A stretch of 38,476 nt of DNA, taken from positions 1-38,476 of the forward strand of contig ONOQ01000016.1 of NCBI GenBank assembly GCA_900319485.1. Direction: 5' to 3'. The notes under the pieces were generated by a model. That model ran no database searches. It saw only the letters and a program-made list of their open reading frames with translations, and had not been told where the DNA came from. The stretch is from an uncultured Bacteroidales bacterium. Lineage in GTDB: Bacteria > Bacteroidota > Bacteroidia > Bacteroidales > UBA932. The stretch's first letter is position 1; each line of letters begins with the position of its first letter. Position numbers and translations under genes: made by a program. This document shows, piece after piece, positions 1 to 38,476 of the stretch.

Positions 1-1788
1 GTGGCCAGAGAAGGAGAATCCGTCGTAATCGTAGGCCAGTTCTACATCGGCCCAGTTCCAGTAGGCGTCTTCAGGATCCGTAATCACGCCCACTTCCATC
101 CCCATTGGATAATTGCACACGCCGTTTTCTCCGCCACTGGTCCAGGGCTCAAAAGCGCCGTTACTGTGCTTATAGGTAATTTGGAAGGAGGTGGCCTTAT
201 GATGAACTACCTTTACGGGGATGGTGAACTTGACGCTGTGGTCGGTCACGCTGCGGAAGACAAGGTTAAACTCTCCTTCCGGGATGCCCTTCTTGAAGTT
301 GACATATATGCCGTAAGGATTGTAATCCAATTTGTTATAGTTCTCCGTAGCGGGGTCAATCTCTATGCCGTATCCGGAGAAAGAAGAGCCCTCGGGTTTC
401 CATTCATCTACCGTAAGCCAGATGGTGTCGCTGCTCCATCCGTAAGCGGGATCATTCTCGGCCAGGATATAATCGGCGGAACTGTTTTCCATCGAAAGAG
501 AGAATGAAGAGTACCCGGGCCCGTTATAGAGTGAGAACTGATCTTTCATCTCCGTGCCGGCATAACTGAAGGACAGCGTAACCTGATCGTTATCGGCCGA
601 TTTTGTAGCGGTAAGTTTCTGCGTGGAGGCATCCCAGCTGAACCATTCTCCGGAAGCGCCGTTGCAGGTTTGGCTGTCAAGTTTAACCTTGCTCCAGTCA
701 AATGTGGCGCCGGCTGTCCAGTTGGCCGTGAGGGTGATGGACTTGCCGGGGGCAACCCAGTTGCTGGGATAATCCAGACTGAAATAATCCAGTTCTGCCA
801 CCAGTTCTTCAAGCGTTGCATTGATGCAGAGGGTGTATTCATCACCGGAGAGATAGGTCTCAGTTTCCTGATCCCAGATCTGGTTTTCAAATTCGAAGAC
901 CGCCAGGTATTGATACTGTCCGGAGTAGGCCTTGGTGCCGCCCTTTTCCTTCAGATAGAACTGGCTGCTGCCGTCAGGCTTGACATTTCCGCCCTGGCCC
1001 ATATGGGCTTCAATCATATTATCCTGCCCCAACCTCAAAGTCCCCAGCTTAGCACCTGCCCAAGGGTACTTGGTGTAGAACTCCTGGTTGATGGTGGTGA
1101 GCTTGTTGGCTACTTCCAGGGGAATCTCCCCGGAGAGCCAGCCCTGCGTCATCAGCTCCGGATCCTCATCCATCAGTTCCACGTGGATGCACTGCTTTGT
1201 TCCGTCCATCCAGCTGGAGCCAACGTACCAATTGGAGTATTGCTGGGGGAAATCATAGACATGAACCTCTCCGCCCTTCTTTTGGATGGAATAGGTATTG
1301 TCCTTCAGTTTCTCCGCCTGCTCTATGACGTTTCCTCCGCCAGGCTCTTCCGCATCCAGGGGAAGGACCTGGGCAGTGGCGGTGGCCAGGTTCCCCTGTT
1401 GGAAGAGATCCTTTCCTTCGACCTTCTTGACAACACCCGTGACGGTTCCTCCGGTAAAGCTTTTTGCGTCGGTTGCGGTAAAGGTTACAGTAACCTTTCC
1501 ATCTGCGTCTGTTGTGGCGCTGGAAGGACTCACGCTGCCGCCGGTAGCCGAAAAGGTTATGGTTGCTGTATTGTTTTCAAAGTTAACCTCTCTTCCGCCA
1601 GGAAAAACGACCGAAAGGGTGAAGGTAAAGGTGGCCGTACCATCCTCGGCAATTTTCTTTGCATTAGGAGAAACGGTGAGATTGTCTTCGGTCTCCTTGT
1701 TCGCATAAGAGTCCCCCTCAGGAGGCACGCATCCCGCAATCATTCCTGCCGCCAGGGCCAGGATAGGAAGAAAATGATAAAGTTTCAT
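1..1788 (-). CDS. Secreted lipoprotein with Ig-like domain, 3' end outside window
   Basis: The reading frame is open from the ATG at 1788 to the left edge, so at least 596 codons are present and the C-terminus is missing. The N-terminus is a lipoprotein signal peptide with lipobox IAGC, acylated Cys at residue 20. Residues of roughly 30-130 look like a bacterial Ig-like (BIG_1/invasin type) fold: a VSP...DGTATFTFTL strand pattern, then a TTDADGKVTVTFTATD motif. The remainder is rich in aromatic residues and resembles extracellular Bacteroidales proteins, but I recognise no catalytic domain. A good Bacteroidetes promoter lies 37 bp upstream, so it is probably the first gene of its transcript. 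The likely location is the cell surface or periplasm; adhesion or glycan binding is only a guess. Confidence 0.75.
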   Translation of the reverse strand, partial: MKLYHFLPILALAAGMIAGCVPPEGDSYANKETEDNLTVSPNAKKIAEDGTATFTFTLSVVFPGGREVNFENNTATITFSATGGSVSPSSATTDADGKVTVTFTATDAKSFTGGTVTGVVKKVEGKDLFQQGNLATATAQVLPLDAEEPGGGNVIEQAEKLKDNTYSIQKKGGEVHVYDFPQQYSNWYVGSSWMDGTKQCIHVELMDEDPELMTQGWLSGEIPLEVANKLTTINQEFYTKYPWAGAKLGTLRLGQDNMIEAHMGQGGNVKPDGSSQFYLKEKGGTKAYSGQYQYLAVFEFENQIWDQETETYLSGDEYTLCINATLEELVAELDYFSLDYPSNWVAPGKSITLTANWTAGATFDWSKVKLDSQTCNGASGEWFSWDASTQKLTATKSADNDQVTLSFSYAGTEMKDQFSLYNGPGYSSFSLSMENSSADYILAENDPAYGWSSDTIWLTVDEWKPEGSSFSGYGIEIDPATENYNKLDYNPYGIYVNFKKGIPEGEFNLVFRSVTDHSVKFTIPVKVVHHKATSFQITYKHSNGAFEPWTSGGENGVCNYPMGMEVGVITDPEDAYWNWADVELAYDYDGFSFSGH

Positions 1789-1824
1789 AGGATATGTGTT
1801 TTTAGTTTGTTCCGTAAACTTTTA

Positions 1825-1854
1825 CAAAGTTAGTTAAGTTTAGAAAATAAACAA
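1825..1854 (-). promoter_or_regulatory. Promoter for the left-edge lipoprotein gene
   Basis: On the minus strand TAACTTTG (1825-1832) fits the Bacteroidetes -7 element TAnnTTTG. A TTG (1852-1854) lies 19 bp upstream. Spacing and sequence both fit the family consensus. Confidence 0.7.
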
Positions 1855-1863
1855 TAAGGGGCA

Positions 1864-1893
1864 TAAAAAAAGAGAGGCCGATAACGGTCTCTC
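1864..1893 (-). terminator. Rho-independent terminator after tRNA-Val
   Basis: A 9-bp stem (1872-1880 with 1885-1893, one G-T pair) closes an ATAA loop. On the minus strand it is followed by a run of seven T residues. It lies just beyond the 3' end of the tRNA-Val gene. Confidence 0.8.
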
Positions 1894-1899
1894 CTGGGG

Positions 1900-1974
1900 T
1901 AGGGACGATCGGATTCGAACCGATGACCTCTTCAATGTGACTGAAGCGCTCTAAACCAGCTGAGCTACGCCCCT
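1900..1974 (-). tRNA. tRNA-Val (anticodon CAC)
   Basis: A complete cloverleaf is visible. The acceptor stem pairs AGGGGCG with CGTCCCT, followed by discriminator A. The D arm is GCTC/GAGC, the anticodon stem CTTCA/TGAAG encloses GTCACAT, and the T arm ATCGG/CCGAT encloses TTCGAAT. With T33 at the second loop position the anticodon is CAC, reading the Val codon GTG. The 3' CCA is not encoded (the DNA continues CCCCA). TACCTTTG at 1986-1993 is a plausible promoter -7 element, and a terminator follows. Confidence 0.9.
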
Positions 1975-1985
1975 GTTGGGGAATG

Positions 1986-1993
1986 CAAAGGTA
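1986..1993 (-). promoter_or_regulatory. Promoter -7 element for tRNA-Val
   Basis: TACCTTTG on the minus strand matches TAnnTTTG, 11 bp before the mature tRNA 5' end. No convincing TTG is seen at the -33 position. The element sits 10 bp past the end of the upstream coding region. Confidence 0.55.
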
Positions 1994-2002
1994 GTATTAA
2001 TT

Positions 2003-3232
2003 TCAGTTTTTGCCCTGGTTGCGGCGGAGGCGGTTTATGGCGTGTTCCAGGCTCTCGGAGGGCTCGATGATGTTGTAATCGGCCCAGAAATCAGGGTCTG
2101 AGAATTCTCCGGATTTGTCCGTAAGATAATCTGCCGTGCTGAAGCGCTGTGACCGCTCAATTGGTATGGCTTCCGGGCGGACATCCGTGACCACAAGCTC
2201 ATTTATGGCGGTGTAGTCCGTCCTGAAAAGGCGTTTGCGCCAGTCGCAGTGGAAACGGATGGTGCTTCGGAGGTATTCCAGCCTGGAGCGCTTCCCTTCA
2301 AGGTGGTAATTAATAACTATTGAGCACTCCTGGGGATAGAACCGGAGGGTAGCAGGCTTTTTAACAAGGATCATCCTGGTGGCCTTCCCGGTATCCGACA
2401 TATCCAGGGATGCCTCTATCCTTGTGAGGGTGAGGAGTTCCCTGTCTATATATAAGGTGCAGTAGTAGAGGGCGTAGTCAGTTACCACATTGGGGCTCAT
2501 CTTAATCACAAACTGGAGGCGGTCTCCAATGTACTGCGGCATACCCATCTCAAATTTATAATTGCTCATCTCATCTCTTGAGAACAGGGCGTTGCTGTTC
2601 TTTACAAGATCCAGGTGTACGGCCATAGTGGGGCCGCCCTGAGTTTTTACGCTAAGGGTGTCGCGGCTTCTCTGGCTCAGGAGGATGCGGCTTTTTTCCA
2701 GGGCTGCGGCATCACGGCTGATGCTCCCGCCGCTGTAACGGTTCTTGAAAATGCGCGCTACTGCCTCTGCCACATATGTATAGCGCTTCCTTTTTTGAAG
2801 GGTTTCCCTGTAGAAGCATTCAAGGAGTTCCGGCTGGGTGCAGTATGTATACCAGATATTGTCTATGGCGGCCCATACTATCTTTTCAGGATTTCCGCTT
2901 ATTATGGATGCTGCGTCCAGCTTCAGGTTTTCATTGCGGAGCCTTACTTTCATCCCTTCACCTGCCTTGAGTGTGTCGGCGCGGTATCCAAGGAAGGAAA
3001 ACGCCACTTCATTGAAGGGAGAATCGCTTTTAAGTGTGAATACTCCATCGGCATTGGTTACGGTTGAATGCCGGCGGCCGGGGATTGTTACAAGTACTGA
3101 TTCCAGCGCCCGTCCCGTGGCTGCGTCAACAACCTTGCCGTCTGCGGAATAACCCAGCCTAAGGGTGTCCGTAGCGGCAAGAAGGCTCTGGCCCAGGAGG
3201 AGCAAGCATATAATAATCAAGCACTTTCGCAT
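2003..3232 (-). CDS. CarboxypepD_reg-like domain secreted protein
   Basis: The protein is about 409 aa. It begins with a signal peptide (MRKCLIIICLLLLGQSLLA). Residues of about 30-95 form a carboxypeptidase-regulatory-like beta-sandwich, with the typical pattern of variable segment, TNADGVFTL and VAFSFLGYRADT. The rest resembles the Bacteroidetes family in which such a domain precedes a beta-rich periplasmic region, as in DUF5686-like proteins, but with no full outer-membrane barrel. I chose the ATG at 3232 over an in-frame TTG two codons upstream because it starts a canonical signal peptide. The -7 promoter element ends only 3 nt before this ATG, so the mRNA may be leaderless. Function is unknown; surface glycan or envelope work is typical of relatives. 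Confidence 0.7.
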   Translation of the reverse strand: MRKCLIIICLLLLGQSLLAATDTLRLGYSADGKVVDAATGRALESVLVTIPGRRHSTVTNADGVFTLKSDSPFNEVAFSFLGYRADTLKAGEGMKVRLRNENLKLDAASIISGNPEKIVWAAIDNIWYTYCTQPELLECFYRETLQKRKRYTYVAEAVARIFKNRYSGGSISRDAAALEKSRILLSQRSRDTLSVKTQGGPTMAVHLDLVKNSNALFSRDEMSNYKFEMGMPQYIGDRLQFVIKMSPNVVTDYALYYCTLYIDRELLTLTRIEASLDMSDTGKATRMILVKKPATLRFYPQECSIVINYHLEGKRSRLEYLRSTIRFHCDWRKRLFRTDYTAINELVVTDVRPEAIPIERSQRFSTADYLTDKSGEFSDPDFWADYNIIEPSESLEHAINRLRRNQGKN

Positions 3233-3235
3233 ACA

Positions 3236-3267
3236 CAAAAGTACTTGATAATAAGGAGATATCCAAA
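3236..3267 (-). promoter_or_regulatory. Promoter for the CarboxypepD_reg-like gene
   Basis: TACTTTTG (3236-3243) is the -7 element, and TTTG (3264-3267) lies 20 bp upstream. The predicted transcription start falls at or next to the ATG at 3232, implying little or no 5' leader. Confidence 0.7.
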
Positions 3268-3302
3268 TGATTTATAGAGTGTGCAAATAAACTACATTTT
3301 AT

Positions 3303-3310
3303 TATCTTTG
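3303..3310 (+). promoter_or_regulatory. Promoter -7 element for the acetylxylan esterase gene
   Basis: TATCTTTG matches TAnnTTTG and ends 18 nt before the ATG at 3329. No clear TTG is seen at -33. Confidence 0.6.
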
Positions 3311-3328
3311 TATGTTAAACAGAAACTT

Positions 3329-4558
3329 ATGAAAAAGTACTTGCTTATTGCGGCCCTCTTAGTTGCCGCCGCTTGTTCTACCGGCGTAAAACCCGCTACA
3401 GGTTATCCGGAGCCCAATCTTGGATGGCTTTTCCTTGAGAAGGGCCCTTATACCCTTAACACCAAGGTACAGGCCGCACCAGGCGAAGCAACCTTCCAGT
3501 TGGTTACTGACGTTTCCCTTATGGCCGATGCCCCGGACGTGGTTCTGGAGACTTCCTGTGAGATAGCCCCCGACAGCACCATTTCCGTTGCCCTGGGCGC
3601 CCTGGAGCCCGGTTTCTATGAGGTGAGGCTGAGGGACAGCGTGAGGTTCAATATCGGCATAAGGCCCGACGAAGTTGTAAGCGCCCCGGATGCCCCGGAG
3701 GATTTTGACACGTTCTGGGAAAGCACTCTGGCGCTGCTTGATGAGATTCCGCTAGAGCCTGTATTCAAGGAAATGCCGGAGTATTCCAACGACGTAAGGA
3801 CCTGCTATGAAGTTACTTATGATTCCTTTGGCGGAGCAAAGGCCGGCGGTATCATCTCCGTTCCCAACGCTCCCGGCAAATACCCCGTCCTCATCCAGTA
3901 TATGGGCTACGGCGCATATCCGTTCTACTTTGATCCGTCGGCCTCTCCAGAAAGGATAGACTTCCTTGTGAGCGTCCGCGAGCAGGGCATATTCCGTGAC
4001 CCGGGTGAGCGCTGGATAGACAAGGGCCTCACCTCAAAGGAGGAGTTCTACTACAGGGGCGCATTCGCGGACGTAAAACGCGCCGTGGATTTTGTGTGCA
4101 CCCTTGACAAGGCCGATGTTAACAGCATAGCCGCTATTGGAGAGAGCCAGGGAGGCGCATTCACCGTTGTTGCCGCGGCGCTTGACAGCCGCATCAAGGT
4201 GGCCTGCCCCGCAGTGCCGTTCCTTGGGGATTATCCGGATTACGCGCGCATAGTGTGGTGGCCTGTCCACGAGGTCCTTGAATCGGCCGATGCAGCAGGC
4301 ATTCCCCGTGAGGATATCTTTGCCCTTCTCCGCTACTTTGACGTCAAGAACTTCGCTCCCCGCGTAACCTGCCCGGTGTATATGGCCTTTGGCCTGCAGG
4401 ATCCCACCTGCCCGCCGCATACCAATTTCTCAATCTATAACAACCTGGGTTCCAGGGAGAAACACTATTTCTGCGTACCCACCTGCGGCCACGCAATGTG
4501 GCTGGAGCCCGCCTGGCCGCCCGTCAGGGATGCTTTCATTGCAGAGAAACTTAATTAA
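3329..4558 (+). CDS. CE7-like acetylxylan esterase lipoprotein
   Basis: The 409-aa protein has a lipoprotein signal (LLVAAAC, Cys16), a beta-rich N-terminal domain to about residue 115, and an alpha/beta-hydrolase domain of the acetylxylan esterase (AXE1, carbohydrate esterase 7) family. The catalytic triad is visible as Ser273 in GESQGG, Asp358 in GLQDPT and His388 in CGHAM. Such enzymes remove acetyl groups from xylan or acetylated oligosaccharides, here probably at the outer membrane or in the periplasm. The start at 3329 is preferred over an in-frame ATG at 3281 because it gives a proper signal peptide and lies after the -7 element at 3303. It is divergent from the CarboxypepD_reg-like gene and appears monocistronic. 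Confidence 0.85.
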   Translation: MKKYLLIAALLVAAACSTGVKPATGYPEPNLGWLFLEKGPYTLNTKVQAAPGEATFQLVTDVSLMADAPDVVLETSCEIAPDSTISVALGALEPGFYEVRLRDSVRFNIGIRPDEVVSAPDAPEDFDTFWESTLALLDEIPLEPVFKEMPEYSNDVRTCYEVTYDSFGGAKAGGIISVPNAPGKYPVLIQYMGYGAYPFYFDPSASPERIDFLVSVREQGIFRDPGERWIDKGLTSKEEFYYRGAFADVKRAVDFVCTLDKADVNSIAAIGESQGGAFTVVAAALDSRIKVACPAVPFLGDYPDYARIVWWPVHEVLESADAAGIPREDIFALLRYFDVKNFAPRVTCPVYMAFGLQDPTCPPHTNFSIYNNLGSREKHYFCVPTCGHAMWLEPAWPPVRDAFIAEKLN

Positions 4559-4582
4559 GGTTTGGGCGATTTAGTGGACTGA

Positions 4583-4615
4583 TTTGAAGATGATGAAAAA
4601 AAATTAGTATCTTTG
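4583..4615 (+). promoter_or_regulatory. Promoter for tRNA-Ser
   Basis: TTTG (4583-4586), a 21-bp spacer and TATCTTTG (4608-4615) make a complete Bacteroidetes promoter. It ends 13 bp before the tRNA. Confidence 0.75.
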
Positions 4616-4628
4616 CAGTCCCAATCTT

Positions 4629-4715
4629 GGTGAGTTGTCCGAGTGGTTGAAGGAGCCTGCCTCGAAAACAGGTTTGCGTGCGAGCGCAACGGGGGTTCGA
4701 ATCCCTCACTCACCG
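4629..4715 (+). tRNA. tRNA-Ser (anticodon CGA), integration target of the mobile element
   Basis: The 87-nt class II tRNA has acceptor stem GGTGAGT/ACTCACC with discriminator G. The anticodon stem CCTGC/(A)CAGG encloses CTCGAAA, giving anticodon CGA for the Ser codon TCG. A long variable arm (TTGCGTGCGAGCGCAA) and T arm GGGGG/TTCGAAT/CCCTC follow. No CCA is encoded. Its last 18 nt plus 3 more bases are duplicated at 18577-18597, the far end of the integrated element. The gene remains intact because the element re-supplies an identical 3' end. Confidence 0.95.
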
Positions 4716-4718
4716 CAA
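4698..4718 (+). repeat. Attachment site attL (tRNA-Ser 3' end)
   Basis: The 21-bp core begins CGAATCCCTC and ends TCACCGCAA. It covers the T-loop to discriminator region of tRNA-Ser plus three bases. An identical copy is at 18577-18597 in the same orientation. Confidence 0.88.
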
Positions 4719-4732
4719 AGAGATGGAATGAA

Positions 4733-4760
4733 GAAAGTTAGAGCATTGGCTCTAACTTTC
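4733..4760 (+). terminator. Terminator downstream of tRNA-Ser
   Basis: A perfect 12-bp stem (4733-4744 with 4749-4760) with an ATTG loop is followed by TTTGTTT. It lies inside the element end just after attL, so the element supplies the terminator for the tRNA. Confidence 0.7.
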
Positions 4761-4781
4761 TTTGTTTCAGCTCTTTGCAAA

Positions 4782-4824
4782 GCCCGCCGCAGGCGGGCAG
4801 GGATGTCGCCGAAGGCGAAATCCC
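4782..4824. repeat. Double-hairpin palindromic sequence
   Basis: Two adjacent hairpins are present. The first is GCCCGCC-GCA-GGCGGGC (4782-4798). The second is GGGAT/ATCCC plus TCGCC/GGCGA around a GAA loop (4800-4824), with one mismatch. They sit 64 bp inside attL. The arrangement looks like a REP-type element or a recombination-site structure; no second copy is in this window. Confidence 0.5.
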
Positions 4825-4830
4825 GGGTGA

Positions 4831-4856
4831 GTGGCCCAAAAAATGGCCCAATTTTG
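4831..4856. repeat. Element-end direct repeat (candidate integrase arm site), left copy
   Basis: Two GGCCCAA units in tandem end in ATGGCCCAATTTTG. A nearly identical block is at 18467-18491 at the other end, one base shorter in the A/T stretch. Both copies lie about 85-115 bp inside the att cores and have the same orientation, as integrase arm-type or accessory sites would. Confidence 0.5.
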
Positions 4857-4905
4857 CGAGAAATAAAGTCTCCGCATCCACCTGAATACACCTGCACCTA
4901 AAACA

Positions 4906-4933
4906 ACAAAAGCGGCCCGAAGGTCGCTTTTGT
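4906..4933. terminator. Hairpin terminator, possibly bidirectional
   Basis: A 12-bp stem with one G-T pair (4906-4917 with 4922-4933) closes a CGAA loop. The stem contains AAAA on one side and TTTT on the other. It sits between the element end and the GNAT gene. Confidence 0.5.
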
Positions 4934-4955
4934 CGTACTAAATAGCTATAAAGAT

Positions 4956-5063
4956 ATGGCTCAGTTCCCTGCCGACTTAAAAGATGCTATTGGTAGAGAA
5001 AAGTTCTTACTAATGGATAATTATACAAGGATTGAGAAGTTATGGCCTGTTCATATTCTTTGA
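4956..5063 (+). other. Small ORF or gene remnant, 35 aa
   Basis: An ATG-initiated frame of 35 codons encodes a peptide starting MAQFPADLKDAIGREK and ending WPVHIL. Its 3' end overlaps the 3' end of the GNAT gene on the other strand by 24 bp. The composition looks protein-like (regular hydrophobic spacing, few rare codons), so it may be the preserved 5' part of a truncated gene. No family is recognised and no promoter is visible. Confidence 0.25.
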
Positions 5064-5564
5064 ACAAGATTTATACACATACACTCTCACATCCATCGCC
5101 TTCCCGCCCTTCACAATAGCGCCGCCCTTCGTTTCCTCCAGCCGGAAGCCATTCTTCTCCAGCACCCGGGCCGATGCCAGGTTTTCCGGGAATACCTCGC
5201 CGGTAATGCGCTCCAGCGCCAGCTCCCGGAAAGCAATTCCACAGATCTGCCGTACCGCTTCCGTGCCGATACCCTTGGACCACCAAGGCGTCAGAATCAT
5301 GTAGCCCAGTTCGCCTATATTGTGCTCGTCCCCGGCCTTTCGCTCGACGGAGATGCTACCGACAAGTTGCCCATCGGCCCAGATAGACCGCCAGACACCT
5401 TCCTTGCCTTCATTCTCTGCAACCATCCCCAGCCACCAATCGGCATCCGCCTCCGTGTATGGATACGGCAGCCGGTCAGACAGAAAAGTCCTGTCCACAG
5501 CATTGCACAGCGCCATCAGCGCTGGTTTGTCGGCGGGTGTCCAGGTATGAAGGGTGATAATCAT
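5040..5564 (-). CDS. GNAT family N-acetyltransferase (RimJ-like)
   Basis: The 174-aa protein is of the Acetyltransf_3 type. It has the usual N-terminal region, a core strand GELGYMILTPWW, the acetyl-CoA pyrophosphate loop SKGIGTEA, and the C-terminal motif ENLASARVLEKNGF typical of RimJ/RimL-like enzymes. It should transfer acetyl from acetyl-CoA to an amine on a small molecule or a protein N-terminus; the substrate cannot be told. It lies 26 bp downstream of the barstar-like gene and probably shares its transcript. It is cargo of the mobilizable element. Confidence 0.85.
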   Translation of the reverse strand: MIITLHTWTPADKPALMALCNAVDRTFLSDRLPYPYTEADADWWLGMVAENEGKEGVWRSIWADGQLVGSISVERKAGDEHNIGELGYMILTPWWSKGIGTEAVRQICGIAFRELALERITGEVFPENLASARVLEKNGFRLEETKGGAIVKGGKAMDVRVYVYKSCSKNMNRP

Positions 5565-5590
5565 CAGTGTTCAGGACGAGAAATTGGAAT

Positions 5591-5914
5591 TTACGGAATT
5601 GGGCAAAGGAATATTTGAGCGCTATTACCCGCATTTATTTCTCTCTCGTTGACTGCCCTAATAACATCAATAAATACAGCAATATCGAAGGATGCCTCTG
5701 AAAGGTTCTTACAATAAATAACGAGCGCTTCATCATCATTCAGTGCTACACTTGACATCCCTGCACTTGGCTGACGCATATATGACAGGCAATCTATCAT
5801 TGCATCCCAATTCATCCCATAAAAATCAGGGAAGCCCAATAGCTCTTTCATTTTTATGTTGAGAGACAGTTCTGTCATCCCAGAACAATCTATTTCTATT
5901 GAGTGATTTGCCAT
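5591..5914 (-). CDS. Barstar-like ribonuclease inhibitor, orphan
   Basis: The 107-aa protein matches the barstar (barnase inhibitor) family. The hallmark GFPDFYGMNWDAMIDCL falls at about residues 27-43, where barstar has the barnase-binding helix and loop. The C-terminal strand-helix pattern (ALVIYCKNLSEASF... AVFIDVIRAVNERE) also fits. The length is close to that of barstar (about 90 aa). No barnase-like RNase is encoded nearby, so it is either an orphan immunity protein or one for a toxin delivered by competitors. TAAATTTG at 5937-5944 is a likely promoter -7 element, and the GNAT gene follows. Confidence 0.8.
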   Translation of the reverse strand: MANHSIEIDCSGMTELSLNIKMKELLGFPDFYGMNWDAMIDCLSYMRQPSAGMSSVALNDDEALVIYCKNLSEASFDIAVFIDVIRAVNEREINAGNSAQIFLCPIP

Positions 5915-5936
5915 TTCAAATTTCGATTTATTAGTG

Positions 5937-5944
5937 CAAATTTA
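5937..5944 (-). promoter_or_regulatory. Promoter -7 element for barstar-GNAT
   Basis: TAAATTTG on the minus strand matches TAnnTTTG and ends 22 nt before the barstar ATG. The 170-bp gap between it and the next gene (to 6086) shows nothing else recognisable. Confidence 0.5.
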
Positions 5945-6086
5945 ATCATTTTTTGCGACAGAAAGGCGAACTTCTTTCTCTGCACCAAACGTTGTCCACA
6001 ACTGTCCATCTGCTTACAAATCTCTTCTATCATTTGACTTGACGAATGATCATGTAGCATCTGCTCCGGCAATAGAAGTCACAATC

Positions 6087-7106
6087 TCATTTAAGACTAT
6101 ACTTAATGATTGTATTACGCGATATGGATTTTAACGAATCAATCGCATTGTCTATAATGTCATCAAGCAACTCCTTGCTAATATACTTGTCAATATCCAT
6201 AGAATTGCACAAGAAGTAATTGGCGTCGTCATAAAATACTCCCAACGGGAAATAAGGCGTGTCAGCCTCCGAGAATAGCTTTGAAGTTCGGTGGTAACCA
6301 TTATCTTTCTCCGATATCAAACAATAATTCCCTCGGTTGGTTTCTATTCGCATAAACAGTTTATTGGACATCTTTTGCACGTTGCTTATGCTAACTTTTA
6401 CAGGCTCCTTATGCTTGAACTCCCATTGATAGCTCAGATAATAGAAATCCTCCATCCTATAGATTTCGCCTGTGTTAGAATAATAGTAGTATGAATCCGT
6501 TTCAGAATAGAAAAACCCACTTTTGTCCAACACTCTCTTCATTGCGGAATTACTCCCCTTCATTCCTCCATCGGCAGGGAAATAAAAAACTCGTTCCCTG
6601 ACAGCATATTCTCCCGAGTAATTTCGACCGTCCCGAAAAGCTAAAACAACAACCGAATTATCATCCTTCCCGCCTACTTTGCAGTAGGTATACGAGGTGT
6701 CCGGAAGTGGCAGGCATCCTTCATATGACAAATCGTTCAAGCCATACATTTCTATCCCGTCAGCGGTTAGAATGTACAATCTTTTATCCCGAAATGTCGA
6801 AAAATCTTTAATAACGTCAAACTCCAATTCTTGTTGAAAATGCCCTATTTTATCATAGAAATAAAGGCATGTGGAATCTTTTAGAATAACGTAGCCCTTG
6901 TCGAACACGCAAAACTTTGACTTTGGAAACAATCCTTGTGTCTCATCAAGAGAGATGATTTCTATCTTCTCACAATATTCTTTCAAATTGATCCCTTTCG
7001 AAGAAGGCTTGTCCAAATCGATGACAATCTTTCCATTGTCCGTTCTTCCGGCACAACCGGTCAAAACGGCCATAATTGATAATAATGCTATATAGATTTT
7101 CTCCAC
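6087..7106 (-). CDS. 6-bladed beta-propeller lipoprotein
   Basis: The 339-aa protein has a lipoprotein signal (MAVLTGC, Cys18). It then has the pattern of Bacteroidales 6-bladed beta-propeller proteins: an early KIEIISLDET segment, then repeated blade strands such as FCVFDKGYVILKDST...YFYDKIGHFQQEL. Function within the family is uncertain; a surface or periplasmic scaffold or sensor role is usual to propose. It follows the small membrane protein gene by 5 bp on the same strand, so the two are likely co-transcribed and translationally linked. A/T content is higher than in neighbouring core genes, consistent with acquired cargo. Confidence 0.7.
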   Translation of the reverse strand: MEKIYIALLSIMAVLTGCAGRTDNGKIVIDLDKPSSKGINLKEYCEKIEIISLDETQGLFPKSKFCVFDKGYVILKDSTCLYFYDKIGHFQQELEFDVIKDFSTFRDKRLYILTADGIEMYGLNDLSYEGCLPLPDTSYTYCKVGGKDDNSVVVLAFRDGRNYSGEYAVRERVFYFPADGGMKGSNSAMKRVLDKSGFFYSETDSYYYYSNTGEIYRMEDFYYLSYQWEFKHKEPVKVSISNVQKMSNKLFMRIETNRGNYCLISEKDNGYHRTSKLFSEADTPYFPLGVFYDDANYFLCNSMDIDKYISKELLDDIIDNAIDSLKSISRNTIIKYSLK

Positions 7107-7111
7107 AATGA

Positions 7112-7474
7112 TTACAAACGAGGTTTCCTTATAATACGTATGACGAGCGAAACAACATAAACGATCATTCCGTAAATGACAGGAATCAAAAGGGCCTTCA
7201 CGCCAAAGAGCACACCTGGAGAGATTAGATCGAAAATGCTGGATACGGCCTCACCCTTTACGGCAGCAACATCTTGAAGCGTGGACAGAAACTGATAAAG
7301 AGGGAAAAGAGGAAATATCAGGCTTACAACAAGGGTAATGATTCCGATTTCCTTCACCCACGCGGGCGCTTTCCATGCGGCAAATAGCAGCCCGACGAAG
7401 AGCACGGTGATGAGGGACATGATGAAGATGCCTCCTTGGACAAAGAGAGCGGGAAGTGTCGTTAACATATTCAT
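7112..7474 (-). CDS. Small inner-membrane protein, three to four TM segments
   Basis: The 120-aa protein is mostly hydrophobic, with helices near residues 10-33, 42-62 and 88-113 and a basic C-terminus (RIIRKPRL). The last helix, with SPGVLFGVKALLIPVIYGMIVYVVSL, is reminiscent of MotA/TolQ/ExbB channel proteins, but the protein lacks their full length and I do not assign the family. It is first in a two-gene operon with the beta-propeller lipoprotein. Its promoter is divergent from that of the LytTR regulator, which makes it a candidate target of that regulator. Confidence 0.6.
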   Translation of the reverse strand: MNMLTTLPALFVQGGIFIMSLITVLFVGLLFAAWKAPAWVKEIGIITLVVSLIFPLFPLYQFLSTLQDVAAVKGEAVSSIFDLISPGVLFGVKALLIPVIYGMIVYVVSLVIRIIRKPRL

Positions 7475-7498
7475 GGCATTATCGATTGGTTTCTGCTA

Positions 7499-7506
7499 CA
7501 AAGGTA
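7499..7506 (-). promoter_or_regulatory. Promoter -7 element for membrane protein/beta-propeller operon
   Basis: TACCTTTG on the minus strand lies 24 nt before the ATG at 7474. No strong -33 element is visible; the promoter may need an activator. Confidence 0.55.
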
Positions 7507-7530
7507 CGACTAATTGCCGATAACTCGGCT

Positions 7531-7563
7531 TGTCAAAACCCCTCCATTACCTGTCAAATCCCC
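7531..7563. promoter_or_regulatory. 21-bp-spaced direct repeat, candidate LytTR operator
   Basis: TGTCAAAnCCCC occurs at 7531-7542 and again at 7552-7563, exactly 21 bp apart, which is two helical turns. LytTR regulators typically bind two direct repeats spaced about 21-23 bp. The site lies between the divergent promoters of the membrane-protein operon and the LytTR gene itself. Binding by this LytTR protein is an inference. Confidence 0.5.
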
Positions 7564-7603
7564 CTGGAGCCGCGGAATGAAAGCGTTTTTCGGCAAAAAG
7601 GAC

Positions 7604-7611
7604 TATCTTTG
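7604..7611 (+). promoter_or_regulatory. Promoter -7 element for LytTR regulator
   Basis: TATCTTTG ends 8 nt before the ATG at 7620, giving a very short leader. There is no good TTG at -33. Confidence 0.6.
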
Positions 7612-7619
7612 CTTCGCAG

Positions 7620-8348
7620 ATGAAGAAAACACTGATCATACTTGGTCTTTGGGTGGCCGCCGTTGTGCTGATTGCTGCCCTGGTTGTCAGTATGGGGTAT
7701 TCTTTCCCGGAAGCCCTCTTCATCGGCGTTCAGTTTCTCCCCGGCGTTTTAGCCGCACGCTACTTTCTATCCAAGATATCATTCCGGAACAAAAGCGCCG
7801 GCATCCGGGATGCCATCTTCGTCATGCTGGCTATTCTCGTGGCCGAGATTGCATTGGTGGTAATGGCCAGTATCATAATCGTCCACATGCGGCACATCGT
7901 AATCTGGTGGCAATATGATGACTACCCTGAAACTCTCTTCAATCCTGTCTTTATCGGCATGGTGCTGGCGCTCCTCATCGTAGGCGACACCACTCTGGGC
8001 CGATTCCTGGACAGACGATTCCCTACGACCCAGAAGCCCATCCGTTTTGTTTCAGAACGTAAGACGGTATCCCTTCTTCCCGATGAGATTCTCTACATCG
8101 AATCCAACGACAAAGAGGTGACGGTCAATGCCACCGAAGGCCGCCGCTTCCGCAATAAAACCGGCATCGGCCAGTGGGAGGACCTGCTGGGTGACAACTT
8201 CCTGCGTATCCACCGTTCTTACCTGGTCAATGCCAATTATGCAACGCTCATTTCGCCCGATACCGTGACTATCGGCACGGCAGAACTCCCGGTTTCCAGG
8301 AAGTATAAGGAGGAGGTTCAAACTATCCTGACAAACCACAGGGCATAA
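7620..8348 (+). CDS. Membrane-anchored LytTR transcriptional regulator
   Basis: The 242-aa protein has four hydrophobic segments in residues 1-125 (approximately 5-24, 30-46, 61-85, 99-118). A C-terminal LytTR DNA-binding domain follows (about 145-240), with the family signature: VSLLPDEILYIESNDKEVTV, RRFRNKTGIGQWEDLL, and NFLRIHRSYLVNANYA. It has no receiver domain, so the membrane part probably senses or receives the signal directly. Relatives are often autoregulated through direct repeats in their own promoter, as suggested here at 7531-7563. It lies immediately upstream of the sigma-barrel fusion gene, hinting at a common signalling circuit. Confidence 0.85.
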   Translation: MKKTLIILGLWVAAVVLIAALVVSMGYSFPEALFIGVQFLPGVLAARYFLSKISFRNKSAGIRDAIFVMLAILVAEIALVVMASIIIVHMRHIVIWWQYDDYPETLFNPVFIGMVLALLIVGDTTLGRFLDRRFPTTQKPIRFVSERKTVSLLPDEILYIESNDKEVTVNATEGRRFRNKTGIGQWEDLLGDNFLRIHRSYLVNANYATLISPDTVTIGTAELPVSRKYKEEVQTILTNHRA

Positions 8349-8359
8349 GAAACCCATTT

Positions 8360-8401
8360 GTCCACCACTGTCCACCCTGTCCACTCCGTCCACCGGTGGA
8401 C
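8360..8401. repeat. Four GTCCAC direct repeats ending in a palindrome
   Basis: GTCCAC occurs at 8360, 8370, 8379 and 8388, with spacings of 10, 9 and 9 bp. The last unit is half of a 14-bp perfect palindrome, GTCCACCGGTGGAC (8388-8401). The array sits between the LytTR gene and the promoter of the sigma-barrel gene. It may be a protein-binding array for either regulator, or part of a stem that terminates lytTR transcription (flanking CTCC/GGAG also pair). Confidence 0.5.
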
Positions 8402-8466
8402 ACGGAGCACAGACTGTGTCAACATCTACTGACTCACTTTTTTCTGCCCCCTGACGCAGTATTTCG

Positions 8467-8474
8467 TAAATTTG
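8467..8474 (+). promoter_or_regulatory. Promoter -7 element for the sigma-barrel fusion gene
   Basis: TAAATTTG fits TAnnTTTG and lies 31 nt before the ATG at 8506. A weak TTCTG occurs about 20 bp upstream. Confidence 0.5.
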
Positions 8475-8505
8475 CAGTCTATAATTAAAATAGGCACAAG
8501 GCTGC

Positions 8506-10209
8506 ATGGACAAAAGACAACTCGTGGATGGCTGCAAACGTGGGGACTCCGCTTCAGTGGAGGCCCTATATCGCAGCTATTCCGGGAAACTCATTGGAAT
8601 ATGCCGGCATTATGTTGACTCCCAGGAGGTAGCTGAAGATCTGCTGCATGATGCTTTCATCGTCATTTTGTCCTCTATCGGCCAGCTCAAGAATCCCGAT
8701 AAGCTGGATTCCTGGATGGGGGTCATCGTGAAGAATATGGCCATCGACTATCTCAAGGAAAGCCAGCATTTTACGCATCCGCAGGAAGACTTGGACATGG
8801 AGGATGTACCGGATGAGCCGATGTATCCCGTGCCTCCTTATGAGGATTTAATGGCGCTGATTGACCGCCTTCCGGAACAGTATGGAAAGGTGTTCCGCCT
8901 GTCCGTACTGGAGGGACTTTCGCACAAGGAGATAGGGGCTCTGCTGCATATCGGAGAGAAATCGTCTTCATCCAATCTTTTCCGGGCCCGCCAGGTGCTG
9001 CAGAAGGAATTGAAGCAGTATTGGCTGGCGCTTTTAGCGCTGATTGTATTGATTGTCACACCGCTCCTGCTACATAAAGAAACGGAGCCGACGTCTATTC
9101 CGGATGGGCCAATAGTTGTGAATAATGGTGCAGATAGCGTAGAAGTAGTGATTCCAGTGGACTCGTTGTCTGTTCCTGCAACTCCGACACGAATGGAGCG
9201 TATCCGGACAGCGGAAGCCGGTCCCCTTGATACAACTCCGGAGCCCGCCGATACGGTAACTCTAAGGCAAAGACTGATGCCAATCGATATTAGTCCTGTG
9301 TCTATCCCGACTGCCACCCGCCAGGTATCCGGGCAAGGAGCATCCATCAGGAAGCCGAATCGGCAGGAAACCACCCTTGGCCAGCCACTACTGGCCGATG
9401 CCAGGGGCTCCAAAAAGAAGAATCTCCTGGGGCTTCTGCCATCCATCTCGGCACTCCCGAGTACTATTGCGGGTGTCAGCCCTATTATCATGGGCTCCGG
9501 TATTCTGGCCGATGCCTCTTCCTTTGTCATGGCACCGGATACAAAGGTGACAGACTGGAGCGATTTCCTTACTGCCGTGCAATCAATGGAAGGTCGTTAT
9601 AGCACCGGCGATTCCCTTGCTTACTATAATTCACTGTTGGATATCGCAGAACGGTTAGCCGTCCCCGACGTAATGGACCCGCATCCGAAGCCGGTAGAAG
9701 AGAAGGCCGAATATGAAAGACCTTTCACGCTGGGACTCAGCGCAAGCATCGGCCTGAATGACCGCTGGAACATACTGACCGGCCTGGAATATACACGGCT
9801 GCGCAGTTCGCACACCATCGGCCTGGATACGCTCTATATCAAGAACCGGCAAACCATCCATTACGTGGGTGTTCCGCTCGGCCTTTCCTATACGGTCTGG
9901 TCAAAGGGAAATCTTCACCTGAATGCATCGGCCTTTGGCAAGATGGAGATTCCGGTTGCCGGCATCCTGAACAGCGAGCACCACAATGGTGTGGCGAACA
10001 CGTATCAGAATACACTTAAGTTCAAGGCTCCTATTCAGTGGTCGGCCGGGGTCGGCATCGGCCTCCAGTACAACCTGACGCCCTGGATGGGCTTGTATGT
10101 GGAGCCGCAGGTACGCTACTACTTCGATACCGGAGGTGGTGTCCAAACAATCAGACAGGTTCAACCCGTTGAATTTGCTGTACCGTTCGGCGTGCGGCTG
10201 ACATTCTAA
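8506..10209 (+). CDS. ECF sigma factor fused to TM helix, linker and outer-membrane beta-barrel
   Basis: This is a single uninterrupted 567-codon frame. Residues 15-87 are sigma region 2 (LYRSYSGKLIGICRHY, DLLHDAFIVIL, DSWMGVIVKNMAIDYL). Residues 118-170 are region 4 with its helix-turn-helix (GLSHKEIGALLHIGEKSSSSNLFRAR). Residues 173-190 are one transmembrane helix. About 200 Pro/Thr/Ser-rich residues follow (periplasmic, probably disordered). From about 400 to 567 is a PorT/OmpA-like beta-barrel with alternating strands, ending in aromatic GVRLTF. Normally the sigma factor and a dual-membrane-spanning anti-sigma protein are separate genes in Bacteroidetes. Here no anti-sigma domain is left, so the sigma factor appears directly tethered across both membranes. 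Release would require proteolysis. It is element cargo, downstream of the LytTR gene. Confidence 0.85.
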   Translation: MDKRQLVDGCKRGDSASVEALYRSYSGKLIGICRHYVDSQEVAEDLLHDAFIVILSSIGQLKNPDKLDSWMGVIVKNMAIDYLKESQHFTHPQEDLDMEDVPDEPMYPVPPYEDLMALIDRLPEQYGKVFRLSVLEGLSHKEIGALLHIGEKSSSSNLFRARQVLQKELKQYWLALLALIVLIVTPLLLHKETEPTSIPDGPIVVNNGADSVEVVIPVDSLSVPATPTRMERIRTAEAGPLDTTPEPADTVTLRQRLMPIDISPVSIPTATRQVSGQGASIRKPNRQETTLGQPLLADARGSKKKNLLGLLPSISALPSTIAGVSPIIMGSGILADASSFVMAPDTKVTDWSDFLTAVQSMEGRYSTGDSLAYYNSLLDIAERLAVPDVMDPHPKPVEEKAEYERPFTLGLSASIGLNDRWNILTGLEYTRLRSSHTIGLDTLYIKNRQTIHYVGVPLGLSYTVWSKGNLHLNASAFGKMEIPVAGILNSEHHNGVANTYQNTLKFKAPIQWSAGVGIGLQYNLTPWMGLYVEPQVRYYFDTGGGVQTIRQVQPVEFAVPFGVRLTF

Positions 10210-10258
10210 GACACGCAGTATTTGCCCGTCCGTTCAGTCATATAGAAAAACGAAACGG

Positions 10259-11041
10259 ATGGGAAACCGATACCAGGACAGACATCAATACTTTGATGAG
10301 TTGGTGGAGACTTCGACGGCCTTCTACGTCGAATATATCTGCCGATTCATGCCCATTGCCGAGGGCATCCGTGTACTGGAAGTGGGATGTGGCGAAGGCG
10401 GGAATCTCCTGCCCTTTGCGCTGATTGGCTGCGAAGTGACCGGGGTTGACTTTTCCGCAAAGAAGATTGAAAATGCCCGGAACTATTTCCAGATAAATGG
10501 CGCCGATGGGGCATTCTTCTGTGCTGATTTCTTCGATTTCCCCCTACAGGACAAGGCATTTGACGTGATTCTGGTCCACGACGTGATGGAGCATATCGCG
10601 CCGGAAGACAAGGGACGATTTCTGGATCGGATTCGCGCATTTCTGGCCCCGGGCGGTGTGGCCTTCCTGGCTTTCCCGGCTTGGCAGATGCCCTTTGGCG
10701 GCCATCAGCAGACCTGTTCCCCGAAGGTACTCCGAGTCCTGCCGTGGATTCACCTGTTGCCGAAGCCTCTATACCGGGGAGTCCTTCGCTTATTCAAAGA
10801 CTCTGATGGGCATATAAAGGAACTGATGGACATCCGCCGTTCCAGGATGACCGTAGAGCGGTTTGAGAAACTATGCCGAGCGCATGGCTTTGCTGTTCTG
10901 GACCGGACGCTCTGGCTCATCAATCCCCACTACAAAGCCAAGTTCGGACTGCACCCTATCAAACTGAAGCTGGGTATGGACAGGATTCCATATCTGCGGA
11001 ACTGGTTCTCGACAAGCTGCTGGTATGTTGTAACATTTTGA
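10259..11041 (+). CDS. Class I SAM-dependent methyltransferase
   Basis: The 260-aa protein has motif I VLEVGCGEGGNL at about residues 39-50, then VTGVDFSAKKIENAR (acidic ribose-binding Asp), a Cys/Ala-Asp-Phe-rich motif (FFCADFFDFPL), and DVILVHDVMEHI (motif IV, methyltransferase type 11/Ubi-like). The C-terminal part (RLYRG..., ELMDIRRSRMTVERFEKLCRAHGF) is similar to methyltransferases in glycan or lipid gene clusters. The substrate is unknown. It lies 49 bp after the sigma-barrel gene on the same strand and may be co-transcribed with it, making it a possible target of that regulator. Confidence 0.85.
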   Translation: MGNRYQDRHQYFDELVETSTAFYVEYICRFMPIAEGIRVLEVGCGEGGNLLPFALIGCEVTGVDFSAKKIENARNYFQINGADGAFFCADFFDFPLQDKAFDVILVHDVMEHIAPEDKGRFLDRIRAFLAPGGVAFLAFPAWQMPFGGHQQTCSPKVLRVLPWIHLLPKPLYRGVLRLFKDSDGHIKELMDIRRSRMTVERFEKLCRAHGFAVLDRTLWLINPHYKAKFGLHPIKLKLGMDRIPYLRNWFSTSCWYVVTF

Positions 11042-11049
11042 TAACTTTG
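11042..11049 (+). promoter_or_regulatory. Promoter -7 element for serpin gene
   Basis: TAACTTTG starts immediately after the methyltransferase stop codon (11039-11041) and ends 12 nt before the serpin ATG at 11062. No clear -33 element is seen. Confidence 0.55.
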
Positions 11050-11061
11050 CATTTGGATATT

Positions 11062-12318
11062 ATGAGAACAAAATCGTCAATGAAATGGATGCGCGGATTG
11101 GCTGTAGCGGCCAGCCTGCTTATGGTTGCCATCTCCTGTGAGAAGATAGATAATAAAGATGATGAACCGGACAACCCCTACCAGGAAATAGAGATTACGA
11201 CGAAATCGGCTGATTTCGTCCAACAGGGCCTTCCTTTCACCTTCGACTACATCGGCCGGATCAATGACGGCACAGAAGAGAACTATATCATTTCTCCGCT
11301 GAGCATGCAATTCCTGCTGGGGATGATTCTGGACGGCACCCGCGGGGAAACCGCCGATGAAATATGCACAGTGCTCGGATATGGGAAAGGTGAGGTCGAT
11401 GCCGTAAACGAGTATTGCCTGTCCATGCTGCAGCAGCTCCCGGAGTTGGACAAAAAGACTACACTCAGCATTGCCAATGCCATCGTGGTCAACCAACAGT
11501 ATTCACTGTTAGACAGTTATCAGGCAACGGTGGGTAAATACTATGAAGCTTTTGTATCTAAGATGGATTTCTCCAATAGTGATGCGGCCGTGACAGAAAT
11601 CAACCAATGGTGCTCTGATCATACGGGCGGAATGGTGCCGAAAGTGTTGGAGAGAGTCAGTATCGACATGCTCTGCTATCTGTTCAACGCCTTGTATTTC
11701 AAGAGCGAATGGAAGTTCATGTTCGACAAGTCGGCCACCTCAGATGAAGATTTCATGAGCGGTGCCGGTCAGAAGGTGAAGGTGAAGATGATGAGGCAGG
11801 CCGAGAATTACCAGTATGCCGAAAATGATACTTACCAAGTGGTAAACCTTCCTTACGGGAACGGTGCCTTCTCCATGTTGGTGTTCCTGCCCAAGACGGG
11901 TTACGGTATTCCGGATGTCATCGGCCAGCTGAAAAAGGCAGATTGGAACAATTACCGCCTGGGTATGGGGATTAGCGAGGTAGATCTGTGGCTCCCTCGA
12001 TTTGAAACCAAGTTCGGCATCAAACTGAACGACATCCTCGCGGCGATGGGAATGCCCAGGGCGTTCGATGATACCAGGGCCGATTTCAGCGCGATGTCTC
12101 CAGATGCCTTATGCCTGAGCTTTATTCGTCAGGATGCCGCCATCAAGGTGGATGAAGAAGGCTCTGAAGCCGCTGCCGTCTCTTCTGCCGGAGTGTTTGT
12201 TACTTCTCCCGGCCCCAACCCTCATGCCGTATTTCACGCCGATCATCCGTTCCTCTACCTGATTACAGAAACCAGCACAGGAGCCGTACTGTTTGCCGGA
12301 CGCTACAGCGGAGAATAG
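11062..12318 (+). CDS. Serpin (serine/cysteine protease inhibitor) lipoprotein
   Basis: The 418-aa protein has a signal peptide with Cys near residue 30 (MVAISC), so it is a lipoprotein. The serpin fold is clear: NYIISPLSMQFLLGMILDGTRGETADEI at the N-terminus, LFNALYFKSEWKFMFDKSAT, VVNLPYGNGAFSMLVFLPK, VDLWLPRFETKFGIKL, and C-terminal FHADHPFLYLITETSTGAVLFAGR. The reactive-centre loop hinge reads DEEGSEAAAVSSAG, with Gly at P15 and small residues at P12-P9, which is the inhibitory type. Counting from P15, the scissile bond falls near VFVT|S, a small/hydrophobic P1 that would suit elastase-like proteases. It starts after the methyltransferase gene with its own -7 element. Gut bacteria use such inhibitors against host or competitor proteases. 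Confidence 0.9.
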   Translation: MRTKSSMKWMRGLAVAASLLMVAISCEKIDNKDDEPDNPYQEIEITTKSADFVQQGLPFTFDYIGRINDGTEENYIISPLSMQFLLGMILDGTRGETADEICTVLGYGKGEVDAVNEYCLSMLQQLPELDKKTTLSIANAIVVNQQYSLLDSYQATVGKYYEAFVSKMDFSNSDAAVTEINQWCSDHTGGMVPKVLERVSIDMLCYLFNALYFKSEWKFMFDKSATSDEDFMSGAGQKVKVKMMRQAENYQYAENDTYQVVNLPYGNGAFSMLVFLPKTGYGIPDVIGQLKKADWNNYRLGMGISEVDLWLPRFETKFGIKLNDILAAMGMPRAFDDTRADFSAMSPDALCLSFIRQDAAIKVDEEGSEAAAVSSAGVFVTSPGPNPHAVFHADHPFLYLITETSTGAVLFAGRYSGE

Positions 12319-12350
12319 CACCGATTGTTGTCAGCGAGCTTTCAGTTGTC

Positions 12351-13034
12351 TTACCTTTTGCTTTCAATCTCCTCTCTTTTCAAGCGCTGTTCCTGCTCCC
12401 GGATAAACGCTTTCATCCGTTTTTTACTCTCTTTCCCAGTTTCAAAGATGTGGACGACGTCCTCATAGGCGACATCTTTGTGATCAATGAGCCCCTTGTT
12501 ATCCTGGCGCGGATGATTGCAAACAGCATAATACCTTTTGCCCCAGTATTCGGGACTATGGGTGTAAATGCCGATGGCTACGCAGAATAAGATGACGACA
12601 AAGGGACAGGCGGCGGCCATTCCCTCGCGAAGCCATCGTTTCCACGGACTGATTTTGGTTTCTCGCACCAGGTTCATCAATCTGTCGGCCCTGCTCATCA
12701 GTTCGTCCATCTTCTTTTCCTGAGGCTCGGACCATTCGTGGGTACAAGTGGTTTCAATGCGGATTGAGTGCTTTGTGAGCACTTGGCTCACGCTGACTTC
12801 CGTTGCCTTCTTGATAGCTTCACCCACTCCCGCAAGGCTGTTCTTTAGCTGTGTAGAGACTGTCTGGGTAATAGAATCTATCGTCTCCTGCGGAACAGCT
12901 GCAGGAGCTGGCGTTTCGATCATTTGTTCCAATCGGCTCACGCGCTCCATGGTTTCGTTGATATCAATGTTGTGCTGGGCTATAATGTCCTGGACATTTT
13001 CCCGGCTGGTAGTATGGTTTGATTTCATAATCAT
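12351..13034 (-). CDS. Mobilization-associated coiled-coil membrane protein
   Basis: The 227-aa protein has an N-terminal helical, coiled-coil-like region (about residues 15-130), a basic stretch (ISPWKRWLREG), one transmembrane helix at about 139-157 (ACPFVVILFCVAIGIYT), and a charged C-terminal helix (KKRMKAFIREQEQRLKREEIESKR). It is the last gene of the mobilization operon, 6 bp after the relaxase stop codon. Proteins with this layout commonly accompany Bacteroidetes relaxases, possibly linking the relaxosome to the membrane or coupling protein, but I recognise no named family. Confidence 0.6.
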   Translation of the reverse strand: MIMKSNHTTSRENVQDIIAQHNIDINETMERVSRLEQMIETPAPAAVPQETIDSITQTVSTQLKNSLAGVGEAIKKATEVSVSQVLTKHSIRIETTCTHEWSEPQEKKMDELMSRADRLMNLVRETKISPWKRWLREGMAAACPFVVILFCVAIGIYTHSPEYWGKRYYAVCNHPRQDNKGLIDHKDVAYEDVVHIFETGKESKKRMKAFIREQEQRLKREEIESKR

Positions 13035-13040
13035 TTCTTC

Positions 13041-14318
13041 TTATCTGCGCATTCCGGGATATCCCGGCCTCCTTCCTCGTCTTCCAGGACCGTAAAAGTA
13101 GATGTCGTCCAGATGTTCCCTGGACTTCGTTGGTTGTGATGCAACGTCAAGAAGTTCCATGGTGACTTCTCCCAGTACGTCTTTGAAGGACATATGCTCC
13201 TTAAGAACCAGTTGGGATTCTGAACCGTGGACGGAGCTTGAAGCATACTCTTCGCCGTCAATCATTTTGGCAATGTTCCCGGCCGACAGTTTGCGGTCGA
13301 TGGCCGACCCTTTGATGGTTTTATCTTCCCCGTTCCGGTCTTCGAAGGAAAAACTGACGCCTTTGACAGCGCCGGTTTTGGGGTCGGTCCTGAAATGTGT
13401 CTGTATGCCGTACTTGGCCGTCTCGGCGGGAAGCTGGCGGATGTCCGATACCTTGGAGATGCATTGGAACAGGGTATGCTTGAGCACCTCTCTTTCAAAT
13501 TCTTCCGGCGACCGGACCTGGCGTTTGTCCTGCAAGTCGTTCTCACGAAGTGTTTTCATGATATTGCCGGCCGACAGGGAACGGTCCAGTTCAGACCCTT
13601 TCCAGACATGTTCTTTCCCATCTATGTCCTTGACCGCGAAGCTGATACCCATGATTCTTCCGGAGTTTTCGTTTACCTTAATTCGGGTTTCAATGCCGCG
13701 CCGCGCCGTCTCTTCCGGAAGATCGGCAATGGATCTTATCCTTTTCAAGCACTGGCTCACGTCCCTGGCGGTCTGATAGCGGAGTTTCTCCGTGGGGTCG
13801 TTAACCTTGGATTTGGAAATGACTTTGCTGTCGCCCCACGTGAGTCCTTCCCGCTTAGTAATTTCCTGGCAGACGGCAACGTTTCTCCGACGCTCCCACT
13901 GGTCGCTGATACGGTTTCCGTCGTTATCCACCCGGTTCAGGGTGATGTGGATATGCGGGTTACGGGTTTCGTCGTGCCGATGGATGACATACTGTGTGTT
14001 GGTGAATCCCATCTTCTGCAGGTAGTCTTTGGCAATCTTTAACATATAGTCGTTGGTTAGCCTGGGCATATCTTCCGGCTTGAAAGACAGGGCTATGTGC
14101 GCCACCGGTTTGGTGACCTTGGGATTCAGCCCTGCCTGGAGTTCGAAGCTACGTGCCATGGCTTTCAGGTCGGGGTCAGGAGTGCCGTCGGGGCGGTAGT
14201 TCATATCCACGCCCTCGGAGTAAAGGTAAGAGACTATCTTGCCGTTCTTCTGGTCCAGGTCTCCGTCGTAGTTCAATGCTCCGGCGAAGGACGAACCTGT
14301 CGTTATCTTGGCCATCAT
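13041..14318 (-). CDS. Relaxase/mobilization nuclease (MobP/BmgA-like)
   Basis: The 425-aa protein is a relaxase of the PF03432 family. The metal-binding histidine motif is HRHDETRNPHIHI at residues 113-125 (His113, His115, His122, His124). An upstream tyrosine for nicking should lie in the first 45 residues (Tyr17, Tyr31, Tyr33 or Tyr41). The C-terminal half contains a duplicated module of about 70 residues (about 186-257 and 284-353). Both copies carry LP.ETA..GI.T, K/NG.v.GiSF, and KGS.iDR.LSAGNI, probably DNA- or partner-binding. Its ATGATG start overlaps the TGA of the preceding mobC-like gene, indicating translational coupling. It nicks oriT to start transfer. Confidence 0.9.
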   Translation of the reverse strand: MMAKITTGSSFAGALNYDGDLDQKNGKIVSYLYSEGVDMNYRPDGTPDPDLKAMARSFELQAGLNPKVTKPVAHIALSFKPEDMPRLTNDYMLKIAKDYLQKMGFTNTQYVIHRHDETRNPHIHITLNRVDNDGNRISDQWERRRNVAVCQEITKREGLTWGDSKVISKSKVNDPTEKLRYQTARDVSQCLKRIRSIADLPEETARRGIETRIKVNENSGRIMGISFAVKDIDGKEHVWKGSELDRSLSAGNIMKTLRENDLQDKRQVRSPEEFEREVLKHTLFQCISKVSDIRQLPAETAKYGIQTHFRTDPKTGAVKGVSFSFEDRNGEDKTIKGSAIDRKLSAGNIAKMIDGEEYASSSVHGSESQLVLKEHMSFKDVLGEVTMELLDVASQPTKSREHLDDIYFYGPGRRGRRPGYPGMRR

Positions 14319-14875
14319 AGCTGCTTCACTTTCTTCTGGAAGTAGGATTTAATCTCGGCAAAGTCGGCCATGAAGGCATTGTACTGCGCCAGTGCGTTGA
14401 TGTTGGAACCGAGCTTCCCCTGGACAAAGAGCTGGTTCAGCCTCTGCCCCAGTTTGTGCAGATTGATAATAATGTGCCGCTCTTCCGGTGAGAGAGCCGA
14501 CACCACATCGGAAGACATCACCACCATCCGGCAGAACTCCGAATGGGTAAGCGTGTCGATATCCTTCAGGAAGGAACAGTACCGGGCCTTGTGGATGTCA
14601 CAGCGCAGCAGGGCTTCCCGGCAATAATCGGCAGCGCACTTGAGCGAGAGTTTGTACTTGATCTGGATCGCGGCACGCTCATTCTCGCACACAGCGAAGG
14701 AGACCCTCCCGTCTCTCACCCTTGTGCGGATGGCTTCGCGGGGACGCCCACCCTTTTTCTTTTTCATCTTTTCAGTGCCTGCGACCAACGGGAGCGGGCC
14801 ACTTCGAGTTAGTTCGCGTTTACGCGAACACAAACTCGCTACCTCTTTGCCGGAAGCCTTTTTATCCTTTGTCAT
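14315..14875 (-). CDS. MobC-like relaxosome accessory protein
   Basis: The 186-aa protein starts with a Lys/Arg-rich segment (KMKKKKGGRPREAIRTRVRD), then a ribbon-helix-helix-like region (VSFAVCENERAAIQIKYKLSLKCAADYCREALL). The MobC family C-terminal signature follows: LHKLGQRLNQLFVQGKLGSNINALA. MobC-type proteins bind near oriT and assist strand opening by the relaxase. It overlaps the upstream DUF3853 gene by 4 nt and the relaxase start by 4 nt. The three form a tightly coupled operon read toward the left. Confidence 0.85.
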   Translation of the reverse strand: MTKDKKASGKEVASLCSRKRELTRSGPLPLVAGTEKMKKKKGGRPREAIRTRVRDGRVSFAVCENERAAIQIKYKLSLKCAADYCREALLRCDIHKARYCSFLKDIDTLTHSEFCRMVVMSSDVVSALSPEERHIIINLHKLGQRLNQLFVQGKLGSNINALAQYNAFMADFAEIKSYFQKKVKQL

Positions 14876-15210
14876 AGCTGTCCCTCCCCACGCTTTTCCC
14901 GTTTGTACTTCTCGGCCAACTCCCTGGCGAGGGCGGCGTTGAAGACAATCTTCTTGCCCACCTGTGAGACGATGGCCGGGGTTAACACGCCGTTCTTTTT
15001 GAGTTCGTAGATGGTGCTGGGACAGCAGCCGATGTAGGCCCCGAGGGCCTGGATTCCGTACACGTACAAGGGTTCGGAGGAGGTGCCGGATGGTTTGGAC
15101 GAGAGAGCGTAGTCGGCCAATTGCACGAACTCCTCTCCACTCATTTGCCAGACGGGCTTTGCCATCAAGGCGGCAATGTCGAAATTTGACTCGCTCATAA
15201 GCATATACAT
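14872..15210 (-). CDS. DUF3853 helix-turn-helix protein (excisionase-like)
   Basis: The protein is up to 112 aa and fits the DUF3853 family: MAKPVWQMSGEEFVQL near the N-terminus, a YVYGIQALGAYIGCCPSTIYELKKNGVL helix-turn-helix, and QVGKKIVFNAALARELAEKYK at the end. These proteins resemble excisionase/MerR-type winged-helix DNA binders and are frequent in Bacteroidetes mobile elements. Three in-frame ATGs (15210, 15204, 15198) are possible starts; the one at 15198 gives MSESNFDIAALMAKP and is equally plausible. It leads the mobilization operon behind a full promoter and an inverted repeat. Confidence 0.8.
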   Translation of the reverse strand: MYMLMSESNFDIAALMAKPVWQMSGEEFVQLADYALSSKPSGTSSEPLYVYGIQALGAYIGCCPSTIYELKKNGVLTPAIVSQVGKKIVFNAALARELAEKYKREKRGEGQL

Positions 15211-15218
15211 TTAAAAAT

Positions 15219-15246
15219 CACGGGGCCACACTATTGTGACTCCGTG
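15219..15246. promoter_or_regulatory. Inverted repeat at the mob operon start site
   Basis: Two 12-nt arms (15219-15230 and 15235-15246; outer sequence CACGG/CCGTG, inner CACA/TGTG) pair with one mismatch and one G-T pair around CTAT. The repeat abuts the -7 element, so it covers the transcription start. It may be an autoregulatory operator for a relaxosome protein or part of oriT. Confidence 0.5.
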
Positions 15247-15279
15247 CAAAGGTAGATACGCTCATTTTTGAACTCCAAA
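15247..15279 (-). promoter_or_regulatory. Promoter of the mobilization operon
   Basis: TTTG (15276-15279), a 21-bp spacer and TACCTTTG (15247-15254) form a complete promoter on the minus strand. The rest of the intergenic space to 15420 holds TTTGGCCAAA (15294-15303) and other short inverted repeats. It is the most likely place for oriT, though no known nic site is recognised. Confidence 0.7.
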
Positions 15280-15420
15280 TTTCGGAAGGCGCTTTTGGCC
15301 AAATTTCCCCCAGAAAAAGTGCCAAAACGAAATGCACTACAGGCCCCTGGAAGGCCGATTTTGACGCATCTTAGTTCATTTTCCGCGATTGGCGTTTTAT
15401 CAACTCAAACCGCCCCCGAC

Positions 15421-15449
15421 AAAAGGCCGAAAGCCATAGGGCCTTCGGC
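15421..15449 (-). terminator. Terminator after the DUF4062/HATPase gene
   Basis: A 10-bp stem with one mismatch (15426-15435 with 15440-15449) is followed on the minus strand by TTTT. It lies 37 bp beyond the stop codon of the gene at 15486. Confidence 0.65.
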
Positions 15450-15485
15450 TATTGGGGTGAAAAAGAAAGGGGGATGGGTGATTTG

Positions 15486-17027
15486 TCAGTGCTCTGACAA
15501 ATATTTCTTCAGTACCTCCCTACCTGCTTCAGTAATCCGGTATTTTTGAGTGGGGCTTTTCGGTGATTCAGGTTGGGTTCTTTCCACAAGGTCGGAATCA
15601 AGCGCCGGGGTTAAGTAATTGTCTTGGAACATTGGTCGGCTCGTGAAACCGAGCTTGTCCATCATCTCGCGCATAGACATTTCTCCCGATAAAGCCAAAA
15701 GCAGGCGGATTACGGAGTCACTTACTTGTCCTCTACTTGCACTATTACTTGCACTATTACTTGCACTGTTACTTGTACTGTCACTTGTCCCCTCATCCTG
15801 TCCGGGCTTCTCTTTACGCCAGATAACCACGCGAAAATCTTCTTCTTGATGATATTCCGGGTCCTTCAATCCCTTGCCTTTACATAAGGTTACGATATCT
15901 TCAGTGCCCGTCCCAACCTTATCTATGTATCCGGTCCAGAACATTGGATCGGCCAGAAGCGGATTGGCGGGAAGCGATTTGTGCGGCTCAAGAAGCTTTT
16001 TAACTGTTAGCCCGTATGGCAGTTGTCCGGGATTCCAAACTTCCAGACGGTTACGGAACAGCATTACCTGCACACTGGCATTGCTCGTATAATCACGATG
16101 GCAGACGGCGTTTACGATGGCTTCTTTTACGGCATCATAAGGCAGTTCGTATTCAGTGGGAACTTCGGCAGTATCGCCTTCTGCGCGCGTTCCTGTCCAG
16201 TTGTCAATCCGGCTCATCACAAACGATGTTGCCTGGTCAATCATCTCAAAGACGGTTCCATGGTAAATCTGATAACTGGGCAGAGGTTTCTCTACAACAT
16301 TTCCATAAAACTGAACACATTTGACCTCTGAAGTGATGAAGAAACGCTGCGGACGCTTGCCGAACAAAAGAATGGCGGCGTTAGCAATCCGTCCGTTTTC
16401 GTCCATAAGAGATAAATGAGTAAGTAATTCGGTCGGAGTTGAGTCCAGTGGCAGAGGAAAACCGCGTTTCTTTCTGGCGGTACGGATAAATGCGCTCATC
16501 TTTTCCTCGTCCAGATCGTCCAACTTAGCTTTTGTATCAAAGGCGGCGTCGAACGGCTGCCAGCGGATATATTCCTTTTCCTCCAGGTAGCGGACCAAAG
16601 CGGCATAAACGGAGGCCCTTAAGTCCTCGATATTCACGAATGTTTTACGGACGATGTCACGTTCGGCCTTTTGAATCAGTGCTGTCTCCTTAGGATGGCG
16701 GTCTTGTTCATTCGTGCTCTTGATAAAGATAAGACGCGACTTATGCAGTTCCGCAGCAAGATCATATTCTCTTTCTGTGGGAGAAACGCCCTCGGCATCC
16801 TCGAAACCATACTTAATGCCGTAGAGTCCAAGGTAGATATCGGAAGCTTCGACTTCGCTCAGGTACACCTGCTGAGGGGATGCCTCGTTAGCAGGGACAT
16901 CCTCGAAAATGAAGGTCTCAAAGAACTTGCCCAACAGAGCATCTGTCCTTATGTAGTTGTTCAGCATAGCCCTCTCTTGGGCAAATTCGCTCTGAACGCT
17001 GCTGATGAAGATCCTTATCCTTTGCAT
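15486..17027 (-). CDS. DUF4062-HATPase_c_4-winged helix protein
   Basis: The 513-aa protein has an N-terminal DUF4062 domain (about residues 3-150: RIRIFISSVQSEFAQER, VYLSEVEASDIYLGLYG, PTEREYDLAAE). The second part is of the RecG-like COG2865 type: NGRIANAAILLFGKRPQ, the ATP-binding N-box VKEAIVNAVCHRDYT, LEVWNPGQLP and VGTGTEDIVTLCK. A Ser/Asn repeat linker and a winged-helix-like C-terminus with ITEAGREVLKKYL follow. COG2865 proteins usually carry an AlbA_2/Schlafen domain at the N-terminus; here DUF4062, a TIR/nucleotide-hydrolase-like fold seen in several defence proteins, takes its place. A role in defence or regulation of the element is an inference. It has its own strong promoter and terminator. 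Confidence 0.8.
   Translation of the reverse strand: MQRIRIFISSVQSEFAQERAMLNNYIRTDALLGKFFETFIFEDVPANEASPQQVYLSEVEASDIYLGLYGIKYGFEDAEGVSPTEREYDLAAELHKSRLIFIKSTNEQDRHPKETALIQKAERDIVRKTFVNIEDLRASVYAALVRYLEEKEYIRWQPFDAAFDTKAKLDDLDEEKMSAFIRTARKKRGFPLPLDSTPTELLTHLSLMDENGRIANAAILLFGKRPQRFFITSEVKCVQFYGNVVEKPLPSYQIYHGTVFEMIDQATSFVMSRIDNWTGTRAEGDTAEVPTEYELPYDAVKEAIVNAVCHRDYTSNASVQVMLFRNRLEVWNPGQLPYGLTVKKLLEPHKSLPANPLLADPMFWTGYIDKVGTGTEDIVTLCKGKGLKDPEYHQEEDFRVVIWRKEKPGQDEGTSDSTSNSASNSASNSASRGQVSDSVIRLLLALSGEMSMREMMDKLGFTSRPMFQDNYLTPALDSDLVERTQPESPKSPTQKYRITEAGREVLKKYLSEH
15735..15782. repeat. 12-bp tandem repeat within the DUF4062/HATPase gene
   Basis: Four units of ACTTGCACTATT (two exact, two with one or three changes) encode a Asn/Ser/Ala linker on the minus strand. 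Copy-number change would keep the frame and alter linker length. Confidence 0.75.
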
Positions 17028-17046
17028 ACGTGTCTTAGTCCTCCTA

Positions 17047-17076
17047 CAAAGATATGTATTCTTCTTGATGTCGCAA
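17047..17076 (-). promoter_or_regulatory. Promoter of the DUF4062/HATPase gene
   Basis: TATCTTTG (17047-17054) with TTG (17074-17076, part of TTTTG) 19 bp upstream. It ends 19 nt before the ATG at 17027, close to the family consensus. Confidence 0.75.
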
Positions 17077-17085
17077 AATGCGAAG

Positions 17086-18447
17086 TCAAATTAAGGAATT
17101 GAATTTGGCCATGGACTGGACCTTGATGGAATCAACGATGTCAATGTAGGGTTTCATGGATTTGTAGTCGCTGTGGCCGGTCCATTTCATTACCACATCC
17201 GGGGGAATCCCCAGGGAGAGGGCGTTGACGATGAAGGTGCGGCGGCCGGTGTGGGTACCGATGAGCTGATACTTGGGATAAATAGTGTCCGTGCGTACAT
17301 TCCCTTTGTAGGTGGTCACCCGGATCTCTTCATCGATAGCGGCCAATTTGCAAAGCTTCTTGACATCCCGGTTCATGGCCTGGTTGGTCAGGTTGGGAAG
17401 CGCCTTGTTGTCTTTAAAGGGGACATCCTTGTACTTCTCCAGAATGGCTTTGGTGATGTCGTTCAGCTCGACGGAGATGCTGTCGGCCGTCTTGACAGTA
17501 GTAATTTCAATGTGGTCTCCCTTGATGTCGCTGCGGCGGAGGTTGTTGGCGTCGGAGTGCCGAAGGCCGGAGAAGCAGCAGAAGAGCAGTACATCCCGAA
17601 CCGGATCCAGGAAGGCCTTATCGGCCGTCAGCTCCAGCGCCCGGATTTGCTTGATTTCCTCTTTTGTCAGGTATATGACACGCTTCTGCGTCTTTTTGAG
17701 GGTTGGATGGAAGGATTTATAGCTGCGGTTTGTGTTGAATCCTTTCTCGGAGGCCCAGTTCAGGAACCATTTAAGGTAGTCAATCTTCTTTTCAATGGTA
17801 GAGTTTTTGAGGCCGGTCACATCTTCCGGGTCATATTCCTTCCTGTCCCCTTTCTTTTTCCGGGGAGTACGCAGCGACTTCGTGTCCCTCAGGTAGGTGA
17901 CGAAAGCAGTGAGAACATCTTCATCCAGTTCGGTGAACTTGATGCCGGACCTGAACTTATGCAGATCATTCCTCAGTGCCGCCCACTTTTGGAAAGTAGC
18001 CTCCGTCCAGGCGTTTTTTTCTCCACACTCGGCCGTAAACTTGTCAAATACTTCAAAGAAACCGGGGGCCTTGGGCTTGCGCTCCTTCTTCTCCTCGGCA
18101 GGCTTGGACGGAACAGTACCGTTAAGGCGCTGTTCATACTTCACTTTCAGTTCCTCAATCGTCGGGTTCTTATCCGTAGCCTCGAAGAACTTGAATGCAG
18201 TATCCATCTGGTCCCGGACATTGCGGAGCTCGTTGTTGATAGCTTGCGCCGTCTCCCCCTTCGGCCCCACGTATCCTTCGGCCACCAGCTGCAACTGATC
18301 ATCCCAGGTCGACAAGTTATTGATCTGGCATCCGGTCTTGGTGTCAAAACGGCGGCCGTTGAAAGTAACCCTCATCCTGATCTGGAAGAGGTTCCCGTCC
18401 TTCCCGTAAGGACGAAGCTTGAAAGCGATATTTCTCTTAATCTTCAT
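17086..18447 (-). CDS. int: Tyrosine integrase of the mobilizable element
   Basis: The 453-aa protein has an N-terminal arm-type DNA-binding domain (about residues 5-105), a SAM-like core-binding domain (about 128-235) and a catalytic domain. Catalytic residues are visible: Arg296 in GLRHSDA, His399 and Arg402 in HTGRR, His425 in TGHSD and Tyr434 in MKPYIDI. It belongs to the Bacteroidetes integrase group that targets tRNA genes. It lies at the right end, reading inward, with its start 129 bp from attR. It should catalyse recombination between the 21-bp cores. No clear TAnnTTTG promoter is seen; the direct repeat at 18467-18491 sits where the promoter should be, so integrase binding could autoregulate it. 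Confidence 0.93.
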   Translation of the reverse strand: MKIKRNIAFKLRPYGKDGNLFQIRMRVTFNGRRFDTKTGCQINNLSTWDDQLQLVAEGYVGPKGETAQAINNELRNVRDQMDTAFKFFEATDKNPTIEELKVKYEQRLNGTVPSKPAEEKKERKPKAPGFFEVFDKFTAECGEKNAWTEATFQKWAALRNDLHKFRSGIKFTELDEDVLTAFVTYLRDTKSLRTPRKKKGDRKEYDPEDVTGLKNSTIEKKIDYLKWFLNWASEKGFNTNRSYKSFHPTLKKTQKRVIYLTKEEIKQIRALELTADKAFLDPVRDVLLFCCFSGLRHSDANNLRRSDIKGDHIEITTVKTADSISVELNDITKAILEKYKDVPFKDNKALPNLTNQAMNRDVKKLCKLAAIDEEIRVTTYKGNVRTDTIYPKYQLIGTHTGRRTFIVNALSLGIPPDVVMKWTGHSDYKSMKPYIDIVDSIKVQSMAKFNSLI

Positions 18448-18466
18448 AGCGCATTTTTGTCAAATC

Positions 18467-18491
18467 GTGGCCCAATAATGGCCCAATTTTG
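18467..18491. repeat. Element-end direct repeat (candidate integrase arm site), right copy
   Basis: Tandem GGCCCAA units ending ATGGCCCAATTTTG match the left block at 4831-4856. The block lies between the integrase start codon and attR. Confidence 0.5.
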
Positions 18492-18576
18492 AGTGTAGCC
18501 GCTTGACTACGACTGCAATAATACGCAATAGAAATCATTTAAACAAGGGTTCCTGCACGGGATTGCACTTCGTTTA

Positions 18577-18597
18577 CGAATCCCTCACTCACCGCAA
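18577..18597 (+). repeat. Attachment site attR
   Basis: This is an exact copy of the 21-bp tRNA-Ser 3' end. The 5' part of the tRNA is absent here. The last two codons and stop of the dipeptide epimerase gene lie within it on the other strand. Confidence 0.88.
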
Positions 18598-19710
18598 TAG
18601 CTGTACGCCTATCCCCGGCCTGTCCGGGAGGGATAATCGGCCATCAATAACCTTCACGCCGTCAAAGCGGTCGTTGGAGATGAGGAGGTTGCCGTCAAGG
18701 TCGGCAAAATCAACGTACGGAGAGAACTGCGCCGCGGCCGATATTCCGCAGGAGGTTTCCGTCATACATCCCACCATCACTTTCATCCCAAGGGCGCGGG
18801 CCATCTGGGCCATACGCCAGCCTTCGCGCATACCCGTGCACTTCATCAGTTTGATGTTGATGCCGGAGTAGGCTCCCTGGATGGAGGGGATATCGGCAAG
18901 TCTCTGGATGCTTTCATCGGCAAAGATGGGGAGGGGACTGCGCTCCGTGAGCCAGGCGTTGTCGTCCAGGCGCTCCTTTGCCATAGGCTGCTCCACCATC
19001 ACTACGCCCTGCTCCCTGAGCCAGAAAATCTCTTCAAGGGCCTTCTCCCTGTCTTTCCAGCCCTGATTTGCGTCTACGGCAAGGGGGACGTCCGTGACGG
19101 AGCGGATGGCGCGGATCATTTCCTGGTCAGTGTCAAGGCCAACCTTGACCTTAAGGATATTGAACTTGCCGGCGGCTTCCAGCGTCTTTTCCCGCACAAC
19201 CTCTTCAGTATCAATGCCGATAGTAAACGTTGTGGAGGGCGCCTTTCCGGGGTCAAGGCCCCAGATGCGGTACCAGGGCTCTCCGATGAGTTTTCCAACA
19301 AGGTCGTGAAGCGCTATGTCTACGGCTGCCTTGGCGGCGGAATCTCCGGGGGAGAGGCTGTCTACGTAGGAGAGGATGTCTTCAATCCTGAATGGGTCAC
19401 TGAACTGACTCAGGTCCACTTTGTCAAGGAACCTGCACACGGATTCCACGCTCTGGCCAAGATAAGGCGGCATTGATGCCTCTCCGTATCCGGTAACGCC
19501 CTCCCAGGATATTTCCACCTGGACATCAGGGGTGACGGTACGGCTGTATGAAGCCACCGTGAAGGTGTGCCTCAGTTGAAGTTCATACGGGAAGAACTTC
19601 ATTCTGAGGGGGCCTCCGGAACGCCTTGGCGTGAAGCCCTTGCAGCCGATGATGGATGCCCCGGCAGCAGCCAGGGCGGCGGTTTTCAGGAAATCTCTCC
19701 TATTCTGCAT
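18589..19710 (-). CDS. L-Ala-D/L-Glu (dipeptide) epimerase, exported
   Basis: The 373-aa enolase-superfamily protein has the dipeptide epimerase pattern: KVKVG (Lys acid/base pair), AVDANQGW, MVEQP, ADES metal ligands, and INIKLMKCTG (second Lys), with C-terminal GCMTETSCG. It converts L-Ala-D-Glu from murein peptides to L-Ala-L-Glu. The N-terminus MQNRRDFLKTAALAAAG is a Tat-like twin-arginine signal, followed by Cys in IIGC, so it may be an exported lipoprotein. I chose the ATG at 19710; the frame extends further but only that start gives the signal. It overlaps the NlpC/P60 gene by 11 nt, matching a YkfC-YkfB type pathway. Its stop lies inside attR. Confidence 0.88.
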   Translation of the reverse strand: MQNRRDFLKTAALAAAGASIIGCKGFTPRRSGGPLRMKFFPYELQLRHTFTVASYSRTVTPDVQVEISWEGVTGYGEASMPPYLGQSVESVCRFLDKVDLSQFSDPFRIEDILSYVDSLSPGDSAAKAAVDIALHDLVGKLIGEPWYRIWGLDPGKAPSTTFTIGIDTEEVVREKTLEAAGKFNILKVKVGLDTDQEMIRAIRSVTDVPLAVDANQGWKDREKALEEIFWLREQGVVMVEQPMAKERLDDNAWLTERSPLPIFADESIQRLADIPSIQGAYSGINIKLMKCTGMREGWRMAQMARALGMKVMVGCMTETSCGISAAAQFSPYVDFADLDGNLLISNDRFDGVKVIDGRLSLPDRPGIGVQLLR

Positions 19711-20653
19711 AGAAGGGAGTGGTGAGAGTGGTTGTGATGTCCGGCATCTGGTCCACGTAGGGGAGTATGCGGCCGCCGAAAAGATAGCGGTCCGTGTTGT
19801 AGGAGTCATACTCCGGATCCCTGGGATTGAAACTTCCAATCTTCACATAACCAAGCGAATGGATGAATTTTTCGTCTCCAAGGTAGAATCCAACGTGAGA
19901 TACGCGCGGCCTGCCGTTCTCCCTCCTTGAACCAAAGAATACAAGGTCTCCGGGCTGGAGGGCATCCCTGTCTTCGATGGTTTCTCCCACCTTGCTCTGG
20001 GGGCCTGCGTCACGGGGAATTATAATGTCGTGCATAAATAGGACGGTCCTCACATAACCGCTGCAGTCCATTCCCTTGGGGGACATTCCCGCCCAGATAT
20101 AGGGGAATCCCAGCATACTCTTTGCCGTTGCAAGGATGGCTTCCGGGCTCCGGTCCAGAGTCATCCTCCATTCCCTTTCAACCATAGCAACCTTACGCTG
20201 AATCCACCCCTGACGGCCGTCCGGGAACTCAACCTTCAGCCAGGCGCCGCGCTTTTTGAGGAGTTTGAGCCTGTCTCCTGCCACAACGTCGGAGATTGTT
20301 TCGCTGCGGGTGGAGGATTTTGCGTATACAACACCCGTAAGCGCCGTCACAACGGCCTTTGGGGCCGCATTCCAGGCGTGGTACTCATCAAAGGACATAC
20401 GCGTTATGGCGGCGTAATGCACCCAGCCTGAATAATCGTCGGGGGTATCAATCTCCGGCCAGGGGTAAGGCTTGGAGTCGCTGTTGCCGATAATATGTAC
20501 CGGGGTTCCCAGAAGGGCCTGGGACACCATTTCTGCGTCAAAATCGGGGGTGCTGCGAAGATTGCAGACGGAGATGTTCACCACTCCGTATTCCTGGGCG
20601 CCGAGGCTGAAGAAACAGAGAATGGCAATAGATAAGAGTATCAGTCTTTTCAT
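19700..20653 (-). CDS. NlpC/P60 murein peptide hydrolase with SH3 domains (YkfC-like)
   Basis: The 317-aa protein has a signal peptide (residues 1-19), two SH3b-type domains (about 20-95 and 100-160) and a C-terminal NlpC/P60 domain. The catalytic residues are Cys197 in MDCSGYV, His253 in VSHVGF and His265 in FIHSLG. YkfC-like enzymes cut the gamma-D-Glu to L-Lys/meso-DAP bond of murein stem peptides with a free N-terminal L-Ala. That releases L-Ala-D-Glu, the substrate of the epimerase encoded next. Its start codon overlaps the stop of the upstream acyltransferase gene (ATGA). Confidence 0.9.
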   Translation of the reverse strand: MKRLILLSIAILCFFSLGAQEYGVVNISVCNLRSTPDFDAEMVSQALLGTPVHIIGNSDSKPYPWPEIDTPDDYSGWVHYAAITRMSFDEYHAWNAAPKAVVTALTGVVYAKSSTRSETISDVVAGDRLKLLKKRGAWLKVEFPDGRQGWIQRKVAMVEREWRMTLDRSPEAILATAKSMLGFPYIWAGMSPKGMDCSGYVRTVLFMHDIIIPRDAGPQSKVGETIEDRDALQPGDLVFFGSRRENGRPRVSHVGFYLGDEKFIHSLGYVKIGSFNPRDPEYDSYNTDRYLFGGRILPYVDQMPDITTTLTTPFYAE

Positions 20654-21561
20654 ACTTCTTTGAAATACAGGGGCCAGCGTTCTTTGTCAATATCCGGCAG
20701 ATGAATCTTGATGCCGATCTCCCTTACGCCACCGAATTCCTCAAAAATAGCGGCGCCGTAATAGCGCATGGTGGTGGTGAGGTTCATATAAGACTTCAGG
20801 ATGGGAGGGAGATATAGTTTATTTTTGATGAAGAAGGATGTGAGCGCACGGAAATTGGCGCGGAACTCCTTTGCCGAGAACAGTTTGCGGGCATTCCTGG
20901 CGGCAGGTGCCACATATGGCTTGATGGGAGATATCTCGTTGTCTATGCAGCAATGCTTCTTCATAAATGAAATGACAAGCGAGAAAGCCTCCTTGGGATA
21001 ATCCTGATAGAATGTAACCTTCCCGAACACATCTGTCATCTTTCCGTCCCTTGCAACCACGCAGATGCCCTTGAACAGGCAGTCCAGAATGAAGATGCTC
21101 TTCCTGGCAGAACTTGTCCTCTGGTGGTCTTCCACTATATATGAACGGCTCAGTTCCATTGTATGAGGCAATTCTTCCTTCATGAATTTCTCTGAGAAAT
21201 GGAACATATGCGCTGCGGGAATCATAGGCTGGCCTTCATCATCCACTTTCATATCATAGCCGTATACAAAACGGTAGCCGCCGCAGATGCATTCGTCCTC
21301 AGCGTCCCAGATGACAAGTTGCTTCACCTTGAATGAAGGGTCTGTGTCAAAGGGCTCCAGGTCACAGGCCAGGCCGGTGCCGGCGCCGCCCTTCCGGAAG
21401 GCGATCTCCCTCAATCGGCCCACTTCCCTTAAAATACTGGGGAAAGAGGAATCTATGCAGTAGACCTTTATGTCACCGCGGGATGCTTCCGTGAGTTCCG
21501 GAGCGCGGCTGAACTCCTCTTTGAGGAGGCCGATGTCTATAGGATCAATGATTGGTTCCAT
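20650..21561 (-). CDS. glsB: Probable glycine N-acyltransferase, glycine lipid synthesis
   Basis: The 303-aa protein is of the hemolysin/OlsB-like GNAT N-acyltransferase family: LREIAFRKGGAGTG near residue 50, CICGGYRFVYGYD, FMKEELPHTMELSRSYI, and the characteristic TDVFGKVTFYQDYP. In Bacteroides the homologue GlsB N-acylates glycine with a 3-hydroxy fatty acid, the first step of glycine lipid (flavolipin-type) synthesis. The neighbour immediately upstream is a PlsC-like O-acyltransferase, as for GlsA. The assignment is by family and by the paired context. It is cytoplasmic, at the inner membrane. Confidence 0.75.
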   Translation of the reverse strand: MEPIIDPIDIGLLKEEFSRAPELTEASRGDIKVYCIDSSFPSILREVGRLREIAFRKGGAGTGLACDLEPFDTDPSFKVKQLVIWDAEDECICGGYRFVYGYDMKVDDEGQPMIPAAHMFHFSEKFMKEELPHTMELSRSYIVEDHQRTSSARKSIFILDCLFKGICVVARDGKMTDVFGKVTFYQDYPKEAFSLVISFMKKHCCIDNEISPIKPYVAPAARNARKLFSAKEFRANFRALTSFFIKNKLYLPPILKSYMNLTTTMRYYGAAIFEEFGGVREIGIKIHLPDIDKERWPLYFKEV

Positions 21562-21567
21562 TGTGGT

Positions 21568-22389
21568 TCAGTCTTGTTTTAGCGCGTACACTTGCTCCCT
21601 GACGTATTGCGCCCATTCCGTGTCCGATTTCTCTGAGGTAAAGGTTTGCCAGGGGATGGGTTTTCCTATGACCATCTTGAAATGCTGCCCGCGGTAGCCG
21701 AACAGTTCGTCCGGGAGGGTGAACATCTCAAGGTTCAGTTTTATCTTGAAAAACTTGCGGAAAGCCGCAATGCGGTAGAAGCGTTTTGAATTCTGGCCGG
21801 AGAACCATACGGGGATGATGTCCCTTTTTGTCTCACGGCTTTTGGTTATGAAGGTTTTCTTCCATTCAAGGTCCTGGACAACGCCGTCAATCTTCCTGGA
21901 GCATGCTCCGGCAGGGAAAAACAGAACCTGACGGTCACTGTGGAAGGCTTCGTTCAGAAGGCCCGCAAGTTCCCTTGCCTGGGCTCCCATCTTGTTTACG
22001 GGAATGAGGTAATAGGCAAGTTGCTTGATGTTGAGGAGGAAATTGTTGGCGGGGGTAATCACCTTGTCATTATACTTCCCTGCCAGGAATCCAAGTTCCA
22101 GCCCGGCATCGGCCCCGCCAAGCGGATGGTTGGAGGCAAAAGTGAAAAGGCCCTCTGCGGGAATGTTTTCCTCTCCTATTATAGTGAGCTTCACGTCAAT
22201 GTCCTCGAAGAAGCAGTCCACGAAGTCTGCGCCCACCTTTCCCTTACGGAAATTGCGGTTGAAATCCTCCTCATGGATGAACTTTCGGAGGAAACTCATG
22301 ACGGGCCCCGGCAGCAGTTTGCCTTGGTTCACTTTTCTCACAACAGCATCCGTGTCTATGAGAATGCTTTGGTTCTGGGGCATTTCCAT
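21568..22389 (-). CDS. glsA: Probable O-acyltransferase of glycine lipid synthesis
   Basis: The roughly 273-aa protein is a PlsC-like acyltransferase. The HX4D motif is SNHPLGGADAG, and the FFPAGACSRK box and KPIPW region also fit. With GlsB it would add the second acyl group to N-acyl glycine. Starts at 22389 and 22383 are possible (MEMPQNQ or MPQNQ); an upstream ATG at 22416 is within the promoter region and is rejected. The gap to glsB is 6 bp. It appears to be the first gene of a four-gene operon glsA-glsB-nlpC/P60-epimerase. The -7 element ends 5 nt before the ATG at 22389, so the leader is very short. Confidence 0.75.
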   Translation of the reverse strand: MEMPQNQSILIDTDAVVRKVNQGKLLPGPVMSFLRKFIHEEDFNRNFRKGKVGADFVDCFFEDIDVKLTIIGEENIPAEGLFTFASNHPLGGADAGLELGFLAGKYNDKVITPANNFLLNIKQLAYYLIPVNKMGAQARELAGLLNEAFHSDRQVLFFPAGACSRKIDGVVQDLEWKKTFITKSRETKRDIIPVWFSGQNSKRFYRIAAFRKFFKIKLNLEMFTLPDELFGYRGQHFKMVIGKPIPWQTFTSEKSDTEWAQYVREQVYALKQD

Positions 22390-22394
22390 ATCCA

Positions 22395-22402
22395 CAAAGA
22401 TA
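22395..22402 (-). promoter_or_regulatory. Promoter -7 element for the glsA operon
   Basis: TATCTTTG on the minus strand, directly after the pnp terminator. No TTG is seen in the T-rich spacer. Confidence 0.6.
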
Positions 22403-22404
22403 AT

Positions 22405-22435
22405 AAAAAAAGACATCCGCCGGATGTCTTTTTTT
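22405..22435 (-). terminator. Terminator of pnp
   Basis: GACATCC and GGATGTC around a GCC loop are flanked by seven A and seven T, making a 14-bp stem with a strong T tract on either strand. It lies 17 bp past the pnp stop codon. Confidence 0.85.
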
Positions 22436-22451
22436 ACTAATTGATTAAGAT

Positions 22452-24791
22452 TTAGAACACGTCAGGTTCTGAATTCTTGGGCTCATCGTCCTGGAAACGG
22501 GGCTTGCGGGGGCCATCATTGCGCTTTTCGCGGCGGTCGCCGTCCCTGCGGGGACCACGGTCTCCACCTTCGCGGCGGGGTCCGCGGTTGCCGTCCTTGC
22601 GGTCGCCTTCGCGGCGGGGTCCGCGCTCACGCTTTGCGGGCTCCACATAGCCTTCGGGCTTTTCCTGGAGGGCGCGCATTGAAAGGCGCATCTTGCCGGT
22701 CTTGGCGTCAATCTCAAGGAGTTTCACATCAACCTCGTCGCCAACCTTCAGGACATCCTCAACTTTGTCGGTCTTGGTCCAGGCAATCTCGCTCACGTGG
22801 AGGAGGCCTTCCTTACCGGGGAGGATCTCGATGAAAGCGCCGAACTCCAGGATGCTCACCACCTTTCCGTGGTAAACCTGGCCGGCCTCGGGAACTGCGC
22901 AGATGCCCTTGATGCGCTCAAGGGTTGCATCCATTGCAGCCTTGTCGGTGCCGAAGATATCCACAACACCCTTGGTGGTACCGTCACCGTTGTCAACTTC
23001 GTCGATGGTGATGGTTGTGCCGAATTCCTTCTGCATACCCTGAATGGTTTCTCCACCCTTGCCGATAACGGCGCCGATGAACTCTGCAGGAATCTCGATC
23101 TGGACCATACGGGGAACGAAGGGCTTGAAGTCCTCGCGGGGCTCGGGGATGGTCTTGAGCATTTCGCCCATGATGTGGATGCGTCCCTGACGGGCCTGCT
23201 CCAGGGCTTTTTCAAGGACGTCGTAGGACAGGCCGTCCACCTTGATGTCCATCTGGGTGGCGGTGATGCCGTCCTTGGTGCCGGTCACCTTGAAGTCCAT
23301 ATCGCCAAGGTGATCTTCGTCACCCAGGATATCGGTAAGGATTGCGTAGCGGTCGTTGGGGCGCTCTGCGTCCGTGATAAGACCCATTGCAACACCTGCC
23401 ACGGGCTTCTTGATCTTGACGCCGGCGTCCATAAGGGCCAGGCAGCCGCCACAGACGGAAGCCATGGATGAGGAACCGTTGGATTCAAGGATATCGGAAA
23501 CTACGCGCACTGCGTAAGGGAACTCGGGAGCCGTAGGGATGACGGGCTTGAGGGCGCGCATCGCAAGGTTTCCGTGGCCGATTTCACGGCGTCCGGTGCT
23601 GCGCTGAGGCTTTGCCTCGCCGGTAGCGAACGGAGGGAAGTTGTAGTGGAGGACAAACTGTTGGTCGTCCTGGATAAGGACCTCGTCCATCTCCTTCATA
23701 TCCATCTTGGTGCCCAGGGTCACAGTTGCAAGGGACTGGGTTTCACCGCGGGTGAAGATGGCGCTGCCGTGGGCGCAGGGGAGGTAGTCAACCTCGCACC
23801 AGATGGGACGCACCTCGTTGGTGGCGCGGCCGTCAAGGCGCTTGCCCTCGTCAAGGACAAGGTTACGCATCGCTTCCTTCTCCACGTCGTGGTAGTAGCG
23901 GTCAATCATTGCGCCCTTCAGTTCAAGGTCTTCCTCAGAGAACTGGGCCTTGAATTCGTCGCGGATGGCGTTGAAGCCGTCCTCACGCTCGTGCTTGGGC
24001 TTTGCGCTCTTTGCAAGTTCGTAGCACTTTGTGTAGCAGGCCTCGTGGACGGCGGTCTTCAGGGCCTCGTCTTCCTCGTCATGAGGATAGTCCCTCTTGG
24101 GGCCGTCGGTGCCAAGTTCGTGCATGAGTTCCTTCTGCACGCGGCAGTGCTTCTTGATCTCTTCGTGAGCGAACTTGATGGCTTCCAGCATATCGTGCTC
24201 GGAGACCTCGTTCATCTCACCTTCAACCATCATGATATTCTCCTCGGTGGCGGCAACCATAAGGTCAAGATCGGCCCTCTTGCCATCCTCGAAACCGGGG
24301 TTGATGACAAACTTACCATCGATGCGGGCTACCCTCACCTCAGATACGGGACCGCCGAAGGGGAGGTCGCTGGTGGCAAGGGCTGCCGATGCTGCAAGGC
24401 CTGCGAGGGCGTCCGGCTGGATGTCTTTTTCGGCCGATATAAGCATCACGTTCACAAATACTTCCAGGTGGAAGTCACTGGGCCACAGGGGGCGGATAGG
24501 GCGGTCTATGAGACGTGCGATGAGGATCTCATAGTCGCTGGGACGGCTTTCCCTCTTGAGGAAACCTCCGGGGAAACGGCCGGCGGCATAATACTTTTCA
24601 CGGTAATCCACGGTGAGGGGCATGAAGTCTGTGCCTTCCTTTACCTCAGTGGCGCAGGTTACTGTGGCGAGCAGCATGGTGCCGCCCATTTTCACTACGG
24701 CAGAGCCAGCGGCCTGTTTGGCCAGCTTGCCGGTTTCGATCTCGATAACCCTTCCGTCGGGCAGTTCGATGGTCTTTTTGATAATGTTCAT
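22452..24791 (-). CDS. pnp: Polyribonucleotide nucleotidyltransferase (PNPase)
   Basis: The 779-aa protein has two RNase PH domains (about residues 5-225 and 315-545, including [30 protein letters not shown] and TGRREIGHG), a KH domain ([17 protein letters not shown] at about 575-590) and an S1 domain ([28 protein letters not shown]). It degrades RNA phosphorolytically 3' to 5' and can add tails. The C-terminal 70 residues are a Gly/Arg/Asp-rich disordered tail, longer than in E. coli, probably for RNA binding. It lies downstream of rpsO, as in many bacteria, but a terminator (24853-24886) and a hairpin (24827-24841, GCCGGA/TCCGGC) separate them; the latter could be a processing site in the pnp leader. 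Confidence 0.97.
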
Positions 24792-24852
24792 TTGTTTACT
24801 ACTGTTACGTCTTTATTGCGTCATTTGCCGGACCTTCCGGCGTATTTTCAAG

Positions 24853-24886
24853 AAAAAAGGGGCAGGATGCCTTGCATCCGTACCCC
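24853..24886 (-). terminator. Terminator of rpsO
   Basis: GGATGC/GCATCC plus GGGG/CCCC pair around a 3-nt loop, with one internal mismatch region. T6 follows on the minus strand. It begins 20 bp past the rpsO stop codon. Confidence 0.75.
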
Positions 24887-24906
24887 CGTTCTGTTTTCCT
24901 GTGCGC

Positions 24907-25182
24907 TTATCGGCGGAGACCAAGCTCCTTGACGATAGCCCTGTATCTCTCGATGTCAACGTTCTGAAGATAGTTCAGAAGCTGGCGGCGCTTGCTGACC
25001 AGGCGAAGAAGAGAGCGGCGTGTTACAACGTCCTTCTTGTTCTTCTTCACGTGCTCTGTAAGGTGAGCGATACGGTAGGAAAATAAAGCAACCTGACTCT
25101 CTGGTGAGCCGGTGTCCTTATTGGACTTCCCGTACTTCGCGAAAATCTCTTGCTTTTTCTCAGGCTGTAAATATTCTGCCAT
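24907..25182 (-). CDS. rpsO: 30S ribosomal protein S15
   Basis: The 91-aa protein has the S15 signature: [29 protein letters not shown], then [19 protein letters not shown]. The length matches the family (about 89 aa). It binds 16S rRNA and the S6/S18 platform. It has its own full promoter (25243-25274) and a GC-rich hairpin in the leader; S15 is autoregulated in several bacteria, so this hairpin may be the operator. Confidence 0.98.
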
Positions 25183-25216
25183 GATGCAATGAGTTTTGTT
25201 TGGTTATTGTGTCTCT

Positions 25217-25231
25217 GCGGGACCGCCCCGC
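25217..25231 (-). promoter_or_regulatory. Hairpin in the rpsO leader
   Basis: GCGGG/CCCGC with a 5-nt loop in the predicted 5' leader (transcription start near 25236, start codon at 25182). It is a candidate S15 autoregulatory element; there is no direct sequence match to known S15 leaders. Confidence 0.35.
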
Positions 25232-25242
25232 AAAAAAGCCTG

Positions 25243-25274
25243 CAAATGTACGGATTTTTTTCCGTAATACCAAA
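25243..25274 (-). promoter_or_regulatory. Promoter of rpsO
   Basis: TTTG (25271-25274), a 20-bp spacer and TACATTTG (25243-25250) on the minus strand. Confidence 0.75.
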
Positions 25275-25360
25275 TCTTTTCAGTCGTCCTGACAAGAAAA
25301 AGCCTTGCGACGTATTTTACTTTTTTACGCAACGTACAGACATTGCGGTTGCGCAGCCTA

Positions 25361-25923
25361 TCGTTGGCGGCAAAATGTTTGGCCGATATCCCCACCCCCC
25401 GGCTCTGCACGCCGCTGATATACGCCGCCGCCGTGCGCCCGGAAAGGAGCGGGTCCTCTGAAAAATACTCGAAGTTGCGCCCGCAGAGAGGGGTCCGGTG
25501 AAGGTTCATCCCGGGCGCCAGGAGAACGTCAACGCCGTAGGCAAGGGCCTCGGCCCCGATTGCAGCTCCAACCTACTCCACAAGTTCCGTGTTCCAGGTG
25601 CTGGAGAGCATTGAGCCGATGGGAAAACCCGTGCATGTTTGCTCTATGCGCACCCCGGCAGGGCCATCGCTGAGCACAATTGCAGGTATCCCCAGCCGGG
25701 GAATAGCCTGAGTCATCCCCGCAGCCCCGGGAACCGGCACCTTGAAACCAAACTGCCCCGCCAGCATACTCTTGTAGCCGGCGCCAACAACCAGCGTGGT
25801 CTTCTCCTTGAGAGTCATCCTGGCAATGACAGCGTCAATGTTGTCCGGGCGAAGAGTAACCTCCTGCGCCACAAGGACAGCACACGCGCAAACTGCTGCA
25901 AACAATGTGATAAAGCGTTTCAT
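25361..25923 (-). pseudogene. Broken GH3 beta-glucosidase gene (5' part only)
   Basis: From the ATG at 25923 the frame encodes a signal peptide (MKRFITLFAAVCACAVLVAQ) and the N-terminal GH3 domain: NIDAVIARMTLKEKT, PGAAGMTQAIPRLGIPAIVLSDGPAGVRI, FPIGSMLSSTWNTELVE. An in-frame TAG then stops it. The same frame continues through [43 protein letters not shown] and [12 protein letters not shown], all conserved GH3 motifs. Homology ends near 25361, where rpsO promoter sequence begins. A full enzyme would be 700 or more residues, so most of the catalytic gene, including the nucleophile Asp segment, is lost. It is a nonsense-mutated, truncated remnant. Confidence 0.88.
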
Positions 25924-25988
25924 TACTCTGCTAAATTAAGCATTTTTTGTGGCAACTGGACCAACCGGGCAGTACATATAATTATGTA

Positions 25989-26019
25989 TTGATATAAAAT
26001 GCCATCACAGGTATCTTTG
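25989..26019 (+). promoter_or_regulatory. Promoter of the small peptide-fimbrillin operon
   Basis: TTG (25989-25991), a 20-bp spacer and TATCTTTG (26012-26019). The leader to the first ATG is about 40 nt. Confidence 0.75.
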
Positions 26020-26063
26020 TCAGTGATTTTGTGTATTCGGTATTATTAATTAATTATAGGTTT

Positions 26064-26201
26064 ATGGAAATGAAAAACACTTATTGTGCACCCGAGTGCG
26101 AAGCAGTCGAGATGCGTGTAGAAGGCGTTATCTGCCAATCCATCGTTGAAGGAATGATTACTCCTCCGGATATTGAGGACGGTGGAAATTTACCATTTTA
26201 A
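26064..26201 (+). CDS. Short conserved-type peptide upstream of fimbrillin-like gene (45 aa)
   Basis: The peptide starts MEMKNTYCAPECEAVEMRVEG and ends with an acidic, Pro/Gly-rich tail. The arrangement of a Pro about 10 residues in, a hydrophobic/acidic middle (EAVEMRVEGVICQSI) and a short tail is one I associate with small ORFs ahead of surface-protein genes in Bacteroidales. It has no signal peptide. It lies between a full promoter and the fimbrillin-like gene (15-bp gap), so it is co-transcribed. It could be a leader peptide, a small regulator, or a peptide precursor (three Cys, no obvious leader/core boundary). Function is unknown. Confidence 0.6.
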   Translation: MEMKNTYCAPECEAVEMRVEGVICQSIVEGMITPPDIEDGGNLPF

Positions 26202-26216
26202 TTAAAGGGAGGACTT

Positions 26217-28415
26217 ATGATGAAAAAGATTTGTTTTGTAGCAGCCGCATTATGCGCAATGGTTCTGGCTTCCTGCCAGGCCCAGCTCAATCCCCAGGAA
26301 GAAACCATCCAGGAAGAGACTCCTCAGGAGGTTAATGGCGTTCCAATGACACTGAAGGTATCTTTTGGAGACACAAAAACCACCTATTCCCCTAATGGTA
26401 TAGCAGGTTTCAGCTGCAACTGGGAAGCCGGAGACAAGATTTCTGTCATTTCTTTTGACTCCGACAGCGACTATGCGAGTATTACTGCCATCGACAACTT
26501 TGAGACGACGGCCGGAGACGGCACTTTCGAAGGGACCTTCACGGGAGGCAGTGCTGCCAGGATAATGGTGGTCTATCCCCATCTTGAGGCTTATGAGGGA
26601 AACCCCAGCGGCAATTGGGGCTCTGAAGCCCTTAATGGTACTTCCGGAGCAGGCGCACGCCGTTTGATCGACGGAGTCCAGATAGGTAAAGGAACAATGT
26701 CCCTGTATCCTTATTCATTTGTTTATTCAGATGAGAACATGGACGTCGACGTCATCAAGGAGCGTTCGATCTTATATGGTGAGGCGACGATTGCAGCCGG
26801 AACTATGACTGCAACCCTCCAGAACTACTACGGTGTTCTTACGGTAGAACTGGATTTCAGGGTGAACGAGTCTGATCCCTGGGACTTGTCTCCCATGTCA
26901 TCCGCATTGAAGACGGTCGAAATCAACGCAGACCATTTTATTTACAAGTACACGTCCTGGGCCTATCTTGCCAGTTTCAAGGCCGGAAGCGCCTCCAATT
27001 TCTCAAAAATCATTTCCTATTTCGGCGCTCCGGACAGCGGCGAAGATGATCCCACGGGATTGAATCTTCCAACCCGCCCTGCAAGCACCAGTTCCTGGGT
27101 GAGATACTACATCGTCGGTGATTTTGTAGATCAACTAAAGGATTATGTATGGACCTTGACGGCAACTGATGCCAGCGGTTATGTATATGAAAAGGAATTG
27201 ACATTCAGCTCTGATTACAGTTTCTCAAAAGGCGCGGGTGCGAAACTCTCGACAACTGCCGTTGCAACCACTCCTATCCTTCCTACCGCAACGGAACTCG
27301 ACGGCGGCGGCACGATGCCTTCCAACTGCTATATCGTTCCTTGCACTGCCGGAACATACAGCTTCGCCACCAAGAGCAAGCGCGGGTTCAATTATCCGTC
27401 CAATTATAATGCTGCATTCAGCGCCATTGTTCTTTGGGAAGCTCTTCCTTACAACAATTCAGTTAAGGACGGAGACATTATCAAGAGCGTCAGATTGTAC
27501 AACGACAACCGTGTTTATGTTGAAACAACCGGTACCGAGGGTAATGCCGTCGTTGCCGTGGTCAACGGTTCGGGTGAAATCGTGTGGAGCTGGCACCTCT
27601 GGGTCACCAACTACGATCCCGAAACTGATGGGACAGCATATCACAATATCCACCTGGATGGAGACCACTACTTCATGATGAGACGTAACCTTGGCGCCTT
27701 CCAAAATGCAGGCGTAGATATAAACGGCTATCGTGAGGAACAGGTCGGTCTGTATTACCAGTTCGGCCGAAAGGATCCTTTCGTCGGGGTGAACGACATT
27801 TATGAAGCTTCTGATAACCGCGAAACTACCAATTCCGGCAACTGGACCCAGGTTGACTGCGGCCCTCAAACTCCCTGGGGCTACACTATCACACATCCAA
27901 TGTCATTCGTGCGGGGTGTCACCAATAGCAAGAGTTGGGTGCCGACTGTAGGTCAGGTGGATGGATACTGGGGAGATGTAGATGATGAGCAGGATCCCTG
28001 CCCGTACGGATGGCGTGTTGCAGATACCAAAATATGGCAGGCTATTACCGATTATGCAGACAGGACTCTTGACGGATCCGATGTCAATTTCTGGGGAGTC
28101 GCTCCTGACAAGCGGCCTGTTTCAAAGACTATCAACGATAGCGGCACCTATGGCGGTACATATCAGTTTGACGGCCTTACCCTTCCTTATTGCGGATTCT
28201 ACTATTGTAATACTGGAGATTCTTCCTGGAGCATCTGGCAGACATACAGCTACAGTGTTGACGTTGGAGACGCATATTACTGGGGCAACAGTATGTTTGA
28301 TGATAAATTGGCTTATGTTTTCAGAGCATCCAGCATTGACATGTATCAGTTCGAAAATATTTATCAGGCAGAATTTCCTGCATATGGTTTCCAGGTGAGA
28401 TGTGTTAGACAATAA
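26217..28415 (+). CDS. Fimbrillin-like/FISUMP-domain lipoprotein
   Basis: The 732-aa protein has a lipoprotein signal (MVLASC, Cys near 19). Residues of about 40-340 resemble the fimbrillin (Mfa/FimB-like) family: VPMTLKVSFGDTKTTYSPNGIAGFSCNWEAGDKISV, then TFEGTFTGG. The C-terminal half has FISUMP-like features: NCYIVPCTAGTYSF, VGLYYQFGRKDPF, DPCPYGWRVAD, and terminal AYGFQVRCVRQ. It is probably a surface-exposed anchored pilus-type or adhesive protein. The ATG at 26217 is preceded by GGGAGG; a second ATG follows directly. It is the second gene behind the 45-aa peptide, and a strong terminator follows. Confidence 0.8.
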   Translation: MMKKICFVAAALCAMVLASCQAQLNPQEETIQEETPQEVNGVPMTLKVSFGDTKTTYSPNGIAGFSCNWEAGDKISVISFDSDSDYASITAIDNFETTAGDGTFEGTFTGGSAARIMVVYPHLEAYEGNPSGNWGSEALNGTSGAGARRLIDGVQIGKGTMSLYPYSFVYSDENMDVDVIKERSILYGEATIAAGTMTATLQNYYGVLTVELDFRVNESDPWDLSPMSSALKTVEINADHFIYKYTSWAYLASFKAGSASNFSKIISYFGAPDSGEDDPTGLNLPTRPASTSSWVRYYIVGDFVDQLKDYVWTLTATDASGYVYEKELTFSSDYSFSKGAGAKLSTTAVATTPILPTATELDGGGTMPSNCYIVPCTAGTYSFATKSKRGFNYPSNYNAAFSAIVLWEALPYNNSVKDGDIIKSVRLYNDNRVYVETTGTEGNAVVAVVNGSGEIVWSWHLWVTNYDPETDGTAYHNIHLDGDHYFMMRRNLGAFQNAGVDINGYREEQVGLYYQFGRKDPFVGVNDIYEASDNRETTNSGNWTQVDCGPQTPWGYTITHPMSFVRGVTNSKSWVPTVGQVDGYWGDVDDEQDPCPYGWRVADTKIWQAITDYADRTLDGSDVNFWGVAPDKRPVSKTINDSGTYGGTYQFDGLTLPYCGFYYCNTGDSSWSIWQTYSYSVDVGDAYYWGNSMFDDKLAYVFRASSIDMYQFENIYQAEFPAYGFQVRCVRQ

Positions 28416-28422
28416 TTGAAAG

Positions 28423-28450
28423 GGCCGGTCGCGAGACCGGCCTCTTTCTC
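28423..28450 (+). terminator. Terminator of the fimbrillin-like gene
   Basis: Perfect 8-bp stem GGCCGGTC/GACCGGCC with GCGA loop, then TCTTTCTC. It begins 7 bp past the stop codon. Confidence 0.8.
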
Positions 28451-28468
28451 TATTATTTTGAAGAACAA

Positions 28469-28510
28469 TCAAAGCGTGATCAACTCTTTCTTGATGGCGT
28501 AGAGTCTGTC
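28469..28510 (-). pseudogene. Remnant of a LuxR-type response regulator 3' end
   Basis: On the minus strand the frame ends LYAIKKELITL followed by stop. This nearly matches the last residues of the response regulator at 30397-31032 (VVYAIKNELITL). Upstream of it the frame loses similarity within a few codons. It looks like the tail of a second, mostly deleted regulator gene facing the opposite way. Confidence 0.45.
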
Positions 28511-28596
28511 AAATCTTCGGGTAGTCAAACCCGGGTGTTTGCAGGTGAGTCGATAAATACATATTTTTATGTATGTCCGAATCGGTGGGTTATTCT

Positions 28597-28604
28597 TATC
28601 TTTG
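28597..28604 (+). promoter_or_regulatory. Promoter -7 element for the histidine kinase gene
   Basis: TATCTTTG ends 5 nt before the GTG at 28610. This rules out the upstream ATG at 28535 as start and implies an almost leaderless mRNA. Confidence 0.6.
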
Positions 28605-28609
28605 CGTTT

Positions 28610-30412
28610 GTGAAACGCATTACAAGCATATTGCTTTTGCTTGCATGTTTCTGTGCTTCTGCGCAGGATCAGGATGCGTACGGCGTGGCAGAGGAGCAGT
28701 TTTATCGGGGCCAATATGGATCGGCCATCAGGATAGCCCTGGAGGGCTTACAGGTAGACCCGGCGCTTAGTAGTGAAGAATCGGCAGTGGAACTCTACTC
28801 CATCCTTGGAGCATCATATTCCAGGCTGGGTGCTTTTGACAAGGCTGCCGATTTCTTTTTCCGCTGCTACCAGTATGACAAGAAAGAGGGCAATCAGGAA
28901 GGGATGACATCGTCCCTGATCAATCTGGCGTCTATGTACGTTTACGCAGGGAAACCTGAACTGGCCGAGAAGAGGGCGCTGGAAGCCATCGAAAACGAGA
29001 AGCCTCTGGGAAGGCCGCTAAAACTGGCCATGGCCTACGGGAAAGCCTGCGACGTTTATCATGCCCTTAAGCGGGAAGAGACGGCCTTGGAGTATGCCAA
29101 TCTTGCCGTATCAACGGCCCGGGAAACAGAAGACGCCGGTGCTGAAGCCATACGCAGGAGTCAGAGGGCATATCCTCTTCTGGCAATGAACAGGTATAAG
29201 GAGGCTGAGGCCGATTTGTCCTTTTCCGAGAATTATTTTAGCCAGAACGGTAACAGGCAGTCATTGGCAATAGTGTACTTCCAGCTTGCCGGGCTCTATG
29301 AAAGGACCAGCAGGAATTCCTTGGCCACTTCATATTATTGGAAGGCTTTGGACCTTGCCCGGAAACTGCCGGACAAGCCGTTGGAGCAGAAGATATGCAA
29401 TTCTTTATCGGCTCATATTAAAAAAACGGCACCGGATGAGGCATATGAGTTATTAAGCCGGTCGGCCCAATTGCAGGAGGAGATATCAAAGAGCGAGAGT
29501 GATAACGCCCTGGAACTCTTCAATATAGAGTATGAGACCGCCAAGAAGGAGGAACAGATTGCCCGGCAGGAGAGGGAATTGCGAACTGAAAAGCAGCTGA
29601 CTCTTGTTCTGATAATAGTACTGTCAGTATTGATTGTTGCCGCAATTATCACGGCAATTACGGCGTATAGGTCAAAGAAAGACAGGGAAAAACTAAAGCA
29701 GAGTAACGCCCAGAAGGATTTCCTTTTCAAGGTAATATCGCACGATATAATGTCACCGGCAATAGCGATGCTGAGAGGCATTCAGATGCTTCGGGGCCAT
29801 TCAGGTGACGGCATTCTTGAAAGAGACTCGGAGGTCCTGGTCCAGCTGGAAAGGCAGGCGGAATCGGAAGTGGAACTTATTGACAATGTAATGCGCTGGG
29901 CCCGTAACAAGGAAGATTCTTCTTCCCGTGACAAGGCCCGTTTCGATATAGTGAGTATGTCCCGTGAGGCCATGGAACAGTATAGGGGAGGCGCTTCTCA
30001 GAAGGGGATTAGTCTTGAACTTGTGAGTCCGGACAGCATCATTGTGTTTTCCGGCAGGAACAATTTGCTTATAGCCCTTCGGAACCTCTTGTCAAATGCC
30101 ATAAAGTTCTCTCATGAGGGAGGGCGGGTGACGGTAACCATACAAGAAAAGGCCGATGAAATTGATTTGAGAGTGGAGGATTGCGGTATAGGTATTCCTG
30201 CCGATAAATTGGACAGTATCTATAACTCGGAGTCGTCTTTCAGGCGTCCGGGTACAGTCGGGGAACCAAGCCATGGATTGGGGCTTGCGGTGAGCCGGGA
30301 CCTTGTGGCGGCAATAGGCGGACGTTTGGATGTGAGAAGCGTTGAGGGCAAGGGCAGCATTTTTACAATTCATATACCTGCGGGGGGGGGAAGGAAATGG
30401 GTGATGATGTGA
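28610..30412 (+). CDS. TPR-domain sensor histidine kinase
   Basis: The protein is about 600 aa. It begins with a signal peptide (VKRITSILLLLACFCASAQ, GTG start) and a periplasmic domain of TPR-like helical repeats (about 25-300, including GASYSRLGAFDKAADFFFRCY and LINLASMYVYAGKPELAEKRA). One TM helix follows at about 330-354, then a HisKA domain with phosphorylatable His378 in KVISHDIMSP, and a HATPase domain with N-box IALRNLLSNAIKFS, DCGIGIP and SHGLGLAVS. The GTG was chosen because the promoter -7 element lies just upstream. The gene ends in a G9 tract and overlaps the response regulator gene by 16 nt. It and the regulator are a two-component pair, signal unknown. Confidence 0.9.
   Translation: MKRITSILLLLACFCASAQDQDAYGVAEEQFYRGQYGSAIRIALEGLQVDPALSSEESAVELYSILGASYSRLGAFDKAADFFFRCYQYDKKEGNQEGMTSSLINLASMYVYAGKPELAEKRALEAIENEKPLGRPLKLAMAYGKACDVYHALKREETALEYANLAVSTARETEDAGAEAIRRSQRAYPLLAMNRYKEAEADLSFSENYFSQNGNRQSLAIVYFQLAGLYERTSRNSLATSYYWKALDLARKLPDKPLEQKICNSLSAHIKKTAPDEAYELLSRSAQLQEEISKSESDNALELFNIEYETAKKEEQIARQERELRTEKQLTLVLIIVLSVLIVAAIITAITAYRSKKDREKLKQSNAQKDFLFKVISHDIMSPAIAMLRGIQMLRGHSGDGILERDSEVLVQLERQAESEVELIDNVMRWARNKEDSSSRDKARFDIVSMSREAMEQYRGGASQKGISLELVSPDSIIVFSGRNNLLIALRNLLSNAIKFSHEGGRVTVTIQEKADEIDLRVEDCGIGIPADKLDSIYNSESSFRRPGTVGEPSHGLGLAVSRDLVAAIGGRLDVRSVEGKGSIFTIHIPAGGGRKWVMM
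30382..30390 (+). repeat. G9 homopolymer at the end of the kinase gene
   Basis: Nine consecutive G bases six bases before the ATG of the response regulator. Gain of one G (or loss of two) would put the kinase frame into the regulator frame with no intervening stop. Confidence 0.95.
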
Positions 30413-31032
30413 GGCTTATGTTGGTGGATGACCATCCGCTCATGCTGATGGGTATTGCATCTATGCTCTCTGGTAAGGGAATAGAGATTGTGGGAACAGC
30501 CAGTAACGGTAGCGAGGCTTTGGAAATGGTGCCCCAGTTGAAGCCGGACGTGATGATGCTGGATATAATGATGCCGGTTATGGATGGCATAGAACTGGCC
30601 AGAAGGATGAGGGCCTTGTATCCTGATGTTGCGCTCCTTGTATTGTCAAGCGATTCGTCACTTGCGTCCTTGGAAGTGCTCCTCAATATCGGCATAGACG
30701 GTTTTCTCTCAAAGACCAGCGATGCCCCCGTTATGCTTGATGCCGTCAAGAGCGTAGCCGCCGGTTATGAGTATTATGGCACCGACATTGCGCGTCTAAT
30801 TGAGCGGATAAGCCTTGCCAAGAAGGCTTCGGATAGCATCTTCACGCCACGGGAACTAGATGTGATACGTTTCAGCTGCCAGGGCCTTCAATACAAGGAA
30901 ATAGCCGAGCGACTGGGAATCCGATACCTCACGGTTGTTACTATCAAAAACAACATTTTCCGGAAACTGGGTATAAACAATACAGTCGAACTGGTCGTTT
31001 ATGCTATCAAGAATGAGTTGATAACCTTATAA
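30397..31032 (+). CDS. LuxR/NarL-type response regulator
   Basis: The 211-aa protein has a receiver domain (residues 5-120; acidic pocket Asp11 and Asp12, phosphoacceptor Asp56 in MMLDIMMP, Lys106 in FLSKTSD) and a LuxR-type HTH (about 145-205: FTPRELDVIRFSCQGLQYKEIAERLGIRYLTVVTIKNNIFRKLGI). It should be phosphorylated by the adjacent kinase and bind DNA as a dimer. The start codon overlaps the kinase 3' end, indicating coupling. A strong terminator follows. Confidence 0.93.
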   Translation: MGDDVRLMLVDDHPLMLMGIASMLSGKGIEIVGTASNGSEALEMVPQLKPDVMMLDIMMPVMDGIELARRMRALYPDVALLVLSSDSSLASLEVLLNIGIDGFLSKTSDAPVMLDAVKSVAAGYEYYGTDIARLIERISLAKKASDSIFTPRELDVIRFSCQGLQYKEIAERLGIRYLTVVTIKNNIFRKLGINNTVELVVYAIKNELITL

Positions 31033-31043
31033 CAAATAATTTC

Positions 31044-31076
31044 CGGCCCTCATGTTTTTTGAGGGCCGTTTTTTTT
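31044..31076 (+). terminator. Terminator of the two-component operon
   Basis: 9-bp stem CGGCCCTCA/TGAGGGCCG with a 7-nt T-rich loop, then eight T. It begins 12 bp past the regulator stop codon. Confidence 0.9.
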
Positions 31077-31077
31077 G

Positions 31078-31085
31078 TATATTTG
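31078..31085 (+). promoter_or_regulatory. Promoter -7 element for the 31104 operon
   Basis: TATATTTG directly after the upstream terminator, ending 18 nt before the ATG at 31104. The -33 region would overlap the terminator T tract. Confidence 0.55.
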
Positions 31086-31103
31086 CAGAAACGACAGCCG
31101 TCT

Positions 31104-31274
31104 ATGAAGGAGAAACAGGATAATACTTTAAAGTCACCGGCAGCGTCTTACGGCAGTAAGGTGAGATTGGGAGATATAGTTCCTATACCAATGGAGAATG
31201 CGGATGAAACCCTGCGCTCAATGGGTTATATTTCGCACGAGGATCTGGAGAATCATCTTGCAAAGTATTTATAG
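31104..31274 (+). CDS. Small protein of unknown function, 56 aa
   Basis: The ATG at 31104 begins MKEKQDNTLKSPAASYGSKVRLG; the C-terminal part (NADETLRSMGYISHEDLENHLAKYL) is helical and charged. There is no signal peptide or TM. It is immediately followed (stop codon abutting ATG) by a 109-aa gene, so the two form a unit. An antitoxin-toxin pair is a possible reading on size and order only. A -7 element lies 18 nt upstream. Confidence 0.5.
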   Translation: MKEKQDNTLKSPAASYGSKVRLGDIVPIPMENADETLRSMGYISHEDLENHLAKYL

Positions 31275-31604
31275 ATGATTTCGCCACTGACGCATGAAGG
31301 GACAAAGTTGAGGTACTCGCCTCAAGTGATTGCAGAGATTGACAGTGTCATCGATTATAATCTTGGCAATCTGAATCTTCTTGCGCTTTTTATATCTCGC
31401 TTGCTTAAGGGATTTCAGGATCTCACTAATGATGATGTGGTTGTTGACTCTTCCTGGGGGAATCATTCCTATGAGATTGAGGATATTGGAGTTGTTTCAA
31501 TAAGAGTAATAATTGATTCATCTTCAGGAGTAAAGTATGTAGTTATTGAGTCTATCCAATGGACTTTCGGCACAAGTCGTTTCTTTAAGGAATTTGATTA
31601 TTGA
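31275..31604 (+). CDS. Unknown protein, 109 aa
   Basis: No family is recognised. The protein has an N-terminal helical half (PQVIAEIDSVIDYNLGNLNLLALFISRLLKGF) and a beta-rich C-terminal half (VVVDSSWGNHSYEIEDIGVVSIRVIID...GVKYVVIESIQW). The fold could be RelE-like or a small sensor domain. It follows the 56-aa gene with no gap and precedes rpiB by 7 bp, so it may sit in the rpiB-truB transcript. The A/T content is higher than that of rpiB and truB. Confidence 0.5.
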   Translation: MISPLTHEGTKLRYSPQVIAEIDSVIDYNLGNLNLLALFISRLLKGFQDLTNDDVVVDSSWGNHSYEIEDIGVVSIRVIIDSSSGVKYVVIESIQWTFGTSRFFKEFDY

Positions 31605-31611
31605 TCATATT

Positions 31612-32043
31612 ATGAAAATCGGCATTTGCAATGACCACGCAGGCGTGGAGTACAAGTTCAAACTGGTGAAGATGCTTCAGAAAAGGGGTATCGAGGTTGT
31701 GAATTACGGCACTGACACAGAGGCTAGCGTAGACTATCCTGATTATGCCCACAGGCTGGCCCGTGCCGTTGAGGGCGGGGAAGTGGACCTTGGAATAGCG
31801 CTCTGCGGCACCGGCAACGGAATGGCCATGACGCTCAACAAGCATCAGGGAATCCGCGCAGGTCTTGCGTGGGGCACTGCCATCGGCCATCTTGTGGCGC
31901 AGCATAACAACGCCAACGTCCTTGTGCTGCCGGCCCGGTTCATCAGTTACCGCCTGGCATCGGCCATAGTGCGCGAATGGCTTGACACCCCCTTCGAGGG
32001 CGGCCGCCATCAGAAACGCATAGACAAAATGCCCTGCAGATGA
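31612..32043 (+). CDS. rpiB: Ribose-5-phosphate isomerase B
   Basis: The 143-aa protein is of the RpiB/LacA/LacB family: GICNDHAGVEYKFKL at the N-terminus (phosphate-binding His), VDYPDYA, then the catalytic Cys loop IALCGTGNGMAMTLNKHQGIRAGLAW, and HNNANVLVLPARFIS. It interconverts ribose-5-phosphate and ribulose-5-phosphate in the pentose phosphate pathway. The ATG at 31612 was chosen because the family starts there (MKIGICNDHAG); an upstream frame extension is in the previous gene. The stop overlaps the truB start (ATGA). Confidence 0.95.
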   Translation: MKIGICNDHAGVEYKFKLVKMLQKRGIEVVNYGTDTEASVDYPDYAHRLARAVEGGEVDLGIALCGTGNGMAMTLNKHQGIRAGLAWGTAIGHLVAQHNNANVLVLPARFISYRLASAIVREWLDTPFEGGRHQKRIDKMPCR

Positions 32044-32996
32044 GTTTTACCCGTGACATCGCCGATTACCCGGAGGGAATAGTCCTTGCGGTGGACAAGC
32101 CGTACAGGTGGACATCGGCCGATGTAATCCGTAAACTCAAGTACGCCGCCATCAGGCACTTCGGGAAGAAGAACCTGAAGGTGGGGCACGCCGGCACGCT
32201 GGACCCGCTGGCTACGGGGGTGCTGCTGGTTTGTATCGGCAATGCCTGCAAACGGGCCCAGGAACTGCAGGATCACCCTAAGGAGTACATCGCGCGCATA
32301 CGCTTTGGCGCCACAACCCCTTCCTACGACCTTGAGAAGGAGGTGGACCGGCGCTTTCCGTATGAGCACATCACGGCTTCATCGGTCCGTGCCGCCCTGC
32401 CCCAGTTCCTTGGCGAGCAGGAGCAGGTGGCTCCGCTCTTTTCCGCCAAAAGCGTAGACGGCGTCCGCGCGTACGAACTTGCCCGGAAACTCTACCGCTC
32501 AGGCCGCTTCTCGGAACTTGACTCCGCCGCCCTGGAAACCCTCCAGCGCAACAAGATCGTGATCTCAGAACTGGAACTGCTGGACTTTGTTCCGGAGGGT
32601 GATGGAGATAGAGTCCGGGGGGCTTGTCCACCCCCGGACGAGTGTAGGGGGAGGGGCCCGCAGACTGTAGGGACGGTGAGCAAGCTTGCTTGGTCACCGG
32701 CACAGCAGGCTGTGGGAGGGGCCGGAGTGGAGCGAAGCGAAACGGAGTCCCCCCGGACTCTATCTCCATCACCATCGGCACGCATCAACGTGGCGGATAC
32801 ATCGGCCCTGGGACTGCCGGAGGCGGTTATCCGCATCGCTTGCTCCAAAGGCACCTACATCCGGGCGTTTGCGCGTGACCTTGGGGAGGCGCTGGGCTCC
32901 GGCGCGCACCTTGGCGGCCTCATCCGCACCTGCAGCGGCTCCTTCCGCATAGAGGACGCCCTCTCGCTGGACCAGGCCCTGGCGCTGCTGCAGTAG
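32040..32996 (+). CDS. truB: tRNA pseudouridine-55 synthase with in-frame palindromic insertion
   Basis: The 318-aa protein has the TruB core: GIVLAVDKPYRWTSADVI, the catalytic Asp55 in VGHAGTLDPLATGVLLV, KEYIARIRFGATTPSYD, QVAPLFSAKSVDG and, near the C-terminus, ACSKGTYIRAFARDLGEALGSGAHLGGLIRTCSG. TruB makes pseudouridine 55 in the T loop of tRNA. Between IVISELELLDFVP and LPEAVIRIACSKG about 58 residues (near 187-245) are encoded by a 176-bp palindromic element. The enzyme stays in frame, and all catalytic elements are present, so it may be active with a surface insertion. It is co-transcribed with rpiB. Confidence 0.92.
   Translation: MSFTRDIADYPEGIVLAVDKPYRWTSADVIRKLKYAAIRHFGKKNLKVGHAGTLDPLATGVLLVCIGNACKRAQELQDHPKEYIARIRFGATTPSYDLEKEVDRRFPYEHITASSVRAALPQFLGEQEQVAPLFSAKSVDGVRAYELARKLYRSGRFSELDSAALETLQRNKIVISELELLDFVPEGDGDRVRGACPPPDECRGRGPQTVGTVSKLAWSPAQQAVGGAGVERSETESPRTLSPSPSARINVADTSALGLPEAVIRIACSKGTYIRAFARDLGEALGSGAHLGGLIRTCSGSFRIEDALSLDQALALLQ
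32598..32773. repeat. 176-bp palindromic element inserted in truB
   Basis: Perfect 25-bp terminal inverted repeats (32598-32622 and 32749-32773, outer sequence GGTGATGGAGATAGAGTCC) flank a GC-rich interior. A central hairpin has 12-nt arms (32674-32685 and 32688-32699, 11 of 12 paired). The centre of symmetry of the arms and of the central hairpin coincide within a base or two. No transposase or target duplication is seen. The layout resembles MITE-like or Rickettsia-type palindromic elements that land in coding genes without breaking the frame. Confidence 0.9.
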
Positions 32997-33105
32997 CCGT
33001 TGAATGTAAATTGCTCTGTATTAATAATTTATGCAAAAGCCCTTATGTAAATATGCATAGGGGTTTTGCTGTAAGTTATTGAAAATGAATCAGTTCCATT
33101 TAACG
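32997..33105. repeat. 109-bp palindromic (REP-like) element, copy A
   Basis: Starts CCGTTGAATGTAA immediately after the truB stop and ends ATTTAACG, an inverted copy of its start. It contains a central hairpin with TTATG/CATAGGGGTTTT. It matches copy B at 36932-37040 in length (109 bp), in both ends, and in the core (TTTAT, AAAA(G)CCC, TATG, CATAGGGGTTTT, TTATTGA). Its right end overlaps the last codons of the RAYT gene. Confidence 0.8.
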
Positions 33106-34019
33106 GTCAAATGGAGAAACTTTGCTATCTGTTCATTCATTGCATATGTGTGCCTGCGAAGTAACTGGAACAGTTCATATTTCTCTTCTTTTGAAAGTGC
33201 AAGGATGTCGTGAATATCCTTCGGTTGCAGTTCACGCAAGATTATCCTGACCATAGTGGAATAATCCTTGTCAGTTTTGCCCACAAATGATTCCTTTATA
33301 TCGTGCTCACTGCCGGTAGTGGAGTGTACGGCAAGCAGAAGGTCATCATAACTGTTGAAATACTTGAGGGCTGCATTGTAGTCAATAATGTTGTATGTAG
33401 ATATGATAAAGTCTGTAAGTTGCTGCTTCTCATCGGTTGTGAGAGGCTCGTACAGCCTTTTGAGAAGAGCATATGGCAGATGCCGGCCAGCCTTGAACTG
33501 AGCCATTATCTCCTTTACTGCTTTCTGTACAGGCCAACGGGAGTCTCTTATAATCAGTTTCTGTGAGAAGGGATGGTCAGACACGGCATAAGCCAGGAAT
33601 GTCCAACGATAGTCCTCGGCCTTTCCAATCAGTTTTCGTTCAGGCGGATTGTTCCAAACATAGATAAGATTTGTCCTGACCTTTTTGTCGGTATTCTTTG
33701 GAGCGCTACCGAAAGGAGTATCAAAAAGGGGACCTTTTCTGTGGCAGACCTTATTGTGCTCAAGAGCAAAAAGGCTGGAGTAATCCCTCATAAATGCTGC
33801 CAACTCCGCAGAGGATGCCGCCTCAATGGAGAAGTGAGTATGGTCCGGCATAGGGCACATAGCCAGAATACGCACTTTATGCTTTCTTGCAGTGGTGCAG
33901 ACAATGGTAAACCATACCAGATAATCCAGGTTGCTGTAGAAGATTACACCACCATCTGCAGTGCGCTGATAGCAGTGATTCAAGACATTTTTTTGAAATG
34001 ACCGTTTTCGACTTTTCAT
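33090..34019 (-). CDS. REP-associated tyrosine transposase (RAYT, IS200-like Y1 Tnp)
   Basis: The roughly 309-aa protein starts MKSRKRSFQKNVLNHCYQRTADGG and has the Y1 transposase fold: VIFYSNLDYLVWFTI, the HUH motif in VRILAMCPMPDHTHF, and an extended C-terminus typical of RAYTs. Tyr in the LIYVWNNPPERKL segment is the candidate nucleophile (one-Tyr HUH enzymes). RAYTs act on REP palindromes. Here the 3' end of the gene overlaps a 109-bp palindromic element. I chose the ATG at 34019; the frame extends to 34106 but the extra 29 residues are hydrophobic and unlike the family. It is convergent with truB. Confidence 0.8.
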   Translation of the reverse strand: MKSRKRSFQKNVLNHCYQRTADGGVIFYSNLDYLVWFTIVCTTARKHKVRILAMCPMPDHTHFSIEAASSAELAAFMRDYSSLFALEHNKVCHRKGPLFDTPFGSAPKNTDKKVRTNLIYVWNNPPERKLIGKAEDYRWTFLAYAVSDHPFSQKLIIRDSRWPVQKAVKEIMAQFKAGRHLPYALLKRLYEPLTTDEKQQLTDFIISTYNIIDYNAALKYFNSYDDLLLAVHSTTGSEHDIKESFVGKTDKDYSTMVRIILRELQPKDIHDILALSKEEKYELFQLLRRHTYAMNEQIAKFLHLTVKWN

Positions 34020-34113
34020 ATTCAAGACATAGAGCACAACAAACCACACCAACAGCGTGGGTGAATCTTGATCGGTCACCACGAATATCGTAATCTTCTG
34101 TCTCATTTACAAA

Positions 34114-34121
34114 TAAATTTG
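34114..34121 (+). promoter_or_regulatory. Promoter -7 element for the fRMsr-MsrA gene
   Basis: TAAATTTG ends 26 nt before the ATG at 34148. The flanking TACAAAT..ATTTGTA is a palindrome (34108-34123) that might be a repressor site. Confidence 0.5.
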
Positions 34122-34147
34122 TACCTTAGCACTGCAAAAACTGAAAA

Positions 34148-35089
34148 ATGACAAAGGAAGAGAAGTATAAGTCACTTCTGCCTCAGGTGCAGGGGTTACT
34201 GGCCGGCGAGCCGGATTCGTTAGCCAATATGGCAAATCTTGCTGCGCTGCTTCATCAGGAAATGGGGTTCTGGTGGACTGGCTTTTACCGTGTGGAGGAC
34301 GAAGAACTGGTTCTTGGACCTTTCCAGGGACCCATAGCCTGCACGCGGATTGCCTATGGGCGGGGTGTATGCGGTACTGCCTGGAAAGAAAAGCGTACGG
34401 TAGTTGTTCCCGATGTGGAGCAGTTCGCCGGCCACATTGCCTGCAGTGCGGCATCCAAAAGCGAGATAGTGGTTCCTGTCTGGCACAAAAACAAGATCAC
34501 GGCTGTCCTTGATATAGACAGTAAGGAACTTGGAACTTTTGATGAAACAGACAAGAAGTATCTTGAGAAGATGGCAGGCCTTGTCTATGGGCCGCAAAAA
34601 GACATCTGGTTTGCCGCAGGCTGTTTCTGGGGTGCCCAGAAGTTTTTCAAACGCATAGACGGCGTAGACTTCACAGAGGTGGGATTCGCAAACGGTCAAA
34701 CTGAAAACCCTACTTACAAGGAAGTTTACACAGATACCACTGGTCACGCAGAATGCGTACACGTGAGGTATAATCCAGATATTGTTTCTTTAAATAAACT
34801 GACGGAACTCTTCTTCAAGGTTATAGACCCTCTGAGTCTGAATAAACAGGGAGAAGATGAGGGAACACGATATCGTACGGGTGTGTATTATGGCAATCAG
34901 CAGGATGCAGCAGTACTATCGGAGGTCTTTTCACAGGTTAAGGATGCCCTGGGGGTAAAGGAAATGCCTGTTGAACTACTCCCTTTATCCTGTTTTTATC
35001 CGGCCGATGAATACCATCAGGACTATCTGGACAAAAACCCCGGCGGTTACTGCCACATTCACTGGTGGCCGTCGAATGAAAACGATTGA
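34148..35089 (+). CDS. msrA: Free methionine-R-sulfoxide reductase fused to MsrA
   Basis: The 313-aa protein has an N-terminal GAF-type fRMsr domain (about 1-148). Its three Cys are at 65, 75 and 99 (PIACTRIAYGRGVCGTAW, HIACSAASKSEIVVP), with the same 10- and 24-residue spacing as in the E. coli enzyme (Cys84, 94, 118). A C-terminal MsrA domain (about 152-300) has catalytic Cys159 in AAGCFWGAQKFF, then YHQDYLDKNPGGYCHIHW. The first reduces free Met-R-sulfoxide, the second Met-S-sulfoxide in proteins or free. The fusion would cover both stereoisomers in one protein. MsrA is more often fused to MsrB. It is convergent with gltX (6-bp gap) and cytosolic (no signal). Confidence 0.9.
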   Translation: MTKEEKYKSLLPQVQGLLAGEPDSLANMANLAALLHQEMGFWWTGFYRVEDEELVLGPFQGPIACTRIAYGRGVCGTAWKEKRTVVVPDVEQFAGHIACSAASKSEIVVPVWHKNKITAVLDIDSKELGTFDETDKKYLEKMAGLVYGPQKDIWFAAGCFWGAQKFFKRIDGVDFTEVGFANGQTENPTYKEVYTDTTGHAECVHVRYNPDIVSLNKLTELFFKVIDPLSLNKQGEDEGTRYRTGVYYGNQQDAAVLSEVFSQVKDALGVKEMPVELLPLSCFYPADEYHQDYLDKNPGGYCHIHWWPSNEND

Positions 35090-35095
35090 CGGGCT

Positions 35096-36877
35096 TTAAA
35101 TCCTTCCAAGCCGCTCAGCCACGTAGCCCATACGGCGGGCAAACTCTTTCCGGCCGATAAAACTTAGGATGGCGGCTATTCCAAGGCCCGAAGCCGCGCC
35201 GGTGAGGGCCAGGCGGAGGCTGTTCATGACCTTGCCCATAGGGTACTCCCTCATCTTGATGTAATCCTCCAGGGCGTGCTCAAGGGCATCGGCCTCCATT
35301 GTGCCGCGATAGACGTCGAGGTCGTCGAAGCCGAACTCCGCGCCGGAGATGTACTGGCAAACCTCGAAGCAGTTCTCGTAGTGGTCCGGGTTCCAGAACT
35401 TGTCCACGTCCTTGGCAAGGAAGGGGGCGGTTTTGGTGTCGTCGTACACCTTTGCCCTTGGATCTACGGGCCGATTTGGATCTACCGGCTTTGACGGCAG
35501 TCCTGCGCCGGCCTTGATGCCGAACTCCTCAAACTGACTGGGCGCCACGAAGAGGTATGCGGCGATATCCCACATATCTTTAACGAAGGTAGCGCGCTCC
35601 TTCACAAGTTCAACCACGGCCTCAACGTATTCACGGGTAAAGATGTGGTTGGTGAAATCGGCGCCGAAGCCCTCGAAGGATGCGCCGGCGGTAAGGGCGT
35701 TGCAGGGGCAGTCTACCACCTTACAGCCGTGGCTCTCCAGGACGGGGATGAAGAGGTCCGTGAGTTCCCGGGTGGTCTTGAGGCGGAGGTATTCCTTGTT
35801 GTACCACTTGGCCTTGTCAGGGTTGAACTTTGCGCCGGCTTTCTGGACTTTATCAAGGGAAAAAGCCTCTACAAGCTGGTCCAGGGTGAACATTTCGCGG
35901 TCGTCGCCGGGGTTCCAGCCAAGCATCGCAAGAAGGTTCACGAAGGCCTCCGGGAAATAGCCGTCCTCGCGGTAGCCGTGGGAAACCTCTCCGGTCTCCG
36001 GGTTCTTCCAGGCCAGGGGGAACACAGGGAAGCCCAGTTTGTCACCGTCGCGCTTGGAAAGTTTTCCGTTGCCGACAGGCTTCAGGAGAAGGCTCAGGTG
36101 CGCAAAGCGGGGCATGGTCTCTGTCCAGCCGAATGCCTCGTAGAGCATATAGTGAAGGGGAAGGGACGGGAGCCACTCCTCTCCGCGGATCACCTCCGTT
36201 ATTTCCATAAGGTGGTCGTCAACTATGTTTGCGAGGTGGTAGGTGGGGAGTTCATCGGCCCTTTTCCAGAGAACTTTATCGTCGAGGGTGTCAGTGTTCA
36301 CTTCCACGTGGCCGCGGATTAAGTCGTCCATCTTCACCACGCGGTTCAGGGGCATCTTGAAGCGGATGGTCCAGTCCGTGGTGGTGTCAAGGAGATTCTG
36401 TACTTCATCCTGGCTGAGACTCAGGGAGTTGCGGAGGCTGCCTCGGGTGGCGGCGTTGTACATGAACGTATCACCTTTGGCCTCAGCCTGGGCACGCCTG
36501 TCGTTCAGTTCATCGGCACTGTCAAAAGCATAATATGCCCAGCCCTTCTCAACCAGTTCCTCCGCGTACTTGCGGTAGAGGGGCTTGCGCTGACTCTGGC
36601 GGTAAGGGGCGTGGGGGTGTCTTTCACTTGCGGTTTCCACTACCTTGCCGTTCTCCACTCCTTCATCGGGAATGATGCCGCACCACTGGAGGGCCTCAAT
36701 TATATACTGCTCCGCTCCCGGCACAAAGCGGTGGGAGTCAGTGTCTTCTATACGGATGATGAAATCTCCGCCCTTCTGCTTGGCATACAGGTAGTTATAC
36801 AGAGCCGTACGCACGCCGCCCATATGGAGCGGACCGGTGGGAGACGGAGCAAATCTTACGCGTGTTCTTCTTTCCAT
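35096..36877 (-). CDS. gltX: Glutamyl-tRNA synthetase
   Basis: The 593-aa protein is a class I aminoacyl-tRNA synthetase. It has RVRFAPSPTGPLHMGG (HIGH-type motif), ALYNYLYAKQKGGDFIIRIEDTD, and the KLSKRDGD (KMSKS-type) motif. It charges tRNA-Glu. It is about 90 residues longer than most bacterial GltX. One visible insert near residue 465-490 (LPSKPVDPNRPVDPRAKVYDD) is Pro-rich and contains a repeated PVDPNR/PVDPRA unit, encoded by an imperfect tandem repeat in the DNA. The ATG at 36877 gives the normal N-terminus; the frame extends to 36931 through the promoter. A complete promoter is at 36901-36931. Confidence 0.97.
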   Translation of the reverse strand: MERRTRVRFAPSPTGPLHMGGVRTALYNYLYAKQKGGDFIIRIEDTDSHRFVPGAEQYIIEALQWCGIIPDEGVENGKVVETASERHPHAPYRQSQRKPLYRKYAEELVEKGWAYYAFDSADELNDRRAQAEAKGDTFMYNAATRGSLRNSLSLSQDEVQNLLDTTTDWTIRFKMPLNRVVKMDDLIRGHVEVNTDTLDDKVLWKRADELPTYHLANIVDDHLMEITEVIRGEEWLPSLPLHYMLYEAFGWTETMPRFAHLSLLLKPVGNGKLSKRDGDKLGFPVFPLAWKNPETGEVSHGYREDGYFPEAFVNLLAMLGWNPGDDREMFTLDQLVEAFSLDKVQKAGAKFNPDKAKWYNKEYLRLKTTRELTDLFIPVLESHGCKVVDCPCNALTAGASFEGFGADFTNHIFTREYVEAVVELVKERATFVKDMWDIAAYLFVAPSQFEEFGIKAGAGLPSKPVDPNRPVDPRAKVYDDTKTAPFLAKDVDKFWNPDHYENCFEVCQYISGAEFGFDDLDVYRGTMEADALEHALEDYIKMREYPMGKVMNSLRLALTGAASGLGIAAILSFIGRKEFARRMGYVAERLGRI

Positions 36878-36900
36878 AAGTGTCTTTCTTATTGAAGATG

Positions 36901-36931
36901 CAAATTTAGCGGATTCCACGCACAATTGCAA
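36901..36931 (-). promoter_or_regulatory. Promoter of gltX
   Basis: TTG (36929-36931), a 20-bp spacer and TAAATTTG (36901-36908) on the minus strand. The -33 abuts the 109-bp palindromic element copy B. Confidence 0.75.
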
Positions 36932-37040
36932 CCGTTGAATGTAACTGATTGTCTAGCAGGTATTTATAACAAAACCCCTATGCAATTTGACATAGGGGTT
37001 TTCGCTTAACTTATTGACGCACAGGCGTTTATATTCAACG
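36932..37040. repeat. 109-bp palindromic (REP-like) element, copy B
   Basis: Begins CCGTTGAATGTAA and ends ATATTCAACG, an inverted copy of the start (11 bp with one mismatch). The core holds a perfect 12-bp hairpin AAAACCCCTATG/CATAGGGGTTTT (36971-37002). It lies between gltX and ftsZ, fills nearly all of that intergenic space, and is homologous to copy A at 32997-33105. Confidence 0.8.
36971..37002 (-). terminator. Terminator of ftsZ (supplied by the palindromic element)
   Basis: 12-bp perfect stem with an 8-nt loop, ending in TTTT on either strand. It lies 51 bp past the ftsZ stop and is the core of copy B. Confidence 0.65.
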
Positions 37041-37053
37041 CCCACTGAGGGGA

Positions 37054-38289
37054 TCAGTGCTGCCGGCGAATGGCCGGGATGTTTTCGAGGTCGGCGGTGG
37101 GCTGGCCGGGCTCTACGCAGAGGACGGGGCGGACCTCCGTGGAGAAGTTGAAGCTGCGGGCGTTGTCGGAGTTGTTGTAGCCGATCTTGATGGTCTCCGT
37201 GGCGCCGGGAAGCGTCACCTCAGCGCCGTGCTCGGACTGGTCCCAGACAAAATTCTCGTCAATTATCACAAGGTTGCCAAGGTCCTTGTTGAGGCCAAGG
37301 CCGCCGAGGTCCATCTGGAAGCCGGTGACAATGGCGGTGATGCGCACCTTGTCGCCAAACTCGGGGTCGCTGTCCCAGATGATGCCCTTCTTGAAGTGAT
37401 TGGCGTCGCCCGTATAGGCCGATATCATGTCGTCAATCTTCTCAAGGTCACTCATCTTGGCACCGTGCTCGTTGTTGCCGGTGGTGATGTTGAGGAGGAC
37501 GTTCTTTGCGGTCTTGAGGTCGAAGTCGTTGAGGAGGGGACTCTCGAAAGCGCCCTTCACTGCATCCTGAAGGCGGTTGGGGCCGGTGCCCTCGCCGCTT
37601 CCCATCAGCGCCATTCCGGAGCCGCGCATCATCTTGCACACATCCTGGAAGTCAACGTTGATGTAGCCGGGCTTTGAGATGACCTCTATGATGCCGCGGA
37701 CTGCTGTTGCCAGCACTTCATCGGCCTTGGGGAAGGCCTCCTGGATGAGGGTGTCCCCGAAGAACTGATACAGTTTCTCGTTATTGATGATAAGGAGGGA
37801 GTCCACGTTCTTCTCAAGTTCGTGGATGCCATCCACGGCCTTAGACTGGCTCTCGTTGCCCTCATTCTTGAACGGGATGGTGACAACCGCCACGGTAAGG
37901 ATGCCGCGGTCCTTTGCCATCTTTGCGATGACCGGGGATGCGCCCGTGCCCGTGCCGCCGCCCATACCGGCGGTAATGAAGAGCATCTTGGTGCCGCAGT
38001 CCAGAACCTTTGCCGCTATCTCGTCCTGGCTTTCCAGGGCGGCGTTACGGCCGGCGGTGGGGTCAGTGCCCGCGCCCAGTCCGTTGTTGCCCATCTGGAT
38101 CTTCACCGGGACCTCGCTGGTCTGTAGCGCCTGGGCGTCCGTGTTGCACACAATGAAACTGCAGCCCTGGATGTTCTGCCTGTACATATAGTTCACGGCA
38201 TTGCAGCCGCCGCCGCCCACGCCGATAACCTTTATGATGGAGTTTTCCTTGCCCCAGTTGTCCGGGAAAATGTCTTTGTCAATGTTCAT
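37054..38289 (-). CDS. ftsZ: Cell division protein FtsZ
   Basis: The 411-aa protein has the FtsZ GTPase motifs: VIGVGGGGCNAVNYMYR, the tubulin signature GMGGGTGTGASPVIA (about residues 108-122), RGIIEVISKPGYINVDFQDV with NLDFAD-like T7 loop, and SGMALMGSGEG. A short linker and the C-terminal peptide ENIPAIRRQH, which binds FtsA and other division proteins, follow. It polymerises at mid-cell. The ATG at 38289 has a perfect Shine-Dalgarno GTAGGAGG (unusual among the AT-rich leaders here). It follows ftsA by 11 bp, the conserved division cluster order. Confidence 0.98.
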   Translation of the reverse strand: MNIDKDIFPDNWGKENSIIKVIGVGGGGCNAVNYMYRQNIQGCSFIVCNTDAQALQTSEVPVKIQMGNNGLGAGTDPTAGRNAALESQDEIAAKVLDCGTKMLFITAGMGGGTGTGASPVIAKMAKDRGILTVAVVTIPFKNEGNESQSKAVDGIHELEKNVDSLLIINNEKLYQFFGDTLIQEAFPKADEVLATAVRGIIEVISKPGYINVDFQDVCKMMRGSGMALMGSGEGTGPNRLQDAVKGAFESPLLNDFDLKTAKNVLLNITTGNNEHGAKMSDLEKIDDMISAYTGDANHFKKGIIWDSDPEFGDKVRITAIVTGFQMDLGGLGLNKDLGNLVIIDENFVWDQSEHGAEVTLPGATETIKIGYNNSDNARSFNFSTEVRPVLCVEPGQPTADLENIPAIRRQH

Positions 38290-38300
38290 AACGTTTCCTC

Positions 38301-38476
38301 CTACTGTTTGTTAGCCTCATCATACCATTTGAGGGCGGTGTTTTCCACTGTATTCCAGAAAATTGAAAGGATGCCGGTCTTCTCTCCCTTGGGCTTTGGG
38401 ACTTTCACCTTCGTGGACTTCTTCTCCTTAGGCTTTGGAGTCTCTTCCACGGGGCCCATATCCTCCGGAGTGAAGA
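38301..38476 (-). CDS. ftsA: FtsA C-terminal end (partial, 5' part outside window)
   Basis: 58 codons to the stop codon TAG at 38303-38301. They encode a charged linker (PVEETPKPKEKKSTKVKVPKPKGEKTG) and a terminal amphipathic segment ILSIFWNTVENTALKWYDEANKQ. The amphipathic helix is what anchors FtsA to the membrane. Assigned from position just before ftsZ and this tail; the ATPase domain is outside the window. Confidence 0.8.
   Translation of the reverse strand, partial: FTPEDMGPVEETPKPKEKKSTKVKVPKPKGEKTGILSIFWNTVENTALKWYDEANKQ

Follow-up and report, generated by a model that had tools for sequence, protein, structure and literature searches.

The open reading frame (ORF) at positions 8506 to 10209 on the forward strand of the window, the whole stretch of 38,476 nucleotides from an uncultured Bacteroidales bacterium that we analyzed, encodes a transcription factor of the Dma3 type, with a fused sigma domain and a layout that would span both membranes, Dma3 being known from its published description. 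The identity and layout of the product are near certain: an ECF sigma factor, a single transmembrane (TM) helix, a linker and an outer-membrane beta-barrel follow one another in a polypeptide of 567 amino acids. We propose, with a probability of roughly 55%, that this Dma3-type factor is silent while tethered and is activated by release. The genome of the window is a 2.5-Mb draft in 91 contigs, 93.5% complete.

The frame is open over 567 codons with no internal stop, and we assigned its parts by ORF reading, Pfam and AlphaFold2 (all coordinates are on the forward strand). The sigma factor occupies residues 1 to 171. Its region 2 (residues 1 to 88; 8506 to 8769) matches Sigma70_r2 (PF04542) over residues 21 to 86 with an E value of 3.7e-10 and is modeled as helices at 3 to 11, 15 to 36, 40 to 60 and 64 to 85; region 4 (residues 111 to 171; 8836 to 9018) is also modeled and matches Sigma70_r4_2 (PF08281) over residues 113 to 163 with an E value of 3.7e-13. 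Both matches are above cut-off, as expected from the first-pass annotation, which had read an ECF sigma factor in the N-terminal 170 or so residues. The top NCBIfam match of the fused protein, TIGR02985, is below cut-off. Hydropathy predicts one TM helix, at residues 172 to 190 (9019 to 9075), directly after the sigma factor as had been described. The linker, residues 191 to 399 (9076 to 9702), is presumably periplasmic and was delimited by AlphaFold2 and composition. It was noted earlier as rich in proline and threonine and about 200 residues long; it has 209 residues, 19% of them Pro or Thr, and is mostly disordered, with pLDDT mostly below 50 over residues 191 to 347 and short helices at 351 to 359 and 369 to 384. 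The barrel, residues 400 to 567 (9703 to 10206), has about eight strands in the model and ends in phenylalanine, which agrees with the aromatic end first read from the sequence. Its match to the Pfam family OMP_b-brl_2 (PF13568; residues 406 to 540, E 1.9e-4) is below that family's cut-off, and Foldseek relates it to an OmpT-fold barrel protein (E 2.6e-4).

The AlphaFold2 model of all 567 residues, made from 33 aligned rows, has a mean pLDDT of 72.8, and both sigma domains and the barrel are modeled confidently, mostly above 90. At the N terminus, the Foldseek matches are structures of ECF sigma factors, namely one from Mycobacterium tuberculosis (5e-9), AlgU-MucA (2.5e-8) and sigmaE-RseA (7.7e-8). 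TM-scores against these are low, in our reading because the two sigma domains are differently placed. The last helix of region 4 and the TM segment form one helix, residues 151 to 188, without a break; block pLDDT along the TM segment drops to 80 and then to 66 over its second half. The model of a named Prevotellaceae relative that is 34% identical (L085) has the same layout, with a helix at 151 to 190 and extra low-confidence strands inside the linker.

This arrangement suggests how the protein would sit in the cell. The sigma domain would be cytoplasmic, with its last helix continuing into an inner-membrane anchor; the disordered linker would span the periplasm, and the barrel would lie in the outer membrane. 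The helix of region 4 that recognizes the -35 element, which by homology we place at the start of helix 151 to 188, would in the tethered protein end about ten residues from the membrane. Since this helix lies so near the membrane, RNA polymerase and promoter DNA could hardly reach the tethered sigma factor together, so that silence by tethering, with no anti-sigma domain involved, is a geometric argument that we infer from the model. Silence of the tethered form and its freeing by proteolysis are plausible. We favor them because the model puts the recognition helix near the membrane and because IutY of Pseudomonas putida, in which a sigma domain is likewise followed by a TM helix, is cut; with IutY as precedent, proteolysis is the likeliest route of release. 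An outer-membrane signal, or failed insertion of the barrel, would expose the linker or the TM helix to a periplasmic protease, an intramembrane protease would act next, and a fragment of about 20 kDa would be freed. The freed fragment would start transcription at its own promoter and at that of the neighboring methyltransferase gene, and in some relatives it would act directly at an adjacent serpin gene.

Alternatively, the tethered protein could be active in place: polymerase would be recruited to the membrane and the barrel would act by conformation rather than by release, as membrane-bound one-component regulators such as ToxR and CadC do their work in place. No anti-sigma domain was found that would keep the sigma factor silent, and a motif at its own promoter says nothing about release. 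We nevertheless think activity in place unlikely, given that the last helix of region 4 is continuous with the TM helix in both models, which leaves little room for DNA and polymerase, and that IutY, with the same order of sigma and TM helix, is activated by cleavage according to two reviews.

The absence of a visible anti-sigma domain, first remarked from the sequence, was borne out across the family. For comparison we selected 74 separate Dma-like partners with 25 to 75 residues ahead of the TM helix (median, 47), built an anti-sigma model on 37 of them and checked it on the 37 held out. All 37 held-out partners match the model, and none of the 62 distinct fused ORFs that we collected does so. 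In 58 of the 62, the TM helix is predicted to begin no more than 10 residues ahead of the end of the sigma match and no more than 3 past it. Three of the other four have a spacer of 25 to 27 residues between sigma and TM, in which the anti-sigma model gives no score, and one has no TM helix at threshold. The TM helices also differ in composition, being leucine-rich in fused proteins and alanine-rich in separate partners, and a proline lies in the TM core of 47 of 56 fused proteins versus 13 of 86 separate partners; the proline contrast is a hint only, because the windows compared were defined in different ways in the two groups. Proline in the TM helix is a requirement in substrates of site-2 proteases, and its presence here fits a substrate of this kind.

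We searched 400 genomes of the window's genus with the first 194 residues of the fused protein. Full-length orthologues of 565 to 567 residues are present in at least 10 other genomes; a further copy (G005) is broken by runs of N, and another (G359) stops at a contig end. Where computable, dN/dS between the window's fused gene and five divergent orthologues (G241, G319, G107, G297 and G332) is 0.05 to 0.09 in sigma regions 2 and 4, 0.03 to 0.09 in the TM helix, 0.06 to 0.10 in the barrel and 0.13 to 0.23 in the linker. Closer pairs give noisy ratios because few sites differ; G319 versus G107, a close pair with few changes, gives 0.50 in sigma region 2. By these substitution ratios, the sigma and barrel parts are under purifying selection. 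A misassembled fusion or a vestigial sigma domain would be conceivable in that the window's genome and many of its relatives are draft assemblies and the G005 copy is interrupted by N. This explanation has almost nothing left to it in view of the full-length orthologues in at least 10 genomes, which speak against a sequencing artifact, the low dN/dS in both halves and the conservation of a promoter-like motif described below.

The fused form is, as judged from sequence comparison, a widespread family with one main origin across several Bacteroidales families. Looking through related genomes for both forms yielded the 62 fused ORFs besides many separate pairs; a later addition of 20 stretches from the family of G454 contributed 18 with a fused ORF, several of them loci already included. 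In a sigma tree of 163 rows, thinned by similarity and built by a quick method with SH-aLRT support only, a clade of 34 rows, supported at 100, unites 32 of the 35 fused rows with two broken copies. The clade holds the window's genus, named Prevotellaceae and Muribaculaceae records, and the families that we coded f5, f26, f27 and f166. The remaining three fused rows fall within the window's genus, where separate sigma factors surround them in the tree, and on this placement they are a second fusion within that genus; these are the three ORFs with the 25- to 27-residue spacer. Because rows named Bacteroides or Phocaeicola cluster with family f26, it is probably the family of Bacteroides thetaiotaomicron. 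In f26, 65 of 251 genomes pass an E value of 1e-56 with a fused alignment, some of the matches being shorter than the whole length.

Separate sigma and Dma genes lie in frame, with few codons from the stop to the next start, at L342, L354, L358 and L373, and such neighbors could fuse by losing one stop. Apparent fusions of 600 residues in another genus were rejected: the frame spans a stop, and they are really separate in-frame neighbor ORFs. An assignment of the genus of G522 to Bacteroides was unsupported, the top matches of a named Bacteroides sigma factor being 60% identical and found in 3 of 38 genomes. There are also broken members of the fused clade. One (L321/L379, in G454) is split into two overlapping ORFs between the sigma-TM part and the barrel, and another (L398, in G1063) carries one TAG stop; the cause may be gene decay, phase variation or an error of assembly.

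The two broken members, L321 and L398, bear on another explanation, namely, that the fusion is always processed, being cut soon after synthesis into two halves, one working as a sigma factor of the usual kind and the other as a porin unrelated to it. They imply that separation may be tolerated. Against it stand the nearly constant junction length in 58 of 62 ORFs and the low dN/dS of the TM segment in divergent comparisons, and we regard constant processing as very unlikely.

A candidate promoter for the freed sigma factor lies just upstream of the fused gene. This putative promoter, at 8454 to 8483, was recognized as a conserved upstream block and consists of ACGCAGTATTT, 12 nt and GTCTATA. 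ACGCAGTATTT stands at this position in every one of the 12 upstream regions aligned for the window's clade, the window included, and is followed by GTCTATA or GTCTTTA; farther upstream, beyond the shared block, there is resemblance only among subsets of the 12 loci. We searched the whole genomes for the motif at 12-nt spacing only. At zero or one mismatch, the site of the fused gene is the only one in each of the 12 genomes, and at two or three mismatches there are 25 sites in the 12 genomes versus 18 for the reversed pattern. The putative promoter of the methyltransferase gene was missed in this search because its spacing is 13 nt. This second, perfect copy, ACGCAGTATTT, 13 nt and GTCATATA, lies at 10213 to 10244, ahead of the methyltransferase gene, and was assigned from sequence and conservation. 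Two matches with at most one mismatch turned up in 26 of 100 shuffles of a window-sized sequence; since chance pairs are not rare, the weight of the second copy rests on its conservation, ACGCAGTATT being retained in 10 of 10 window-clade loci with a methyltransferase match.

In the thinned set of 163 rows, we counted the core GCAGT[AC]TTT within 120 bp upstream of the sigma genes. It is present at 28 of 37 genes (the 35 fused rows, three of which belong to the second fusion, together with the two broken copies) and missing there from the other 9, against 10 of 126 separate rows; kinship among rows means that these are not counts of independent cases. On the reverse strand it occurs in 4 of 163, and the background is about 0.0055 per 120 bp. 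The 10 separate rows mean that the core is not exclusive to fused genes. In other families, the motif precedes a methyltransferase gene beside a fused gene at L346, L401, L404, L446, L447, L449, L452, L457, L458 and L460, where L404 and L458 are one locus. A variant of it precedes the methyltransferase at L445, and it is absent ahead of the methyltransferase at L174, L175, L176, L179, L412/L459 (one locus) and L464. The fused gene thus probably switches on itself and neighboring genes when its product is released, and the positions of the motif predict, at the level of sequence, an autoregulated, release-activated sigma factor. Both the promoter-like motif and the methyltransferase and serpin neighbors are new, going beyond the earlier reading of the sequence.

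The first of these neighbors, at 10259 to 11041, encodes a class I SAM-dependent methyltransferase of 260 amino acids (PF13649, E 1.4e-20). In the window's clade, the fused gene is followed by a methyltransferase match, which at L165 is a 24-residue piece; L172 ends inside the fused gene. To compare neighbors, we took units flanked on each side by 300 bp or more, which left 126 of the 163 rows. A methyltransferase adjoins 8 of 34 fused units and none of 92 separate units (Fisher p 1.4e-5, kinship ignored), and with wider flanks it is found near 10 of 18 fused genes of f26. Such a partner, or the anti-sigma domain of another Dma protein, could inhibit the fused sigma factor in trans. The window's genome does contain separate sigma/Dma pairs (L046 and L047), and the methyltransferase association just described points the same way. 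The two separate pairs examined sit on other contigs, however, and 26 of 34 fused units, as well as 8 of the 18 fused genes of f26, have no methyltransferase in the search range. Inhibition in trans therefore strikes us as doubtful, and silence by tethering, followed by release, is still the reading we prefer.

The second neighbor, at 11062 to 12318, is a serpin with a lipoprotein-like signal, assigned by PF00079 (E 3.1e-98), PDB 5ncs and synteny; we read its lipobox and start codon by eye. Its top PDB matches are the bacterial serpin 5ncs (E 1.4e-62), and miropin is the name in sister entries. The sequence TAACTTTG at 11042 to 11049, just 5' of the serpin start, resembles the Bacteroidota housekeeping -7 element, and on account of this resemblance the serpin may have a promoter of its own too. 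Serpins adjoin several distant fused genes. As a mark of the fused form, however, the serpin was rejected: serpins adjoin 5 of 34 fused and 11 of 92 separate units, the latter set including loci picked for holding serpins. As they also adjoin separate pairs, the association is older than the fusion or independent of it.

We surveyed serpins across the genus at 60 loci, covering 63 of the 82 rows from outside the window's own genome (the 19 omitted were mostly the weakest or fragments). A sigma/Dma pair is present in 9 of the 60 loci, or 10 counting a weaker sigma match (L299); L314 has a barrel only and L315 a sigma factor only. The order sigma, Dma, serpin, as separate genes in one direction, recurs at L257, L259, L261, L263, L264, L269 and L295. 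Among class-wide serpin matches, 16 of 21 from outside the window's genome were viewed with wider flanks; none of the 16 has a sigma match, and at the edge of one locus (L212) there is a weak match to the barrel. A serpin match occurs in 40 of 61 genomes of the genus versus 18 of 149 class-wide, 15 of those over cut-off. The window's genome itself has five serpin genes (G000 contigs C34, C53, C60, C72 and C76; L046 and L209 to L211), two of them beside a sigma/barrel locus.

A serpin next to a protein that may be activated by proteolysis could complete a self-contained protease-sensing circuit, in which a protease acting in the periplasm or at the cell surface would cut the tether, which is anchored in the outer membrane, the freed sigma factor would raise an envelope serpin, and the serpin would inhibit the protease. 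In such a circuit the anti-sigma domain would be dispensable because the tether itself is the lock. The motif lies directly upstream of an adjacent serpin in three distant fused loci (L173, L180 and L181), which by position argues for the circuit, and also at L032, which is close to L181. No motif was found directly 5' of the serpin in the window, in five further loci of its clade whose serpin match is intact, or at L179, and these serpins would depend on read-through. A related site was seen at one of 10 serpins that lie in nine loci where sigma and Dma are separate genes. We put the circuit forward tentatively, as a possibility with the odds against it.

The first-pass annotation had also placed the fused gene on a mobile element. 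The first ORF of a probable integrative mobilizable element (12351 to 18447), with a relaxase, a NikA-like protein, a DUF4062/HATPase/Fic-like_C protein and a tyrosine integrase, ends 33 bp past the serpin stop. A search of 12200 to 19000 gave no direct repeat that would convincingly mark the flanks. The idea that the fused gene is cargo of such an element was not supported by the orthologous loci or by a comparison with a core gene. In 24 compared loci, several of them short and with limited flanks, the relaxase and NikA have no match, and L163, L164, L166 and L171 retain the order sigma, methyltransferase, serpin; the genes around the fused locus vary between orthologous loci. In its divergence the fused protein broadly tracks PNPase, the product of the core gene pnp, though exceptions occur in either direction: identities for the fused protein and PNPase are 99/99% (G245), 89/96% (G406), 97/93% (G150), 80/91% (G241), 80/82% (G319), 77/76% (G107) and 69/74% (G332), in a comparison where G078 had no match, G005 and G385 gave pieces only and G297 was left out. 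Counting against the rejection, integrases do occur near the fused locus, since there are integrase fragments about 6 kb downstream of the methyltransferase at L169 (82% identical) and near L174 (29% identical).

The route from the state of the outer membrane to transcription is a largely open field in Bacteroidota. With one protein, one promoter-like motif and one or two neighbor genes, every step from the outer membrane to the promoter becomes testable within one operon. Should tethering by itself keep the sigma factor silent, this class would have no need of an anti-sigma domain. According to PMC7406223, only 6% of Bacteroidetes ECF sigma factors have a class I anti-sigma neighbor.

The fusion proved not to be unprecedented. 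According to PMC13088901, Dma proteins consist of an anti-sigma domain, a TM helix, a disordered tether and a barrel, and Dma3 of B. thetaiotaomicron, about which very little is known, bears its own N-terminal sigma domain; fusion of a sigma factor to a dual-membrane protein is therefore a known kind. In the open-licence literature we found no other fusion of a sigma factor to an outer-membrane barrel described and no serpin linked with a sigma factor, nor did we find it reported there that the fused proteins form one clade, that they lack an anti-sigma domain, that they share a motif or that the methyltransferase and serpin are likely targets. The first two of these points may be touched on in the primary Dma paper (10.1073/pnas.2321910121).

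The window protein has the TM helix, the long disordered tether and the C-terminal barrel of a Dma protein and lacks a detectable anti-sigma domain. As in the Dma3 type, a sigma domain stands at the N terminus of the same chain and no separate cognate sigma gene lies beside it: there is no other sigma match in the fused gene with about 1.5 kb per side (L001) and no sigma family among 20 other window ORFs scanned. Dma3 (bt_2778-2779), as described in PMC13088901, likewise has an N-terminal sigma domain and no neighboring sigma gene, and we liken the two by this description rather than by sequence. The two gene numbers would fit a fused gene plus a methyltransferase. Dma1/Das1 and Dma2/Das2 of the same species share the TM helix, the disordered tether, the C-terminal barrel and an ECF sigma partner; there, however, sigma and Dma are separate and Dma has an N-terminal anti-sigma domain, whereas in the window they are fused and none was detected. 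Like the window protein, IutY of P. putida (ECF243) is a single chain in which an ECF sigma domain is followed by one TM helix and then a part in the periplasm; according to the reviews PMC9249621 and PMC8999054, cleavage by Prc and then RseP frees its sigma domain, and the truncated protein is constitutively active. Unlike the window protein, its FecR-like part ends in the periplasm, and the outer-membrane sensor, IutA, is a separate receptor. ECF48, ECF52 and ECF53 of Actinobacteria similarly carry a C-terminal membrane extension on the sigma factor, with proteolytic activation expected (PMC8999054), but theirs has a zinc-finger anti-sigma segment and one or two TM helices and, in contrast to the protein described here, no barrel.
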